A model generated the notes under the pieces. It saw nothing but the letters and a program-made list of their open reading frames with translations, had not been told where the DNA came from and did no database searches. A stretch of DNA of 64,000 nt from Myxococcales bacterium (GTDB lineage: Bacteria > Myxococcota > Myxococcia > Myxococcales > JAJYLH01). Positions 1-64,000 of the stretch are shown here, in pieces. A program made the translations under genes and the position numbers. The stretch's first letter is position 1; the number at the start of each line of letters is the position of its first letter. The stretch is taken from NCBI GenBank assembly GCA_021787845.1, contig JAJYLH010000003.1, positions 62,001-126,000 on the forward strand. The letters run 5' to 3'.

Positions 1-68
1 CGGCTCGGGCGAGGGGGCGAGCGCATCCGGGATCGGCCTCGATCCCGGCGGTTCTGACGCGGCGGACG

Positions 69-97
69 TTGACCGCTCGCGCGCTTGCCCCTAGAGT
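69..97 (+). promoter_or_regulatory. Predicted sigma-70 promoter of the PP2C gene
   Basis: TTGACC at 69-74 and TAGAGT at 92-97 are separated by exactly 17 bases, a good match to the housekeeping promoter layout. Transcription would start near 104, giving a leader of about 35 bases before the PP2C start at 138. This is a pattern match only. Confidence 0.5.
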
Positions 98-137
98 GTG
101 CCGTTTTCGCTGACGGCACGCGCTTTTCGGGTGACAG

Positions 138-899
138 ATGCAGCTCAAGCATGCGGCACAAACCGACGTGGGGATGAAGCGGACCCACAACGAGGACTCC
201 TTTCTCGTCAACGCCGAGCTCGGGCTCTTCGTGGTGGCGGACGGGATGGGCGGCCACGCGGGCGGGGAGACCGCGAGCCGGGTGGCGGTGACGACCATCG
301 AGCAGGAGATGCTGCAAGCGTGGGAGAAGGACCCGGAGGTGTTCGCGCACCCGGGCGAGTTGGAGGAGACGCCGCTCGCCGACCTGATGCGCGATTCGCT
401 GGAGGCCGCTTGCGCTGCCGTCTACCACACGGCCCGGGCGAACCCCGCGCTGGACGGGATGGGCACGACTTCGGTGACGCTGTTGTGCCGAGAGGGCCTC
501 GCGGTGGCGGGTCACGTGGGCGACAGCCGGCTCTACATGATCCGCGGCGACCACATCCAGCAGATCTCCGAGGACCACAGCCTGGTCCACGAGCAGGTGA
601 AGGCGGGCCTCCTGACGGAGGAGCAGGCGAAACAGAGCCGGCTGAAGAACATCATCACCCGGTCCATCGGGTACGAGGAGGACGTGCTGGTGGACGTTTT
701 CGGCGTGCGGCTCGAGGCGGGCGACCTGCTCTTGTTGTGCACCGACGGGCTGTCGAACCTGGTCACCGACGAGGAGGTGAAGAGCGTCTTCGAGACCCTG
801 CCGCTGGCCGCGGTGCCGCAGAAGCTGATCGATCTGGCGAACGCGGGCGGCGGGGACGACAACATCACGGTGGTCGTGGTCCAGGTCGAGGAGCCCTGA
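138..899 (+). CDS. PP2C-family (Stp1-like) Ser/Thr protein phosphatase
   Basis: This 253-residue cytosolic protein matches bacterial PPM/PP2C phosphatases of the Stp1/PrpC type, which remove phosphate from Ser/Thr residues using two or three metal ions. The metal-binding signatures are in order: Glu19-Asp20 in HNEDS, Asp35-Gly36 in VVADGMGGH, then HVGDSRLY, CTDGLSN and the C-terminal DDNITVVVV. The length is typical for a stand-alone domain, with no membrane segment or sensor domain. The ribosome-binding site is weak (GGGTGA). No kinase gene is adjacent; the only Hanks-type kinase in the window starts at 54027, so a partnership cannot be argued from position. A promoter lies just upstream at 69-97. 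The gene is followed after about 200 bases by a peptidase gene on the same strand. Confidence 0.93.
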   Translation: MQLKHAAQTDVGMKRTHNEDSFLVNAELGLFVVADGMGGHAGGETASRVAVTTIEQEMLQAWEKDPEVFAHPGELEETPLADLMRDSLEAACAAVYHTARANPALDGMGTTSVTLLCREGLAVAGHVGDSRLYMIRGDHIQQISEDHSLVHEQVKAGLLTEEQAKQSRLKNIITRSIGYEEDVLVDVFGVRLEAGDLLLLCTDGLSNLVTDEEVKSVFETLPLAAVPQKLIDLANAGGGDDNITVVVVQVEEP

Positions 900-922
900 T
901 CCGGCGATTCGGGGCGGGCGCC

Positions 923-952
923 TTGCCAACGCTCGGGCGCTTGCCCTACCCT
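923..952 (+). promoter_or_regulatory. Possible promoter of the M23 peptidase gene
   Basis: TTGCCA at 923-928 and TACCCT at 947-952 are 18 bases apart in the gap between the PP2C stop (899) and the peptidase start (1106). The -10 box is a weak match, so the call is tentative. The alternative is read-through from the PP2C promoter. Confidence 0.25.
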
Positions 953-1105
953 GCCGTGACGGTTCGCGGGCTCGGGCGCCGAGCCAGGGGGGGCACCGAT
1001 CGCCAGCACGAGACGACGAGGACGACCAGGGGCCGGCAGTCCTCGAGGCCGGAGCCGACCCGGAAGAACGGCTCCGGGACCCAGGAAGCGACCGAAGGAC
1101 AGCGG

Positions 1106-2140
1106 TTGACCAACCCCACGAGCGAACAGCCGAGCCCCCGGGAGCACGACCAGACCTACACGGTGTTGCTGATCCCCGAGCGCGGCGCGCGGGTGGAGAA
1201 GCTGCGGCTGAGCGTCCGGCACGTGTCCCTGCTCCGGCGCCTCGCGCGCTTTCGGCTGTCGGACGTCCAGGTGCGGCTGGCCGTCGCCTTGGTCTTGGCG
1301 CTGGTGGCGGCGCTGGTGGGGATGACCTGGCGGCTCATCGCTCTGAGCGGGCGGGTGCGCGACAACACCCGGCTCGAGGAACAGAACCTCGAGCTGCAGG
1401 CGCGGCTGTCGACGATTCAGGAGAAGATCGGGCACATCAACGGCGTGCTCGCCCGCACGCAGGAGCTCTACGCCCGCCTCCAGGAGATCTCCCAGCTCTC
1501 CGACCCGGCCCGCAAGCTCTCCCTCGACGCTCCCGCGCTGCGGGATCCCCGCCTGCCGGCGGATCCGGTCAGGCTCACGAGCCAGCTCGACCGCCTCTCG
1601 TCCGAGGCCGAGGTGCAGTCGGAGGAGCTGAACACGCTGACCGGCTACTTCGAGGACCGCAAGGCCCTGCTCGCTTCGGCTCCGGCGATCTGGCCGGTGC
1701 GCGGGTGGGTGACGAGCGACTTCGGCTGGCGGGTCGACCCCTTCACCGGCCAGCGGGAACTGCACGAAGGGTTGGACATCGCGAACCAAGAGGGCACGCC
1801 GGTGCTCGCGACCGCCGACGGGACGGTGGTCTATGCGGCGCCCGACGACGGCTACGGCAACGTCATCGTTCTCGACCACGGTTTCGGCATCAAGACACGC
1901 TATGCGCACCTCTCCAAGATCGACGTCCGCATCGGCCAGCGCGTCCAGCGCGGGCAGACCATCGGCCAGATCGGCGACACCGGACGGGCCACGGGACCGC
2001 ACCTGCACTACGAGGTGCGGGTCAACGGGGCCGCGGTCAATCCCCGCAAGTTCATCCTGGAGCCGGAAGGACCGGACGCGCCGGTGCAGGAGCTGCGCGC
2101 GGCGGCGGGCGCGCACGTGCCCCACGGGATGGGCGACTAG
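1106..2140 (+). CDS. Membrane-anchored M23 (LytM-type) metallo-endopeptidase
   Basis: The product has 344 residues. A short basic cytosolic N-terminus is followed by one membrane segment (about residues 52-74), a coiled-coil stretch (about 80-200) and a C-terminal M23 peptidase domain. The zinc-site residues are present: His220 and Asp224 in HEGLD, and the HLH pair at 299-301, with a further conserved His in YAHLS. An intact site suggests an active peptidoglycan cross-bridge hydrolase in the periplasm rather than an EnvC/NlpD-type activator. I chose the TTG at 1106 because AAGGA sits six bases upstream; the same frame is open much further upstream, but there it only shadows the PP2C gene. The coiled coil plus LytM plan is typical of cell-division or cell-shape hydrolases. 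Confidence 0.9.
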   Translation: MTNPTSEQPSPREHDQTYTVLLIPERGARVEKLRLSVRHVSLLRRLARFRLSDVQVRLAVALVLALVAALVGMTWRLIALSGRVRDNTRLEEQNLELQARLSTIQEKIGHINGVLARTQELYARLQEISQLSDPARKLSLDAPALRDPRLPADPVRLTSQLDRLSSEAEVQSEELNTLTGYFEDRKALLASAPAIWPVRGWVTSDFGWRVDPFTGQRELHEGLDIANQEGTPVLATADGTVVYAAPDDGYGNVIVLDHGFGIKTRYAHLSKIDVRIGQRVQRGQTIGQIGDTGRATGPHLHYEVRVNGAAVNPRKFILEPEGPDAPVQELRAAAGAHVPHGMGD

Positions 2141-2307
2141 CCGCCGCATCGGCCCCTCGACCAATCGACGGCTCACGTTCTCGACCCCCGCGCGGACGCT
2201 TTTCGCTTTGGGCCGGGAAACGAAGAGCCCCGCTCATCCGTTTTCGTTAGTCTCCGAGGCTGCTCGCGCTTCCTAGGGGCGCGGCCGGAAAGGAAAGCGT
2301 CTTCCCC

Positions 2308-5172
<2,865 letters not shown>

Positions 5173-5187
5173 CGCTCCTGCTGTCCG

Positions 5188-5217
5188 GTCCGGCGGCGGC
5201 CCCTCGGGCGCCGGGAC
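5188..5217 (+). terminator. Possible terminator hairpin after secA
   Basis: GTCCGGCG (5188-5195) pairs with CGCCGGGAC (5209-5217), an eight-pair stem with one bulged G, beginning 16 bases after the secA stop. There is no clear T-run, as is common in GC-rich genomes, so the call rests on position and stem strength. Confidence 0.4.
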
Positions 5218-5440
5218 GGCAGCTCTCGAGAACAAGCATCTGCGCGAATCCCGGGCTCCGGGTCGTGCAGCGCCGCCCGGCGCAAAGCCCTCCCCCGCCC
5301 GCTCGCTGATCGCGGGATCGCCCGCATGCGCAGGACTTTCGAGCGCGCGGGCAGTCTGGCACGAATCGTGGTCTTTCCCTCGGACGCGCGCTCAGGGGGC
5401 GCGCCGCGCAGGTCGCGTGATCGCCCGAGGGGACCAGCAG

Positions 5441-5821
5441 ATGTCGCACCGCACCGCCCGCTCGCGCACGTTTCCGAGCGTTCTCGCCGCCTTGGCTCTC
5501 GCCTGGCCGCTCGCCGCGTCCGCGCAGCCGACCGGCAACCCGACCCAGGGAAAGACCGTCTTCGAGGCCAACTGCATCGTCTGCCACGGCGCCGACGGCA
5601 AGGGCGACGGCCCCGCGGCGGCGGCCTTGAGCCCGCACCCGGCGAACTTCACCGACCACAAGCGGATGAGCAAGGTCCCGGATTCGCTGCGGGTCAAGGT
5701 CGTCACCGGCGGGGGCGCCTCGCAGGGACTCTCGCCGCTGATGCCGAGCTTCGGGTCCACGCTGTCGGCCCAGCAGATCCGCGACGTCGTCGCCTACATC
5801 CGTCAGGCGTTCAGCCACTAG
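5441..5821 (+). CDS. Small periplasmic class I cytochrome c
   Basis: The 126-residue product has a Sec signal peptide (cleavage probably after ASA at residue 28) and one c-type haem site, Cys45-x-x-Cys48-His49, in a motif of the CIVCHGADGKGDGP kind typical of mono-haem electron carriers. Met101 in the LMPSFG motif is the likely sixth haem ligand. The C-terminal helix ends with DVVAYIRQAF, the usual closing helix of this fold. I chose the ATG at 5441, preceded by GAGGGGA, over an earlier in-frame start at 5417. The next gene, 82 bases downstream on the same strand, also carries a haem motif, so the two probably work together in electron transfer at the cell envelope. Confidence 0.9.
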   Translation: MSHRTARSRTFPSVLAALALAWPLAASAQPTGNPTQGKTVFEANCIVCHGADGKGDGPAAAALSPHPANFTDHKRMSKVPDSLRVKVVTGGGASQGLSPLMPSFGSTLSAQQIRDVVAYIRQAFSH

Positions 5822-5903
5822 CCAAACCGCTCGACCGTCACCACCGTTCGACCGCCTTTTCCCCTGAGGGCCCGCGCACGGGCGCGGGTGGGAGGTCGAA
5901 CAG

Positions 5904-7187
5904 ATGGTCGCATGTGGTGCGGGTCGGTGGTGTCGCTCTCTGGCAGCGCTCGCGGGGTTCGCTTGCGCTCTCCTTCTCCTCGAACCCGGCGCCCGGGCGG
6001 TTCCGAGCTTCGCCCGGCAGACCGGCTTCACCTGCGACGTGTGCCACACGGCGTTCCCGGAGCTGACGCCGTTCGGCCGGGCATTCAAGGCGTCGGGCTA
6101 CACCCTGACCACCGAGAAGACCATCGGCGGCAAGAGCACCGCCGGCCGCTCGACCCTGGCGCTCGTCGGCCTGCCGCCGCTCTCCGCGATGCTCCAGGCG
6201 ACCTACGTCCACACCCAGGGCGGCCAGCCGAACCAGAAGAACGACAACATCGCCCTCCCGGAGCAGCTCAGCTTCTTCCTCGCCGGCAAGATCGCGCCGG
6301 GGCTGGGCGGTTTCATCCAGGTGACCTACAGCGCCCTCGACAACAGCTTCGGCATCGACAACACCGACATCCGCTACTCGCGCACCGACGCGCTGGGCGA
6401 CAGCCCCCTCGTCTGGGGCATCACCCTCAACAACAACCCGACCCTGACCGACCTGTGGAACTCGACCCCCGCCTGGGGCGCGCCATTCGGCGACTCGGGG
6501 ATGCGGCCAGCGCCGAGCTTCGCGCCCTTCGTCTCGAGCCTGGGGCAGAACGTGGTGGGCTTGGGCGTCTACGGGTTGTGGAACAACCTGGTCTACGCCG
6601 AAGTCGACGGCTACCGCCCCTCCCCGGTAGGAGCGCTACCGGTACAGGAGACCGCTCCTGCTGGCAGCTCGACCGCGACCAACGTCGTCCAAGGGGTGGC
6701 GCCGTACTGGCGGGTCGCCCTGACTCACGACTTCGGGCCCCAATCCGTCGAAGTCGGCACCTTCGGGATGCACGGCGAAATCCTTCCCGGCGGCCCCACC
6801 CTCCTGACGCCGACGACGCGCTTCACCGACCTCGCCGTCGACGCGCAGTACCAGTACATCCTGGGCGACAACATCTTCACCGCCGACGGCTCGTTCATCC
6901 ACGAGGACGACTCGACCGGCGGCGCCGGCACCGGCCACCTGAACGCGACCACCCTGACCGCCGCCTACCTCTACAGCCGGGTCATCGGCCTGCGCCTGAC
7001 CTATCAGGACGTCGGGGGCGCCGCCGGCCAGGGAAGCCACATCGGGCTCATCGACCTGAACCTCCTGCCCTGGCTCAACACTCAGTTCACGCTGCGCTAC
7101 ACGGCGAACTTCGAGCTGGACGGCGCGAGCGGCACGCCAGCGACCAACGCCAATTCGCTGCTGGCGCTCGCCTGGATCGCGTTCTAG
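5904..7187 (+). CDS. Haem-motif outer-membrane barrel-like protein
   Basis: This 427-residue exported protein has a signal peptide (cleavage near ARA-V, residue 32) followed at once by a c-type haem motif, Cys44-Asp-Val-Cys47-His48, in a stretch reading CHTAFPELTPFGRAFK. The remaining 370 residues lack further haem motifs and show alternating polar/hydrophobic strands rich in Tyr, Thr and Asn, ending in a strand with a C-terminal Phe (LLALAWIAF), which is characteristic of outer-membrane beta-barrels. Similar haem-plus-barrel proteins are known as uncharacterised cytochrome-like families in proteobacteria. GGGAGGT precedes the ATG. With the cytochrome c at 5441 it could form a short periplasm-to-surface electron route; that role is inferred. 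The barrel call rests on strand pattern and the terminal Phe. Confidence 0.7.
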   Translation: MVACGAGRWCRSLAALAGFACALLLLEPGARAVPSFARQTGFTCDVCHTAFPELTPFGRAFKASGYTLTTEKTIGGKSTAGRSTLALVGLPPLSAMLQATYVHTQGGQPNQKNDNIALPEQLSFFLAGKIAPGLGGFIQVTYSALDNSFGIDNTDIRYSRTDALGDSPLVWGITLNNNPTLTDLWNSTPAWGAPFGDSGMRPAPSFAPFVSSLGQNVVGLGVYGLWNNLVYAEVDGYRPSPVGALPVQETAPAGSSTATNVVQGVAPYWRVALTHDFGPQSVEVGTFGMHGEILPGGPTLLTPTTRFTDLAVDAQYQYILGDNIFTADGSFIHEDDSTGGAGTGHLNATTLTAAYLYSRVIGLRLTYQDVGGAAGQGSHIGLIDLNLLPWLNTQFTLRYTANFELDGASGTPATNANSLLALAWIAF

Positions 7188-7232
7188 GGCCATCAGGACC
7201 GGGCGCACGAACCGTCACCGCCGCGCGCTGGC

Positions 7233-7289
7233 GATCGGACCGATCGGTCGGATCCGTCCGATCGGTCTGATCCCGGGCCAGTGCCCGGG
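7233..7289. repeat. GATCGG-type palindromic repeat cluster with terminator-like hairpin
   Basis: From 7233 to 7272 the sequence is a run of related 8-base blocks of the form GATCGGNC/CGATCGGT in both orientations, so it can fold on itself in several ways. It is followed directly by CCCGGGC (7272-7278), a CAGT loop and GCCCGGG (7283-7289), a perfect seven-pair hairpin. The cluster lies between two genes that converge on it, and a related array at 30874-30910 also lies between convergent genes. A bidirectional terminator is likely. Confidence 0.6.
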
Positions 7290-7322
7290 TAGCAGGGGCT
7301 ACGACGCCGGGCGACGCGGTCG

Positions 7323-8330
7323 TCAACCCTCGAGCCGATCAATCCCCGCCATCCAGCGGCGCTTCTCCGCGTCGGGCAAGAAGCTCGCGGCGAAAGAATT
7401 CCGTGCTAGCTGGGCGATTTCGCTCCTGGATAGCCTCAACGCTTCCGCCACCCGGCGGTAGTTCTCCCCCACGTAGCCGCCGAAATAGGCCGGGTCATCC
7501 GAGTTGATGGTCACGACCAGCCCCTGGTCGAGCAGCCCCTTCAAGTTGTGAGCCTCGAGTCGATCGAAAACCCGGAGCTTCACGTTCGACAGCGGGCACA
7601 CGGTCAACGGCACCCTCCCGCGGCGCAGCCGCTCGACGAGAGCGCTATCCTCGAGCGCTCGAACGCCGTGATCGATCCGCTCCGCCCGCAGGATCTCGAG
7701 GGCTTCCCAGACGTAGGCCGGCGGGCCTTCCTCGCCCGCGTGCGCGACCGCGTGCCACCCGAGCGCGCGCGCCCGCGCGAACGCCCGCGCGAACTTCGAC
7801 GGCGGATGGCCGACCTCCGACGAATCCAGGCCGATGGCCGTGATTGCGTCACCAAAGGGAGCGGCCTCGTCGATGGTCTGAAGCGCCTCGTCTTCCGGAA
7901 GGTGCCGCAAGAGGCAGAGGATGAGGCGCGTCGTCACCCGGTGAGCGGCACCGGCGTCGGTCAGCCCCGCCTGGAGCCCGCGCACGATGGTGCCCATCGA
8001 CACGCCGCGCACGGTGTGCGTCTGAGGGTCGAAGAACACCTCCGCGTGTTTCACGCCGTCGGCCGCTGCCCGTGCGACGTACGCCGCCGCCAGGTCGCGA
8101 AAGTCCCGCTCGGTCACCAGAACGGCCGCCACTCGGTAGTACACGTCCAGAAACGACTGGAGGTCGGCGAAGCTGTAGGCTTGCCGAAGCGCTTCTACCG
8201 AAGGAAAGCGCAGCTTCACCCCGTTGCGCGCGGCCAACTCGAAGGCGAGCTCCGGCTCCAGCGTCCCCTCGAGGTGGAGGTGCAGCTCGGCTTTCGGCAG
8301 CGAATCGATGAACGCGTCGAGCGATTCCAC
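7323..8330 (-). CDS. Adenine deaminase-type amidohydrolase (adenosine/adenine deaminase family)
   Basis: The 335-residue product is a metal-dependent purine deaminase. The N-terminal zinc motif is His17-x-His19 in KAELHLHLEGT; a later HAGEEG, a DSSEVG stretch and the SDDP metal/catalytic aspartates complete the site. LEGTLEPEL and FFDPQTHTVRGV are the forms I associate with the adenine (AAH1-like) deaminase branch; true adenosine deaminases usually have HLDGS here. The enzyme would convert adenine to hypoxanthine in purine salvage. I place the start at the GTG at 8330, five bases after GGAGG, giving MESLDAFIDSLPKAEL, the usual family start; the ATG at 8363 lacks a ribosome site. The distinction between adenine and adenosine as substrate is a motif-based judgement. 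Confidence 0.85.
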   Translation of the reverse strand: MESLDAFIDSLPKAELHLHLEGTLEPELAFELAARNGVKLRFPSVEALRQAYSFADLQSFLDVYYRVAAVLVTERDFRDLAAAYVARAAADGVKHAEVFFDPQTHTVRGVSMGTIVRGLQAGLTDAGAAHRVTTRLILCLLRHLPEDEALQTIDEAAPFGDAITAIGLDSSEVGHPPSKFARAFARARALGWHAVAHAGEEGPPAYVWEALEILRAERIDHGVRALEDSALVERLRRGRVPLTVCPLSNVKLRVFDRLEAHNLKGLLDQGLVVTINSDDPAYFGGYVGENYRRVAEALRLSRSEIAQLARNSFAASFLPDAEKRRWMAGIDRLEG

Positions 8331-8389
8331 GCACACCTCCACGCTCGAGAGAGCGCACACCATGCGAGCCGATTCGCCTCGAACGCCAA

Positions 8390-9388
8390 TCAGGGCTTCG
8401 GATGCGCGGCGAAGAACCGCCAGATGAGCTCGCCCCATTGGCTGGTCAGGGTCGGGATGTGGGCGCCACCGTCGATCTTCCACAGCTCTGCCGCGCCGCC
8501 GGGCGGGCAGTTCGCGTGCTCCCAGACCTCGGTCTCGTCGCCGTCGAGCGTGCTGTCGAGGTCGAGACGGGTGCCGGTGTCCGCCAGCGCTGCCGCACAG
8601 CCGTCGTGCGTGGCCCAGTCGGCAACCGTCTCTTCCGCGCCCGGATAGGCCGGAACCGTCAGCCCATCCAGGTCGGTACCGCCGCCGTAGAGCACCACCG
8701 AATCCGCTGTCCCGTGAACTTCCAGGGCCGCCACCGGCTCGGTCGGCCGGCAGTGGCGCTGGTCCTTCCATTGCGCGCCCGCGAGGCTGACGATGGCGGC
8801 GATGCGGGTCGACAGGTCGCACGCCAGACGCTGCGCCAGGAACGCGCCGTTCGAATGGCCGACCACGTAGACGCGCTTGGGATCGAGATTGAAACGCGCC
8901 TGCACGTCATCGATGATCGCGTTGACGTAGGCGACGTCGTCGACGCCGGTGTGGAAGAAGTCGCAGCAGGTGTCCGTCGCATTCCAGAAGCGGTGCCCTG
9001 CCGCGTCAACGGTGCCGTTGGGCATCGCGTAGAGGAACGTCTGCGCGTCCGAAACCGGCGTCAGCTTGAAGTAGGCTTCCTCGCCGGCGGCGTTCGCCCC
9101 GTAACCGTGCAGCATGATCACGAGCGGCGTCGGCTGGTGCGGGTCGTAGCCGGCCGGCACGTGAAGCGGATACGGCCGTTGCGCGATCAGGGTCGCCTCG
9201 CCGTCAGCAAGCGACCCACCGTCCGACCCGGATCCGCCATCACCAACCGAGCCGCCGTCGGGTAACGATCCGCCGTCCGCTCCGGCGTCGCCGGCCGTCG
9301 AATTTCGAGGACCGGCATCGGTTCCACTGACCGGCAGCGCACCCGAACAGGAAAAGAGGAGTAGGGCAGCGAGGACGTACCGTCTCAT
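8390..9388 (-). CDS. Secreted PHB-depolymerase/feruloyl-esterase-like hydrolase (lipoprotein)
   Basis: This 332-residue protein begins with a lipoprotein-like signal (LLLFSC, lipid-anchored Cys about residue 14) and a 40-residue linker rich in Asp, Gly and Ser. The rest is an alpha/beta-hydrolase of the LpqC/polyhydroxybutyrate-depolymerase class: an oxyanion region around MLHGYG, the nucleophile Ser179 in GHSNGAF, an Asp in the EVHGTADSVV stretch and a C-terminal His in GGAHIPT. Cysteine pairs (TCCDFF, HANC) suggest disulfides, consistent with export. GGAG lies eight bases before the ATG at 9388. Substrates in the family include polyesters and feruloylated plant polymers; which one applies here cannot be read from sequence. 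The gene runs in the same direction as the deaminase but shares no pathway with it. Confidence 0.82.
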   Translation of the reverse strand: MRRYVLAALLLFSCSGALPVSGTDAGPRNSTAGDAGADGGSLPDGGSVGDGGSGSDGGSLADGEATLIAQRPYPLHVPAGYDPHQPTPLVIMLHGYGANAAGEEAYFKLTPVSDAQTFLYAMPNGTVDAAGHRFWNATDTCCDFFHTGVDDVAYVNAIIDDVQARFNLDPKRVYVVGHSNGAFLAQRLACDLSTRIAAIVSLAGAQWKDQRHCRPTEPVAALEVHGTADSVVLYGGGTDLDGLTVPAYPGAEETVADWATHDGCAAALADTGTRLDLDSTLDGDETEVWEHANCPPGGAAELWKIDGGAHIPTLTSQWGELIWRFFAAHPKP

Positions 9389-9584
9389 CGGGGTAGCTCC
9401 GAAACGCTCAGTGTAGTGCGCGACCGCGGCCGGTGCTCGTCGACCCCTCGGTGCCCGACGCCGCGACGAATGCGCGTGATCGACCCACCGCGTGCAGGTT
9501 GCACGTGATTGCGAGACGCGCGCTCGTCCTCCACCCTGCACGACGGGGGGCTCGCGCGTGAAGCGAGCCTTGGGGGGAGGAACG

Positions 9585-12500
9585 ATGAGGCTCGGAACAA
9601 GGTGGCGATGGGCGTCGCTGGCGACGCTCATCGGGGCGCTGGGATCTGCCTGTGACTGCGGCGGGACGCGGGTCATCGCCACCCGCAACGATGGCTCGCT
9701 CCGGGTGATCACCGCCGACGTCGTCAGTTGTGACGGCACGCGAGTCAAGCTGCAGCCGATCGTGACAGGCGGGGTGCCCCCCTACAGCTATCAGTGGGAA
9801 CCAGCCGCGCACGTCACCTCTCCCTACACGCTCGCGACCTATGCCGACGCCGACGACACGCGCCGCTACGTGCTCACGGTGACCGACGGGCAAGGCTGGA
9901 CCGCTTCTGGGGTCACTCGAGTCATCCGCCATGCCGCGCCCGTCGCGAAGCTGGCCTTCGACCAGGGAGCGCCGCTCACCTGCTCAGGGACAGCGGTCAC
10001 GCTGGACGCTTCCGCTAGCGCCTCCTCGGACGAGAGCGCGCTCGCGTCGTACACTTGGTCCTTGGGCGACGGCCAGGCGCCGCGCCCCTCCCACGAGACG
10101 ACGCAGACCCTCGTGCCGAAAGACGGCCAGGTGGTGAGCGTGACGGTCGAGGACGCCGCCGGGTGCCGGGCGACCGCGACGCAGAAGCTCCTGGTGCGCG
10201 CGCTCCCCACGCCGCGTGTCCGCTTCACCGAAGGCTCCGCCAGCGTCTGCACCGGCGACACGGTCGACCTCGACGCCTCGACCTCGACCGACGCCGACGG
10301 CAAGCCCGTCGCCAGCTACGCCTGGGACCTCGACGGCAACCCGGCGACCATCGAGAGCACGCAGGCGACGAGCGGCGCCTATGTCCCCAGCAGCGCTCCC
10401 GCCAAGCTAACGGTGACCGATTCCTTCGGCTGCCAGTCATCGCTGGTCACCGCCATCGCCGTCCGCCCGCGGCCGACCGCCCGCATCGCGCTCGCCCAGA
10501 CCAAGCCCCAGATCTGCGCGGGAGACGAGGTGATCCTCGATGGCTCCAGCTCGACCGACGCGAACGGCGCGCCGGTCGCCGCCTACGCCTGGGATCTCGA
10601 CGGCAACCCGAAGACCATCGAATCGACCGCCGCCAAGCCGCCGCCCTTCCCCGCAAGCAAGGCAGAAACGGTCACGCTCACCGTCACCGGTGCCGATGGG
10701 TGCCAAGACGCCGCACAGCTCCGGATTGCGCCGCGACCGCTGCCGCAGCTTCCGGTGGTCGTCGCCTCCGGGAAAACGGACGGCTGCGTCGGTTCGGTGG
10801 TCACCCTTTCCGCCGCCGGCGCGGTCGATGCCAACGGCAACCCGGTCGCCAGCACCTCCTGGGACCTGAACGGCGACGGCACCCCCGACGCGTCCGGCCC
10901 GACGGCGCAGGTCACTCTCTCGAAACCTTTGGTCGTGAGCGTCACCGTGACCGACCAGCAGGGTTGCAGCTCGACGGGAACGCTGCCGCTCAATCCGAGA
11001 CCGCTACCGACCATCGTCACCACCTTCGCGGCCGGCTCCGCCGCCGTCTGCGCGGGCGACCAGGTCGACCTCGACGCCTCGCGCTCGCACGATGCGGACG
11101 GCAAGCCCGTCGCGAGCTATGCCTGGGACCTCGACGGCAACCCCTCGACCGTCGAGAGCACTCAGGCGACGACCGGAAGCTTCGTCCCGACCGGCACGCC
11201 GGCGAACCTGACGGTGACCGACGCCTACGGCTGCACCGCCTCGCTCTCGACGCCCATCACGGTCCACGCGCTGCCGACCGCCGTGGTCCATTTCGACCAG
11301 GGTTCGTCCGCCGTGTGCGATGGAACCGTGGTCCAGGTGGACGGGCTCCAATCGCACGACAGCACCGGGGCACCGGTCTCGCAGTACGCTTGGAACTTCG
11401 ACCCCACCTCGGCGACGATCGACTCGACCGCCGCCACGCCTCCGCCCTTCGCCACCGCCGGCGGACGCTCCATCGAGCTGACGGTGACCGACACGAACGG
11501 CTGCGCGGCGCAGACGGTCACCCAGCTCACGAGCCGCGCGCTGCCCACGCCGCGGGTCTCGTTCGTCACCGGTTCCAGCTCGCTGTGCGCCGGCGCTACC
11601 GCCGACCTGGACGCCTCCTCCTCCACCGACGCCGACGGAAACCCCGTGACGTCCTATTCATGGGACCTCGATGGTAATCCCGCGACCGTCGAGTCCACCG
11701 CGGCGACCACGGGCAGTTTCGTCCCGACCGGCGCGCCCGCGAACCTGACCGTGACCGATTCCTACGGGTGCCAGGCGACGCTCTCCACCCCGATTTCCGT
11801 CCTGCCGGCGCCGACGCCGGTGATTCACTTCGACCAGGGGTCGTCCGCGGTCTGCGACGGAACCGTCGTCCAGGTGGACGGCCTCTCCTCGCACGACGCG
11901 ACCGGCGCGCCGGTCGTGGGATACGCCTGGGACTTCGGGACCGACCCGACCGCGATCGACTCCACCGCCGCCTCGCCTCCGCCCTTCGGCACGGCCGGCG
12001 GGCGCGAGATTCGGCTCACGGTCTTCGACACGAACGGCTGCTCCGGGAAGACCACCACCCGCCTCACGAGCCGCGCCCTGCCGACGCCGGTGATCACAGT
12101 GGTCCAAGGCAAGCCGGATGCGTGCCTGGGAGAGCCGGTCCAGCTTAGCGGCAGCGCTTCCACCGACGCGGACGGGAATCCGGTTGCCTCCTGGACCTGG
12201 TCCTACGCCGAGGCGGCGGGCGGCACCTTCTCCGGCGCGACCACCCCCGCGTTCACGCCTTCGGGAAATGAATCGGTGCTGCTGGCCGTGACCGACAGCT
12301 TTGGCTGCGTCGCCAGCACCTCGCAAGCGCTCTCGCCCCGCGCGCTGCCGATTCCGAAGCTGTCCTTCGTCACCGGCACGCCCGAGATGTGCGCAGGAGC
12401 GAGCGTGCAGCTCTCCGCCGCGGGATCCACCGACGCGGCCGGCAATCCGGTGGCGTCGGTCGCCTGGGATCTCGACGGAAACGGAACCACCGACGCCGCC

Positions 12501-15500
12501 ACGGTCCAGACGGCGCCGTTCGTGCCCACTCAATCCGCGACCGCGCATCTGACGGTCACCGACAGCACCGGCTGCTCGGCAGGGCTCTCGCAGCCCTTGA
12601 CGGTCGACGCCCCGCCGACCGCGCGCATCGCCTTCGACAAGGGGGGACCGAACGTCTGCGACGGGGCGACCGCCGCGCTGGACGGAAGTAGCTCCGCTGA
12701 CGCCACCGGCGCGCCAGTGACCTCCTATGATTGGACACTCGACGAGAACGGCGCCCAGGCGAGCTCGACCCTCGCCCAGCCGCCCTCGTTTTCCGCATCG
12801 GGCGCGAGCTTGGCCGCGTTGACCGTCACCGACAGCCACGGGTGCACCGACACCACCACCGTCGATATCGCCGGGCGCGCCTTGCCCACCGCCCGGATCG
12901 CGGTCACGCAGCCGCACACCGCCATCTGCACAGGTGATGCGGTCTCGCTCTCCGGGACCGGATCCGTCGACGCCGACGGAAACCCGGTCACCGGCTACGC
13001 CTGGGACCTCGACGGCAATCCCTCGACCATCGAATCGACGTCTCCCTCACCGGCACCGCTCACGATCACCGGCGGCCGTACCGTAACCCTGCACGTCACC
13101 GACCGCGCGGGCTGCGTCGGCACGGCTTCTTCCACGCTCGACCCCCGCGCGCTGCCGACGCCGAACATCGCGTTCGCGAGCGGTCGCGCCGACGTCTGCG
13201 CGGGCGGGTCGGTCTCGCTGACCTCCGCTGGCTCCACCGACGCCGACGGAAACCCGGTCGCGCAGGTGGCGTGGGACTACGACTCCAACGGAACCGTCGA
13301 CAGCACCTCGGTCCAGACGCCACCCTTCATCCCCGCGGGACCGGAGACGACCACCTTGACGGTGACGGACTCCGACGGCTGCAGCGCCTCCGCCACCCAG
13401 CCGACTGACCCGCGGGGACTGCCGACCGCGGCGATCCGATTCGTTTCCGGCGGCCCGCAGCTCTGCCAGGGCGAGAGCTTCAGCCTCGATGGCTCCGGTT
13501 CGCACGACATCGACGGCAACCCGGTCAGCGCCTACGCCTGGGATCTCACCGGCAACGGCACCACCGACCAGACCACCGCGCAAACGACGCTTTTCACGCC
13601 TACCAACAGCGGCACCGTCTCCCTCACCGTCACCGACGCGGAAGGCTGCGTCGGCCAAGCGAGCCAAGCGGTCGCGGTCCGGCCCCTCCCCAACGCGCGG
13701 ATCAGCTTCGTCCAGGGCTCGGACCTCGTGTGCCCGGGAAGTACGGTTCAGCTCAGCGGGACCGGTTCCGTGGACACGAACGGCAACGCCGTCACCGCCT
13801 ACGCCTGGGATCTCGATGGGAACCCGTCGACCATCGAGTCGTTCGCCCAGACGCCGCCCGCCTTCAGCCTTTCCGCCGCTCGCACCGTGCGCCTGACCGT
13901 GAGCGACGCGCAGGGCTGCCGGGGAACGGCATCGCAAGCGCTCGGCGTACGCGCACTGCCGGCGGTCAGCGCGGGACCAGACGTGGCGGTGTGCGCCGGG
14001 GACGGCGTCCACATCGGCGGCCCCGCGCTCAGTGGCGTCGCCTACGCCTGGTCCCCGACCACCGGCCTGGACGACCCGAATTCCAGCGCTCCCCTCGCCA
14101 CGCCCGCCGCGACAACAACATATTCCGTCACTGGCATTGACTCTTTCGGCTGCGAGGCGACCAGCAGCGCCGTCGTGACGGTGAACCCCAACCCCATCGC
14201 CAACGCGGGACCAGACCGTCAGGTGGCCCTCGGCGGAAGCGTCTCCCTCCTCGGCAGCGCTAGCGGTGGAACGGGGCCCTACAGCTATGCGTGGACGCCG
14301 GCGCAGACGGTGGACAGCCCCTCGACGCCGGACCCGCGCGCGTCGCCCGCGACCGACACCAGCTACCAGCTCGCGGTGACCGACGCGAACCAGTGCGTCG
14401 GGACCGACTCGACCCAGGTGACGGTGCTGCCCGCGATGGAGGTCGCCGTCGGTCCCGATCGGCTGTTGTGCCTCAACTCGGGGAAAGCGCTGCCGCTGAC
14501 CGGGCAAGTGACGAGCGGGGTCCCGCCGTTCACCTACCAGTGGACGAGCTCCCCCGCCTGCGCTGGCTGTATCGTCTCGCCGAACGCGCTGTCGACCACG
14601 GTGAAGCCCGCACAGGACACGACCTTCACCCTCACGGTCACCGACGCAAACGGCACCAGCGCCTCCGGGAGCATGAACGTCCACGTGGTCCAGCAGATCG
14701 CGGTCGACGCGGGACCGGACCGGACGCTCGCCCGCGGCGCGACCACCCAGCTCGGCGCGGCAGGCCAGGCAGGGCTCAGCTACTCCTGGACCTGCTCCAC
14801 CTCGAGCTGCGCCTTGTCGAACGACAGCTCTCCGGACCCGATAGCGCAGCCGGAGGGCACGACCGCTTACACCGTCACCGCGACCGACGGCGCAACCTGC
14901 ACGGCGACCGATTCGGTCCTGGTGTCGATGGATCCGCGCATCATCGCCACGGTCCCCACCGAGGGCTACAACCCGTGGGACCGCAGCTCGCCCTTGTGGG
15001 TCATCTTCGACGCCGACCTCGACCCGGCCTCGATTCCGGGGAACGTGACGCTCCTCGACCCGTCCGACGGCTCGACCATCTTCATCACCACGAGCTACGA
15101 CGCGCCCACCCGGATGCTGATGGTGCAGCCGCTGGAGAAGTGCGCGACCTCCAGTTGCACCGGCGACCATTCCTACTGGAACAACCGGCCCTATCTCCTG
15201 GTGCTCAAGGGAGGTCCCGGAGGGATACGCACCGCGGGGCCGTACAGCGTGCCTCTCTACAACGACTTCACCCTCGAGTTCACCGCCTCCTCGGTGGGCG
15301 ACGGCGTCGCGCCGCAGATCGCCTACCGGCAGCCCTCCTGGGGTGCGTCTGGCGTCGACACCACCACGCACGTGGTGATGACCTTCGACGAGCCGGCCGA
15401 CCCACGGTCGGTGAATGTGTCGACCGTCTGGATCGCCGGGCACCCGGGCACGGTCACCTACGACCCTCGCACCTGGACGGCGACGCTGGAGCTCTCCGCG

Positions 15501-16352
15501 CCACTCGCGCCGAACACCGCCTACGTGGTGAACGTCGTCGGGGTCAAGGACGGCCCGGGGAACCCCACCAACACGAGCTGGACCTTCACCACCGGCGCCG
15601 GACCGGACACCACGCCACCCTCGGTCGTCTCCTCGACGCCCACCGACGGCGCGACCGGCATCGACGTCGCGAGCAGCCTGACCGTCACCTTCAGCGAGCC
15701 CATCGAGACCGCTACCCTGGGGCATCTCAAGGTGCTGGACGTGGCAGCCGGTATCGCCATCGGCGGAATCACGACCTACGACGAGGCGACCCGGACGGCG
15801 ACCTTCGAGCCGACGAGCTTCCTCGAGCCGAGCCACCCGTATGCGCTCGAGCTCCAGGGCCTCACCGATCAGGCGGGCAATCCGTTGCCGGAGTACTCGG
15901 CGACCTTTACCACCGCGAGCGTCCTCCTGGCGGAGCGGTTCGAAGCGCCGCCGACCGGATGGACCCTCGACTCGCCCTGGGGGCTCGACTTCGACGCCGC
16001 CCGCGCGGGCGAATTCGGGCTCTCCGACAGCCCCGGCGCCGACTACGGAAACTCGATTTCGGTCTCGGCGGCGACGCCCGAGCTCGACGTCAGTGGCCGC
16101 AGCCAGGTGAGCATCAGCCTCTGGACGCGGCGGACCCTGCAGACCGACAACGACCAAGCGCTGATCGAGACGTCGCCCGATGGCACGAGCTGGACGGCAG
16201 CGCAGACGCTGAGCGGACCGACTGGATGGCGGCCGCTCACGGTGACCGTGCCCACCAACGGTCGCCCGAACCTCTGGGTTCGCCTCCGCTTGACCAGCGA
16301 CGCCAGCGGGAACCTGGACGGGTGGTTCGTCGACGACTTCGTCGTCCGATGA
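9585..16352 (+). CDS. Giant PKD-repeat surface lipoprotein, 2255 residues
   Basis: The ATG at 9585 follows a strong GGGGGGAGG. A signal peptide with a cysteine after LGSA suggests lipid anchoring. A first PKD-like domain is followed by 15 tandem repeats of about 89 residues (about residues 116-1455), each with a conserved Cys in VCxG, a core like DADGNPVxxYAWDLDGNP, and a second Cys in LTVTDSxGC, so each repeat probably carries its own disulfide. Four shorter, diverged PKD units follow (about 1456-1780), then about three SbsA/Big_5 Ig-like domains (for example STPTDGATGIDVASSLTVTF, near 2010), and a C-terminal jelly-roll domain resembling choice-of-anchor/MAM modules (about 2115-2255). No catalytic domain is visible. 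The likely role is adhesion or a surface fibre; the partner is unknown. Confidence 0.88.
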   Translation: MRLGTRWRWASLATLIGALGSACDCGGTRVIATRNDGSLRVITADVVSCDGTRVKLQPIVTGGVPPYSYQWEPAAHVTSPYTLATYADADDTRRYVLTVTDGQGWTASGVTRVIRHAAPVAKLAFDQGAPLTCSGTAVTLDASASASSDESALASYTWSLGDGQAPRPSHETTQTLVPKDGQVVSVTVEDAAGCRATATQKLLVRALPTPRVRFTEGSASVCTGDTVDLDASTSTDADGKPVASYAWDLDGNPATIESTQATSGAYVPSSAPAKLTVTDSFGCQSSLVTAIAVRPRPTARIALAQTKPQICAGDEVILDGSSSTDANGAPVAAYAWDLDGNPKTIESTAAKPPPFPASKAETVTLTVTGADGCQDAAQLRIAPRPLPQLPVVVASGKTDGCVGSVVTLSAAGAVDANGNPVASTSWDLNGDGTPDASGPTAQVTLSKPLVVSVTVTDQQGCSSTGTLPLNPRPLPTIVTTFAAGSAAVCAGDQVDLDASRSHDADGKPVASYAWDLDGNPSTVESTQATTGSFVPTGTPANLTVTDAYGCTASLSTPITVHALPTAVVHFDQGSSAVCDGTVVQVDGLQSHDSTGAPVSQYAWNFDPTSATIDSTAATPPPFATAGGRSIELTVTDTNGCAAQTVTQLTSRALPTPRVSFVTGSSSLCAGATADLDASSSTDADGNPVTSYSWDLDGNPATVESTAATTGSFVPTGAPANLTVTDSYGCQATLSTPISVLPAPTPVIHFDQGSSAVCDGTVVQVDGLSSHDATGAPVVGYAWDFGTDPTAIDSTAASPPPFGTAGGREIRLTVFDTNGCSGKTTTRLTSRALPTPVITVVQGKPDACLGEPVQLSGSASTDADGNPVASWTWSYAEAAGGTFSGATTPAFTPSGNESVLLAVTDSFGCVASTSQALSPRALPIPKLSFVTGTPEMCAGASVQLSAAGSTDAAGNPVASVAWDLDGNGTTDAATVQTAPFVPTQSATAHLTVTDSTGCSAGLSQPLTVDAPPTARIAFDKGGPNVCDGATAALDGSSSADATGAPVTSYDWTLDENGAQASSTLAQPPSFSASGASLAALTVTDSHGCTDTTTVDIAGRALPTARIAVTQPHTAICTGDAVSLSGTGSVDADGNPVTGYAWDLDGNPSTIESTSPSPAPLTITGGRTVTLHVTDRAGCVGTASSTLDPRALPTPNIAFASGRADVCAGGSVSLTSAGSTDADGNPVAQVAWDYDSNGTVDSTSVQTPPFIPAGPETTTLTVTDSDGCSASATQPTDPRGLPTAAIRFVSGGPQLCQGESFSLDGSGSHDIDGNPVSAYAWDLTGNGTTDQTTAQTTLFTPTNSGTVSLTVTDAEGCVGQASQAVAVRPLPNARISFVQGSDLVCPGSTVQLSGTGSVDTNGNAVTAYAWDLDGNPSTIESFAQTPPAFSLSAARTVRLTVSDAQGCRGTASQALGVRALPAVSAGPDVAVCAGDGVHIGGPALSGVAYAWSPTTGLDDPNSSAPLATPAATTTYSVTGIDSFGCEATSSAVVTVNPNPIANAGPDRQVALGGSVSLLGSASGGTGPYSYAWTPAQTVDSPSTPDPRASPATDTSYQLAVTDANQCVGTDSTQVTVLPAMEVAVGPDRLLCLNSGKALPLTGQVTSGVPPFTYQWTSSPACAGCIVSPNALSTTVKPAQDTTFTLTVTDANGTSASGSMNVHVVQQIAVDAGPDRTLARGATTQLGAAGQAGLSYSWTCSTSSCALSNDSSPDPIAQPEGTTAYTVTATDGATCTATDSVLVSMDPRIIATVPTEGYNPWDRSSPLWVIFDADLDPASIPGNVTLLDPSDGSTIFITTSYDAPTRMLMVQPLEKCATSSCTGDHSYWNNRPYLLVLKGGPGGIRTAGPYSVPLYNDFTLEFTASSVGDGVAPQIAYRQPSWGASGVDTTTHVVMTFDEPADPRSVNVSTVWIAGHPGTVTYDPRTWTATLELSAPLAPNTAYVVNVVGVKDGPGNPTNTSWTFTTGAGPDTTPPSVVSSTPTDGATGIDVASSLTVTFSEPIETATLGHLKVLDVAAGIAIGGITTYDEATRTATFEPTSFLEPSHPYALELQGLTDQAGNPLPEYSATFTTASVLLAERFEAPPTGWTLDSPWGLDFDAARAGEFGLSDSPGADYGNSISVSAATPELDVSGRSQVSISLWTRRTLQTDNDQALIETSPDGTSWTAAQTLSGPTGWRPLTVTVPTNGRPNLWVRLRLTSDASGNLDGWFVDDFVVR
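9930..13950 (+). repeat. Fifteen tandem coding repeats of about 268 bp
   Basis: Within the giant lipoprotein gene about 15 units of 89-90 codons follow one another, each opening with a codon series for (R/H)ALPTP and containing near-identical DNA for AYAWDLDGNP. Neighbouring and alternate units (for example those near 11280 and 11820, both reading HFDQGSSAVCDGTVVQVDG) are closer to each other than to the rest, which indicates block duplication. Confidence 0.85.
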
Positions 16353-16373
16353 TTCTCGCCGACGCGAACGCGT

Positions 16374-16397
16374 GCCCGCAGCCAAGACGCTGCGGGC
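16374..16397 (+). terminator. Hairpin after the giant lipoprotein gene
   Basis: GCCCGCAGC (16374-16382) and GCTGCGGGC (16389-16397) form a perfect nine-pair stem with a six-base loop, beginning 21 bases after the stop codon. No T-run follows. Position and stem make a transcription terminator likely. Confidence 0.55.
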
Positions 16398-16891
16398 GCG
16401 CGTCGTCTATCGACGGGCTCGGGATGGACGGCGAGGAGCTCCAACCGCAAGCTGTTCCAGCGATGCCTATCCCGTCGAGGTGTTTGGAGGGCGTGGCGCA
16501 ACGATCCGCCCATCCCGAGACGTCATGAGCCGATGGCTGAGCCTGTGCCATGAAACCAGGGACATCGAGTCGGAGCGCGGACGTCCCGTCCGCTCTGGGT
16601 GCCGGGCAACCTGGCCGGCGGCGGGCGGGACGCCCTCGACCCAGGGCGGGCAAGATGCCTGCGCTCCGTGAGGCGTCACCCGATTTTCATGGCAGCGCAG
16701 TCGGGGGATGTACGGATCGTCCCCTGGCCAGAACCGTCCTCCATCGACTGCGCTCAGGATGAGCGGTCCTGGCCTGTGCTCGAGTCTGCTCTTTCCCACA
16801 CCCACCGAGGCTTGTCCCGGTCGCACGCTAGGACCGCAATCGGTGACAGGCAGCGCTGCCGAAAGGCGTCATGCCGGCGCGCCGCTGCTGG
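16398..16891. other. Gene-free stretch with mosaic small inverted repeats
   Basis: No convincing gene lies in these roughly 490 bases. The stretch holds several imperfect hairpins: GAGCG..GGACG with CGTCCGCTC (16573-16595) and GCCCT/AGGGC (16632-16647). A CTCAGGATGAGC segment near 16750 resembles CTCAGGATGAAC at 34630. It looks like an accumulation of dispersed intergenic repeats rather than a lost gene. Confidence 0.5.
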
Positions 16892-17497
16892 TCAGCTCTC
16901 GCGTTCGCGCATCCGCGCGAGCAGGCGCGCGACGGTGATCGGCGCGGTGACGATCTCCCACACCAGCTCGACCGCATCCTTCGCCACCGTCAGCGCTCGC
17001 CGAATCAGGGTCTGGACGGTGGGCGGAAGCGTTGCTGGTCCCACCTCGGCCGCGCGCTCCCGGGCGATGCGCGCATGATGCAGGTCGGTGACCGAGGCGG
17101 GCGCCTGTTCCATTTGCCCTCCGGTAGCGCTCTCATGCTCCTCGGATAGAGCGCGCTCCACCGCGACGTCGTGTCGCTTCTTCGCGCTGCGGCGTTTCTT
17201 GCCGTGCGTCGGGTGCGTTTCGCGAACGTCACGCACCACCGTGGGCGCCACCTCGGTCTCGCCTGGCCGCTCGGCGACGCGAGGAGCATCCGCTGGGCCG
17301 GGCCCGGGAGCCGCCGTCTTCGCAGCCGCCGCGCGGCCTTTGGTCGCTGAGGCCGCCTTCCCGCCTCGCCGCTTGAGACTCGCCCGCTCCGCTGTCATGC
17401 GCGCGCGTTCCTCGCCGAAGCGGCCGTCGGGCGAGCTGCCGCTGCCCGCCGTGCCGCCGCCGACCTTGAAATAGTCCGGATTGCGCGTGCGCCCCAT
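16892..17497 (-). CDS. Hypothetical basic Ala-rich protein
   Basis: This 201-residue frame encodes a low-complexity, Ala/Arg/Lys-rich protein beginning MGRTRNPDYFKVGGG. The first 120 residues look disordered and strongly basic (SLKRRGGKAAS, HGKKRRSAKKRH). The C-terminal part (about 150-195) is amphipathic and partly hydrophobic (ALTVAKDAVELVWEIVTAPI), possibly a helix that meets membrane or protein. I recognise no family. The ribosome site is poor. The frame is believable because the C-terminal part reads as an ordered helix and no better frame exists on either strand, but it could be spurious. Confidence 0.45.
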   Translation of the reverse strand: MGRTRNPDYFKVGGGTAGSGSSPDGRFGEERARMTAERASLKRRGGKAASATKGRAAAAKTAAPGPGPADAPRVAERPGETEVAPTVVRDVRETHPTHGKKRRSAKKRHDVAVERALSEEHESATGGQMEQAPASVTDLHHARIARERAAEVGPATLPPTVQTLIRRALTVAKDAVELVWEIVTAPITVARLLARMRERES

Positions 17498-17694
17498 CGC
17501 CAGTCGCCCCCGAGTCGCTCTGTTGACTTGGGTTGCCGCTCGCGGCCGCGCAAGCCGCGCACGCCTTAACGACCGACATGCCGGTCACTCGCGCGCCCGG
17601 ACGATTCGCTCGCGCACCGTTCCACGTCTTCCCGAGAACCCCGAGGGCGCGTGTTATGAATTCCACGGGGCTTGGAGCTCCGCGAAGGGCCAGG

Positions 17695-18516
17695 ATGTCC
17701 GTCGAGTCGCTCGCGCAAGCCCTTCTGGAAGGCGGGATCCTTGACGCGACCACGGTCGAGGCGGGAGCCGAGCGCGCTCGCGACAGTCGGCGGTTCATCG
17801 AGGAGTTGGTCGCCTCCGGCGAGGTCGGCGAGACGGATCTGCTCAATCGGCTCGCGCGGGCGCTGTCGGTGCCTCGCTATGACCCCCGGGACCGCCAGCC
17901 AGAGCCGGATGCGCTCCTACTCCTCGACCTGCACGAGTGCGAAGAGCTGGGCGTCCTGCCGGTGGCGTCGAGGGGAGCGGGTGCGCTCCTGTGGGTTGCA
18001 GCCTGCGACCCGACCGACGAGCACCTGCTGCTGGAAGTCGCCCGGCGCACCGGACGTCGGGTGAAAGCCTGCCTGATCGGTCCGCGCGAGCTCGGGCGGG
18101 CGCTTCAGCAAGCCCGTGCCCGCCCGCGCGTTTCCGCTGCCGGCGCACCGGCCGAGGGGATGCCGACACCGGTTCCGGCGCCTGGCGCGGCCGCTGGACA
18201 CCGGGCGACGATGCCGCCGCTGGCGCCCGTGTATCCGCCGCGGGCGCCGCTCTTTTCCGGCGATCCGCCGATGAGCGCGGTCGCTCCGACCGCGCGGCCG
18301 GCCGCATCCCCTCCCGTCCCATCTTCCGCTCCGGCGCTCGTGACGCCGAGCTCGACTCCGGCGGCGCGCTCGCGGGAGCTCGAGCGAATCGAGGAGGAGC
18401 TGGCGTATGCCAAGCAGGCGATGAAGGTCCTCGCACAGCTTCTGGTGGAGCGCGGCCTGCTCGATGGCGAGGAGCTCAAGCGCCGCCTGCGAGCGGAACG
18501 GGAACGCAAGGGCTGA
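17695..18516 (+). CDS. GspE/MshE N-terminal-domain-only protein
   Basis: The 273-residue product starts with a domain resembling the MshEN/GspE-II N-terminal module (about residues 3-140): SVESLAQALLEGGILD, an Arg/Glu-rich helix, LLNRLARALSVPRYD and a second half (ELGVLPVASRG) as in type II secretion or type IV pilus assembly ATPases. No Walker motif or ATPase domain follows. Instead there is a Pro/Ala-rich linker (about 145-225) and a charged C-terminal helix pair reading RIEEELAYAKQAMKVLAQLLVERGLLDG. In known families such N-domains bind partner proteins or cyclic di-GMP. I chose the ATG at 17695, after GAAGGG; an earlier in-frame ATG at 17656 lacks a ribosome site. No secretion genes are nearby. 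Confidence 0.72.
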   Translation: MSVESLAQALLEGGILDATTVEAGAERARDSRRFIEELVASGEVGETDLLNRLARALSVPRYDPRDRQPEPDALLLLDLHECEELGVLPVASRGAGALLWVAACDPTDEHLLLEVARRTGRRVKACLIGPRELGRALQQARARPRVSAAGAPAEGMPTPVPAPGAAAGHRATMPPLAPVYPPRAPLFSGDPPMSAVAPTARPAASPPVPSSAPALVTPSSTPAARSRELERIEEELAYAKQAMKVLAQLLVERGLLDGEELKRRLRAERERKG

Positions 18517-18684
18517 AGCGCTACCGGGAAGCTCGGTTCGGGAGACACGGCTCGAGCCGCCGGCGACCTCCTCGGTCGAGCGGCAGGCGCGCAGGCACGG
18601 CATCACGAACCGCGCGCATGCGGCCAGCCCACGGGCTGCCTCACCGGTGGCACTCAGCGCGCGATGGGCGCATACTCGCGAGCC

Positions 18685-19146
18685 ATGATTCTCGCCGGCC
18701 TCATCCTCCTTCTGGCGGACGCGAGCCCTTTGGGCCTCCCGCCGCTTCCGCCGCCACCGGCGCCGCCTCCGAGCGCCGCACCCGCGCCAGCGGCCACGCC
18801 CGCCCCCGCGGTCGCTCCCGCAGCGCTGCCGAAGGTCGTCTTTCAGCCGCCTCCGCCGACGGTCGGAAAGTTCCCGCCCTTTCCGCCGCCCAAGGTCACC
18901 GTGGCGAGCCCCCAGCTCAAGTGCGATTGGGGGTCGTTGCTGTCCGTCGACGCGAAGGCATCGAAGATGCTCGTGCAGGTTCCGGACGGCGTCGTTACCT
19001 ACCTCGTCGCCTCGACGTTTCCGGTCGTCGCGGCCAAGGACGGGCGACCCGTGGGGCCAGTCAGCTCGCTTCAACGCGGGCAGCAGGTGCGCGTCTACTA
19101 CGTCGTCGACCGGGGCGCAAAGGTTCTCGAGGTCGACTCGCTCTAG
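18685..19146 (+). CDS. Exported proline-rich protein of unknown function
   Basis: The 153-residue product has a short hydrophobic leader (MILAGLILLLADAS) and then a Pro/Ala-rich stretch of about 60 residues. The remaining 75 residues form a compact beta-rich domain (KCDWGSLLSVDAKASKMLVQ, then RGQQVRVYYVVDRGAKVLEV), reminiscent of OB-fold-like or YgdI-type small periplasmic modules. An earlier in-frame ATG at 18664 adds only seven residues. The Pro-rich arm could span periplasm or wall. It lies 72 bases before a cytochrome c gene in the same direction, so co-transcription is possible. I recognise no named family. Confidence 0.65.
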   Translation: MILAGLILLLADASPLGLPPLPPPPAPPPSAAPAPAATPAPAVAPAALPKVVFQPPPPTVGKFPPFPPPKVTVASPQLKCDWGSLLSVDAKASKMLVQVPDGVVTYLVASTFPVVAAKDGRPVGPVSSLQRGQQVRVYYVVDRGAKVLEVDSL

Positions 19147-19218
19147 GACCCTTCCTCTTCCGCGCCATCGTCTGGTTACCAGCAGCGCTGCGGGAGTGCT
19201 GCTGTGAGAAGGAGTCGT

Positions 19219-19848
19219 ATGTTGAAGAAGCTCCTCTTCGGCGCGCTCGCGCTCTTCGTCCTCGAGGCCGGTGGCCTGCTCGTGATGCGGGATTCGGGGT
19301 GGGTGGACGTGTCCGCCATTTCTCCTCCGTCGGGCCTTGAGTCGTGGTTTCTCGGCGGCGCCGCCGATCGCTCGGTCGAGGCGCACGCGCGGCCGATCGC
19401 GGCGGTTCCTCACGACGATCCGAAGCTCCTCGACGTTGGTCTCCGGCACTACAACGGCATGTGCGTCACTTGCCATGGCGCGCCCGGGCTGGACGACTCA
19501 GAGGTCGCCAAGGGCTTGAACCCCCCGGCACCGCACCTGTGGACCGACGACTCGCAGTCGCTCTCGGACGCGCAGATCTATTGGATCGTGAAGAACGGGA
19601 TCCGAATGACCGGAATGCCGGCCTTCGGGCCGACGCACGAGGAGACGGAGCTGCGTGCCATCGTCGCGTTCGTGCGCCGGCTGCCGAGCCTCAAGGGCGG
19701 CGGCTATGCCGCGCTCGTCCGAGCGACCGGTCTGAAGCTGCCCGACGGCGATGACGACGACATGGGGGGGATGAAGATGCCGACGCCGCCGGCCTCGACG
19801 AAAGCGCCGCCGAAGGGCGTGACCGCCTTGCCCGCGTCGAGCAAGTAG
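19219..19848 (+). CDS. Membrane-tethered mono-haem cytochrome c
   Basis: The 209-residue product has an N-terminal hydrophobic helix (residues 5-23) that could be a signal peptide or an uncleaved anchor. One haem site follows, Cys82-x-x-Cys85-His86 in NGMCVTCHGAPG, with a likely axial Met in MTGMPAFG. This is the C551/CccA-like fold often seen in haem-copper oxidase or alcohol-oxidation chains. After the haem domain there is an Asp-rich, Met-rich tail (GDDDDMGGMKMP) and a Pro/Lys-rich end; the tail might bind metal, which is speculative. GAAGGAG precedes the ATG at 19219 by four bases; an upstream in-frame GTG at 19204 is less likely. No oxidase genes lie next to it. Confidence 0.87.
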   Translation: MLKKLLFGALALFVLEAGGLLVMRDSGWVDVSAISPPSGLESWFLGGAADRSVEAHARPIAAVPHDDPKLLDVGLRHYNGMCVTCHGAPGLDDSEVAKGLNPPAPHLWTDDSQSLSDAQIYWIVKNGIRMTGMPAFGPTHEETELRAIVAFVRRLPSLKGGGYAALVRATGLKLPDGDDDDMGGMKMPTPPASTKAPPKGVTALPASSK

Positions 19849-19852
19849 AGAC

Positions 19853-19870
19853 AGCCGCGTGGTGGCGGCT
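19853..19870. terminator. Hairpin between cytochrome c gene and pckG
   Basis: AGCCGC (19853-19858) and GCGGCT (19865-19870) form a perfect six-pair stem with a six-base loop, five bases after the cytochrome stop and in the gap between convergent genes. It may end transcription from either side. No T-run is present. Confidence 0.4.
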
Positions 19871-19964
19871 CGCTCGCGCGCGCGCTCCCTTGGAGCTCCC
19901 CCATCGAGGAAGGCGAACGGAGACACGGTCGGCGGATGCGCTGCCGTGGAGGTGCGGCGCCACC

Positions 19965-21743
19965 CTAGAGCTGCGCGAGCAGGAGCTGCCGCTGGAGCTC
20001 CAACGCCTTCGGCAGGCGCGGCTGCAAGGTCTGCAGGAAGGCACCAGCGCTCTCGAGCTCCGTCATCCATTCGGCTCGGCGGACCGCCACGGCCTCTTCG
20101 ACCCGCTCGACCGGAACGTCGAGCCCGACAAGGTCCAGGTCCGAGGTGCCAGGGACGTACCCGAGCGCGGTTTCGCGAGCGTTCGCGTTCCCCTTGGCGC
20201 GTTCGACCATCCACTGGAGCACCCGCATGTTCTCGCCGTAGCCGGGCCAGAGGAACCTCCCGGCGGAGTCCTTTCGAAACCAGTTGACGAGGAAGATTCT
20301 CGGCGGCTGGGTGATCTTCTGCTGCATCTCGAGCCAATGACCGAAGTAGTCGCCCATGTGGTAGCCGCAGAAGGGGAGCATCGCCATCGGGTCGCGGCGG
20401 ATGACCCCGACCTTCCCGGTGGCAGCGGCAGTGGTCTCGCTCCCCAGCGTCGCTCCCAGGTACACCCCGTGCGTCCAGTTGAAGCTCTCGAGCACCAGCG
20501 GTACCGTCGAGCCGCGGCGCCCCCCGAAGACGACAGCGCTGATGGGGACCCCCGAAGGGTCGTTGACCCGCGGCGAGAGGGACGGATTGTTGGTCATCGG
20601 GGCGGTGAAGCGGGCATTCGGGTGCGCTGCTTTGTCGCCCGACGCGGGCGTCCACGGCTGGCCCCGCCAGTCGATGAGGTGGGCGGGAGCGGTGGCGGTC
20701 TTCTCCTCCCACCAGACGTCCCCGTCGGGCGTCCTCGCCACGTTGGTGTAGAGCGTGCTGTGGGCAATCGACTTCATCGCGTTGGGGTTCGAGCGGGTGC
20801 TGGTGCCCGGCGCGACACCGAAATAGCCGTTCTCGGGGTTGACCGCCCACAGCCGCCCGTCGTCGCCCACGCGCATCCAGGCGATATCGTCGCCGACCGT
20901 CCAGATCTTCCAGCCGGCAAATCGCGGCGGAGGAATGAGCATGGCGAAGTTCGTTTTCCCGCACGACGATGGGAAGGCGGCGGCGACGTAGGTGGTCTCG
21001 CCCGCGGGGCTCTGGGCGCCGAGAATCAGCATGTGCTCCGCGAGCCAGCCTTCCCGTCGCGCGAGGTAGCTTCCAATCCGGAGCGCGAGGCACTTCTTGC
21101 CGAGCAGGACGTTGCCGCCATAGTTGGACCCGACGGACCAGACGGTGTCGTCCTGCGGGAAGTGGCAGATGAACCGCCGCTCCGGGGAGAGGTCGAGCAT
21201 CCCGTGGACGCCCCGGTTGAACGCGTCGCTCGTCTCGCCGAGCTGGTCCAGGGCGATGCGGCCCATGCGGGTCATGATCCGCATGTTGAGGACCACGTAG
21301 AGGCTGTCGGTCAGCTCGATGCCGACCTTGGCGAGAGGGCTGCCGGCCGGCCCCATCAGGTACGGCACGACGTACAGGGTCCGCCCCCGCATCGAGCCAT
21401 CCAGGAGCGCTCCCAATTTCCGATATGCCTCCTGGGGAGCCATCCAGTGGTTGGTGGGCCCGGCCTCCTCGGCGGTGGGCGTGCAGATGAAGGTCAGGTG
21501 CTCCACCCGCGCGACATCGCTCGGATCCGAGCGGGCGAGATAGCAGCCGGGAAGCTTTCCCGGATCGAGCGGCTCGAGGAGCTTCCGCGCCACCGCCTCC
21601 TCGAGAAACCGCGTGTTCTCCGCCTCCGAACCGTCGCACCAGACAATCCGATCGGGCTTCGTCAGGCGCGCGGTCTCCTCGACCCAGCGCAGGACGCGCG
21701 GGTTGCCGGTCAGCGGTTGCTCGCGATTCGAGGCGGAGGGCAT
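19965..21743 (-). CDS. pckG: Phosphoenolpyruvate carboxykinase (GTP)
   Basis: This 592-residue enzyme converts oxaloacetate and GTP to phosphoenolpyruvate, CO2 and GDP, the first committed step of gluconeogenesis. It is the GTP-dependent class: the kinase-1 loop reads FPSSCGKTNFAM with the hyper-reactive cysteine at about residue 261, followed by the metal-binding VGDDIAW motif, and FGGRRGST matches the substrate loop. Length and ending (ELQRQLLLAQL) are normal for the family. GGAG lies seven bases before the ATG at 21743. It is transcribed alone on the minus strand; paired palindromes at 21917-21951 in its upstream region may take part in control. Confidence 0.97.
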   Translation of the reverse strand: MPSASNREQPLTGNPRVLRWVEETARLTKPDRIVWCDGSEAENTRFLEEAVARKLLEPLDPGKLPGCYLARSDPSDVARVEHLTFICTPTAEEAGPTNHWMAPQEAYRKLGALLDGSMRGRTLYVVPYLMGPAGSPLAKVGIELTDSLYVVLNMRIMTRMGRIALDQLGETSDAFNRGVHGMLDLSPERRFICHFPQDDTVWSVGSNYGGNVLLGKKCLALRIGSYLARREGWLAEHMLILGAQSPAGETTYVAAAFPSSCGKTNFAMLIPPPRFAGWKIWTVGDDIAWMRVGDDGRLWAVNPENGYFGVAPGTSTRSNPNAMKSIAHSTLYTNVARTPDGDVWWEEKTATAPAHLIDWRGQPWTPASGDKAAHPNARFTAPMTNNPSLSPRVNDPSGVPISAVVFGGRRGSTVPLVLESFNWTHGVYLGATLGSETTAAATGKVGVIRRDPMAMLPFCGYHMGDYFGHWLEMQQKITQPPRIFLVNWFRKDSAGRFLWPGYGENMRVLQWMVERAKGNANARETALGYVPGTSDLDLVGLDVPVERVEEAVAVRRAEWMTELESAGAFLQTLQPRLPKALELQRQLLLAQL

Positions 21744-21916
21744 CGATGGGCTCCACGACGCTCACGCGCCCGAAGGCGCGCCGCGCCGGCGTCGGAAATC
21801 CAGGCACGCGGACGAAAGCCGCGTGGAATTCGGATTTAGGAACGACCTTCGAGCCTCGCAAGCGCCCGACCGGAACTGGCACGCCTTCGCTTCGGCGCGA
21901 CGGCAGGCGGGACCGG

Positions 21917-21951
21917 AATCGCCTAGCGATTGTGCTACCTCTAGCCTAGAG
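21917..21951 (-). promoter_or_regulatory. Paired CTAG-containing palindromes upstream of pckG
   Basis: AATCGC-CTA-GCGATT (21917-21931) and the perfect palindrome CTCTAG-C-CTAGAG (21939-21951) sit eight bases apart, about 175-210 bases before the pckG start. CTAG is usually scarce in bacterial DNA, so two in such a small space in symmetrical sites suggests protein binding or a transcription signal. No factor can be named. Confidence 0.35.
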
Positions 21952-22000
21952 CGCTGCCTCCGGCCATCTTGCCCGCATCGGGATCCGAGAGCGCATCCCC

Positions 22001-22900
22001 TTAGCGTCGCGGCGTCGAGACGGACGCGAGCCGGTCGATTCGCGCGACCGGCAGACGCACCTCGAACAGCGCGAGGCCCACGACCGGCCACCGTCGGTAG
22101 GCCGCGTTCTGCGCGAGGAACACGCTCAGCGGCTCGTCCACGACCCGCCGGTAGACCTCGGAGGCGTGGCGCACCATCGGCCCCCGCGAGGTCTGGAAGA
22201 TGAAGCCGACGTGGCTGACCCGGGTGGGGCTCGACAGATAGTTCTCGCGCACGACGAACATCAGGGTCCCCGAGGGGATGCGTCGCGGATGGGCTTGGAG
22301 AAAAGCGAGCGGAACGTAGTCGAGGCGGAACGTGCCGCGCGGCACGTCGTCGCCGTCCAACGGCAGGTCCCCGAGGCCGCGGCGGTCGCGCCAGACTTGG
22401 GGACCCAGCACCTTCGTCGCCACGCGCACCTCGCCAGGCGCGACCTGGGCGGAGATGTCCCGAATCCACCCCTTGAGCACGTTGTTCGGCACCCACTGCG
22501 CTTCCACGAAGTGGTTGCGATTCTGGAAGGTGGGAGGCTGCGCCGCGTACCGGATGTCCTCCAGGATCGGCAGCAGGCTCGGCGGGTCCGGCGCGGCCGC
22601 GAGGGCGATGGAGGTCTCGGCGAAGGTCAGGCAATCGACCCGGTCGAAACGCAGAAGGGGATCGGGATCGATACCGCTCCCCTCGCCGAGCGGCGAGAAG
22701 CCGTAGGGCGTTCCCAGAAAGTGCCTGGTCACCCGTTCGAGCCGCGTCGCCACCGAGGCGAGCCGGCGGATCGGTGCCAGGGTCTCTTCCCGCTGGGCCG
22801 CCGTCATCGCGGAAAAGCGCGGGGGCACGGGCGGGCGCGCGCGCGCGGCCGCGGGCGCGACGATCGCGCCAAACAGGAGCGCTGCCGCCCAGACGGTCAT
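22001..22900 (-). CDS. DUF1460 / N-acetylmuramoyl-L-alanine amidase-like exported protein
   Basis: The 299-residue product has a signal peptide (MTVWAAALLFGAIVAPAAARA) and a DUF1460 domain, part of the NlpC/P60-like papain superfamily acting on cell-wall peptides. The catalytic cysteine is Cys90 in FDRVDCLTFAE, and a histidine follows in RVSHVGFIF. GTPYGFSPLGEG before the Cys and RNHFVEAQWVPNN are family hallmarks. I chose the ATG at 22900 because GGTGAG lies six bases upstream and the signal peptide then starts cleanly; the frame is open to an ATG at 22939. Peptidoglycan turnover is the expected role. The gene lies 84 bases downstream of the HEAT gene and may belong to its transcript. Confidence 0.85.
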   Translation of the reverse strand: MTVWAAALLFGAIVAPAAARARPPVPPRFSAMTAAQREETLAPIRRLASVATRLERVTRHFLGTPYGFSPLGEGSGIDPDPLLRFDRVDCLTFAETSIALAAAPDPPSLLPILEDIRYAAQPPTFQNRNHFVEAQWVPNNVLKGWIRDISAQVAPGEVRVATKVLGPQVWRDRRGLGDLPLDGDDVPRGTFRLDYVPLAFLQAHPRRIPSGTLMFVVRENYLSSPTRVSHVGFIFQTSRGPMVRHASEVYRRVVDEPLSVFLAQNAAYRRWPVVGLALFEVRLPVARIDRLASVSTPRR

Positions 22901-22984
22901 CCGGAGCTCACCCAGCCCACCCGCAGCGCTCATGGTCATGGGCAGCCCAAGAGGATACCCGCACGGCTCCTGATGAACGTCCGC

Positions 22985-23935
22985 TCATGGCTTGACTCTC
23001 GACAGGTCCGCTCGTTCGGCCAGCGGTACGTTCAGCTCGTCGAGCTTCGCCAAGGCGGCGCTCGCCTCCGGCCCTCCTTCTGACATTCGGACGAGCGCCA
23101 CGATTCCCCGGCGGTCGCCCCGGGTCGCAAGCGCGCTCGCTGCCGCGAGCGCGATGTCCTTCGTTGCGAGAGCGTGCGCGAGCTGGTCGCGGGCCCACCG
23201 CGTGGGACTATCGGCGAGCACCGTCACCGCCCGCGCGCGATCGTCCGAGTCGCGGCCGAACAACGCGCGCGCGAGGAAGGCCCGACCGCGACGGTCGCCC
23301 GACCAGGCGAGCGCCCTCGCCGCCGCGAACCGGACCAGGCCCGTGCGGTCGGCCAACAGCGGCCACAGATGGGGCGCCTGCGACGGCGCCGGGCGATGGG
23401 CGAGGGCGTCGAGCGCGGTCAGGCGGACCTCGAGCGACGGATCCCGCGCTGCCGCCCGCGCGAGAGCCCAGCCACCGCCGCCGGTTCGCGCGAGCGCTGC
23501 CGCGCAGGCGAGGCGCACCTGGACCTCTGCGTCGTGCAGGAGCGCTTTCGCCAGGCGTCGCCCGGCGCCCGGCGACGCGAGCGCTCCCAGCGCCTGGGCC
23601 GCGTTTCGCCGGACTTCCCAGTCCTCGTCGGCGAGCGCAGCCCGGAGAGCCACCGCCGCCATCGGCACGCGCACGACCACCAGCGCTTCCGAGGCACCGA
23701 CCCGGGCCGACTCGGACGGGCTCTGGAGAAGGACGATCAGCCCCGGTCCTGCCTGGTGTGGCCCGAGGTAGGCGAGCCGGTCGATCGCGTGCTCGCGCAC
23801 GGCGCCCGGACCCGCGGCGACCTGGGAGAGCAACGTGTCGAGATCGTCCCGCGCGAACGCGGGCGACGCCGCTGCCAGCGTCAAGGCCACCAGCAGCGCT
23901 CGCGTCACCCTGAAGCGCACCGGCTCTTTGCTCAC
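22985..23935 (-). CDS. Exported HEAT-repeat protein
   Basis: This 316-residue protein has a signal peptide (to about AFA at 28) followed by about eight HEAT/PBS-lyase-like helical repeats, for example REHAIDRLAYLG, VRRNAAQALGALASPG, VRLACAAALARTG and VRFAAARALAWSG. Such repeats form a curved solenoid that binds other proteins; no catalytic residues are apparent. The start is a GTG at 23935, one base beyond the stop codon of the preceding OmpA-type gene, so translation is probably coupled to it and the two products may interact in the periplasm. That partnership is inferred from the spacing. Confidence 0.8.
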   Translation of the reverse strand: MSKEPVRFRVTRALLVALTLAAASPAFARDDLDTLLSQVAAGPGAVREHAIDRLAYLGPHQAGPGLIVLLQSPSESARVGASEALVVVRVPMAAVALRAALADEDWEVRRNAAQALGALASPGAGRRLAKALLHDAEVQVRLACAAALARTGGGGWALARAAARDPSLEVRLTALDALAHRPAPSQAPHLWPLLADRTGLVRFAAARALAWSGDRRGRAFLARALFGRDSDDRARAVTVLADSPTRWARDQLAHALATKDIALAAASALATRGDRRGIVALVRMSEGGPEASAALAKLDELNVPLAERADLSRVKP

Positions 23936-23936
23936 C

Positions 23937-26057
23937 TCACGGGTTGAGCGGCGGCAGATCGTCGAGCGACGGCAGCGCGAGATCGGTCGGCGGCTTCGGC
24001 TCGGTCTTGGCCGCGGGCCCGGCCTTCTGGCTCGGCGCGCCGGCCTTCTTCGTCGCGGGCGGCTGCGGCGCCGCTGCGGCGCCGGCGGGAGGAGCGACGG
24101 GCAGCGGCTCGACGAGGGGAAGCGCGAGGCTGGGCGGCGGCGCTGCTGCTAGCCCCAGGATCCGCAGCTCGACGCGCTGGTTCGCCTCGCGGCCCATCCG
24201 GGTCAGGTTGAGCGCCACCGGCCGCGAGCCGCCGTAGCCCACCGTTTCGAGCCGAGCGGCCGCGACGCCGTGGGCGACGAGATACGCCTTCACCGCCCGC
24301 GCCTGCCGTTCGGAGAGCCTCTTCAGCGCCACGGCCGAGCCCGCGTTGTCCGTGTTTCCTTCGACGCGCACGCGCGCGATCTCCGGGTGGGCGCGCAGGA
24401 CGGCGGCGACCTGGTCGAGCAGCCGCTTGGAACCGCGCTTGAGGATGGCATCTCGGGCGCCAAAACGAATCTTCTCCCGCAGGTCGAGAGACTTGGCGTG
24501 GATGGCGACGAGTTGGAAGGTGGGGCAGCCGTGATTCGCGGCGGTTCCCTTTTGGTCCGGGCAGTTGTCGAGAACGTCCGGCACCCCGTCGTGGTCGCGG
24601 TCGGTCGGCGGGCAGCCGAAGAGCGCAGCCGTGCCTTTCACGTCCGGGCAGCGATCCACCGCGTCGGGCACGCCGTCGCCGTCTCGGTCACCAGGAGCGC
24701 CGGCGCTCGGCGGCGGTCGCGCGGCCGGCAACGGCGCCACGACCGCCTTCGGGGCGGGAGCCGGCTTGACGGTGGCCAGGAGCCCTGCCGCTGGGCGTTT
24801 CGCCACGCCCGGGTGCGCGGGGGCGGCTCGGGCCGCCCGGGCCTTCGCCGACGCGTTCATCGCTGCCTCGCTGGGACAGCCGTGAAAGGCGAGCGGACCA
24901 GGCACGTTCGGGCACCAGTCGTCCTTGTCAAAGATACCGTCTCCATCGCTATCCGGCGGCGGTGGCGGTGGGCAGCCGTGGTACTCGGCCACCCCGGGCA
25001 CGGTCGGGCATTCGTCCAGGTTGTCCGGGATGCCGTCATGGTCGGTGTCGACCAACGCGGCGGCGCGGTTCGCGGGCCCCGCCTTGCCGGCTGGCGCGAC
25101 TCCTTCGCCAGCGGCGAGGCACGCGCGCGGGTCGTAGCCGATGCCCGCGACGAAGCGCGCGAACGGCGTCCCGTACGCTTCGGTCAAGCCCCCGCCGAAC
25201 GCGGCGGTGACCGCGAGGTGATGCCGGACGCAGTAGCGCGCGCCCAGCCGCCACTCGGCCGGAGATTCCCGGGCGTTACCGAACGGCGAGCTCAAGAGCG
25301 TTCCCACGTCGAGCTCGGCGAGCGCGTCGAGCGGGACGTGCACGACCTTCGCGAGCGGATAGACCGCCGCGATGCGCACCAAGAGCTCGTTGCCGACGTC
25401 GAGCTGGATGATCTTCTCCGAGGGGCGGAAACGCACGCCGAGGTCGCCCAGGAGGCGGCCGCCGTAGAGGGTCTTCGCGACGCTCAAGTACGCCTCCCCG
25501 CCGAAGCCGCCGTCGGAGGTCATCGCGCCCGAGGAGCCGGTCGGCGCCGTCAGGCCGCCGGCGACGGCGAGGTCGACACCGCTCTCGCTCTCCGAGAACA
25601 CCTGGAGGCGCGGGTCGATCCGCAGGTCGCCGAAGGCCGCGTGCGCGAGGGCGCCGTTGGCGAGCGGCTGCGTCAAGGACGGCATCGCCGACAGGGAGCC
25701 GCTCTGGAAGACCACCGGCACCTCGAGGCCCAGCGAGAAGGGACCGTACAGCCCCACGAGACCGCCGAAGAACCCCTCGAAGCGGTCAGGAACGAGCACC
25801 GGCCGCGAGCCGTCGTCCTGCTGCAAGGAGAGCGGATCGACCGCGTCGTCGAGGGTGAGCGAGAGCGCGTACTGGCCGAGCGCCAAGCCGCGCGGGTCAC
25901 CGACGCTCAAGCCGGCGGTCGCGTCCGGCTCGGGGAGGAACCGCCCGATGTCGGCGTGGGTCGGGGTGAGGGTCGTCGCGCCGGCGGTCAGGGAAGCGAC
26001 AAGGCTGCCGCAGAGCGCCAGCGCAAGCGGGATGCGGAAGCGTAGGGCCGAAGACAT
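23937..26057 (-). CDS. OmpA-family outer-membrane protein with thrombospondin type-3 repeats
   Basis: The 706-residue product has a signal peptide (to about residue 27) and an N-terminal barrel-like region of about 310 residues (DLRIDPRLQVF, VAGGLTAPTG). A calcium-binding TSP3 zone follows with four DxDxDGxxD-type units, among them DTDHDGIPDNLDECP, DSDGDGIFDKDDWCP and DRDHDGVPDVLDNCP; the units are split by a 75-residue Ala/Pro linker. The OmpA peptidoglycan-binding domain has the usual VEGNTDNAGS and LSERQARAVKAYLVA motifs. A Pro/Ala/Lys tail of about 80 residues after it is unusual. The protein would tie the outer membrane to peptidoglycan. It is the first gene of a pair with the HEAT-repeat gene. 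Confidence 0.9.
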   Translation of the reverse strand: MSSALRFRIPLALALCGSLVASLTAGATTLTPTHADIGRFLPEPDATAGLSVGDPRGLALGQYALSLTLDDAVDPLSLQQDDGSRPVLVPDRFEGFFGGLVGLYGPFSLGLEVPVVFQSGSLSAMPSLTQPLANGALAHAAFGDLRIDPRLQVFSESESGVDLAVAGGLTAPTGSSGAMTSDGGFGGEAYLSVAKTLYGGRLLGDLGVRFRPSEKIIQLDVGNELLVRIAAVYPLAKVVHVPLDALAELDVGTLLSSPFGNARESPAEWRLGARYCVRHHLAVTAAFGGGLTEAYGTPFARFVAGIGYDPRACLAAGEGVAPAGKAGPANRAAALVDTDHDGIPDNLDECPTVPGVAEYHGCPPPPPPDSDGDGIFDKDDWCPNVPGPLAFHGCPSEAAMNASAKARAARAAPAHPGVAKRPAAGLLATVKPAPAPKAVVAPLPAARPPPSAGAPGDRDGDGVPDAVDRCPDVKGTAALFGCPPTDRDHDGVPDVLDNCPDQKGTAANHGCPTFQLVAIHAKSLDLREKIRFGARDAILKRGSKRLLDQVAAVLRAHPEIARVRVEGNTDNAGSAVALKRLSERQARAVKAYLVAHGVAAARLETVGYGGSRPVALNLTRMGREANQRVELRILGLAAAPPPSLALPLVEPLPVAPPAGAAAAPQPPATKKAGAPSQKAGPAAKTEPKPPTDLALPSLDDLPPLNP

Positions 26058-26187
26058 CGCGGCTCCCGAAGGAGTTCTCCTGACCGCGTTGGCGCGATGG
26101 CCTGGCGCCTGGCGAGACGACCAGCGCCGGCCAGCGGCAACGGCAAGCGCGGCATCTTACCGCGAACGCCGTTTTCATCGAGCCTCG

Positions 26188-27498
<1,311 letters not shown>

Positions 27499-27668
27499 GG
27501 GCACGTTCTACCAGCTTTCCGCTGGCTAAGCCGGCCTGGGCGACCGTCGCCCGCGATCTTCCCTGGCGATTGCGACCGGCCACGCGCATCATCGCGCCGG
27601 CGAAACAGAACGACCGGCTCGGCGGTTGCTGCTGGCTTAGAGCGCCGTTCGAAACAGAGGAGCTCTTT

Positions 27669-28415
27669 TTGCCGCTCGCCCGCCCCGCCGCCGCCCTGGT
27701 CCTCGTCGCCCTGCTCCTTCCCGGTCGCGCCCGTGCGTTCGGCGCCTCGTCGCAGCTCACCTTCGCCCTCATCCGGTACGACGGGAACTACGACCCGCGG
27801 CCGAACGGGCTCGAGCGCATCGCCTGGGAGGTCGAGAAGCGCACCAGCATCAACGTCTCGCTCCAGTCGAAGATCATCGACCTGACCGACCCCGACCTCT
27901 TCCAGTATCCACTGCTCGTGCTGGCCGGCGACAGCGACTTCCCGCCCTTCTCCGAGGCCCAGCGCGAGGCCCTGCGGCGCCACCTGGCCTTTGGAGGGCT
28001 CCTGCTCATCGACGACGCTTCTGGAGAGCCCGATGGTCCCTTCGAGCAGGCGGCGCGGCGGGAGATGGCCGCGGTCCTCCCGAACGCGCGCATCGTGCGC
28101 ATTCCGAAGTCGCACGTGCTCTACAAGTCGTTCTATCTGCTCGACGGTCCGAGCGGCCGGGTGGCGACGGCAGGCGACGCGGATGGCATCTTCCTCCAGG
28201 GCCGGCTGGCAGTGATCTTCTCGCCCGACGACCTGGAAGGCGCGACCGCCCGCGACGCGTTCGGCAACTGGGAGATGGACGTGACGCCCGGCGGCGATCT
28301 CCAGCGGGAATACGCCTACCGCTTCGCCATCAACATCGTGATGTACGCGCTCTGCCTCGATTACAAGGACGACCAGGTGCACATCCCGTTCATCATGCGC
28401 AGGCGGCAGCAGTAG
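27669..28415 (+). CDS. DUF4159 exported protein
   Basis: The 248-residue product has a signal peptide (LPLARPAAALVLVALLLPGRARA) and a DUF4159 domain, related to class I glutamine-amidotransferase-like folds: LTFALIRYDGNYDPRP at the start, LLVLAGDSDFPPF and the FGGLLLIDDAS strand-turn near the usual nucleophile position, which here has no cysteine. It ends in MYALCLDYKDDQVHIPFIMRRRQ, typical of the family. The start is a TTG at 27669, six bases after GAGGAG. The stop is three bases before the next start, so the two genes form an operon. DUF4159 genes usually sit with MoxR, DUF58 and BatA-type VWA genes of an envelope chaperone-like system; only the VWA-type partner is present here. Confidence 0.85.
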   Translation: MPLARPAAALVLVALLLPGRARAFGASSQLTFALIRYDGNYDPRPNGLERIAWEVEKRTSINVSLQSKIIDLTDPDLFQYPLLVLAGDSDFPPFSEAQREALRRHLAFGGLLLIDDASGEPDGPFEQAARREMAAVLPNARIVRIPKSHVLYKSFYLLDGPSGRVATAGDADGIFLQGRLAVIFSPDDLEGATARDAFGNWEMDVTPGGDLQREYAYRFAINIVMYALCLDYKDDQVHIPFIMRRRQQ

Positions 28416-28418
28416 GCC

Positions 28419-30782
28419 GTGAGCCCGACGGCTTACAATGCCTGGCGGCTGGTTTCCCTCAGCCCACTGCCCGCGTGGGCCCTGGCGCTGTGCGGGGCGG
28501 CCGCGGCGGGCGCGGTGCTCCTCGCCTGGCGCGGGCTTTCCGCGGAGGACCGACGCGCCCGGCGGGCGGTGCTGGTGGGGTTGCGCGCGCTCGGGGCAGC
28601 GCTAGCGGTGCTGGTCGTCGTCGAGCCGGGGGTGGAGCTGCTCGCGACCATGCGGATTCGAGGCCGGCTGGCGGTGCTGGTCGACCGTTCGCGGTCGATG
28701 TCGCTGCCCGCGCGGCCCAACGGCCCGACGCGAGCGGACGTCGCCGCTCAGGTGGTTGCCGACGCTTCCGAGCGCGCGGCGCTCGCGCGTCGCTTCCAGG
28801 TCGAGTACTTCGGCTTCGCCGGAGACCTTTCGTCGATCGATCCGGCGACATTGACGTCGCCGGCGACCCAGGCCATCGCCGACCCGGCGGGAGCGCCTTC
28901 GGCGCCACCGGATCCGTCCTTGGACCACACCGACCTCGTGCCGGCGCTCGAGGAGGCGGCCAGGAGCGGTGCCGGTCGGCCGCTGGCGGGAATCGTCCTC
29001 ATCTCCGACGGCGCGGACAACGGTCGACTCGCCGCCGCCCTCCAGCACGGCTCCTCCAGCCCGGAAGCGAAGGCGCTCCTCGCGCGACTGAAAGCCCTGG
29101 GCGCTCCGGTCTATGCGCTCGACCCGGCGGCGGGAGCGCTCAAGGACCTCGCGGTGAGCGCGGTCAAGGTCGACGACTTCGCCTTCGTCCGCAACCCGAT
29201 GACGGTCGAGGCGAAGCTGACCGAGCAGGGCTACCGGAAGCTCGAGGTGCCGGTCACCTTGGAGCGCGACGGCCAGGTGGTGACGAGCGCCGAGGCGAGC
29301 CTGACCGACGGCGGCTCGGCGACGGTGAAGCTCAAGTTCGTGCCCGACACGACGGGCGACTTCGCGTTCACGGTCCGGGTGCCGGTGCAGGACGGCGAGG
29401 CGGTGACCGCGAACAACAGCCGCTCCTTCGTGCTCAAGGTCATCCGCGACCGGGTGCGGGTGCTCTTCGTCGCCGGCCGGCCGAGTTGGGACGAGCGGTT
29501 CTTGCGCCAGCTCCTGAAGCGCGACCCGAACGTGGACTTGATCACGTTCTTCATCCTGCGCACGCCGAGCAACCTCACGATGGCCGCCTCGGACGACGAG
29601 CTGTCCTTGATTCCGTTCCCGACCGACGAGATCTTCAGCCAGCAGCTCAAGACCTTCGACCTCGTCATCTTCGACGACTTCAGCTTCATGCCCTACACCA
29701 ACGCGCCGTATTTCATGGACAGCTACCTGCCCGGCATCGCCGACTACGTACGCGGCGGCGGCGCGTTCCTGATGGTCGGCGGAACGAACTCCTTCGCGGA
29801 CGGCGGGTACGCGGGCTCGCCCCTCGCCGACATCCTGCCGGTCCTGCTCAGCCGCTCGGCGCCCCAGCCGACCGCCGACCCGTTCCAGCCGCTGTTGACG
29901 CCCGGCGGGCTGCTCCATCCGATCACGCGGCTCCAACCGAACGAGGCGGCGAACGAGGCGGAGTGGAGCTCGCTTCCGCCACTGACCGGCATCAACCGCA
30001 CCACGCTCGCGCCGGGAGCGCAGGCCCTGCTGGTCGACCCGAACCTGACCGACCAGAGCGGCCGGCCGCTGCCGGTGGTGGCGGTGCGCGACGTCGGCCG
30101 CGGCCGGTCGATGGCGGTGACCGCGGACTCCACCTGGCGCTGGGCGTTTCTCGCGGCGGCGCAAGGCACGCCGCCCCACGCCTACGAGCAGTTCTACCAT
30201 CACGCGATCCGCTGGCTGGTGCGAGACCCCGAGCTGACCCAGGTCCAGCTCGATGCCGAGAAGGAGCGCTTCTCTCCCGAGGAACCGGTGACGCTCATCG
30301 TCAAGGCACGGGAGTCGAACTACGGGCCCGCGGCGGGCGCGCGGGTCGAGGTGCGGGTGCAGAGCACCCAGCCCGGCGGGCCGAGCCGCGCCGCCGATGG
30401 CGTCGTTTCGGCGGATGGCACGGTCCGGGTGGAGCTGGGGTCGCTTCCGGCCGGGCCGTATCGGGGCAGCGTCGTCGTCCGGCAGGATGGCCAGGAAATC
30501 GGCCGGGCGGCCGATGCCTTCGTGGTGAGCGAGAGCGGTCCCGAGCTCTTGGAGCCGGCGCCACGACCGGAGTGGCTGCGCCTCATCGCGCAGGCGACCG
30601 GCGGCGAGGAGCGGCCGGCCGCTGGAGCGAAGCTCTCCCGGTTACCGATTCCGCAGCCGCAGGCATTGGAGATCGGCCAGCGCGAGAGCCATCCGCTCTG
30701 GGACCGGCTGCCGGTGCTGCTCGCCTTGTGCCTGGTCCTCGGCAGCGAATGGTTCCTGCGCCGGCGCTGGGGCTTCTATTGA
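28419..30782 (+). CDS. Membrane protein with VWA-like and glutamine-amidotransferase-like domains
   Basis: The 787-residue product has two N-terminal membrane helices (about 15-37 and 50-70) as in BatA-type proteins. A VWA-like region follows (LAVLVDRSRSMSLPARPNG, then GIVLISDGADNG), whose DxSxS-type metal site is altered to DRSRS. Ig-like segments lead into an amidotransferase-like fold (about 345-520: VLFVAGRPSWDERFLRQLLK, GGGAFLMVGGTNSFADGGY). A beta-sandwich region and a last membrane helix (LPVLLALCLVLGSEWFL) near the end complete it. This layout matches large inner-membrane proteins of MoxR/DUF58/DUF4159 clusters with unknown periplasmic roles. The start is GTG, three bases after the DUF4159 stop. 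Confidence 0.85.
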   Translation: MSPTAYNAWRLVSLSPLPAWALALCGAAAAGAVLLAWRGLSAEDRRARRAVLVGLRALGAALAVLVVVEPGVELLATMRIRGRLAVLVDRSRSMSLPARPNGPTRADVAAQVVADASERAALARRFQVEYFGFAGDLSSIDPATLTSPATQAIADPAGAPSAPPDPSLDHTDLVPALEEAARSGAGRPLAGIVLISDGADNGRLAAALQHGSSSPEAKALLARLKALGAPVYALDPAAGALKDLAVSAVKVDDFAFVRNPMTVEAKLTEQGYRKLEVPVTLERDGQVVTSAEASLTDGGSATVKLKFVPDTTGDFAFTVRVPVQDGEAVTANNSRSFVLKVIRDRVRVLFVAGRPSWDERFLRQLLKRDPNVDLITFFILRTPSNLTMAASDDELSLIPFPTDEIFSQQLKTFDLVIFDDFSFMPYTNAPYFMDSYLPGIADYVRGGGAFLMVGGTNSFADGGYAGSPLADILPVLLSRSAPQPTADPFQPLLTPGGLLHPITRLQPNEAANEAEWSSLPPLTGINRTTLAPGAQALLVDPNLTDQSGRPLPVVAVRDVGRGRSMAVTADSTWRWAFLAAAQGTPPHAYEQFYHHAIRWLVRDPELTQVQLDAEKERFSPEEPVTLIVKARESNYGPAAGARVEVRVQSTQPGGPSRAADGVVSADGTVRVELGSLPAGPYRGSVVVRQDGQEIGRAADAFVVSESGPELLEPAPRPEWLRLIAQATGGEERPAAGAKLSRLPIPQPQALEIGQRESHPLWDRLPVLLALCLVLGSEWFLRRRWGFY

Positions 30783-30873
30783 CCGGGCCGGTCGCTCTCG
30801 GCTGGCGGTCTTGGTCGGGGCGAAGAACCTCGCGGGGGATCCGCCAGAGCGGCGCCCGCGCTTGGTCGCTCGC

Positions 30874-30910
30874 GGATCAGACCGGTCGGTCGAATCGGAC
30901 CGATCGATTG
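30874..30910. repeat. GATCGG-type repeat array, second copy
   Basis: The segment contains GATCAGACCGGTCGG, GAATCGG and ACCGATCGATTGA, the same kind of interleaved 8-base palindromic units as at 7233-7272. Both arrays lie downstream of a plus-strand gene and between convergent genes, so they are members of a dispersed intergenic repeat. Confidence 0.55.
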
Positions 30911-30941
30911 ACGTGACCTCGAGCGACCTCCAGCAACGACG

Positions 30942-30972
30942 AAGGCCGCGCTCCTCCAAGGAGCACGGCCTT
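30942..30972. terminator. Bidirectional terminator between convergent genes
   Basis: AAGGCCG..GCTCCT (from 30942) pairs with AGGAGC..CGGCCTT (to 30972), about 13 pairs with one mismatch and a short loop. It lies between the VWA gene and the Lys/His-rich gene, which converge on it. The A-rich and T-rich ends of the stem give a weak T-run either way. Confidence 0.65.
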
Positions 30973-31003
30973 CTCGACTGCCGTGGCGATGGCCGAGCCG
31001 CGA

Positions 31004-31324
31004 CTACTTCTTCGCGTGCCGCTTCGCGTGGTGGGCCGCGCGCTTCGCGTGCCGCTTGGCCGCCTTCTTGGCGTGCTTGGCGTGCTTCACGTGCTTGCCG
31101 GCCGCCTTCATCTTCTTGTGGTGCTTGATCGCCTTCCTGACGGCCTTCTTCGTCGCCTTCTTGTGCTTGATCGCCTTCTTCTCGGCCTTCTTGTGCTTGA
31201 TCACCTTCTTCGCGATCTTGTGCTTGACCACCTTGTGATGGGCGGCCTTGGCGGGCTTGGCCTGTGCGAACGCCGGGGTGAAGAGCATGGCCAGGGCGGC
31301 CAGGAGAGCGGTGAAAATGCGCAT
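31004..31324 (-). CDS. Exported Lys/His/Ala-rich protein (Asr- or histone H1-like composition)
   Basis: The 106-residue product has a clear Sec signal peptide (MRIFTALLAALAMLFTPAFAQA). The mature part is almost entirely Lys, His and Ala in repeats such as KHKIAKKVIKHKKAEKKAIKH and KHHKKMKAAGKHVKHAKHAK. The DNA repeats with a 30-bp step (TTGTGCTTGA at 31161 and 31191). GAAGGAG lies six bases before the ATG at 31324. Composition resembles both H1-like DNA-binding tails and the periplasmic acid-shock protein Asr of enterobacteria; the signal peptide favours the second. The His content would buffer protons or bind metal. I cannot show homology from low-complexity sequence. Confidence 0.78.
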   Translation of the reverse strand: MRIFTALLAALAMLFTPAFAQAKPAKAAHHKVVKHKIAKKVIKHKKAEKKAIKHKKATKKAVRKAIKHHKKMKAAGKHVKHAKHAKKAAKRHAKRAAHHAKRHAKK

Positions 31325-31530
31325 CGGGCGCTCCTTCGGGTGTTTGGCGGGCGGGATGCCCACGAAATGGGGTCAAGCAACTCGCGTGCCAGCGATTCGA
31401 GGGCCTGGACGGCTCGCACATCGCCTGGGGGAAGGTCGAGTGAGGCACTTTCGCTTCGAGCTCGTGTGCCTCGCCGACAGGAACGCCACACGCGGGCGAC
31501 CGACCGAGCCCACTCGCCGAACGACAAGGC

Positions 31531-32091
31531 TCAAGGGAAGAGGTCCGAGATCCGGATTTGGACGTCGGGAAAGCGTTGCAGCCGGATGGCGCCGGCGCGA
31601 TCGACCGTCACGACACGGGCGTAAGCGGGTCCCTGCGGCTCGGTACGGACCTCGACCGACTCGGTCACGAGGTCGATGATCCAGTATTCGGGAATCTCCG
31701 ATTCCGCGTACAGGTGAGCCTTGACGCCACGGTCTTTGGCAAGCGAGGAGCGCGCGACCTCGACGATGAGCGATGCGGCGGTTGGAAGCGCCCTGCGGTA
31801 CTGCCCGGGTGGGACCACCGCGATGTCCGGTTCTGGCTCGGAGTCGGCCCCCAGTGCCAATGGACCGTGTTGGCGGACGATCGCGTGGTCGCCGAGCAGG
31901 CGGAGCAACCGTCCTCCGAGGAGAGCCGTCACATCAGAATGCTCGGCCCCCTGCGGCGGCATTTCGACCATGATGCCATACAAGAGCTCGACCCGCTGGT
32001 CATCGAGCTCGCCAAGCTCGATCAAGCGGTCGAAGTGCGCCCGCGGAAGCGGCGCCACGGCGACCGATTCGAACAGGCCCAGGTCCACCAT
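31531..32091 (-). CDS. Uma2 (DUF820) family putative endonuclease
   Basis: The 186-residue product fits the Uma2/DUF820 family of PD-(D/E)xK-fold proteins. Family features are RVELLYGIMVEMPPQGAEHS at the start of the fold, SEPEPDIAVV with the metal-binding Asp, and LIVEVARSSLAKDRGVKAHL with the catalytic Glu and Lys, then YAESEIPEYWIIDL. The start is uncertain: the ATG at 32091 begins MVDLGLFESVAVAPLP, and the frame is open upstream to a GTG at 32190 that would overlap the kinase stop. These proteins are abundant in some cyanobacteria and deltaproteobacteria and their targets are mostly unknown. It could be co-transcribed with the histidine kinase gene. Confidence 0.85.
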   Translation of the reverse strand: MVDLGLFESVAVAPLPRAHFDRLIELGELDDQRVELLYGIMVEMPPQGAEHSDVTALLGGRLLRLLGDHAIVRQHGPLALGADSEPEPDIAVVPPGQYRRALPTAASLIVEVARSSLAKDRGVKAHLYAESEIPEYWIIDLVTESVEVRTEPQGPAYARVVTVDRAGAIRLQRFPDVQIRISDLFP

Positions 32092-32182
32092 CGAATCCAG
32101 TTTACCCAGGCGCGGTACCCGACGCAAAAGGAGGCTCGCTCGAGGACGCACGGGCAGGGTCTCCCGGTCGCCCTCCAGGCGC

Positions 32183-34444
32183 TCACCCACTTGCCCCAGG
32201 GGAGGGCCGCAGCTCAGGGACAGGGGTGCCCTCGAGCTCTTGCGCCAGCGTGGGGCGGATGGCCGGCATCGGCGTCCCCTCGATCAGCGGTTTCTCGGTG
32301 TTGGTCGGCAACCGCAGGATGAACGTCGTTCCCTCCCCCGGCCTGCTCTCGACCTCGATGGTCCCGCCGTGGTTCTTCACGATGCGCTGGCAGATGGCGA
32401 GACCGAGACCGGTGCCTTTCTCCTTGGTGGTGTAGAACGGGATGAAGAGGCGGCTGCGCACCTCCTCGGGGATACCGCCGCCGGTATCCGTGAAGCGCAG
32501 CTCGACCTGGTTGCCGATGTAGCGCGGCTCCTTCTCGTCCAGATGCCATTCGTTCGCGCGCGGCCGGCGGGTGACGACGGTCAGGGCGCCGCCTTTCGGC
32601 ATCGCCTGCGCGGCGTTGAGCGTCAAGTTGATGAACACCTGCTTGAGCTGGTCGGCATCGCAGCTCACCTGGGGCAGCTCCGGCTCCAGCTCGAGCCGCA
32701 CCTCGACCCGCTCTGGCAGCTCGTGCCCCTGGAGCAGCTTCATCGTCTTCGCCAGCACCTCGTTGATGTTCGCCGGCTGGAAGGTGGTCCGCATCGGCCG
32801 CGCGTACTCGAGAAACTGGGTGACCACGTTGTTGAGCCGGTTCACCTCGTCGACCAGCACCTCCATCAACTCGCTCTCGGCAGGCGGGAGCGCTTTCGGA
32901 TCCAGGTATTGGACCGCGCCCTTGATCGATGAGAGGGGGTTGCGGATTTCGTGCGCGAGCCCCGCGGCCATCTCGCCCAGCGCCGCGAGGCGGTCGCGCT
33001 CCTTCATCCGCTCGTAGAGGCGGGTGTTCTCCACGGTCACCGCCACCTGGTCGGCCACTTCCAGCATCTCCGCGATCTCGTCGGAGGCGAACGCTTCCTG
33101 GACCCGATCGTCGTGCAGGTTCAAGAAGCCGAGCACCCGGTCGCCGCCCAAGAGCGGAATGCAGACACCGGCCCGCATCGCGGCGAGAGCAGCACCGATT
33201 TCGGAGAGCCGGACCGCTTCCTCCCCCGCCGCCGACAACGGCGCGGGCGGCTGGGTCGTCTCGGTCGCGCCCGGCAAGAGCGACCGGAGCTCGAACAGCC
33301 GCCGCTCGACGTTCTCGATCAGCACCGCCTTCTGTCCCGCCGCCGCCGCGTTGACGATGCCGCGCGCGGTCGCCGCGTCGAGGTGGGCCGCGGGCGGCGG
33401 GCCCCGAAAATCCACCCGCCGAAAACCGAGCCCATCGTCGGAAAGCAGGTACAACGACGCGTGCGTCACCCGCCGGGTCTCGTAGAGCGCGTCGAGGAGC
33501 GTGTGCCCCAACCGCTGCACGTCGATGAGCGAGGCCACCCGCACCCGGAGCTGCTGGAGCGTGTGCAGAAACTCCCAGCGCTCGCGGAAGAGAAAGGCGA
33601 CCACCGCGCCTTCGATCTTCGACTTGAGCGGGTCGAAGAGAATCAGGATCACGAACGAGGCGACCAGGGTGTTGAAGAGAAAGAGCCCGGCCCAACTGCT
33701 GCGGCCGTGCGTCACGCCGACGGACCAGGAGACGAGCACCCCGTAGATGGCCGCGAGCAGGAGCGCGAGGAGCGAGAGCACCACGAACTTGCCGAGCAGC
33801 TCGTTCAAGTCCAACAGCCGGTGGCGCAGGAGCGTCTGCGAGAGGAAGTACATGTAGACGGTGATCGCCACGGTGCCGAGCGGCGGGAACGGAATGCCGC
33901 GGGTGGCGACGTCGACCACGACGAGGCCCAGCGAGAGCCCGGCGCCGATGACGAGGTAGAGGAGTCGCGCGCGCTCGGTGCGCGAGATGGAGCGGCGCAT
34001 CCGGGCGTAGAGGAGGCTCGCGACGCCGGTCAGCATGCCCAGGCAGTACAGCGCGGCGGCGATGCGAAACGGCGAGACGCGCCAATGCTCGGGCTTCCAG
34101 ACCGACAGGTGGGTGAGCGAGGCGGCGACGCCGGCGATGCCGATGGAAATCGACGTGCGCAAGGTCCGGCGCGAGCGGGCGCTCGGGTCGCCGAGGAACT
34201 CGAGAAAGAAGGCGAGAGCGCTCGCGGGAAGCAGGAGCTCTGCCGCCACCACCACGCGACCGGGCCAAGGGCTCGAGTGGGCGAACGACTGAAAGAAGAG
34301 CCCCAGGCTCCACGCGCCGAGGTTCGCGTTGAGAGCGGCGAAGAGCATGAAGAGGCGGCTACGCGCCTGCCGAAGCGACATCGCCACCGCGAGCGCGAGC
34401 GTGACGATGGCGAGCAGGAGCGCGGCCTGGGCGCGGGCGTCCAT
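32183..34444 (-). CDS. Membrane sensor histidine kinase with GAF domain
   Basis: The 753-residue product begins with about seven or eight membrane helices (residues 5-260) of the type seen in 7TM/PrsK-like kinases. A GAF domain follows (about 285-460), then a HisKA domain with the phosphorylated His near residue 498 in AAGLAHEIRNPLSSIKG. The ATPase part is complete: N box (QVFINLTLNAAQAM), G1 (FTDTGGGIPEEV), F box and G2 (TTKEKGTGLGLAIC). The tail after the kinase (about 50 residues, Pro-rich) has no known domain. No response-regulator gene is adjacent, so it is an orphan. ATG at 34444 and an in-frame TTG at 34465 are both possible; neither has a well-spaced ribosome site. Confidence 0.9.
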   Translation of the reverse strand: MDARAQAALLLAIVTLALAVAMSLRQARSRLFMLFAALNANLGAWSLGLFFQSFAHSSPWPGRVVVAAELLLPASALAFFLEFLGDPSARSRRTLRTSISIGIAGVAASLTHLSVWKPEHWRVSPFRIAAALYCLGMLTGVASLLYARMRRSISRTERARLLYLVIGAGLSLGLVVVDVATRGIPFPPLGTVAITVYMYFLSQTLLRHRLLDLNELLGKFVVLSLLALLLAAIYGVLVSWSVGVTHGRSSWAGLFLFNTLVASFVILILFDPLKSKIEGAVVAFLFRERWEFLHTLQQLRVRVASLIDVQRLGHTLLDALYETRRVTHASLYLLSDDGLGFRRVDFRGPPPAAHLDAATARGIVNAAAAGQKAVLIENVERRLFELRSLLPGATETTQPPAPLSAAGEEAVRLSEIGAALAAMRAGVCIPLLGGDRVLGFLNLHDDRVQEAFASDEIAEMLEVADQVAVTVENTRLYERMKERDRLAALGEMAAGLAHEIRNPLSSIKGAVQYLDPKALPPAESELMEVLVDEVNRLNNVVTQFLEYARPMRTTFQPANINEVLAKTMKLLQGHELPERVEVRLELEPELPQVSCDADQLKQVFINLTLNAAQAMPKGGALTVVTRRPRANEWHLDEKEPRYIGNQVELRFTDTGGGIPEEVRSRLFIPFYTTKEKGTGLGLAICQRIVKNHGGTIEVESRPGEGTTFILRLPTNTEKPLIEGTPMPAIRPTLAQELEGTPVPELRPSPGASG

Positions 34445-34610
34445 CGCGGGCGATGGTACCGGCAAACTCCCACGGCCGGCTATCGGCCAGGGCGCGACCG
34501 ATGGCAGGTCGGCTCGACCTCACCGGCCGCCCTGGGGCATCCGCGCGCCCGAACCGAAAGCGTCCGGAACAGAATGACCTTGACCAGCCGCGGTGTCCTG
34601 GACCGCTCAC

Positions 34611-34634
34611 CCTGAGCGCTTCGGCAAGCTCAGG
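34611..34634. repeat. REP-like hairpin CCTGAGC...GCTCAGG
   Basis: CCTGAG-CG-CTT (34611-34621), a CGGC loop and AAGCTCAGG (34626-34634) form a nine-pair stem with a two-base bulge. The following CTCAGGATGAAC is close to CTCAGGATGAGC near 16750. This type of small palindrome is widely dispersed between genes in GC-rich genomes. Confidence 0.55.
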
Positions 34635-34669
34635 ATGAACCTCGTCGACGGGCGAGCGGCCCGGGTGTT

Positions 34670-34702
34670 CCCGCCCATCCCCCGACGCTCGGGATGAGCG
34701 GG
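34670..34702 (-). terminator. Hairpin after the rpsF-rpsR-rplI operon
   Basis: On the minus strand a 12-base arm (34702 to 34691) pairs with the arm at 34681 to 34670, one pair being a wobble, around a nine-base loop. It starts 32 bases after the rplI stop. There is no T-run, so this is a likely but unproved end of the ribosomal protein transcript. Confidence 0.5.
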
Positions 34703-34734
34703 AACGAACTTGTCCAATCGCTTGCTTCCGGGCC

Positions 34735-35178
34735 TTACTCGGCGACCACGGTCACCTTGAGCGAGGCGGTCACCCCGGCGTCGAGCTTGACCGGCAGGTC
34801 GAACACGCCCAAGGAACGGATGGGCTCGTGGAGCTCGATCGTGTGCCGGTCGAGCTCCAGCCCGAGCTTCGCCACCTCGTCCGCGATGTCCTTGTTGGTC
34901 ACCGAGCCGTAGAGCTTCTCTTGCTCGCCGACCTTGCGCGTGATGGTCACCTGCAGGCTCTGGACCTTCTGGGCGACGGCCTCCGCGGAAGCCTTGAGCT
35001 TCGCCTGCCGCTGGAAGATGACCCGCTTCTGGTGCTCGAGCTGGCGAACGTTCTTCTCGCTCGCGAGCACCGCTTTCCCGTAGGGGATGAGGTAGTTGCG
35101 GCCGTAGCCGTCGCGCACGTTCGCCACCTCGCCCGCCTTGCCGAGGTTCGCCACGTCTTCGCGCAGAATGATCTTCAT
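34735..35178 (-). CDS. rplI: 50S ribosomal protein L9
   Basis: The 147-residue protein is a standard L9. It begins MKIILREDVANLGKAGEV with the RNA-binding N-terminal domain and the DGYGRNYLIP motif, and continues with the long connecting helix and the C-terminal domain (GSVTNKDIADEV, IRSLGVFDLPVKL). L9 binds 23S rRNA and limits frameshifting. GGAG lies six bases before the ATG. It is the last gene of rpsF-rpsR-rplI, 14 bases after rpsR, the usual bacterial order. Confidence 0.98.
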   Translation of the reverse strand: MKIILREDVANLGKAGEVANVRDGYGRNYLIPYGKAVLASEKNVRQLEHQKRVIFQRQAKLKASAEAVAQKVQSLQVTITRKVGEQEKLYGSVTNKDIADEVAKLGLELDRHTIELHEPIRSLGVFDLPVKLDAGVTASLKVTVVAE

Positions 35179-35192
35179 CAGGCGCTCCTGTC

Positions 35193-35480
35193 CTAGCTGT
35201 GCTGCGCGACCGTGAACGGAAGCAGGGCGAGAATCCGCGCGCGCTTGATGGCGCGGGCGACCTCCCGCTGGTGCTTGGCGCAGTTGCCGCTGATCCGTCG
35301 GGGGATGATCTTCGCGCGCTCGGTGACGAAGAGCTTGAGCGCGTTCGCTTCCTTGTAGTCGATCTTCAGGTTGTGGTCCGCGCAGAAGCGGCACACCTTC
35401 TTGCGGCCGAAGCCGCCCCGCCGGCGCCCGCCCGCTGCGGGCACGTCCTCCCGGTTCGCCCGTTCCTTGTACGGTGCCAT
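35193..35480 (-). CDS. rpsR: 30S ribosomal protein S18
   Basis: The 95-residue protein is S18, which pairs with S6 on the platform of the 30S subunit. The core [20 protein letters not shown] and [20 protein letters not shown] are intact. The N-terminal part carries VCRFCADH, which with the later Cys and His forms the zinc-binding (C+) version. A Gly/Arg-rich stretch precedes it. GGAG lies before the ATG at 35480. It lies between rpsF and rplI. Confidence 0.97.
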
Positions 35481-35548
35481 CTCGTTTCTCCTGGCGCGCG
35501 AGGGGACCTTGCTTCAAAGCCCGCGCCCCGACGCGCCGCATGAGGTCC

Positions 35549-36058
35549 TCAAGCGCTCTCGAACTCTTCGCCCTCGCCGCCGCCGTCCCCGCCGAACTCC
35601 TCCCGGCGCTCCCGCTCCTCGCGCGGCGGCCGCTCCGGTTGGTCGGCGTCCCCGGCGAGCTTCAGGTCCTGCTCGACCGGCTTGTCGGCGCTGACCTCGT
35701 CCCCGAGCTTGACGGTCTGATAGCGCACCACGTCGTCGCTCATCCGGAGGTTGCGCTCGATCTCGGCGACGAGCCCGCCCTGGCCGAGGTAGTCGACGTG
35801 CACGTACGTCGCCCGGTTCTGGCGCTCGAGCTCGTACTGGGTCTTCTTCTTGCCCCAGACGGTGAACTTGATGGCCTTTCCCTGCTCGCGGTGGATGAGC
35901 GAGCGCACCCGCTCCTTGAACCGGTCCACCGCCTCGTCGGCCAGCTCCGGCTTGAGCGCGAAGATCGTCTCGTACTCGCGCAGGGTCGTGCCCGGCGGAA
36001 ACGTCGGGGCTCCGAGGACCGGCTCGCTCGCCGCCACCTCGGTCGTCGTCTCGTCCAT
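35549..36058 (-). CDS. rpsF: 30S ribosomal protein S6, extended form
   Basis: The 169-residue protein contains the S6 fold (about residues 26-122: LREYETIFALKPELADEAVD, then WGKKKTQYELERQNRATYVH). It is longer than a typical S6 of about 100-135 residues, with an extra N-terminal arm of about 25 residues and an acidic C-terminal tail (REERERREEFGGDGGGEGEE). Acidic S6 tails are the target of RimK glutamylation in some bacteria; no rimK is visible here. GAGGAAGGA precedes the ATG. The 200-base leader before it is strongly structured (36137-36247), which fits S6:S18 feedback control as known in other bacteria. Confidence 0.95.
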   Translation of the reverse strand: MDETTTEVAASEPVLGAPTFPPGTTLREYETIFALKPELADEAVDRFKERVRSLIHREQGKAIKFTVWGKKKTQYELERQNRATYVHVDYLGQGGLVAEIERNLRMSDDVVRYQTVKLGDEVSADKPVEQDLKLAGDADQPERPPREERERREEFGGDGGGEGEEFESA

Positions 36059-36136
36059 GTCCTTCCTCTCGGTCTGTCGAGCGCGCTCTCGCGCCCGGCG
36101 CTTCGGCCGCGGGAGGTCCCGCAGCGAGGAACAGCC

Positions 36137-36163
36137 CGCCAAGACCCGCGTGCGGGCTTGGCG
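36137..36163 (-). promoter_or_regulatory. Strong hairpin in the rpsF leader
   Basis: CGCCAAG (36137-36143) pairs with CTTGGCG (36157-36163), and CCCG with CGGG inside, around a four-base loop, giving an 11-pair stem with one bulged base about 80 bases before the rpsF start. In several bacteria the S6:S18 complex binds a structured rpsF leader. Whether this hairpin is that site would need a covariance model. Confidence 0.4.
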
Positions 36164-36212
36164 CCGTCGTGCGAAGGGCCCATTCCCTTCGCCGCATCGC
36201 CACCGGCCGATC

Positions 36213-36247
36213 GCTCGGCCGAAGAACCGAGCAGGCTTCTCGCCTGC
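36213..36247 (-). terminator. Overlapping hairpins after pth
   Basis: Perfect stems GCAGGC/GCCTGC (36231-36247, five-base loop) and GCTCGG/CCGAGC (36213-36232, eight-base loop) share two bases, so only one can form at a time. They begin 11 bases after the pth stop on the minus strand. They could end part of the rplY-pth transcript or act as alternative structures ahead of rpsF. Confidence 0.45.
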
Positions 36248-36258
36248 CCTCTTGCCGA

Positions 36259-36846
36259 TCAGGACCCCTCTCGCAGCCCTGCATCCCTCCGGTTCACCAC
36301 GTTCATCGCCGCCGCGGCGCCCCGCTCGAGCACCAGATCCAGCGTCTCGACGCCCCGGACGACCAACTCCTGGAGCTCCCGCTCCTCGGCGCCCGAAAAC
36401 CGGGCGAGCACGTAGTCCGCGGCATCCCACTGGGGCGGCGGCCGGCCGATGCCCAGGCGCAGCCGCAGGTAGTCCGGCCCTCCCAGGTGCCGCGTCAGGC
36501 TCTTCAGGCCGTTGTGCCCGCCGCTCGAGCCGCCCAGCTTGAGCATCAGCCGCCCGAACGGCAGGTCCAGCTCGTCGTGCAGCGCGACCACGTCCGCCAG
36601 GGCGACCTTGAAGAACCGCATCGCCGGACCCGCCGCCTCGCCCGCCAGGTTCATGTACGTGTGCGGCAGGACGATTCCGACCCGTTCTCCTTCCACCTCG
36701 CCCACGCCGTAGCGGGCGTTCCACTTCTTCTGGTCGAGCGCGATCCGGTGCCGGTCGGCGAAAGCTTCGGCCAGTCGCCAGCCGACGTTGTGCCGCGTGC
36801 GCTGGTACTCCTCACCGGGATTGCCGAGGCCGACGAGGAGCTTCAT
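36259..36846 (-). CDS. pth: Peptidyl-tRNA hydrolase
   Basis: The 195-residue enzyme frees tRNA from stalled peptidyl-tRNA. Catalytic and substrate residues are in place: Asn9 in VGLGNPG, His19 in RHNVGW, PHTYMNLAG with its Asn, the Asp of HDELDLPFG and the GGHNGLKS loop. Length is typical. It lies 14 bases after rplY, the usual neighbour in many bacteria. The ribosome site (GAAGAG) is close to the ATG. Confidence 0.98.
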   Translation of the reverse strand: MKLLVGLGNPGEEYQRTRHNVGWRLAEAFADRHRIALDQKKWNARYGVGEVEGERVGIVLPHTYMNLAGEAAGPAMRFFKVALADVVALHDELDLPFGRLMLKLGGSSGGHNGLKSLTRHLGGPDYLRLRLGIGRPPPQWDAADYVLARFSGAEERELQELVVRGVETLDLVLERGAAAAMNVVNRRDAGLREGS

Positions 36847-36860
36847 CGCTCTTCGAGGTC

Positions 36861-37589
36861 CTACTTCTTCGCCTTGGCCGCCGGCTTCGCTTCGGCCGCC
36901 TTGGCCGCCGCCGGCTTCGCCTCCGCCGCCTTGGCCGCTTCCGCGCCGGCCGCCGGGGCTGCCGCCGCCGCTTCCGCGCCCGGCGCCGCTTCCGCGCCCG
37001 GCGCCGCCGCCACCGCCTCGGTCGTCGGCAGCGCTTCCGGCGCCGTCACCGTGGCGACCGTTTCGTTGAGCACGCTCGCGAGCTTGAGCCCCTCGGGCAG
37101 CGTCACGTCCTTCTCGTGCAGCGACTGACCGATCTTCAGGAGGGTGACGTCGACGTCCAGCGTGACCGGAATCTGGCCCGGCAGGCAGAGGACCGCCAGG
37201 GTCCGCTTGATCTGGGTGAGGATGCCGCCCTCGGTGACGCCCTGGCTCTTGCCGATGAGCGCCACCGGCACCTCGACCTTGATCTGGCGGTCGAGCCGCA
37301 CTTCCTGGAAATCCGCATGGAGAAGCTGCCGGGTGACCGGGTGGAGCTGGTAGTCCTTGAGCAGCACCAGGAGGTCCTGCGCCCCGCCGACCTGGAGCGT
37401 CATCACGGTGTTGAGCTTGTGCGGGGTGGCGATGGCTTTCTTGAGGTCCAGCGGGTCGACCGCGATGGGCTTGGGCTCAGCACGAGCGCCGTAGATCACC
37501 GCCGGGATCTTACCGGTCTGGCGCAGGCGCCGAGCGGGACCCTTGCCGTTGTGCGTCCTGGGCTGGGCGGTGAGGACGGGAGAAGCCAT
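36861..37589 (-). CDS. rplY: 50S ribosomal protein L25 (general stress protein CTC type)
   Basis: The 242-residue protein is the long TL5/CTC form of L25, which binds 5S rRNA. The N-terminal RNA-binding domain reads GKGPARRLRQTGKIPAVIYG, followed by DLLVLLKDYQLHPVTRQLLH and a second beta domain (IPVTLDVDVTLLKIGQSLHE). The last 50 residues are an Ala/Pro/Glu/Lys tail with near-repeats (AAKAAEAKPAAAKAAEAKPA), common in this branch. AAGGA lies before the ATG at 37589. In many related genomes prs (ribose-phosphate pyrophosphokinase) comes just upstream of rplY; here the upstream gene is comEC. Confidence 0.96.
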   Translation of the reverse strand: MASPVLTAQPRTHNGKGPARRLRQTGKIPAVIYGARAEPKPIAVDPLDLKKAIATPHKLNTVMTLQVGGAQDLLVLLKDYQLHPVTRQLLHADFQEVRLDRQIKVEVPVALIGKSQGVTEGGILTQIKRTLAVLCLPGQIPVTLDVDVTLLKIGQSLHEKDVTLPEGLKLASVLNETVATVTAPEALPTTEAVAAAPGAEAAPGAEAAAAAPAAGAEAAKAAEAKPAAAKAAEAKPAAKAKK

Positions 37590-37833
37590 GTCGAAAGGTC
37601 CTTTCCGAAGCGGGCGGCCTCGAACGGCGAGAACGCCCGGAGATTTTTCGGTCGGCTGCCGCCTTCGAAGCGCCAGCCGGAAACCGCCCCCTTCCGCCGG
37701 GGCCCGAGCGCTCGACAAGGTGCCCATCACCCTTCGACCGCAGGATTGGTTCGGCGTCGCGCGCTCTTTCGACCGGCTTGCCCGCGCGCGACCCGCGGAA
37801 AGCGCGGGCGTATAGCGGAGCCCGTTTCGAAAA

Positions 37834-40443
37834 TCAAGGGTCTGGTCGAGCGGCAGGCGCGGCCGGCGCGACAGAGGGAAGAACGCCGGTCTGGAACTGC
37901 CGGACGTCGAGCGCGCGCCCGTCGGTGACGAAGGTGATGGCGCCCTCGTCGGTCCGCCACAGGCGGCTGTGCGCCCGCTCGTAGCGCTCGACGACCTCCG
38001 GCCTCGGGAAGCCGAAGCGGTTGTTCTCGCCGACCGAGAAGACGACGTGGCTCGGGTGGACGGCGCGCACGAACGCGGGGGTGCTCGAGGTCGAGGAGCC
38101 GTGGTGGGGCGCCTTCAAGACGTCGGCGGAGAGGTCATAGCCGCTGGCGAGCAGGAGCGCTTCCCCCTCCGACTCGAGGTCGCCGGTCAAGAGGAAACGG
38201 ACCCGGCCGTACGTCACCCGCAGGACGAGCGAATTGTCGTTGACGGAAAGCTCCGGCCAGGCGCCGTGGGGCCGCTCGCCCAAGGGGTTCAGGATTTCGA
38301 TTCTCACGCCGTCGAGACGGCGAACGATCGGCGGGGGCCGACAGCGCGGATCGCCGAGCCCGAGAGCGGCGATGCGGGGGTTCGCCCGGGCGAGCGGCGC
38401 CAGATTCGGGCAGGCGGGCGTGAGGCCCTGGGGGAAGGAGACGAGGCGCGCGCCGTCGTGTCGCGCGAGGTCGTCGAGCGCCGCCTGCGCCGGGTCGCGG
38501 TCGAGGCCGTCGGTCCACATCTCCGCTACCGGATAGCGTGCGAACAGCGCCGGCATCCCGCCGATATGGTCCGGGTGCGGATGGGTCGCCGCGAGCACGT
38601 CGATGCGGTGGCCGCCGGCGAATCGGAGGAACGGCGCCACCACCCGGTCGCCGGCGTCGAAGAGCATCGAGCGCTCGCCGCCGGCGTCGACCACCATCGT
38701 TCGGCCGTGCGGGAAACGGAGCACCGCGGCGTCGGCCTGGCCGACGGAGAGAAACGTCACTTCGAGCTTTCCGCTGGCGCTCCTCCAGGGCATGACCTGG
38801 AGAACGAGAGCGGTCGCGCCCAGCGCGGCGAGCGACCCCGACAGCCGCGGGTGCCAGCGGCGCAGGTTCGCGAGCGCGATCACCAGCAGGAGGTACGCGG
38901 CGACTTCCAGCGGCTGGGGCGGCGCCACCTTGAGCGCGGCCATCGGCCAGGCGGCGAAGAGGCGGACGCACCCCGCCAGGGCCCAGGCGCAGAACCCGGC
39001 GAGGTGGACGACCGGGACCGCGAGCGGGGGCGCGAGAGCGAACAAGATGGCCGAGAGCGCTCCTGCTGGCACGATGACCGCCGCGGCGGGCCACGAGAGG
39101 ATGTTCGCGACCCCCGACACGAGCGACGCGCGCTGGAAGTAGGCGGCGGTCAAGGGCGCGGTCGCGAGGGTCGCGCCCAGGCTGACGAGCGCGAGCATCA
39201 GGGCGCCTTCGCGGAGCTTGCCGAGGAAGGTGGGCGCGGGTCTCGCGAGCGGCACCAGCTCCCTCAGCCGCGGGGTGAAGTAGGCGATGCCGAAGACGCC
39301 GCAGAACGAAAGCTGGGTGGCGGCGGAGAATAGGCTCGGCGGGTCGATGATGGCGATGGCGGCGAGGGTCCAGCCGAGAGTCGAGTACACCTCCGCCGGG
39401 CGGCCCGCCGCGCGGCCGAAGAGGTAGATCGACAGGCCGACGCCCGCGCGCACGGCGGAGGCCGGCGCGCCGATCAGCGCGACGTAGAAGACCGTCGCCG
39501 GTACGGCGAGGATCGCCGACAGCCGCTTGGGCGAGATGCGCCCATTGACCGCCGGAATCAGCCCGAACAGGCGCCTGAGGAGCCACACGAGTAGCAGCAC
39601 CGCTACCGCCAGGTGCAGTCCCGAAATCGCCAGGAGGTGGGCGAGGCCGGCGGTCGAGAACGCGTCGGCGAGGTCGCGCGAGACGCCGCCGCGCTCGCCC
39701 ACCGCGAGGGCCGAGACCAGCGCCGCCCGGTCGCCGGGACCGAGGTGGGCGCGGACGAACGCGACGTACGCCCGGCGAAAGCGCTCCGCCCGACCGGGAA
39801 AGCCGCCGCTCAGCGACACCGACGCCAGAGCGCCGCGCGCGAGCGACCCGACGTAGGCGACCGCCGCCCGCCGGAGCCGGGGCCGCCCGTCCGCCTCGCC
39901 CGGATTCGTCGGCGCCCGCGGGAGGCCGAGCCGGGCGACGCCCTCGACGCCGTCGCCGTCGAAGGACTGGAAGCGCGCGTCCTCGGCGCCGAGCAGCACC
40001 TTGGCCCGCGATGGGATCCAGCGGCGCTCCTGCTCAACGCGATCGATCGAGACGAGAAGGGTCGCCCGCGGTTGCGGCTCGGTCGACCGCCACCTGGGCG
40101 GCGCGAGGTGCCGCGCGATCGGCGCGTCGAGGGTTCCGACGAAATGGACCGGCTCGTTCGTCGCCGCCAGGCGGTCGAGCAGCAGCGTGCGATGCGGCCT
40201 CGGCGACCCGAGGCCGGCGACGGCGCCGACCGCGAAGAACGCGAGCGCGAGCCCAGCGCGGCGCGCCCGCGCGACCGACTTGCGCGGGAGCAGCGACCCC
40301 ATCGCGAGGGCGGCCGAGAGAGCCGCCAACGCGAACGAGAGAGCACCGGGCCGGGAGACCGAAAGACCCGCCGCGGAGCCGGCCGCCGCCGAGACACCCG
40401 CCCACAGCCCGGGGCGCAGGAATGAACGGTCGGCGTTGGGCAT
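37834..40443 (-). CDS. comEC: ComEC/Rec2-family DNA uptake channel protein
   Basis: The 869-residue product has the full ComEC plan. Membrane helices and an OB-like soluble part occupy the N-terminus, the competence domain with HLLAISGLHLAVAVLLL-type helices lies in the middle (about residues 225-530), and a C-terminal metallo-beta-lactamase domain holds the metal motif His621-x-His623-x-Asp625-His626 and APHHGSS. The family moves single-stranded DNA across the inner membrane; the beta-lactamase-like domain is thought to degrade the other strand. I chose the ATG at 40443, which gives MPNADRSFLRPG just before the first helix; the frame is open 93 codons upstream but that part looks non-coding. 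No other com genes are in the window. Confidence 0.93.
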   Translation of the reverse strand: MPNADRSFLRPGLWAGVSAAAGSAAGLSVSRPGALSFALAALSAALAMGSLLPRKSVARARRAGLALAFFAVGAVAGLGSPRPHRTLLLDRLAATNEPVHFVGTLDAPIARHLAPPRWRSTEPQPRATLLVSIDRVEQERRWIPSRAKVLLGAEDARFQSFDGDGVEGVARLGLPRAPTNPGEADGRPRLRRAAVAYVGSLARGALASVSLSGGFPGRAERFRRAYVAFVRAHLGPGDRAALVSALAVGERGGVSRDLADAFSTAGLAHLLAISGLHLAVAVLLLVWLLRRLFGLIPAVNGRISPKRLSAILAVPATVFYVALIGAPASAVRAGVGLSIYLFGRAAGRPAEVYSTLGWTLAAIAIIDPPSLFSAATQLSFCGVFGIAYFTPRLRELVPLARPAPTFLGKLREGALMLALVSLGATLATAPLTAAYFQRASLVSGVANILSWPAAAVIVPAGALSAILFALAPPLAVPVVHLAGFCAWALAGCVRLFAAWPMAALKVAPPQPLEVAAYLLLVIALANLRRWHPRLSGSLAALGATALVLQVMPWRSASGKLEVTFLSVGQADAAVLRFPHGRTMVVDAGGERSMLFDAGDRVVAPFLRFAGGHRIDVLAATHPHPDHIGGMPALFARYPVAEMWTDGLDRDPAQAALDDLARHDGARLVSFPQGLTPACPNLAPLARANPRIAALGLGDPRCRPPPIVRRLDGVRIEILNPLGERPHGAWPELSVNDNSLVLRVTYGRVRFLLTGDLESEGEALLLASGYDLSADVLKAPHHGSSTSSTPAFVRAVHPSHVVFSVGENNRFGFPRPEVVERYERAHSRLWRTDEGAITFVTDGRALDVRQFQTGVLPSVAPAAPAARPDP

Positions 40444-40510
40444 TCGAGCAGGCGCAAGCAGTGCTTGGGCGGCGCTTAGCCCACCCCAGCCGGTGGGGTC
40501 AAGCGGGTGG

Positions 40511-40539
40511 TTGACCGACGGGTGAAAATCGGGTATCGT
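40511..40539 (+). promoter_or_regulatory. Predicted sigma-70 promoter of cdnL
   Basis: TTGACC (40511-40516) and TATCGT (40534-40539) are separated by 17 bases. Transcription would start near 40546 and leave a leader of about 300 bases before the cdnL start at 40846. No other gene lies between. Confidence 0.5.
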
Positions 40540-40799
40540 CCCCCACGAGCTGGCGGTCCCCAGCGAACTAACCCCGCGATTTCGCTGGATTTTTTGCGGC
40601 GACGGGGCAGGGCGAGCCGGACCCGAGGGTTTGGGGGCGCCGCTCGTGCGGGGGCGTCGAGCCGTCGTTGGAGTCTGAGCCAGGCTGGGGGCGCGGCTCC
40701 CAAGGGAGAGGAGAAGCGGCACGCAAGGAGGGTGAGCGAGCCGAAGGTCGGGCCGCGCGCGGTCGGACCCGGCGTCGAGGAATCGAGGGTTTTCTGGCG

Positions 40800-40826
40800 A
40801 ACGCGCTTCCGGTCGGGGCGCGTTTT
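40800..40826 (+). promoter_or_regulatory. Terminator-like hairpin in the cdnL leader
   Basis: AACGCGC (40800-40806) and GCGCGTT (40818-40824) form a perfect seven-pair stem with an 11-base loop, followed by TTCTC, which has the form of a weak intrinsic terminator. It ends six bases before the GAGGAG ribosome site. It may be an attenuator or a structure that shields the ribosome site. Confidence 0.35.
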
Positions 40827-40845
40827 CTCACGAGGAGACGAACGA

Positions 40846-41334
40846 ATGCAGGCGTTCAAGGTCGGCGACAAGGCCGTCTATCCGGGCCAGGGCGTGGGCG
40901 AGGTGCTGGGCATCGAGCACAAGGAGATTGCCGGGCAGCGCCAGTCGTTCTACGTGCTGAAGATCTTGGAAAACGGGATGAAGATCATGATCCCGATCAA
41001 CAAGGTCGGGAGCGTCGGCCTGCGCGACATCATCAGCGAAGAAGAGGTGGCGGAGGTCTACGGCATCCTGAAGACGAAGACCGTCACCGTCGACTCGACC
41101 ACCTGGAACCGGCGTTATCGGGAGTACATGGAGAAGATCAAGACCGGCTCGGTGTTCGAGATCGCCGCGGTCCTGCGCGACCTCTACCTGCTCAAGTACG
41201 ACAAGGACCTCTCGTTCGGCGAGCGCAAGATGCTCGACACCGCCCGCAGCCTCCTCGTCAAGGAGCTGGCGATCGCGCGCGAGGTGACCGAGGACGAAAT
41301 CGAGGGGGACTTGAAGCACATCTTCAACTGTTAG
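40846..41334 (+). CDS. cdnL: CarD/CdnL-family RNA polymerase-binding regulator
   Basis: The 162-residue protein is the short CdnL type of CarD: an N-terminal Tudor-like domain that binds the RNA polymerase beta subunit (MQAFKVGDKAVYPGQGVGEV, then MIPINKVGSVGLRDII) and a C-terminal helical domain (WNRRYREYMEKIKTG, DLSFGERKMLDTARSLL) that contacts promoter DNA. It stabilises open complexes at rRNA and other housekeeping promoters and is essential in myxobacteria. It lacks the HMGA-like tail of M. xanthus CarD itself. GAGGAG sits eight bases before the ATG. A promoter and a structured leader of about 300 bases lie upstream. A weak hairpin (41365-41383) lies 31 bases after the stop. Confidence 0.96.
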   Translation: MQAFKVGDKAVYPGQGVGEVLGIEHKEIAGQRQSFYVLKILENGMKIMIPINKVGSVGLRDIISEEEVAEVYGILKTKTVTVDSTTWNRRYREYMEKIKTGSVFEIAAVLRDLYLLKYDKDLSFGERKMLDTARSLLVKELAIAREVTEDEIEGDLKHIFNC

Positions 41335-41434
41335 CGGCGAAGAGCTTTCCTGCGCGGCGCCCCTCGCGAGCCTCTCGCTCGCGGCGGGCGTTCGCGTTTT
41401 CGGCGAGGGATGCCAGTCTTCGGCCTAGGATGCC

Positions 41435-42184
41435 ATGGCCCGCCGACCGGGCGAGCATGCCGGGCGGACGGCTTTTTCGGGATTGAGCGAGCGAGACGAC
41501 ATCGAGGGGACCGGCGCGGACGAGACGCCGAGCGGCGGCGCTCTCTCCGGGCGGCTGCCCCAACGCAGTGCGTTTCCGCCGAGCCTCTTCGTCCTCTTGG
41601 CGGCGGGCCTCGCGCTGCTCGCGTGGGAGCCGACGGCCGGTCTCGGCTACGCGCTCTTCGGCCCCGCCCGTCCGGTCGACCTCGGCGGCACGGGCGCCTA
41701 CCGGCTCTCTCTCGCGCGCGCGGGCGAGCGGGCGCGCATCGCGGGCGCGCTCGGGCCGGAATCCGCCCACTACACCCGCCACGGCCGGACCTGGGAGGTC
41801 CGCCAGCTCCTCGGCACCGCTGTCCTGGTGCGCCGGCCGCCGCGGGTGAAGAAGCTCGGCCCCCACGTGGTCGAATCGTTCCGGGGCGAAGGACGCCTCG
41901 TGGGCCTGCGGGTCAAGCCCTCGACGTTCGTCGACCGCTTCTTCGACCCGGATTCGCGATTCGACGTGCTCGCGGAGAAATTCGAGGAGACAGGAGCGCT
42001 CCCGCCCGGCCGACCGGTGTTCCTCCTCCTCGACGGCGATCTGCCCCGCTCTGGCGCCTGGCCCCTCGCCGTTCCCTTCGCGCTGTGGCTCCTGTGCGCG
42101 GCGTCCCTCTGGGGGGCGGTCCGCTCGGCGCGACGCCGCCGCGCGTTCCGGCTCGCCCGTGCCCACCTCCTGCGCTCCCTGTGA
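41435..42184 (+). CDS. Unknown membrane protein between cdnL and cysS
   Basis: This 249-residue frame has a cytosolic N-terminus of about 45 residues, one membrane helix (about 48-65, PSLFVLLAAGLALLAW), an extracytoplasmic domain of about 130 residues (LARAGERARIAGALGPESAH, VGLRVKPSTFVDRFFDPDSR) and a second helix (about 207-227) followed by a basic end. I recognise no family. Its stop is 16 bases before cysS, so it is likely co-transcribed with cysS. The start could be another codon nearby, since ATG occurs at both 41430 and 41435 in different frames. Confidence 0.7.
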   Translation: MARRPGEHAGRTAFSGLSERDDIEGTGADETPSGGALSGRLPQRSAFPPSLFVLLAAGLALLAWEPTAGLGYALFGPARPVDLGGTGAYRLSLARAGERARIAGALGPESAHYTRHGRTWEVRQLLGTAVLVRRPPRVKKLGPHVVESFRGEGRLVGLRVKPSTFVDRFFDPDSRFDVLAEKFEETGALPPGRPVFLLLDGDLPRSGAWPLAVPFALWLLCAASLWGAVRSARRRRAFRLARAHLLRSL

Positions 42185-42199
42185 GTGAAAGCGCTCCCA

Positions 42200-43663
42200 A
42201 TGACCATCCGCCTCTTCGACACCTTGGCGAACGAGAAAGTCACGCTGGAGCCGCTGGCGCCCGGAAAGGTCGGGCTCTACGCGTGCGGTCCGACCGTCTA
42301 CGACCTGGCGCACCTGGGGCACGCGCGCTGCTACGTCGCCTGGGACGTGGTGGTGCGGCACCTCCGGTTTCGCGGGTTCGAGGTGGAGTACGTGCGCAAC
42401 TTCACCGACGTCGACGACAAGATCATCCGCCGGGCGGCGGAACGCGGCCTCGACCCGCTCGAGCTCTCCCGCCACTTCGCCGACGAGTTCGAAACCGACA
42501 TGAAGGCGCTGGGGAACGTGACGCCCGACGCGCAGCCGCGGGTGAGCGAGAACGTGCCGGAGATCCTCCGGCTGGTTCAGAAGCTGGTCGAGAGCGGTCA
42601 CGCCTACCCTGCGCAGGGCGACGTCTATTTCGCGGTGCGCTCTTTCGCGGGCTACGGCAAGCTGTCCAAGCGCAAGCTGGAGGATCTGAAGGCCGGGGCG
42701 CGGGTCGAGCCGGGCGAGCACAAGAAGGACCCGCTCGATTTCGCCTTGTGGAAGGCGGCGAAGCCGGGCGAAATCTGGTGGGACTCGCCGTGGGGCAAGG
42801 GCCGTCCCGGCTGGCACATCGAGTGCTCGGCGATGAGCGCGCGCTGCCTCGGGGAGACGTTCGACATCCACGCCGGCGGCAAGGACCTGGTCTTCCCGCA
42901 CCATGAGAACGAAATCGCGCAGAGCGAGGCGGCGAGCGGGAAACCGTTCGCGAAGTACTGGATGCACAACGGCTTCGTCACCTTGGACGACGAGAAGATG
43001 TCGAAGTCGCTGGGAAACGTGGCCAACGTGCGGACATTGACCGAGGCGTACGAGCCCCAGGCGCTACGGCTGTTCCTGTTGTCGACGCACTATCGCGGGC
43101 CGATCAACTTCAGCGAGTCGGCGCTCCAGGACGCGGAGAAGCGGGTGGCCTACCTCTACGAGACGCTGGCCAAGGCCGAGCAACGGATCGCGCTGGCGGC
43201 GGTGAGCGAAGAGGGGGAGGTCCTCGAAGAGGAACGGCTTCGCGCGCTGGTCCCGGCGATCGCGGAGGCGATGGACGACGACTTCAACTCCGCCGAGGCG
43301 ATCGGCCGGCTGAGCCCGTACCTCGCGTGGCTGAACGAGCTGTGCGAGAGGCCTCCGGCGGGGGCGAAAAAAGAGGTCGTCCGCCGTACGGTCCTCCGGC
43401 TGCGGCATGGGCTCGCGGCAGCGCTATCGATCCTCGGCATCGGTACCGAACACCCGCAGCGCTTCCTGGAGTCGTTCCGCGCCCGGCTCGCCGCGCGGCG
43501 GCACATCGACGCGGCCCGGGTCGAGGCGCTGATTCGCGAGCGCGCCGACGCTCGGAAGGCGAAGGACTTCTCCCGCGCCGACGCCCTGCGCGCCGAGCTG
43601 TCGGCGATGGGCGTCGAGATCATGGACGGCCCCGACGGAACGGCTTGGCGCGTGCCCGCCTGA
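42200..43663 (+). CDS. cysS: Cysteinyl-tRNA synthetase
   Basis: The 487-residue enzyme charges tRNA-Cys. It has the zinc ligand Cys29 in YACGPTVYD, the HIGH motif as HLGH (38-41), the further zinc/substrate motifs WHIECSAMS and GGKDLVFPHHENE, and the KMSKS loop as KMSKSLGN. The C-terminal anticodon region is present. I start at the ATG (MTIRLFDTLANEK); an in-frame GTG 15 bases earlier is possible. It follows the unknown membrane protein gene by 16 bases. Confidence 0.97.
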   Translation: MTIRLFDTLANEKVTLEPLAPGKVGLYACGPTVYDLAHLGHARCYVAWDVVVRHLRFRGFEVEYVRNFTDVDDKIIRRAAERGLDPLELSRHFADEFETDMKALGNVTPDAQPRVSENVPEILRLVQKLVESGHAYPAQGDVYFAVRSFAGYGKLSKRKLEDLKAGARVEPGEHKKDPLDFALWKAAKPGEIWWDSPWGKGRPGWHIECSAMSARCLGETFDIHAGGKDLVFPHHENEIAQSEAASGKPFAKYWMHNGFVTLDDEKMSKSLGNVANVRTLTEAYEPQALRLFLLSTHYRGPINFSESALQDAEKRVAYLYETLAKAEQRIALAAVSEEGEVLEEERLRALVPAIAEAMDDDFNSAEAIGRLSPYLAWLNELCERPPAGAKKEVVRRTVLRLRHGLAAALSILGIGTEHPQRFLESFRARLAARRHIDAARVEALIRERADARKAKDFSRADALRAELSAMGVEIMDGPDGTAWRVPA

Positions 43664-43991
43664 GCGGCGTCGAAGACGCAGCATCTCTTTGGGTGCTGGA
43701 ACCCGGCCCCTTGGCTCGTCGAGCTGACTATTCTCCGCCTGCTGAGGCCCTCGAAAGCGCAAGCGGCTGGCGGCTGCCGAGCCGGCCCCCACGAACGGGC
43801 GTGGCGGGCGGGCGGCCGGCGGCGCCGGTCGGACGAGGAGTTGCGACTGGGGCGACGGGCTGGCGCGAGCAGTGCTCGGCTCGAGCGTCGCGCAGGGCTG
43901 GAGGGCAGCCGCTTACCTCGGCGAAACGAATGAACCGCGATCGATCTTTTCGTGGGATGCCATTCAGCATCGGATTTTATCGCGAATCCAT
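43664..43991. other. Gene-free stretch between cysS and the lipoprotein operon
   Basis: These 328 bases separate genes that converge. I see no reading frame with recognisable content and no strong hairpin. The right end (about 43920-43990) is notably A/T-richer than the surrounding DNA. Confidence 0.4.
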
Positions 43992-45029
43992 TCAAGAGGC
44001 GAGAAACGCGACGAGGGTGCGCCACAGGTCGGCCGCGGCGTGCTCGCCCAAGACCAGGTCGACGTGGTTGTAGTCCGTGCTCGCGCCGTTCGCCCGGCCG
44101 AGGACGATCCATCGCTTGACCGGGCTCGCCAGCGTCTCGAAAGCCGGCCGCACCGCCCAGGGCGGCGCGATGCCGTCGATCTTTCCGGCGACCACCAGCA
44201 TCGGGATGCGCACCTTGCTCAACCCGCGGAGGTAGTCGATGCGGTGGTCGCGCGAGTCGAAGCGATTGTGGAGGACCCAGTCTGCGAACTGGGCGACCAC
44301 CCCCGCCGGGGCTTCGTCGATGGCGACCGCGACCAGGCGCCGGAAGGTCTGGGCGGTTGTCGCCGGTCCGAGGATGATCCGCTCAGCGGGATCGATTCCG
44401 CTCCCCTGCAGCGGTAACGTCATGTGCGCGGCGGCTTCCACCGGCGCCCAGGAAGCGTAGGGCGCGAGCGGCGAGATTCGGCGCATCAGCTTCTCGAACG
44501 CGCCCGTCCATTGCAACCGCACCGGCGAGCCGAGGGTCACGCCCCGGCCAATGCCGGTCCCGCCGCTGGAAAGGTAGGCGTAGAGGATCATCCCGCCCAT
44601 CGAATGGCCAACCCAATCCACAGGACCGCCGCCGGTGTGCGCGCGCACGTAATGGACGATGGCGGGCGCGTCGAAGTCGACGTAGTCGTCGAAGTTCACG
44701 GGCGCGCGCGGCTGCCTTTCGCTCGCGCCCGTGTCGCGCAAGGACGGCACCCAGACGTCGAATCCCTGGCGCGCGAGGTAGAGCGCCAGGCTGTGGCGCT
44801 CGTCCAGGTCCATGAAGCGGCCGTCGGTCTCGATGCCGTGCATCAGGATCACCGGACGCGCCCGGCGAGGCCCGGCGAGGGGCGGCACGTGTTTCAGGTC
44901 GAGGGTCCAGCCGTCCAGCGTGTGCACCTGGCATGTCTCGACCGGAGGCGGCCAGTCGGTCGCGTAGAAGCGTGCGACGAAGCAGCTTGGCAGGAGCGCC
45001 AGCACCAGGCAGAAGGCCACCCGGTTCAC
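43992..45029 (-). CDS. Exported alpha/beta-hydrolase (lipase/PhaC-like), putative lipoprotein
   Basis: The 345-residue product starts with a lipoprotein-type leader ending LALLPSC (Cys about residue 16). It has an intact alpha/beta-hydrolase fold: oxyanion region PVILMHGIETDGRF, nucleophile Ser143 in VGHSMGGMIL, a likely acid in VVAGKIDGIAPP and a His in DYNHVDLVLGEHA. The HVDLVLG ending resembles PHA synthase-like and acid-lipase families, which act on esters. Its start overlaps the stop of the preceding gene by four bases, so it is translated from the same transcript. It is last of a three-gene operon with a paralogue that has lost its nucleophile. Confidence 0.85.
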   Translation of the reverse strand: MNRVAFCLVLALLPSCFVARFYATDWPPPVETCQVHTLDGWTLDLKHVPPLAGPRRARPVILMHGIETDGRFMDLDERHSLALYLARQGFDVWVPSLRDTGASERQPRAPVNFDDYVDFDAPAIVHYVRAHTGGGPVDWVGHSMGGMILYAYLSSGGTGIGRGVTLGSPVRLQWTGAFEKLMRRISPLAPYASWAPVEAAAHMTLPLQGSGIDPAERIILGPATTAQTFRRLVAVAIDEAPAGVVAQFADWVLHNRFDSRDHRIDYLRGLSKVRIPMLVVAGKIDGIAPPWAVRPAFETLASPVKRWIVLGRANGASTDYNHVDLVLGEHAAADLWRTLVAFLAS

Positions 45030-45919
45030 GGCAGCGCCTCCAGTGCCCGGACGAGCGCGGGCGTCACGTCGTCGAGCGCGGTGGACGACGCGAGCCAGTC
45101 GAGGTGGCCGTAGTCGCGCAAAAACAGCTCGACCCGCCCGAGACGCCGCGCGGCCCGCGGGCGCCAGGTCGAATGCGGCATCTCCAGCGCGTCCTCCGGC
45201 TCCACCCAGTTGTCGGCGACCGAGACGAAGACCCGCATCCGCACCTCGGGCAGCTCGACGGGCGCGTGGCGGGCGAGGCGGTCGGCGAGGTCCGCGGCGA
45301 GCGCGGGCGTCACCGGCACCGTCTCGCGCTCGAGGCGAGCGATCGCCCGTTCAGGGGCACCGTCAGCGCTCCCGAAGAGCAGCGTCGCCCGCCGGTCGGA
45401 GGCGGCCCAGGCGCGTGGATCGAACAGGTCGTCCGCGAGAGCGCGCGCCAGCGTGACGTCGCCGACCTCGTTCCAGACCGGGACGTCGACCGCGACGATG
45501 CCGCTCGCGCCGCCCGCGCGGGCGATGTCGAACGCCGCCTCTCCCCCGACGCCCACCGCGACCAGCCGCACCCGCCCCCTCCGGGAGGCGACCGCCGCGG
45601 CCGCGGCGAGCACGAAATCGTCGAACGAGCGCAGCCCCCGCGGCGGGTCGAAAGTGACGACGTCGAAGCCCGAGTCGCGGAGTTTCCCGCACAGCGGCGC
45701 GACCAGCCGGTGGTCGAAGCCGATTTCGGGAATCACCACCACTTTCGGCCCGCCGGTCGCGAAGAGCGCGGCCGCGGTCGGCGTCCACCGGTAGAGCTTC
45801 ACCTCGCCGACCGACGACGCCACGTGCCCAACGAGAGCGCTCCCGCCAGGCACGCCGCGCAGAGCGTGGACGGTGGCGCACCCGAGCCATCCCGCGGCGA
45901 AGAGGACGAGCAGGCGCAT
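45026..45919 (-). CDS. Alpha/beta-hydrolase-like exported protein lacking the nucleophile serine
   Basis: The 297-residue product looks like a diverged partner of the downstream hydrolase. It has a lipoprotein-like leader (AAGWLGC), a PKVVVIPEIGFDHRLVAPLC region in place of the HG oxyanion motif, a RLVAVGVGGEAAFDI elbow in which the catalytic Ser is replaced by Gly123, and a preserved YGHLDWL near the end, equivalent to the catalytic His region. A hydrolase reaction of the usual type is therefore unlikely, and a binding or structural role is inferred. The start is directly after the stop of the first gene and the end overlaps the next gene by four bases. The lipobox is atypical (Trp at -3), so lipidation is uncertain. 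Confidence 0.75.
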   Translation of the reverse strand: MRLLVLFAAGWLGCATVHALRGVPGGSALVGHVASSVGEVKLYRWTPTAAALFATGGPKVVVIPEIGFDHRLVAPLCGKLRDSGFDVVTFDPPRGLRSFDDFVLAAAAAVASRRGRVRLVAVGVGGEAAFDIARAGGASGIVAVDVPVWNEVGDVTLARALADDLFDPRAWAASDRRATLLFGSADGAPERAIARLERETVPVTPALAADLADRLARHAPVELPEVRMRVFVSVADNWVEPEDALEMPHSTWRPRAARRLGRVELFLRDYGHLDWLASSTALDDVTPALVRALEALP

Positions 45920-46660
45920 TCACTTGGTCTTCGGCTTCGCCGGCGCCGGCGCGAGCAACTCCTGGCCGAGCGACACCTTCGGCGGCGGCGGGAAGCGCTC
46001 CTTCGACAGCCGCACGAGCGTCTCGTCGCAGAGGGTGTCGCTCGGCGCGTCGAACCCGTCGTTCTCGTAGCGGCCGGCAAGGTCGCGGGGCCCGAACAGC
46101 GCGAAGGCGACACCGGTGCTGCTCACCTTCGCCGGATAGAGCGCCCCGCCGTCGGGATGGACGTACCTCGGGGTGTCCTTCTTCGTCAGGCACTTGTGGT
46201 CCCAGGTGGTCGGACCCGGCGGGCGGACCTCGCTCCCGGCGAGCCAGACGTTGCGGATGGGACCGTCGCCGGGACCGGCGAGCTCGAAGACGGCAAGAGC
46301 GCTCCCCCACTGCGCGAACGACCCGCCGCCCTTGCGGTCGAGCACGACCATGCACCAGGGCGTGTCGCAGAAGATGCCGTGCGCCTTGGCGGCGACCGGG
46401 TCGAGCTTGGCGCTCTGGACGTAGACCACCGCGTAGAGGTCACTCGACAGGTTCCCCAGGACATCGACGAGCTGCGGCCGGGTCGTCTGCCCGGGAATCA
46501 CGAAGCCGTCGGTGTAGAGGTGCAGCCGCCGGCCGTCCCACCCGCCCAGGAAGAGCTCCGGCAGAGAGCGTCCGCTGCCGCTCAGCCCGATGGCCCTCAG
46601 GTGCGCCGGCGCGCAGGAGATGACCACCAGACCCACCGCGAGGACGACCGCGCGCTTCAA
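45920..46660 (-). CDS. Putative lipoprotein of unknown function
   Basis: The 246-residue product has a lipoprotein leader (LKRAVVLAVGLVVISC, Cys about residue 16). The mature part has no family I recognise. It holds four cysteines in DTPWCMVVLD-, GIFC-, HKCLTKK- and TLCDE-type contexts, which suggests two disulfides in an oxidising compartment, and ends in a Pro/Lys tail. I chose the TTG at 46660 because GGGAG lies eight bases upstream; the frame is open further upstream without a ribosome site. It is first of a three-gene operon with two hydrolase-like lipoproteins, and is divergent from the thiolase. Confidence 0.72.
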   Translation of the reverse strand: MKRAVVLAVGLVVISCAPAHLRAIGLSGSGRSLPELFLGGWDGRRLHLYTDGFVIPGQTTRPQLVDVLGNLSSDLYAVVYVQSAKLDPVAAKAHGIFCDTPWCMVVLDRKGGGSFAQWGSALAVFELAGPGDGPIRNVWLAGSEVRPPGPTTWDHKCLTKKDTPRYVHPDGGALYPAKVSSTGVAFALFGPRDLAGRYENDGFDAPSDTLCDETLVRLSKERFPPPPKVSLGQELLAPAPAKPKTK

Positions 46661-46806
46661 CCCCAAGGCTCCCTTCCCCCGCCGGCCCGGGCGAGGATAG
46701 CCCATCTTTTCGCTTCGCTTGCCACGGAGGGCGCCCGAGGACTAGATGGTCGGCGGGATTCGGCAGGTGCCGGATTCGACCCGGATTTTTCCGCAGGAGG
46801 CCTTCG

Positions 46807-48012
46807 ATGAAGAAGCTCTATCTCGCCCGGTACGCCCAAAGCCCCTTCGGCAAGCTCGGCAACTACCCGCTCGAGTCCATGCTGCGCGACGCGGGCAGCA
46901 AGGATCTCGAGGGCGTCGACCGCCGTCTCGTCGACCACGTCGCGGTCGCCGGCCTGCTCGCGCCGATCCTGAGCGACCAGTCGCTCATCGCCGGGCTCGT
47001 CGCGATGGACCCCGTCTACCAGAACAAGAGCATCAAGGGCGTCGCGAACGCCTGCGACTCCGGCGGCCTCGCGGTGCTCGACTGCGCGACGCAGGTTCTC
47101 GCCGGCCTCGCCCACGTCGGCCTCGCCATCGGCGTCGAGAAGATGCACCCGCTCGAGGGCAAGCTGGACTCGAAGAAGGTCGGCCTCGCTCTAGGCACCG
47201 CGGCGCACCCGGACGACCTCTTCTCCCCCTTCACCTTCCCGCACGCCTTCGCGGTGATCATGGACCGCTACATGAAGGCTTACGGATGGACCGAGGAGGA
47301 CTTCGCGGTCATCCCGCCGATCTTCTACGACAACGCGTCGCACAACCCGCTCGCGCACATGCACAAGCAGAACGAGAAGCTGCGGGTGACCCCGCAAGCG
47401 GTGCTGGAGAGCTACCGGCTCTTCACCGACCCCCCGCTGCCGCTCAAGCTCTTCGAGTGTTCGCAGATTTCCGACGGCTGGGCGCGCATCCTCGTATGCG
47501 ACGAGGAGGGCCTGCAGAAGCTCGGCATCCAGAAGAGCGAGGCGACGCTGCTTTCGGGGTTCGGCCAGGCGACCGACAGCCTCTCCATCGCCTCGCGCGG
47601 CGAGAACCTGCTCAAGCCGGTCGGCGCGCGCCGTGCGTACCAGACCGCGATGGACATGGCTGGCGCCCGGCGCGACGACATCTCGCTGATGGAGATTCAC
47701 GACTGCTTCTCGGTGATGGCGCCGCTGTCCGCCGAGATCATGGGCTTCGCGGACCCGGGCAAGGGCTTGCAGTACTTCAAGGACGGGCACGCGAACCGCG
47801 ACGGCAAGACGCCGGTCAACACCTCGGGCGGCCTCATCGCCAAGGGTCACCCCATCGCCGCGACCGGCGTCGCGATGATCGGCTGGACGCACCAGCAGCT
47901 CCTCGGCAAGGTCCCGGCAGCGCTGCAAGTGAAGAACGCCAAGCTCGCCACCACGCTCAACATCGGCGGGCCGATCTGCAGCACCGTCGTCACCGTGCAG
48001 AAGCCGGCGTAG
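46807..48012 (+). CDS. SCP2-type thiolase / acetyl-CoA acetyltransferase-like enzyme
   Basis: The 401-residue protein has the thiolase fold with the acyl-carrying Cys83 in ANACDSGGLAV, the IHDCFS motif (His298, Cys300) and the GLIAKGHPIAATG motif with His348. These residues match the SCP-x/thiolase-like branch that usually cleaves branched or steroid-type 3-ketoacyl-CoA, or in archaea acts with a DUF35 zinc partner in mevalonate synthesis. No DUF35 gene, dehydrogenase or hydratase is nearby. AGGAGG sits six bases before the ATG. It is probably a single gene. Confidence 0.9.
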   Translation: MKKLYLARYAQSPFGKLGNYPLESMLRDAGSKDLEGVDRRLVDHVAVAGLLAPILSDQSLIAGLVAMDPVYQNKSIKGVANACDSGGLAVLDCATQVLAGLAHVGLAIGVEKMHPLEGKLDSKKVGLALGTAAHPDDLFSPFTFPHAFAVIMDRYMKAYGWTEEDFAVIPPIFYDNASHNPLAHMHKQNEKLRVTPQAVLESYRLFTDPPLPLKLFECSQISDGWARILVCDEEGLQKLGIQKSEATLLSGFGQATDSLSIASRGENLLKPVGARRAYQTAMDMAGARRDDISLMEIHDCFSVMAPLSAEIMGFADPGKGLQYFKDGHANRDGKTPVNTSGGLIAKGHPIAATGVAMIGWTHQQLLGKVPAALQVKNAKLATTLNIGGPICSTVVTVQKPA

Positions 48013-48145
48013 CACTGGACCAGGCTCGCGCTCCGGCGGTCGAAGGTTTGGCGCGCGGGCGCGCTCGCGAGCGTCGGCCCTTTGCCTCCTCGCGCTCCGA
48101 GCTCGCTGGTCGTGCGCCTTGGGGTTGCTATCCTCGCGAGAACCG

Positions 48146-48940
48146 ATGCGGCTCGTGCGAAGCGTGCTCTTGTCGGCCCTGGGCGTCGCCCACGGCTTCA
48201 GCCTGCGCACCGGCGGGGTCTCGGGCGGTCCCTACGCGACCTTGAACCTCGGCGAGGCGCCGGACGAGACCTTCGCGAACCGGGCGGAGAATCGCCGGCG
48301 CTTCTTCGCGGACGCGGGCCTCGACGGCGACCTCGTCGCCGAGGTGACGCAGGTGCACGGCGACCGCGTCGTTTTCGCGCGACCCGAAGCCGGTCGCGTG
48401 ATCATCGCCGGCGTTCCGGGCGGGCAGGCGCTTGCGGATCCCGTCGAGGCGGACGCCATCGTCGCCGCGCCTGGGGTAGCGGCAGCGGTACGGGTCGCCG
48501 ACTGCGTTCCCATCCTCCTCTTCGATCCGCTCACCGGCAGCGCTGCAGCAGTTCATTCAGGCTGGCGCGGAACGGCGGCCCGCGTCGTCGAAAAGGCGGT
48601 GGCGGCGCTCGAAAACGCGGCCGGGGCGAAGCCGGACGGGCTTCGCGCCGCCCTCGGCCCGTCGATTCGCCGGTGCTGCTACGAGGTGAGCGACGAGCTC
48701 GCGGAGCGGTTCGAGTCCGACCCGGCCTTCGGCCCCGCGACGATCGATCGTTCGACCGCCCGGCCGCGCCTCGACCTCGCGGCGGCGAACGCGCGGCTTC
48801 TCGAAGGCGCTGGCCTCCGGCAGGACCACATCGACGACCTCGCCATGTGCACCGCGTGCGAGCCGGCGCGGTTCTTCAGCCATCGGCGCGACGCCGGCCG
48901 GACCGGACGCCACCTCGCCGCCATCGCGGCCGGACGCTGA
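48146..48940 (+). CDS. pgeF: Peptidoglycan editing factor (laccase-domain protein, YfiH/PgeF)
   Basis: The 264-residue protein has the multi-copper-oxidase-like YfiH fold: GVSGGPYATLNLGEAPDE at the start, EVTQVHGDRVV, RVADCVPILLF with the catalytic Cys, AVHSGWRGTAA and the C-terminal MCTACEPARFFSHRRD. The family removes wrongly incorporated residues from UDP-MurNAc peptide precursors and also shows purine-nucleoside phosphorylase activity. The start is the ATG at 48146, with only a weak ribosome site. It follows the thiolase by 133 bases without an obvious link. Confidence 0.93.
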   Translation: MRLVRSVLLSALGVAHGFSLRTGGVSGGPYATLNLGEAPDETFANRAENRRRFFADAGLDGDLVAEVTQVHGDRVVFARPEAGRVIIAGVPGGQALADPVEADAIVAAPGVAAAVRVADCVPILLFDPLTGSAAAVHSGWRGTAARVVEKAVAALENAAGAKPDGLRAALGPSIRRCCYEVSDELAERFESDPAFGPATIDRSTARPRLDLAAANARLLEGAGLRQDHIDDLAMCTACEPARFFSHRRDAGRTGRHLAAIAAGR

Positions 48941-48987
48941 CAAGCGTTCCACTCCGACACCGGCGCACCTCGAGGGCCGGTGGTTTC

Positions 48988-49015
48988 TTGACCGCTCGGA
49001 AAGGGCGCCTATCAT
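48988..49015 (+). promoter_or_regulatory. Predicted sigma-70 promoter of the CpoB-like gene
   Basis: TTGACC (48988-48993) and TATCAT (49010-49015) are separated by 16 bases, just after pgeF and about 65 bases before the next start. This suggests a new transcript for the two envelope genes that follow. Confidence 0.5.
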
Positions 49016-49079
49016 CGGTCGGGTCGAGGCCTATTCTCGGCCGATTCCGGCGAAAGCCACGCGGCGAAAGGCTTTGGGC

Positions 49080-49901
49080 GTGAGGCACGGCTCGGCGGCG
49101 AGCGGTCGATGGAACGAGGGCCGGTGTTGCCTCGCGGCAGCGCTCGCGCTCGGCATCATCGGCTGCGCGACCGCGAACGACGGGTCGGAACCGCGCGATC
49201 TCGCGCGGCTAAGCCAAGAGCTCGACGCTCAGTCCCAGAAGGAAGCCCGGCTCCAGGCCCGGGTGGACAAGCTCGAAGCCCGCTTGGGCGAGCTCGAGGC
49301 GAAGTCCCAGCCGCACTCGTCCGCTCCCGACCCGATCGCCGCGCTACCCGTGGTCAGGCTCCGGCCGTCACCCGCCTCGCCGCCGAACGCTCCCCCGCTG
49401 GACACCTCGGTCGACCTCGAGGACCCGAGCGACGCGGCGGTCGCGCAGCTCGAAGCGCCGCACGCGAGCCTCGAATCGTTCCGGCCGGAGGGGAACACCC
49501 CCGCGGACGACCTGCTCGTACAGGCGCGCGGGCCTATCGACGCCCGCCGCGATTGGGACGACTCGATCACGGCGCTCAGGGCGTTCGCCCGGCGGCATCC
49601 CCACGACAAGGCGGCCGCGCACGCGCTCTACCTGGCGGCGACGATGGCGGCCGGGCAGGGCGAGTGCGCCGCTGGGGAGCGCGCTTTCCGAGCGGCGGCC
49701 CGCGACACCCCGGCCGACGCTTTTGCTGGCAAGAGCCTGGTCGCGCTGGGCGAGTGCGAGGCGGGGCTGGGGCGGACCGCGCAAGCGCGAAAGACGTTGG
49801 GCGAGGTGTTGCGAAAGTATGGCGGGCGGCCGGAGGCTTTGGAGGCCGCTCGGGCACTGGCGATGCTCGGAAAGAAGGGCACCGCCGCCGGGCGGCCGTA
49901 G
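49080..49901 (+). CDS. CpoB/YbgF-like lipoprotein with coiled coil and TPR repeats
   Basis: The 273-residue product has a lipoprotein leader (LALGIIGC) and a short coiled coil (about 45-80: QSQKEARLQARVDKLEARLG) as in CpoB/YbgF. A Pro-rich linker follows, then a TPR-like C-terminal region (about 150-265: DWDDSITALRAFARRHPHDK, GKSLVALGECEAGLGRTAQA). CpoB joins peptidoglycan synthesis and outer-membrane constriction with Tol-Pal at the septum; no tol genes are here. The GTG at 49080, eight bases after GAAAGG, is preferred over a TTG two codons upstream. It lies 50 bases before the LysM gene and is probably in one operon with it. Confidence 0.78.
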   Translation: MRHGSAASGRWNEGRCCLAAALALGIIGCATANDGSEPRDLARLSQELDAQSQKEARLQARVDKLEARLGELEAKSQPHSSAPDPIAALPVVRLRPSPASPPNAPPLDTSVDLEDPSDAAVAQLEAPHASLESFRPEGNTPADDLLVQARGPIDARRDWDDSITALRAFARRHPHDKAAAHALYLAATMAAGQGECAAGERAFRAAARDTPADAFAGKSLVALGECEAGLGRTAQARKTLGEVLRKYGGRPEALEAARALAMLGKKGTAAGRP

Positions 49902-49951
49902 GCGTTCGGTTCCAAGGGAGGCGCCCGTCTCGAGGGCGCGAGGATGGTCGG

Positions 49952-51199
49952 ATGGCCAAACGACTGGGAGTGGTGGTGCTCTGGCTGCTCGCGCCGCGGC
50001 TCGCATTCGCCGGGGTTCCGGCAGCGCCGCCGCCCGACTCGAGCGCCGAGCCCGCCGCGGTCACGCCGGGCGGGAGCCCTGTAGGGCAGCAGCAGCGCCG
50101 CCAGGAGGTAGCACCGGCGACGATGGTCCCCGAGGCGCCTCCGGGGCAGATGAGCCCCAACGGCCAATACACGATTCGGCGCGGCGACACCCTGTGGGAC
50201 CTCTCGCAACGGTTCCTCGACAACCCCTGGTACTGGCCGAAAATCTGGGCGGACAACCCGGGCATCGCTAACCCCCACTGGATCTATCCTGGGAATTCGC
50301 TCCTGATCCGCACGAGCGGCGCCGGTCTGCCGGGCGAGGTCGAGCCGGCGGCGGCGGGCGTCCCCGGTCCCGGGAAGAGAGACATCGCGGACCTCGCCGC
50401 CGAGCGGCTGGGACACCTGGACAATCTGGGCCAGGACGCCGACCTCGTCACCGCGGCCGGACGCCTCGGCTTCCGCCCGCCGCCGATGCGGGTCCAGGTC
50501 GCGAGCCTGATCACGAGGGAGGATTTGGCCTCGTCGGGCGTCGTCGTGGGCTCCTTCGAGCCGAAGTCGCTCCTGACCACCTACGACCGCGTCTACCTCA
50601 GGTTCCCGGACCTGGCGAAGGTGCACGTCGGCGAGACCTTCAGCGTCTTTCGTCCGGGACCGGAGGTGATCCACCCGCTCACCGGCCAGTCGTTCGGGTA
50701 CCGGACCAAGCTCATCGGCACCGTCCGGGTGCTCGGGAAGGACCGGGGGCTGGCGGTCGGCGAAATCGGCGAGGTGATGTCCTCGGTCGAGCGTGGCGAC
50801 CGGCTGGGGCCGCCGGTGAAGCTGACCGAGACCGTGACGCCGGTGGCGAACACCCGGGAGCTGTCCGGGGTGATCCTCGCCACCGAGGTGCCGCACACGA
50901 CCTGGAGCGCCGAAGAGCAGGTGGTCTTCCTCGACAAAGGCGCGAGGGACGGCGTCGAACGGGGAAACACCTTCGTCGTGGTGCAGGCTGGCGACGGTCT
51001 GGACGAGATGGCTCTCGGGGGGCGCACCTGGTCGCGGACCCTTCCCCGCGAAGTCGTGGCCCAGTTGATGGTCTTCGACGTGCGGGAAGACGCGTCGGCG
51101 GCGGTCGTGGTCAAGAGCTTGCGCGAGGTGGGCATCGGAGACGAGGTCGAGATGCACCCGACGGTGCCGCTGCCGGGCGCCGGCGGCGACGCGCGCTAG
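49952..51199 (+). CDS. Exported LysM-domain protein
   Basis: The 415-residue product has a signal peptide (MAKRLGVVVLWLLAPRLAFA) and a Pro/Gln-rich spacer. An N-terminal LysM domain follows (about 70-120: YTIRRGDTLWDLSQRFLDNP, WYWPKIWADNP, then YPGNSLLI), the module that binds the glycan of peptidoglycan. The remaining 290 residues form a domain without a clear peptidase signature (LLTTYDRVYLRFPDLAKVHV, GDRLGPPVKLTETVTPVANT), possibly repeated SH3-like units. Similar LysM proteins of unknown function are common in myxobacteria. It follows the CpoB-like gene and may be regulated with it. The ATG at 49952 gives a clean signal peptide. Confidence 0.85.
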   Translation: MAKRLGVVVLWLLAPRLAFAGVPAAPPPDSSAEPAAVTPGGSPVGQQQRRQEVAPATMVPEAPPGQMSPNGQYTIRRGDTLWDLSQRFLDNPWYWPKIWADNPGIANPHWIYPGNSLLIRTSGAGLPGEVEPAAAGVPGPGKRDIADLAAERLGHLDNLGQDADLVTAAGRLGFRPPPMRVQVASLITREDLASSGVVVGSFEPKSLLTTYDRVYLRFPDLAKVHVGETFSVFRPGPEVIHPLTGQSFGYRTKLIGTVRVLGKDRGLAVGEIGEVMSSVERGDRLGPPVKLTETVTPVANTRELSGVILATEVPHTTWSAEEQVVFLDKGARDGVERGNTFVVVQAGDGLDEMALGGRTWSRTLPREVVAQLMVFDVREDASAAVVVKSLREVGIGDEVEMHPTVPLPGAGGDAR

Positions 51200-51441
51200 C
51201 CGGCAGCGCTTCCGGTCGGCGACATGGTCCGGAAGCCTGCCCACGCGCGAGCGAGCGCTCCCGCGAGCTTCTCGTCACAAAGCCCGCCGGCCTGTCCGGT
51301 CGACGCGACCGACCGTCGTGGCGCCGGGAGAACGGGTGGCCGCGCGTTTGGATTGCCGTCGACAGGCCCACGCGATCGACACGTGGCTTTCGAATTCGAC
51401 CGCGACAAGCAGGGACCTTTCGCCAGGTCGGCGAAAGCCGG

Positions 51442-54027
51442 TCAGCTCGCGGGGACGTGGGCCATGAACTTGACGGTAGCGCCGCCGCTCACCAGGAGCT
51501 TCTGGGAAGGAGAGCGGGCGCCGCTCTTCGACTGGCAATAGACGGTGTGCGGTCCCGCGGGCACGGCGATGGGATTGCCCATCGGCACCGGCGTCCAGCG
51601 GCCGGTCGGCTCGCCATCGACGACCACCTGGGCGGTGGGAATGCACATCGCGATGAGCTTCCCGGTACCGTGATAGGCGCGCGCGGGCTTCGAAGTGGCC
51701 GGCGGCGCTGCTGCTGGCCTCGTGGTCGCCACCGGAACGAGCCGGAAGCGCACCATCTTCGACGAGCCGCTCGGCGCCTCGACCTGCTTCGACATCGTTT
51801 CGTAGCCGGGAGCGGAGAGGCTCAACCGCACCGGCCGGTTCCCGGGCAGATCGGGCAAGCGCTGCGGGGTCGTTCCCCGCGGCTGATCGTCGACCGAGAG
51901 CGCGGCCCGCGGAATCGAGAAGACGACGAGCGTTCCCGGCGGATCGACGGCCGCGGTCGGGCCTGGCTTCCGCCTGGCTTCGGCCCCGATGGACGATTCT
52001 CGCCCCGGGCGATGCCCTCGCCGCCGTTCCCGTGAGGATGGCTCGCGTCGGGGGACTTCCGGCGGGGATTTCGAGGCCACGGTCGGCGGATGACCCTGGT
52101 CGCTCGCGACCGCTGGCGGCGTCTTCGGCGCGGGGTTCGCCGGCGTCGACGGCGACGCCGCGGTCGTGACGGGGGACGGCGGCGGTGCCGCTGGGCGCGT
52201 CAGACGCTTCAGCTCGACCTTCAGCGTCACCGAGCTCTTCGGGCGAATCTGCACGTCCTGGGTGAACGGCTGGAACCGGTCCTCCTGAACGGCAACGTGA
52301 TGCGTGCCCGCGGCGGGGGTCAGGCTCAAGGGAAGCGCGTCCGCCACCCGCCGTCCGTCGACCCGAACGATGGCGCCCCGGGAGGGCGTCACCTCGATGT
52401 ACAGGTGCCCTGCCGCCGGGCCGGTGAGCTTCCGCCAGGCACCGGTGGCGAAGCCGCGGGCGCGCGGCGAGAGCTTCCACGCGCCCCCGAGCCCCACCGC
52501 CACCAGCACGACCACCAGGAGCGCTACCGTGACCTTCCGCGCGGCCGACGAGCGGCGAGCCCGGACCGGCGCCGGCTTGGAACGCTCCGAGACCGGCATC
52601 GGGGGCGGCCGCACCCGGGTCGCCTGGTCGCCCGTCGCCTCGGCGTCCACGCCGCTGCCGCCATCGTCATTCTCCTTGGGTCGGCGCGAGACGCCCGAGT
52701 GACGGCGGCTGTCCAGGTTGAACGGCAGGTCGGCGCTGCGCACGTGGGTCGGCGCGTGTTGGACCTCGACCTCATCGTCCGCGAGGCCGATGCTGGCGAG
52801 ACTCGCGGCGTCGGTGACGAGCTCGCTCGGCTCGGCCGGCGGCGGCGGTCGCTCCTCGCTCACGAACGGTTGGAACAGCGAGGTCCGCTCCTGGAGCCTC
52901 AGCTCCGAGGTCATGAAGGCGCTCGGGGGACCGATGCGCACCTTGCCCCCGTCGGCGACCGGCTCCGGGGCGGCGGTCTCCGGCGCCGCCGCGATGGCCT
53001 GCGGGACCGGTACCGGAGGGTTCGTGGCCGACAGGTCGAAGTCGATCACCTCCTCCGGCTTGGTCGCCTCCCAGCGCCGCTGCCGCTCCTGTTCCTTCGC
53101 GTATTCGATGGCGAAGGCGTCCTTCATGAAGGTCGAGAGGCTCTTCGCCGAGTAGACGTCCTCGCCCGAGTACAAGAAGCGCATCAGGTCGTCGTGCAGC
53201 TCGCTGCACCACTGGTAGCGGTCGTCCCGTTCCTTCGCGAGCGCCTTGAGGGCGATGCGTTCGAGCCCCGGGGGAATGGCCGGGTTGATCTCGCTCGGCG
53301 CGCGCACCTCGCCCGCGCGCACCTTCTCCAGGGTGGAAAAATCGCTCTCGCCCGAGAACAGCTTGGTCCCGGTGAGCATCTCGTACATCATCACGCCGCA
53401 CGAATAGATGTCCGAGCGGTGGTCGATGGCCAGCCCCCGGACCTGCTCCGGGCTCATGTAGCCGAACTTGCCCTTGAGGATGCCCGCTTGGGTCTTCTGC
53501 AGCCGGCCGGCGGCCTTGGCGATGCCGAAGTCGATGATCTTGACCCCGCCCTCGTAGCTGACGAGCACGTTCTGCGGCGAGATGTCGCGATGGATGATGT
53601 TCTGCTCGTGCCCTTGCGCGTCGCGCTTGCGGTGGGCGTAGTCGAGCCCCTCGCACATCCGGGCGAGGATGTAGACCGCCATCGCGACGGGAACGGTCTG
53701 CCCCTTCTTCTTGAACTTGTCGATGATCAGGCGGACGTCCCGGCCGGGGACGTACTCCATCGCCATGAAGTACGCTTCCTCGTGCTTGCCGAGCTCGTAG
53801 ATGTGGACGAGGTTCGCGTGGCTCAAGAGCGCCGCGATGCGCGCCTCGTCGATGAACATGGTGATGAACTCGTCGTCCTCCACCATCGTCGGCAGGATGC
53901 GCTTGATGGCGACCAGCCGCTCGAATCCCTCGACCCCGAAGGTCTTCGCCGCGAAGACCTCGGCCATCCCGCCGACGGCGATGCGGTCGAGCAGGAGGTA
54001 CTTCCCGAAGGGCAGCGGCTTGCGCAT
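51442..54027 (-). CDS. Hanks-type Ser/Thr protein kinase with three PEGA domains
   Basis: The 861-residue product starts with a protein kinase domain (about residues 8-270): glycine loop AVGGMAEVF, the Lys of VAIKRIL, catalytic Asp148 in IIHRDISPQNVLV, DFGIAKA and the APE-like SPEQVRG. A long disordered linker (about 300-490) precedes one membrane helix (about 495-515, VALLVVVLVAVGLGGAW). Outside the membrane are three PEGA-type units (about 535-600, 695-765 and 795-860), each with GxLxIxxxPxxAxVxVDG character, separated by Pro/Ser-rich linkers. PEGA kinases sense envelope or surface signals and phosphorylate cytosolic partners. The start is the ATG at 54027. The nearest envelope genes (CpoB-like, LysM) converge with it. 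Confidence 0.93.
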   Translation of the reverse strand: MRKPLPFGKYLLLDRIAVGGMAEVFAAKTFGVEGFERLVAIKRILPTMVEDDEFITMFIDEARIAALLSHANLVHIYELGKHEEAYFMAMEYVPGRDVRLIIDKFKKKGQTVPVAMAVYILARMCEGLDYAHRKRDAQGHEQNIIHRDISPQNVLVSYEGGVKIIDFGIAKAAGRLQKTQAGILKGKFGYMSPEQVRGLAIDHRSDIYSCGVMMYEMLTGTKLFSGESDFSTLEKVRAGEVRAPSEINPAIPPGLERIALKALAKERDDRYQWCSELHDDLMRFLYSGEDVYSAKSLSTFMKDAFAIEYAKEQERQRRWEATKPEEVIDFDLSATNPPVPVPQAIAAAPETAAPEPVADGGKVRIGPPSAFMTSELRLQERTSLFQPFVSEERPPPPAEPSELVTDAASLASIGLADDEVEVQHAPTHVRSADLPFNLDSRRHSGVSRRPKENDDGGSGVDAEATGDQATRVRPPPMPVSERSKPAPVRARRSSAARKVTVALLVVVLVAVGLGGAWKLSPRARGFATGAWRKLTGPAAGHLYIEVTPSRGAIVRVDGRRVADALPLSLTPAAGTHHVAVQEDRFQPFTQDVQIRPKSSVTLKVELKRLTRPAAPPPSPVTTAASPSTPANPAPKTPPAVASDQGHPPTVASKSPPEVPRREPSSRERRRGHRPGRESSIGAEARRKPGPTAAVDPPGTLVVFSIPRAALSVDDQPRGTTPQRLPDLPGNRPVRLSLSAPGYETMSKQVEAPSGSSKMVRFRLVPVATTRPAAAPPATSKPARAYHGTGKLIAMCIPTAQVVVDGEPTGRWTPVPMGNPIAVPAGPHTVYCQSKSGARSPSQKLLVSGGATVKFMAHVPAS

Positions 54028-54092
54028 CCTCAGTGTTTCTCGGTGACTTGCGCGCTCGAGCTCACCCCAAGAGCGGTGCCGCTCCTCGAACC

Positions 54093-54788
54093 CTAGTCCG
54101 GGCTCTTGCTCGGCGGGCTGGCCGGCGGCGGGTTGCCCAGGTAGGCGTTCTTCACGTCCTCGAACATCCGGATGTAGCGGGCGGTCGCGAACAGCGGAAT
54201 CGCGCCCGCTGAGAACAACGACGCCGAGGCCGCCGAGATCTTCGCCTGGAACACGTTCTGGCCGGTCCGCGAGTCGACCGCCCACACCGCGACCGTCCAG
54301 GCGATGGGCGCGCCCTTGACCGCGGCCATCGCCGCCCAGGACGCCTCCTGGTCGAGCTTGCGCCCATCAGTGTTCGCCCACTTCACGTAGGCGACGACGT
54401 GGCCATCGGTCGGGTCGAGGCTGACGTCGCGCACCCGGCCCTTGAGCGGGCTCTGGTCGAGAATCGCCCGCACCCGCTCCTCGCAGCGCTCCAGCAGATC
54501 CGGCCCGGCCGCCTCACCGGCGGCGATGGCCCGCTTCAACGCCCTCAGGCTCACCTTGAAGTTGCGGGCGATCGCTGGCAGCCGCCGCCTGGGCGCCATC
54601 TTGATCACCCTGGGGTCCTGAAGCGCGAGCTGATAGGAGCGGTACAGGTAGAAGTCGTTTGCGCTGATGTTCACCGGCTTCGCGCGCGCGGGAACGGCGA
54701 GGGCGAGCATCGCGGCTGCCCCGAGCACCAGCGCGAGCCTCCCGACAAGACGTCCGCCGGTCGAACCCCAAGGATGGATCGAACTCAT
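54093..54788 (-). CDS. Exported protein of unknown function, upstream of the PEGA kinase
   Basis: The 231-residue product has a signal peptide (to about ARA at 36) and a mature part of about 195 residues with an N-terminal helical segment (NDFYLYRSYQLALQDPRVIK) and a beta-rich core (VRDVSLDPTDGHVVAYVKWA, IAWTVAVWAVDSRTGQNVFQ), ending in a Pro/Ser tail. I recognise no named family. AAGGAG lies 12 bases before the ATG at 54788, which is rather far. It ends 65 bases before the kinase start and in the same direction, so the two are likely one transcript; the secreted protein could be a partner or ligand for the kinase's outer domains. Confidence 0.75.
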   Translation of the reverse strand: MSSIHPWGSTGGRLVGRLALVLGAAAMLALAVPARAKPVNISANDFYLYRSYQLALQDPRVIKMAPRRRLPAIARNFKVSLRALKRAIAAGEAAGPDLLERCEERVRAILDQSPLKGRVRDVSLDPTDGHVVAYVKWANTDGRKLDQEASWAAMAAVKGAPIAWTVAVWAVDSRTGQNVFQAKISAASASLFSAGAIPLFATARYIRMFEDVKNAYLGNPPPASPPSKSPD

Positions 54789-55437
54789 CGGGTGCCGTCG
54801 CTCCTTTCCGTGTTGTGGGTCCCGGCTGCTCGCGGGACTGGCGCGCCAGCAGCGCCACCGAAGTTGAATCATCGTTCAGGCCAACGTCGAGTGCCACCAC
54901 ACCGGGCTCTTGCCAGGCAAAGGCGCTGGTGGCCGGCGGTGCCCGCCTGGTCGGGCTGGAAGTGTATCGGCGGCCCTCCGGCGTGGCAAGAAGCGGTCGG
55001 GCGCTTTTTCTCCAACGCGAGGCGATCGGCGAGCGGTTCTCCGGCGCGCCAGTCCAGGCGTTTTCCAGGCGAATCCCCAAAGGTCCATCCGCGTCGCGTC
55101 CCGGCGGCACCGGGTCGATGTCCGGCGCGCCCGGCCGGCAGAGAGGCGACGCAACACCCAAGTGGGCACCCGGGGTGCGACGCCACTTCTGCCCGGCGGA
55201 TGCGCCCCTGCCCGTCGACCGGCGGCGCGGCAGCCGACGCCTGGGCACAGGACCTCCAGATGATGGCGGGCGGCCTTGTGGTGTACGCTCTTTCGCGCTC
55301 GAGAGGGGCCGGCCGTCATCGGGAGCCCTCGACGCACCTCGTGGTCGGTCGCCGGCCGCTGCCCGCGTCTTCGGTCCGAGCCGGATGGCATCGTTTCCGG
55401 CCGGCCCCCGGGCACGACACCGAAGAGGGATCTCGCC
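54789..55437. other. Long gene-free stretch between divergent genes
   Basis: These about 650 bases hold no gene I can support, though several open frames cross it. It must contain the promoters for the exported protein on the left and the giant gene on the right, but I find no convincing -35/-10 pair. Confidence 0.45.
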
Positions 55438-58400
55438 ATGACCCGACCGGCGCTCGTTGTCGCGGCTGCCATCGTCTTCTTCTCCGCCCGACCCGCGCGT
55501 GCCGCCTGCACCGGCATCCAGCCCGGGGACTACGCGGGCGCGGACCTGACCGTCTCCGCGAACTCCACGTTGTGCGGCGGCACCTATTCCAACGTCGGCA
55601 CGTTCACCATCGCCTCCGGCGTCACCGCGACCGTCGACCCGGCGAGCGGCGGCCAGGTCACCGTCCAGGCGACGCGCGTGAGCATCGTGGGAACCCTGGA
55701 TGGGACCGGCAGCGGTAGCGCTGGGGGGCAGGGCTGCACCTATACGAACGGCGGCGCGGGCCAGGCGGGCTCGGGCGTGTCCCCGGGAGGCGGCGCGCAC
55801 GCGGCACCAAGCCGCGGCGGCGGCTCGGGCGGTGGCGGCGGCGGGGCCGGGAACGCGGGGGGCACCGGCGGACAGGGCAGCTCGGGGGCCACCGCCGGCG
55901 TCGGCGGGGCCGCGGACGGGGTCTTGGGCGACCCGACGCGCACCGTCGTCGGCTCCGGAGGCGGCGGGGGCGGCTGCGCGGCGGCGCGTTTCGCCGATTG
56001 GGAGACGGCCGGCGCGGGCGGCGCGGGCGGCGGGTCGATCACCCTGATCGCCAAGGTGATCGAGATCGAGGGCGCCGTCCGGGCAGATGGCAGCCCCGGA
56101 ACGAGCGGGACCCCGCTGTTGGGCGGCGACGGGGGCGGAGGCGGAGGCTCAGGCGGAACGCTGGTGCTCTACGCCACCGAACGCCTGGCTTTCGGCACCA
56201 ACGCCGCGGTCAGCGCCAACGGCGGCGCGGGCGGTGCGCAAGGGGTCGGATTCATCTTGAGCAGCGGTGGAGGAGGCGGCGGCGGTGCCGGAGGGCGCAT
56301 CAAGCTGTTCCAGCCGGCGAGCTGCGGCGGCGCCCCCACGTCGGTGAGCGGCGGCGCTGCTGGTAGCGGCGCCAACGGCGGCGAGGTGGGCGGCACCGGT
56401 ACCGCCTACTGCGAGGACGTCGAGAAGAACCCGACCATCTCCGCGGTGACCGCCAGCCCGAACCCGCAGAACGAGGGAAGCGCCTCGACGATCACGGTCC
56501 AAGCGGCGAACGGCTCCGCCGAGCTCGGATCGCTCGGTCATCTCTTGAAGTTCCAAGTCGACTGCGACGGCAACGGCACCTACGAAGTCGGTCCCCAGAC
56601 GTCGAATTCGACCTCCTGCACCTGGCCAGACAACGGAACCTACACGGTGCACGTGCGGGTGAGCGACTGGAACAGCGTCGGCTGGTCGGGGGAGGCGGCC
56701 GGCACCTTCGCCTTTGGCGGCAGCGCGACCTCGAGCGTCGCGGTATCGGTCAAGAACGTCGCGCCGACGATCACCTCGATGGTGGTGCCCGCGACCGGGA
56801 ACGAAGGAGCGGCGCTCTCGTTCACCGGCAGCGCTACCGATCCCTCACCGGTCGACCAGCGGAGCTTGACCTACTCCTGGGATTTCGGCGACGGCACGCC
56901 ACCCGCGCTGGGGACCTCGGTCACCCACATCTACGCGGACAACGGCGCGTATTCGGTCACTCTGACCGTCACCGACAAGGACGGCGGGACGACGAACAGG
57001 TCGGCGACGACCGTCATCGCCGATGTCCCGCCCTCGGTCGACTCGATCACGATTCCGTCGCTGACCGAGAGCGTTGCCGCCACCTTCGGCGCGGCGGTGA
57101 GCGATCCTTCGAGCGCGGACACCGCGGCGGGCTTCCAGTACGACTGGCACTTCGGAGACGGCACCCCCGACGCGACTGGCCACGACCTGTCGGCGCCGAC
57201 GCACACCTACGTCGAGAGCGGCACCTATCAGCTCACCCTGACGGTCACCGACAAGGACGGCTTCTCCGGGTCGAAGACGGTAACCGTGACCGTCGCCAAC
57301 GCGCCGCCGGTGGTGAAGATCGTCAGCACCGTTCCGGCTAGCCCTCCGGAAGGGTCGCCGGCCACCGTCACCGCCGGCGCCACCGACACGCCGGGCGACA
57401 CCGCTGCCGGGTTCACCTTCACCTTCCACTGGGGCGACGGCACCCCGGACACGGTGACCCGCAACTCGAGCGCGGCTCACACCTATGCCGACAACGGGAG
57501 CTACGCCTTCACGGTCACCGCGACCGACCGCGACGGCGGCGTTTCCAACCCGGCCGCCGAGAGCATCGTGGTGACCAACGTCGCTCCGACGATCACGAGC
57601 CTGACGGGACCGGTCTCGCCCATCGACGAGGGTTCGAGCGCCGCATTCTCCGCGGCCGCGACCGACCCGAGCTCGGCCGACGTCGCCGCCGGGCTCATCT
57701 ATTCGTGGGATTTCGGCGACGGACAGAAGGCGAGCGGGAAGAACCTCACCGGCCCGACCCACGTCTTCGACGACAACGGCCAATACACGGTCACCCTGGT
57801 CGTCAGCGACAAGGACAACGGAGCGAGCGCACCGCAGAGCATCCAGGTCGACGTCGTCAACGTGGCGCCGGCGGTCACGCTGGTGCTGCCGTCGAACGTG
57901 GTCGAGAGCATGGCAGCGACGTTCGGCTCGACGGTGTCCGATCCGTCGACCGCGGACACCGAGGCCGGGTTCACCTACGACTGGAGTTGGGGGGACGGCA
58001 CCGCTGACGCCGTAGGGAAGGGCCTGAGCTCGCCGTCGCACACCTACGTCGAGAGCGGGAGGTACACGCTGACGCTTCAGGCGACCGACAAGGATGGCGG
58101 GGTGGGGGCCCAGACGGCGACCGTGACCGTCGCCAACGCGCCGCCGGCGGTGAGCTTCACGAACCCGCCCACCCGAGCCAACGAGGGCTCGACCGTTACC
58201 TTTACCTACCAGGCGACCGACACCCCCGGCGACACCGCGGCGGGATTCGATTTCACCCTGGACTGGGGCGACAGCACCCAGAAGACCGTCACCCGCGCGA
58301 CCAGCGCGAGCCACCTCTTCGACGACAACGGCACCTACACCATCACCCTCACCGCGACCGATCGCGACGGCGGGACGAGCGAGCCGGCGACCACGACCCT

Positions 58401-61400
58401 CGCCGTGGCCAACGTGCCGCCGACGGTGACCTTGAGCGCTCCCGCCACCCTTGCGGAAGGCGCCGCCGGGACGTTCTCGGTGACCGTCACCGACCCGTCG
58501 CAAGCCGACACCCGCGCCGGCTTCGCCTACGCCTGGGATTTCGGCGACGGCACGGCCGTCAGCCACGACCCGAGCCCGCAGTCGCACGCCTACGACGACA
58601 ACGGGACCTACGCGGTCCGGGTGACCGTCACCGACAAAGACGGCGGCAGCACCTCCCAGACCGCCTCGGTCCGGGTGACGAACGTCGCGCCGACAGTGAC
58701 CCTCGGGCCCGTGCCCAGCCCCGTCGAGGCGCAGAACCCGGCGGCGTTCAGCGCGTCGGCCACCGACCCGTCGAGCGCCGACACCGCCGCGGGCTTCACC
58801 TTCGTCTACGACTGGGGCGACGGCACGACGAGCACGGTCACGGGCACCTCGACAGAGCTGCTGCACACCTGGACCGCTCCCGGCACCTACACGCTCCAAG
58901 TCACCGCCACCGACAAGGACGCCGGCACGAGCGCGCCCGCCACCGCGACCATCGTGGTGACGCCGGCGCCGCAGCCACCGGCGCTCTCGCTCGCGCCCGC
59001 CACCCAGACGGTCACCGAGGGCGGTTCCGCTTCCCTCACCGCGACCTTCTCCGACCCGGACCCCGGCGACCGGGTGGCCAGCATCCAGTGGCAGTTCGGC
59101 GACGGGACGACCCTCACCTCGACGCAGCCCCAGAGCCCACTCGCCCTCCAGCACCCCTATCCGGACAGCGGCGCCTACACGGTCACCGCCATCGCCATCG
59201 ACGCCACCGGCCTGTCGACCACCGCGACCGCGACTGTGGTGGTGACGAACGTCGCGCCGACCGTGCAGATCACCAGCGTTCCATCGGGAGCGACCGAAGG
59301 CGCGCCCGTCGACGTCGCCGGCACCGCGACGGACCCGTCGCCCAGCGACACCGCTGCTGGTTTCACCTACCGCTGGAGCTGGGGGGACGGCACCGCCGAT
59401 TCGGTCGGCCTCGGCTTGTCGAGCGCGAGCCACACCTACGAGGACAACGGCACCTACACGCTCACCCTCACCGCGACCGATCAGGAAGGTGCGACCAGCG
59501 CGCCCGTGAGCCAGCAGGTCGCCGTCCAGAACGTCGCGCCGACGGTCGAGCTGACCGGAAAATCCAGCGGCAACGAGGGCGACACGCTGACCTTCGACGC
59601 GACCGTTTCCGACCCCTCGCCGGTGGACACGGCCGCCGGTTTCACCTTCGATTGGCGCTGGGGCGATGGCTCGCCGGACACCACGGGAAAGAACCTCTCT
59701 CCACAAGCGCATCTGTTCGGCGACGACGGCGACTTCCAGGTGACGCTGACGGTCACCGACAAGGACGGCGGCGCGACCACCCAGCAGTTGGCCGTCAGCA
59801 TCGCGAACCTGCCGCCGGTGGTGAGCCTGGGGCCGTTCCCCTCGCCGGTCGTCGCGGGCACCGCGGCGACGTTCACCGCGTCCGCGACCGACGGTCCCGC
59901 CGACACCGCCGCCGGCTTCACCTTCATCTTCGACTGGGGCGACGGCTCGCCGCCGACGACCGGGAAGAGCGGCTCGGCCGCGCACACGTACCGGAAGAGC
60001 GGCAACTACCTCATCAGCGTCACCGCCACCGACCAGGATGGGGCCATGAGCGCTCCTGCCTCCCGCGCGGTCGACGTCTCCCCCGCCGGCTCCACCAATC
60101 CGCCCAGCTTGAGCGTCGCGCCCGCGACCAGCGCCATCGACGAGGGCAGCTCGGTCTCGTTCACCGCGACCTTCGCCGGCCCCGACGCGGCCGATCCGGT
60201 GGTGTCGCTCGAGTGGCGTTTCGGCGACGGGCAGACCCAAACCATCAGCGCCCCCGAGAGCCCTCTGACGCTCTCCCATCTCTTCGCGGACAACGGCGCT
60301 TTCCAGGTGATTGTGGTGGCGACCGATTCATCGGGCGCGCAGGCGACCGCGCAGGTGAGCGTCACCGCTGCCGAGGTACCTCCGACCGCGACGCTCGGCC
60401 CGGCGCCGGCGGGACTCACCGAAGGCGAGAACGCGTCGTTCTCGGCGACCGCCTCCGACCCTTCCCCGGCCGACACGCAGGCTGGCTTCACTTTCGACTG
60501 GAGCTGGGGCGACGGTACGCCTGGCAGCAGCGGCCTCGGCCTCACCAGCCCCACCCACGTTTTCGAGGAGAGCGGCAGCTATGCCGTTACCCTCGTGGTC
60601 ACCGACAAGGACGGCGCTTCCTCGCAGGCGGTGAGCGAGACCGTCGAAGTGGCGGGCGTCGCGCCGGCGGTCGCCCTGAATGCACCGGCCACCGGCGACG
60701 AGGGTTCGCCCCTCGCCTTCAGCGCGACCGCGACCTCACCCTCCTCTACCGTCACCCAGGCGGGATTCGTCTATTCATGGGATTTCGGCGACGGATCGCC
60801 CAAGCTCGAAGGGCTGGGGCTCTCGAACGTGTCGCACGCCTACGCGGACAACGGCAGCTATCCTGCTGAGCTCGTGGTGACCGACAAGGACGGGCTTTCG
60901 ACGACGAAGACCGCGGTCGTCGACGTGAAGAACGTACCGCCGGTCGCGGCGGTGAAAGTGCCCACGCCGGTGACGCAAGGGGTCTCGGCGACCTTTGCCT
61001 TCGCGGCGACCGATCCGTCGAGCGCGGACACCGCGGCGGGCTTCGCCTTCGCCATCGACTGGGGCGACGGCACCCAGGCGAGCCCGACCGGGACCAGCCT
61101 TTCGCTCAGCCACACCTATCAGGCGGCCGGGGAATACACGCTTTCGGTCGTCGCGACGGACAAGGACGGCGGTGCCAGCGCGCCGGTGAGCGCAACGGTC
61201 CAAGTCGAGGCGTTCAGCACCAACCGGCCGCCGGTGGTCGCCCTCGCGCCGCCCAGCGAGACCGCCGCCGAAGGGGCGGGGGCCTCCTGGACTGCGACGT
61301 TCTCCGATCCGGATCCGGGCGACGCGGTGACGAGCCTCGCGTGGGACTTCGGCGACGGAAGCCAAGAAACCGATTCGCTTCCCGCGAGCCCGGCCGCCAA

Positions 61401-64000
61401 GACGCACGTCTTCCAGAACGCGGGCACCTACTCGGTCACGCTCACGGCGACCGACTCGCACGGCGGGCAGGGCACCACGGTCGCGACGGTAACCGTCACG
61501 AACGTCGCGCCGGCCGTCACCCTGGGGCCCCTCCCCTCCGGGATCGAGGCGGGAACCGCCGCGACCTTCACCGCGAGCGCGACCGACCCCTCGCCGGCGG
61601 ACATGAGCGCGGGCTTCAGCTTCCTGTTCGACTGGGGCGACGGGACGACCTCGACGGCCACCGGAACGAACGCGAGCGTCGACCACACCTACGCCGCCGA
61701 TGGCACCTACCTCCTGTCGGTCACCGCGACCGACCCGGGCGGCGCGGTCAGCGCGCCGGCACAAGCGAAGGTCTCCGTCGGAAGACCCAGCAGCGCTCCC
61801 GTTCTCACCCTCGCTCCAAACGGCCAGCACGACCCAGCCGGCCAGGCGGCGAGCTTCACCGCGACGTTCAGAGACGACAGCCCCGGCGACTCGGTGGCGC
61901 GCCTCGACTGGGACTTCGGCGACGGCCGGACATTGGCAGACACGACCCCCTACAGCCCTGCCGTGGAGCAGCACACCTACCTCGACCCGGGGACCTTCGC
62001 GGTCACCGTCCAGGCGACGAGCGCGCTCGGTCAGGTATCGACCGCGACCGTCGAGGTGACGGTCGACGACGTGCCGCCGACGATCGTGCTCGACCCGCCG
62101 CCGCTCGGCGGAGAGGAGGGCGCCGCCGTCGGCCTCGGAGCGCAGGTGACCGACCCGTCGCCCAAGGCGACCGCTGCCGGGTTCCAGTACCGCTGGGATT
62201 TCGGAGACGGCTCGGCGGTGAAATCGGGGACCCAGCTCGACCACGTGACGCACATCTACCCCGACAACGGCAGCTATACGGTGACCCTGACGGTCACCGA
62301 CGACCTGGGAACGGCGGTGACGGCGGCCGAGACGGTGAGCATCGCCAACGTCGCGCCCGTGGTGCTGGTCGATGGGCCGCTCGCGGGCAACATCGGTGAT
62401 GTCCTTTCGTTTCAGGCCGTGGTCACCGATTCGTCGCCGGTCGACACCGCTGCCGGCTTCCAAGTCGACTGGGATTTCGGCGATGGCTCACCCCAAGAGA
62501 GCGGTCTTGGTAAGCTCGCGGCCCATCACGCTTTCGGCAAGCCTGGAAGCTACACGGTGACGGTGACAGCCACCGACAAGGATGGCGGGAGCGGGAGTGC
62601 CGACCTCCTGGTGGTGGTCGGGGACGTCGCGCCGGTCGTCTCGCTGGGGCCCGACGTCGACACCACACGCAACGCCACGGTGACCTACCAGCCGCAGGTG
62701 GTCTACGCCGGCGGGGTCGACACGCTGGGGTGGGCCTGGGACTTTGGCGACGGGGCGACCTCCACCGATCCGGCGCCGACGCACGCTTATTCCGCTCTGG
62801 GCGCGTACACCGTTCGGGTCACGGCAACGGACCCGAGTGGTGAGAGCGGTTCTGCTACCCAGGCGGTCCACGTGAAGGACATTCCGCCGACCGCGACCAA
62901 CGTGGCCATCGATCCGGCGGATCCCGGATCGAACGACACCCTGTCCGTCGCGTACGACTACCAGGACGCCGACGGCGACCCGGAGGGCGGCACCGCTCTC
63001 GCTTGGACGGTGGACGGTGACATCATCGCCCCGCTGGCGGGCCTGAGGCAGATCGATCCCAGCCGCACCGAGCACGGGCAACAATGGCTGGTGACGGTGA
63101 CGCCGAACGACGGAATCGAACCGGGCGCGCCGGCGTCGTCCGACCCGGTGATCGTCGGCGACCAGCCGCCGGTGGCGTCCGACCTCGCGTTCGACGTGGT
63201 TCCGACGCGCGCGACGCCGTCGTTGACCCTCCGGTGGTCGTTCACCGACCCGGACGGCGACCGGGAGGAGCACACCCGCGTCACCTGGACCCGGAACGGC
63301 ACCTCGATGCCGCAGCTCGACGGGCTCGCGACGATTCCGGGACCGTTCAAGAAGGGCGATGTGTGGGAGGCCACGGTGACGCCGAACGACGGTTTCGAGC
63401 TCGGCGCCCCGGTCTCGACGAACACCACCGTGGCGGATTCGGCGCCGGTGTTCGATGTGCTCGACGACGTCGCCGTGCCCGCCCAGGGCGCGCTGACGCC
63501 GGTGACCCTCCACGTCCAGGCGAGCGACCCGGACGGGGACCCGGTCACCGTCACCTGTGCCGATCAGGGAAAGCCCATCGGCCTCTCGGGACCGGTCTCG
63601 TTTCCCGTCGGCACCTCCGCCGTCGCGTGTACGGCGAGCGACGGAACGCTGAAGACCATCGGCCAACTCAAGGTCGCGGTCGGCGACGTGCCGCCGGTGG
63701 TGGACGTCGGCGGCGACCGCACCGCCGACCCCGGGCGTGTCACGCTCGTCGCGAAGGGGAAGGACACCCTCGGACGGGCGCTGACCTACGCGTGGTCGCT
63801 CGTGTCGTCGCCCGAGCCCGTGATGCTCGAGGGCGCGGACCAGACGCAGATGACCGCCTTCGTGCGCAAAGCCGGGCCCTACGTTTTCGAGGCTCGGGCT
63901 TCGAACGGAGTGGCGGAAGGCTCGGACCGGGTCACCGTCACGGTGCGCAACCTCCCGCCGTTCGCGGACGCTGGGCCGTCGCCGCAGGAGGGCACGGTCG
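55438..64000 (+). CDS. Giant Gly-rich and PKD-repeat exported protein, incomplete at the right edge
   Basis: The ATG at 55438 starts a frame open to the edge of the window, at least 2854 residues. A signal peptide (MTRPALVVAAAIVFFSARPARA) is followed by a beta-helix-like start (VSANSTLCGGTYSNVGTF) and a zone very rich in Gly (about 92-322, with GGGSGGGGGGAG-type runs). One diverged PKD domain leads to 22 PKD repeats of about 93 residues (about 440-2480), each with a (W/F)GDG turn such as YSWDFGDGTP or YDWGDGTT and an LTVTDKDGG strand. The last about 370 residues before the edge are other Ig/cadherin-like modules (FTDPDGDREEH, QASDPDGDPVTV). Surface adhesion is the likely role. It is a different protein from the lipoprotein at 9585, with no cysteine pair in its repeats. 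Confidence 0.88.
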   Translation, partial: MTRPALVVAAAIVFFSARPARAACTGIQPGDYAGADLTVSANSTLCGGTYSNVGTFTIASGVTATVDPASGGQVTVQATRVSIVGTLDGTGSGSAGGQGCTYTNGGAGQAGSGVSPGGGAHAAPSRGGGSGGGGGGAGNAGGTGGQGSSGATAGVGGAADGVLGDPTRTVVGSGGGGGGCAAARFADWETAGAGGAGGGSITLIAKVIEIEGAVRADGSPGTSGTPLLGGDGGGGGGSGGTLVLYATERLAFGTNAAVSANGGAGGAQGVGFILSSGGGGGGGAGGRIKLFQPASCGGAPTSVSGGAAGSGANGGEVGGTGTAYCEDVEKNPTISAVTASPNPQNEGSASTITVQAANGSAELGSLGHLLKFQVDCDGNGTYEVGPQTSNSTSCTWPDNGTYTVHVRVSDWNSVGWSGEAAGTFAFGGSATSSVAVSVKNVAPTITSMVVPATGNEGAALSFTGSATDPSPVDQRSLTYSWDFGDGTPPALGTSVTHIYADNGAYSVTLTVTDKDGGTTNRSATTVIADVPPSVDSITIPSLTESVAATFGAAVSDPSSADTAAGFQYDWHFGDGTPDATGHDLSAPTHTYVESGTYQLTLTVTDKDGFSGSKTVTVTVANAPPVVKIVSTVPASPPEGSPATVTAGATDTPGDTAAGFTFTFHWGDGTPDTVTRNSSAAHTYADNGSYAFTVTATDRDGGVSNPAAESIVVTNVAPTITSLTGPVSPIDEGSSAAFSAAATDPSSADVAAGLIYSWDFGDGQKASGKNLTGPTHVFDDNGQYTVTLVVSDKDNGASAPQSIQVDVVNVAPAVTLVLPSNVVESMAATFGSTVSDPSTADTEAGFTYDWSWGDGTADAVGKGLSSPSHTYVESGRYTLTLQATDKDGGVGAQTATVTVANAPPAVSFTNPPTRANEGSTVTFTYQATDTPGDTAAGFDFTLDWGDSTQKTVTRATSASHLFDDNGTYTITLTATDRDGGTSEPATTTLAVANVPPTVTLSAPATLAEGAAGTFSVTVTDPSQADTRAGFAYAWDFGDGTAVSHDPSPQSHAYDDNGTYAVRVTVTDKDGGSTSQTASVRVTNVAPTVTLGPVPSPVEAQNPAAFSASATDPSSADTAAGFTFVYDWGDGTTSTVTGTSTELLHTWTAPGTYTLQVTATDKDAGTSAPATATIVVTPAPQPPALSLAPATQTVTEGGSASLTATFSDPDPGDRVASIQWQFGDGTTLTSTQPQSPLALQHPYPDSGAYTVTAIAIDATGLSTTATATVVVTNVAPTVQITSVPSGATEGAPVDVAGTATDPSPSDTAAGFTYRWSWGDGTADSVGLGLSSASHTYEDNGTYTLTLTATDQEGATSAPVSQQVAVQNVAPTVELTGKSSGNEGDTLTFDATVSDPSPVDTAAGFTFDWRWGDGSPDTTGKNLSPQAHLFGDDGDFQVTLTVTDKDGGATTQQLAVSIANLPPVVSLGPFPSPVVAGTAATFTASATDGPADTAAGFTFIFDWGDGSPPTTGKSGSAAHTYRKSGNYLISVTATDQDGAMSAPASRAVDVSPAGSTNPPSLSVAPATSAIDEGSSVSFTATFAGPDAADPVVSLEWRFGDGQTQTISAPESPLTLSHLFADNGAFQVIVVATDSSGAQATAQVSVTAAEVPPTATLGPAPAGLTEGENASFSATASDPSPADTQAGFTFDWSWGDGTPGSSGLGLTSPTHVFEESGSYAVTLVVTDKDGASSQAVSETVEVAGVAPAVALNAPATGDEGSPLAFSATATSPSSTVTQAGFVYSWDFGDGSPKLEGLGLSNVSHAYADNGSYPAELVVTDKDGLSTTKTAVVDVKNVPPVAAVKVPTPVTQGVSATFAFAATDPSSADTAAGFAFAIDWGDGTQASPTGTSLSLSHTYQAAGEYTLSVVATDKDGGASAPVSATVQVEAFSTNRPPVVALAPPSETAAEGAGASWTATFSDPDPGDAVTSLAWDFGDGSQETDSLPASPAAKTHVFQNAGTYSVTLTATDSHGGQGTTVATVTVTNVAPAVTLGPLPSGIEAGTAATFTASATDPSPADMSAGFSFLFDWGDGTTSTATGTNASVDHTYAADGTYLLSVTATDPGGAVSAPAQAKVSVGRPSSAPVLTLAPNGQHDPAGQAASFTATFRDDSPGDSVARLDWDFGDGRTLADTTPYSPAVEQHTYLDPGTFAVTVQATSALGQVSTATVEVTVDDVPPTIVLDPPPLGGEEGAAVGLGAQVTDPSPKATAAGFQYRWDFGDGSAVKSGTQLDHVTHIYPDNGSYTVTLTVTDDLGTAVTAAETVSIANVAPVVLVDGPLAGNIGDVLSFQAVVTDSSPVDTAAGFQVDWDFGDGSPQESGLGKLAAHHAFGKPGSYTVTVTATDKDGGSGSADLLVVVGDVAPVVSLGPDVDTTRNATVTYQPQVVYAGGVDTLGWAWDFGDGATSTDPAPTHAYSALGAYTVRVTATDPSGESGSATQAVHVKDIPPTATNVAIDPADPGSNDTLSVAYDYQDADGDPEGGTALAWTVDGDIIAPLAGLRQIDPSRTEHGQQWLVTVTPNDGIEPGAPASSDPVIVGDQPPVASDLAFDVVPTRATPSLTLRWSFTDPDGDREEHTRVTWTRNGTSMPQLDGLATIPGPFKKGDVWEATVTPNDGFELGAPVSTNTTVADSAPVFDVLDDVAVPAQGALTPVTLHVQASDPDGDPVTVTCADQGKPIGLSGPVSFPVGTSAVACTASDGTLKTIGQLKVAVGDVPPVVDVGGDRTADPGRVTLVAKGKDTLGRALTYAWSLVSSPEPVMLEGADQTQMTAFVRKAGPYVFEARASNGVAEGSDRVTVTVRNLPPFADAGPSPQEGTV
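56757..62875 (+). repeat. Twenty-two PKD coding repeats of about 279 bp
   Basis: The (W/F)GDG turns recur at intervals of about 272-289 bp (for example 56881, 57148, 57426, 57708, 57988, 58264). Units 3 and 6 share a DTPGDTAAGF form, and units 9, 13, 17 and 19 share a short DPDPGD-type form without the AAGF segment, which points to growth by copying of multi-unit blocks. Confidence 0.85.

Follow-up and report, generated by a model that had tools for sequence, protein, structure and literature searches.

The protein encoded at positions 5904–7187 of the DNA analysed here, a stretch of 64,000 nucleotides from a Myxococcales bacterium (GCA_021787845.1, contig JAJYLH010000003.1; referred to below as the window), is almost certainly a member of the Cyc2 family. 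Together with the small c-type cytochrome encoded upstream, it probably forms an electron-uptake pair of the outer membrane, consisting of Cyc2 and a periplasmic acceptor cytochrome, with Fe(II) as the likeliest donor. The layout of the haem-porin is already known from Cyc2, and what is added by the window is a member from Myxococcota that is accompanied by an upstream mono-haem partner. The features of the pair are listed in Table 1.

Table 1. Coordinates of the cytochrome and haem-porin genes and of the segments of the haem-porin, numbered from the first nucleotide of the window.
Feature	Position	Strand	Description
Partner cytochrome gene	5441..5821	+	126 aa, exported mono-haem class I cytochrome c, CIVCH
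cyc2-like gene	5904..7187	+	427 aa, fused mono-haem cytochrome-porin with the published Cyc2 signature (PMC8406198)
Signal-peptide region	5904..5999	+	residues 1–32, ARA then V33; assigned by eye and from model helix 8–25
Haem segment VPSFARQTGFTCDVCHTAFPELTPFGRAFKASGYT	6000..6104	+	residues 33–67: Cyc2 motif, CXXCH, PXL
16-stranded β-barrel	6180..7181	+	residues 93–426, then terminal Phe; AlphaFold2 model and Foldseek porin matches

The two genes lie on the same strand, with 82 bases between the stop of the first and the start of the second, and are flanked by secA (2308–5172) on one side and by an adenosine deaminase gene on the opposite strand on the other; for these reasons they look like a two-gene unit. 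Scans for promoters and terminators found none. The open reading frames agree with a sequence-only reading of this DNA, in which a mono-haem cytochrome c was placed just ahead of an exported protein carrying CDVCH immediately after its signal peptide and ending in Phe. In the genome to which the window belongs, the pair stands alone, with no respiratory gene set adjoining it. Elsewhere in the window, the plus strand encodes a further c-type cytochrome (PF13442; 19204–19848), which has a hydrophobic segment at its N terminus and lies next to a GTP-type PEP carboxykinase (19965–21743, minus strand). A very long reading frame of 2286 residues, in which PKD-like domains recur and whose product is probably located at the cell surface, occupies 9492–16352 (plus strand).

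The partner cytochrome matches the Pfam model Cytochrom_C (PF00034) with 55.2 bits against a cut-off of 21.3 (E 1.9e-14), which makes it a class I cytochrome c, and it also matches Cytochrome_CBB3. A candidate axial Met is found within SPLMPSF.

The published signature of Cyc2, given in a paper on the Mariprofundus protein (PMC8406198), comprises AXPXFAR[Q/K][T/Y], a single CXXCH, and PXL, in a protein of at least 365 residues that is predicted to form a 16-stranded porin. The haem-porin of the window follows it letter for letter (AVPSFARQT..CDVCH..PEL), with AVPSFARQT at residues 32–40, the only CxxCH of the protein at residues 44–48 (Cys44, Cys47, and His48), and PEL at residues 52–54, four residues after the haem site; its length is above the minimum, and its N terminus resembles a signal peptide. 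Cyc2 proteins have been described as a family of fused cytochrome-porins (PMC8406198, PMC7029218), represented by 1,593 sequences in a published tree and divided into three clusters, in each of which Fe(II) oxidation has been reported for one protein (A. ferrooxidans Cyc2, Leptospirillum Cyt572, and Mariprofundus Cyc2PV-1); the divergent homologues are treated by the source paper as functionally uncertain. The union of an N-terminal haem and a barrel in a single polypeptide, as proposed by the sequence-only reading, thus agrees with the predicted fold, the conservation of the motif, and the gene neighbourhood, whereas its description as a much less described arrangement does not hold.

The AlphaFold2 model of the haem-porin, calculated from an alignment of 56 homologues taken from the window and from genome loci, with the plasmid rows left out, has a mean pLDDT of 85.5 and a pTM of 0.82. 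It starts with the signal helix (residues 8–25), which is followed by three short helices around the haem site and then by sixteen long strands, running from residues 93–104 to 418–426 and stopping just before the terminal Phe. The best matches found by Foldseek among solved structures are the 16-stranded general porins, with OmpU first (E 1.3e-8), followed by OmpT and then by OmpF and Omp32 (E about 1e-6 to 1e-7), and with TM-scores on the query of about 0.45–0.5. The prediction is therefore a confident porin barrel, as had been surmised from the strand-like sequence, and the protein is presumably located in the outer membrane. No convincing match was found for it in Pfam, in NCBIfam, or in a sequence search of solved structures. 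The large haem-porin family (alignment A2) is covered by no Pfam or NCBIfam model, and its members are accordingly named "cytochrome C" or "hypothetical protein" in the records.

Relatives were sought in one genome per species across 84,980 prokaryote species with the patterns A[VLI]P..F..QTG and D.WN..PAW, and at least 579 places were found to encode them. The best 80 of these at least 579 come from Pseudomonadota, Bacteroidota, Gemmatimonadota, Acidobacteriota, Chlorobiota, and others. Full-length homologues are mostly 31–52% identical to the window protein, and within the phylum of the window a full-length relative is present in only 4 of 195 genomes. Plasmid records with relatives come from Caballeronia, Paraburkholderia, Polymorphobacter, Acidithiobacillus, Acidiphilium, Methylocystis, and Ideonella. 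A contig of Gemmatimonadota carries Cyc2-like genes in tandem (L032:282-1619), the second frame lying about 630 bases downstream. In the tree, the window protein groups with those of loci L003 and L004, on a long branch and at only 91% SH-aLRT.

All 84 homologues examined (L004 and L029, both included in this number, are the same gene) contain CxxCH exactly once, although neither search pattern required it. Of the outcomes by which the sequence-only reading would have been refuted, namely a predicted structure other than a barrel, or homologues without CxxCH or without a conserved neighbour, none was observed. In the alignment of 56 sequences, CxxCH falls within the most conserved block of the protein, where Cys44, Cys47, and His48 are invariant, as are P52 and L54. 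A chance occurrence of CxxCH in an ordinary porin could draw on the lack of a Pfam or NCBIfam haem model match for the protein, but it is refuted by this conservation and has a negligible probability. The invariant residues of the barrel include the acidic and aromatic D152, D183, D309, D313, Y237, and Y268, while Met96 is kept in 53 of the 56 sequences; these residues make it conceivable that the pore contains a cation site or that the haem has a Met ligand.

A second Cyc2-like protein, with ALPSFARKY..CETCH, is encoded in the same genome as the window (L002, 325–1728, minus strand; G000 contig C40). It resembles the window protein in its haem segment and in the first part of its barrel (profile match 99.5%, E 2.4e-23), but has FARKY in place of FARQT, and its barrel cannot be aligned with that of the window protein. 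Its fold is predicted with moderate confidence (pLDDT 67, below 40 in the haem region) and was not used as evidence. The gene adjoins a haem A synthase-like frame and lies a few kb from a cluster resembling alternative complex III (ACIII), as well as from a sensor kinase. The FARKY type is common in the order to which the window belongs.

A c-type cytochrome frame on the same strand adjoins 44 of the 72 relatives with enough flanking DNA, compared with 18 of 312 control windows located further away (about 6%). This plain count of adjacency replaced a stricter filter, based on hydrophobicity and Met-ligand rules, that accepted 8 of 70 loci and missed real cytochromes. The adjoining cytochromes occur in three arrangements. 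A mono-haem cytochrome lies upstream in the window, in L003 (55% identical to that of the window), and in L004 (62%), with weaker relatives upstream in L030 (37%) and L077 (33%). A dihaem cytochrome lies downstream in 21 Pseudomonadota; the best solved match of the one in L064 is 1h1o, "cytochrome c-552" (E 2.6e-37), which we take to be the c4 cytochrome Cyc1 of A. ferrooxidans. In the rus arrangement of that organism, cyc2 and cyc1 are adjacent. The third arrangement, seen in 17 loci that are almost all from Bacteroidota, has another type of mono-haem cytochrome downstream. The six loci counted as upstream include L087, where the frame is probably spurious, and as L087 has a dihaem gene downstream, the total of 44 stands. 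No close cytochrome was found at L022, the fourth Myxococcota relative, or at the Gemmatimonadota relatives. With three arrangements among the relatives, the presence of a cytochrome next door is conserved, but the type of cytochrome is not.

In two Bacteroidota, genes for a multihaem protein and for a subunit of molybdopterin type come after those of the haem-porin and a mono-haem cytochrome (L042:6322-11335 and L058:6322-8988); the set continues in L042 with iron-sulphur and NrfD-type membrane subunits, while the contig of L058 is cut off. These subunits resemble those of the menaquinone reductase QrcA-D (Qrc/ACIII-like), below the curated cut-offs. Since such a set adjoins the haem-porin and the cytochrome in both loci, a path from an outside donor through the haem-porin and cytochrome c to quinone (menaquinone) is plausible there. 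No account of such a cluster turned up in a literature search for Cyc2 with Qrc; that Cyc2 is connected with ACIII in iron oxidisers is an earlier proposal (PMC4643136). The genome of the window encodes CcmH, for haem attachment, and has four COX1-family matches, as well as an ACIII-like cluster, in which the ActB-like protein matches Alternative Complex III subunit B with E 8.7e-91. A family search of this genome did not find RuBisCO, which makes autotrophic iron oxidation via the Calvin cycle unlikely.

The following course, including which way the electrons flow, which donor supplies them, and where they go after the partner cytochrome, is one that we infer. The haem-porin would be exported by Sec, and haem c would then be attached in the periplasm at Cys44, Cys47, and His48, and, by analogy with the Cyc2 literature, the haem segment would lie where the 16-stranded barrel opens into the periplasm. 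A small donor in solution, most likely Fe(II), would enter the barrel from outside and reduce the haem. The haem would hand the electron on to the class I cytochrome c with its single haem, which may deliver it to terminal oxidases and, in the reverse direction, through alternative complex III to quinone. The outer-membrane electron conduit proposed by the sequence-only reading is thus favoured by the layout, the predicted fold, and the conservation of both the motif and the neighbourhood, while its role in this particular organism is one that we infer.

The natural donor is probably Fe(II), and our confidence is limited by the functional uncertainty of the divergent Cyc2 homologues and by the proposal of Mn(II) for others. 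The same protein could serve the same inward path with another donor, such as Mn(II), a reduced organic compound, or some other small reductant in solution. In Candidatus Manganitrophaceae, Cyc2 has been suggested to take part with PCC_1 in oxidising Mn(II) (PMC9040806), the upstream-cytochrome order of the window recurs in Melioribacter MnB_16 (L030), whose record name suggests a manganese culture, and many of the lineages with homologues are not known to oxidise iron. Fe(II) is nevertheless oxidised by each of the three Cyc2 proteins that have been characterised biochemically, and we consider a donor other than Fe(II) rather unlikely.

Two further explanations abandon the inward path or the energy metabolism itself, and both are improbable. 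The pair might move electrons from the periplasm to an external acceptor, for example Fe(III) chelates or humics, given that porin-cytochrome conduits such as MtoA/MtrA are believed to work in both directions; nevertheless, a single haem at the periplasmic mouth would leave the membrane unspanned, the published work on Cyc2 concerns oxidation, and the Cyc1-like partners in Pseudomonadota, as well as the Qrc-like set in two Bacteroidota, point inward. Slightly less probable still is a haem-plugged porin acting in sensing or peroxide handling, next to which the cytochrome c would be incidental. That about 40% of the homologues have no adjacent cytochrome, and that secA and adenosine deaminase beside the pair are unrelated to respiration, would fit such a role, but a cytochrome lies adjacent roughly ten times as often as in the controls, this adjacency recurs with three separate types of cytochrome, and in two relatives the haem-porin and cytochrome lead into a set of respiratory genes.

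Cyc2 serves as a marker gene for iron oxidation, and its clear occurrence in a genome that is probably from Myxococcota, together with a partner specific to the lineage, widens the range of possible metal-oxidising bacteria. The pair also offers a concrete two-protein system for the unsettled function of the divergent Cyc2 homologues. We can speculate, quite tentatively, that it represents a divergent Myxococcota subgroup of Cyc2 with its own upstream mono-haem cytochrome, which would supply a RuBisCO-less and probably organotrophic bacterium with additional electrons drawn from a metal in solution, possibly one other than iron, and that in different phyla the fused haem-porin may have acquired different periplasmic cytochromes on at least three occasions.

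Comparison with the Cyc2 family reveals a common plan, in which a signal peptide is followed by a single N-terminal CXXCH, set between AXPXFAR[Q/K][T/Y] and PXL, and by a predicted 16-stranded porin in a protein of more than 365 residues. Unlike the known members, the window protein comes from a probable Myxococcota genome that lacks RuBisCO in our search, and its activity towards Fe(II) is a probable one. The relatives in Pseudomonadota adjoin a Cyc1-like dihaem cytochrome, whereas the partner in the window is a mono-haem class I protein encoded upstream. Cyc1/cytochrome c4 is likewise a small exported c-type cytochrome, encoded beside cyc2 and with the role of an expected acceptor, but it has two haems, while the partner described here has a single CxxCH in 126 residues and no c4 structure among its structure matches. 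The MtrAB, MtoAB, and PioAB conduits also combine a haem protein with a barrel to move electrons across the outer membrane. With one haem per protein and 16 strands, the pair is not a porin-cytochrome complex of the MtrAB/MtoAB type: in those conduits a separate decahaem protein is placed in a 26-stranded barrel, whereas in the window protein one haem is fused to a barrel of 16 strands.
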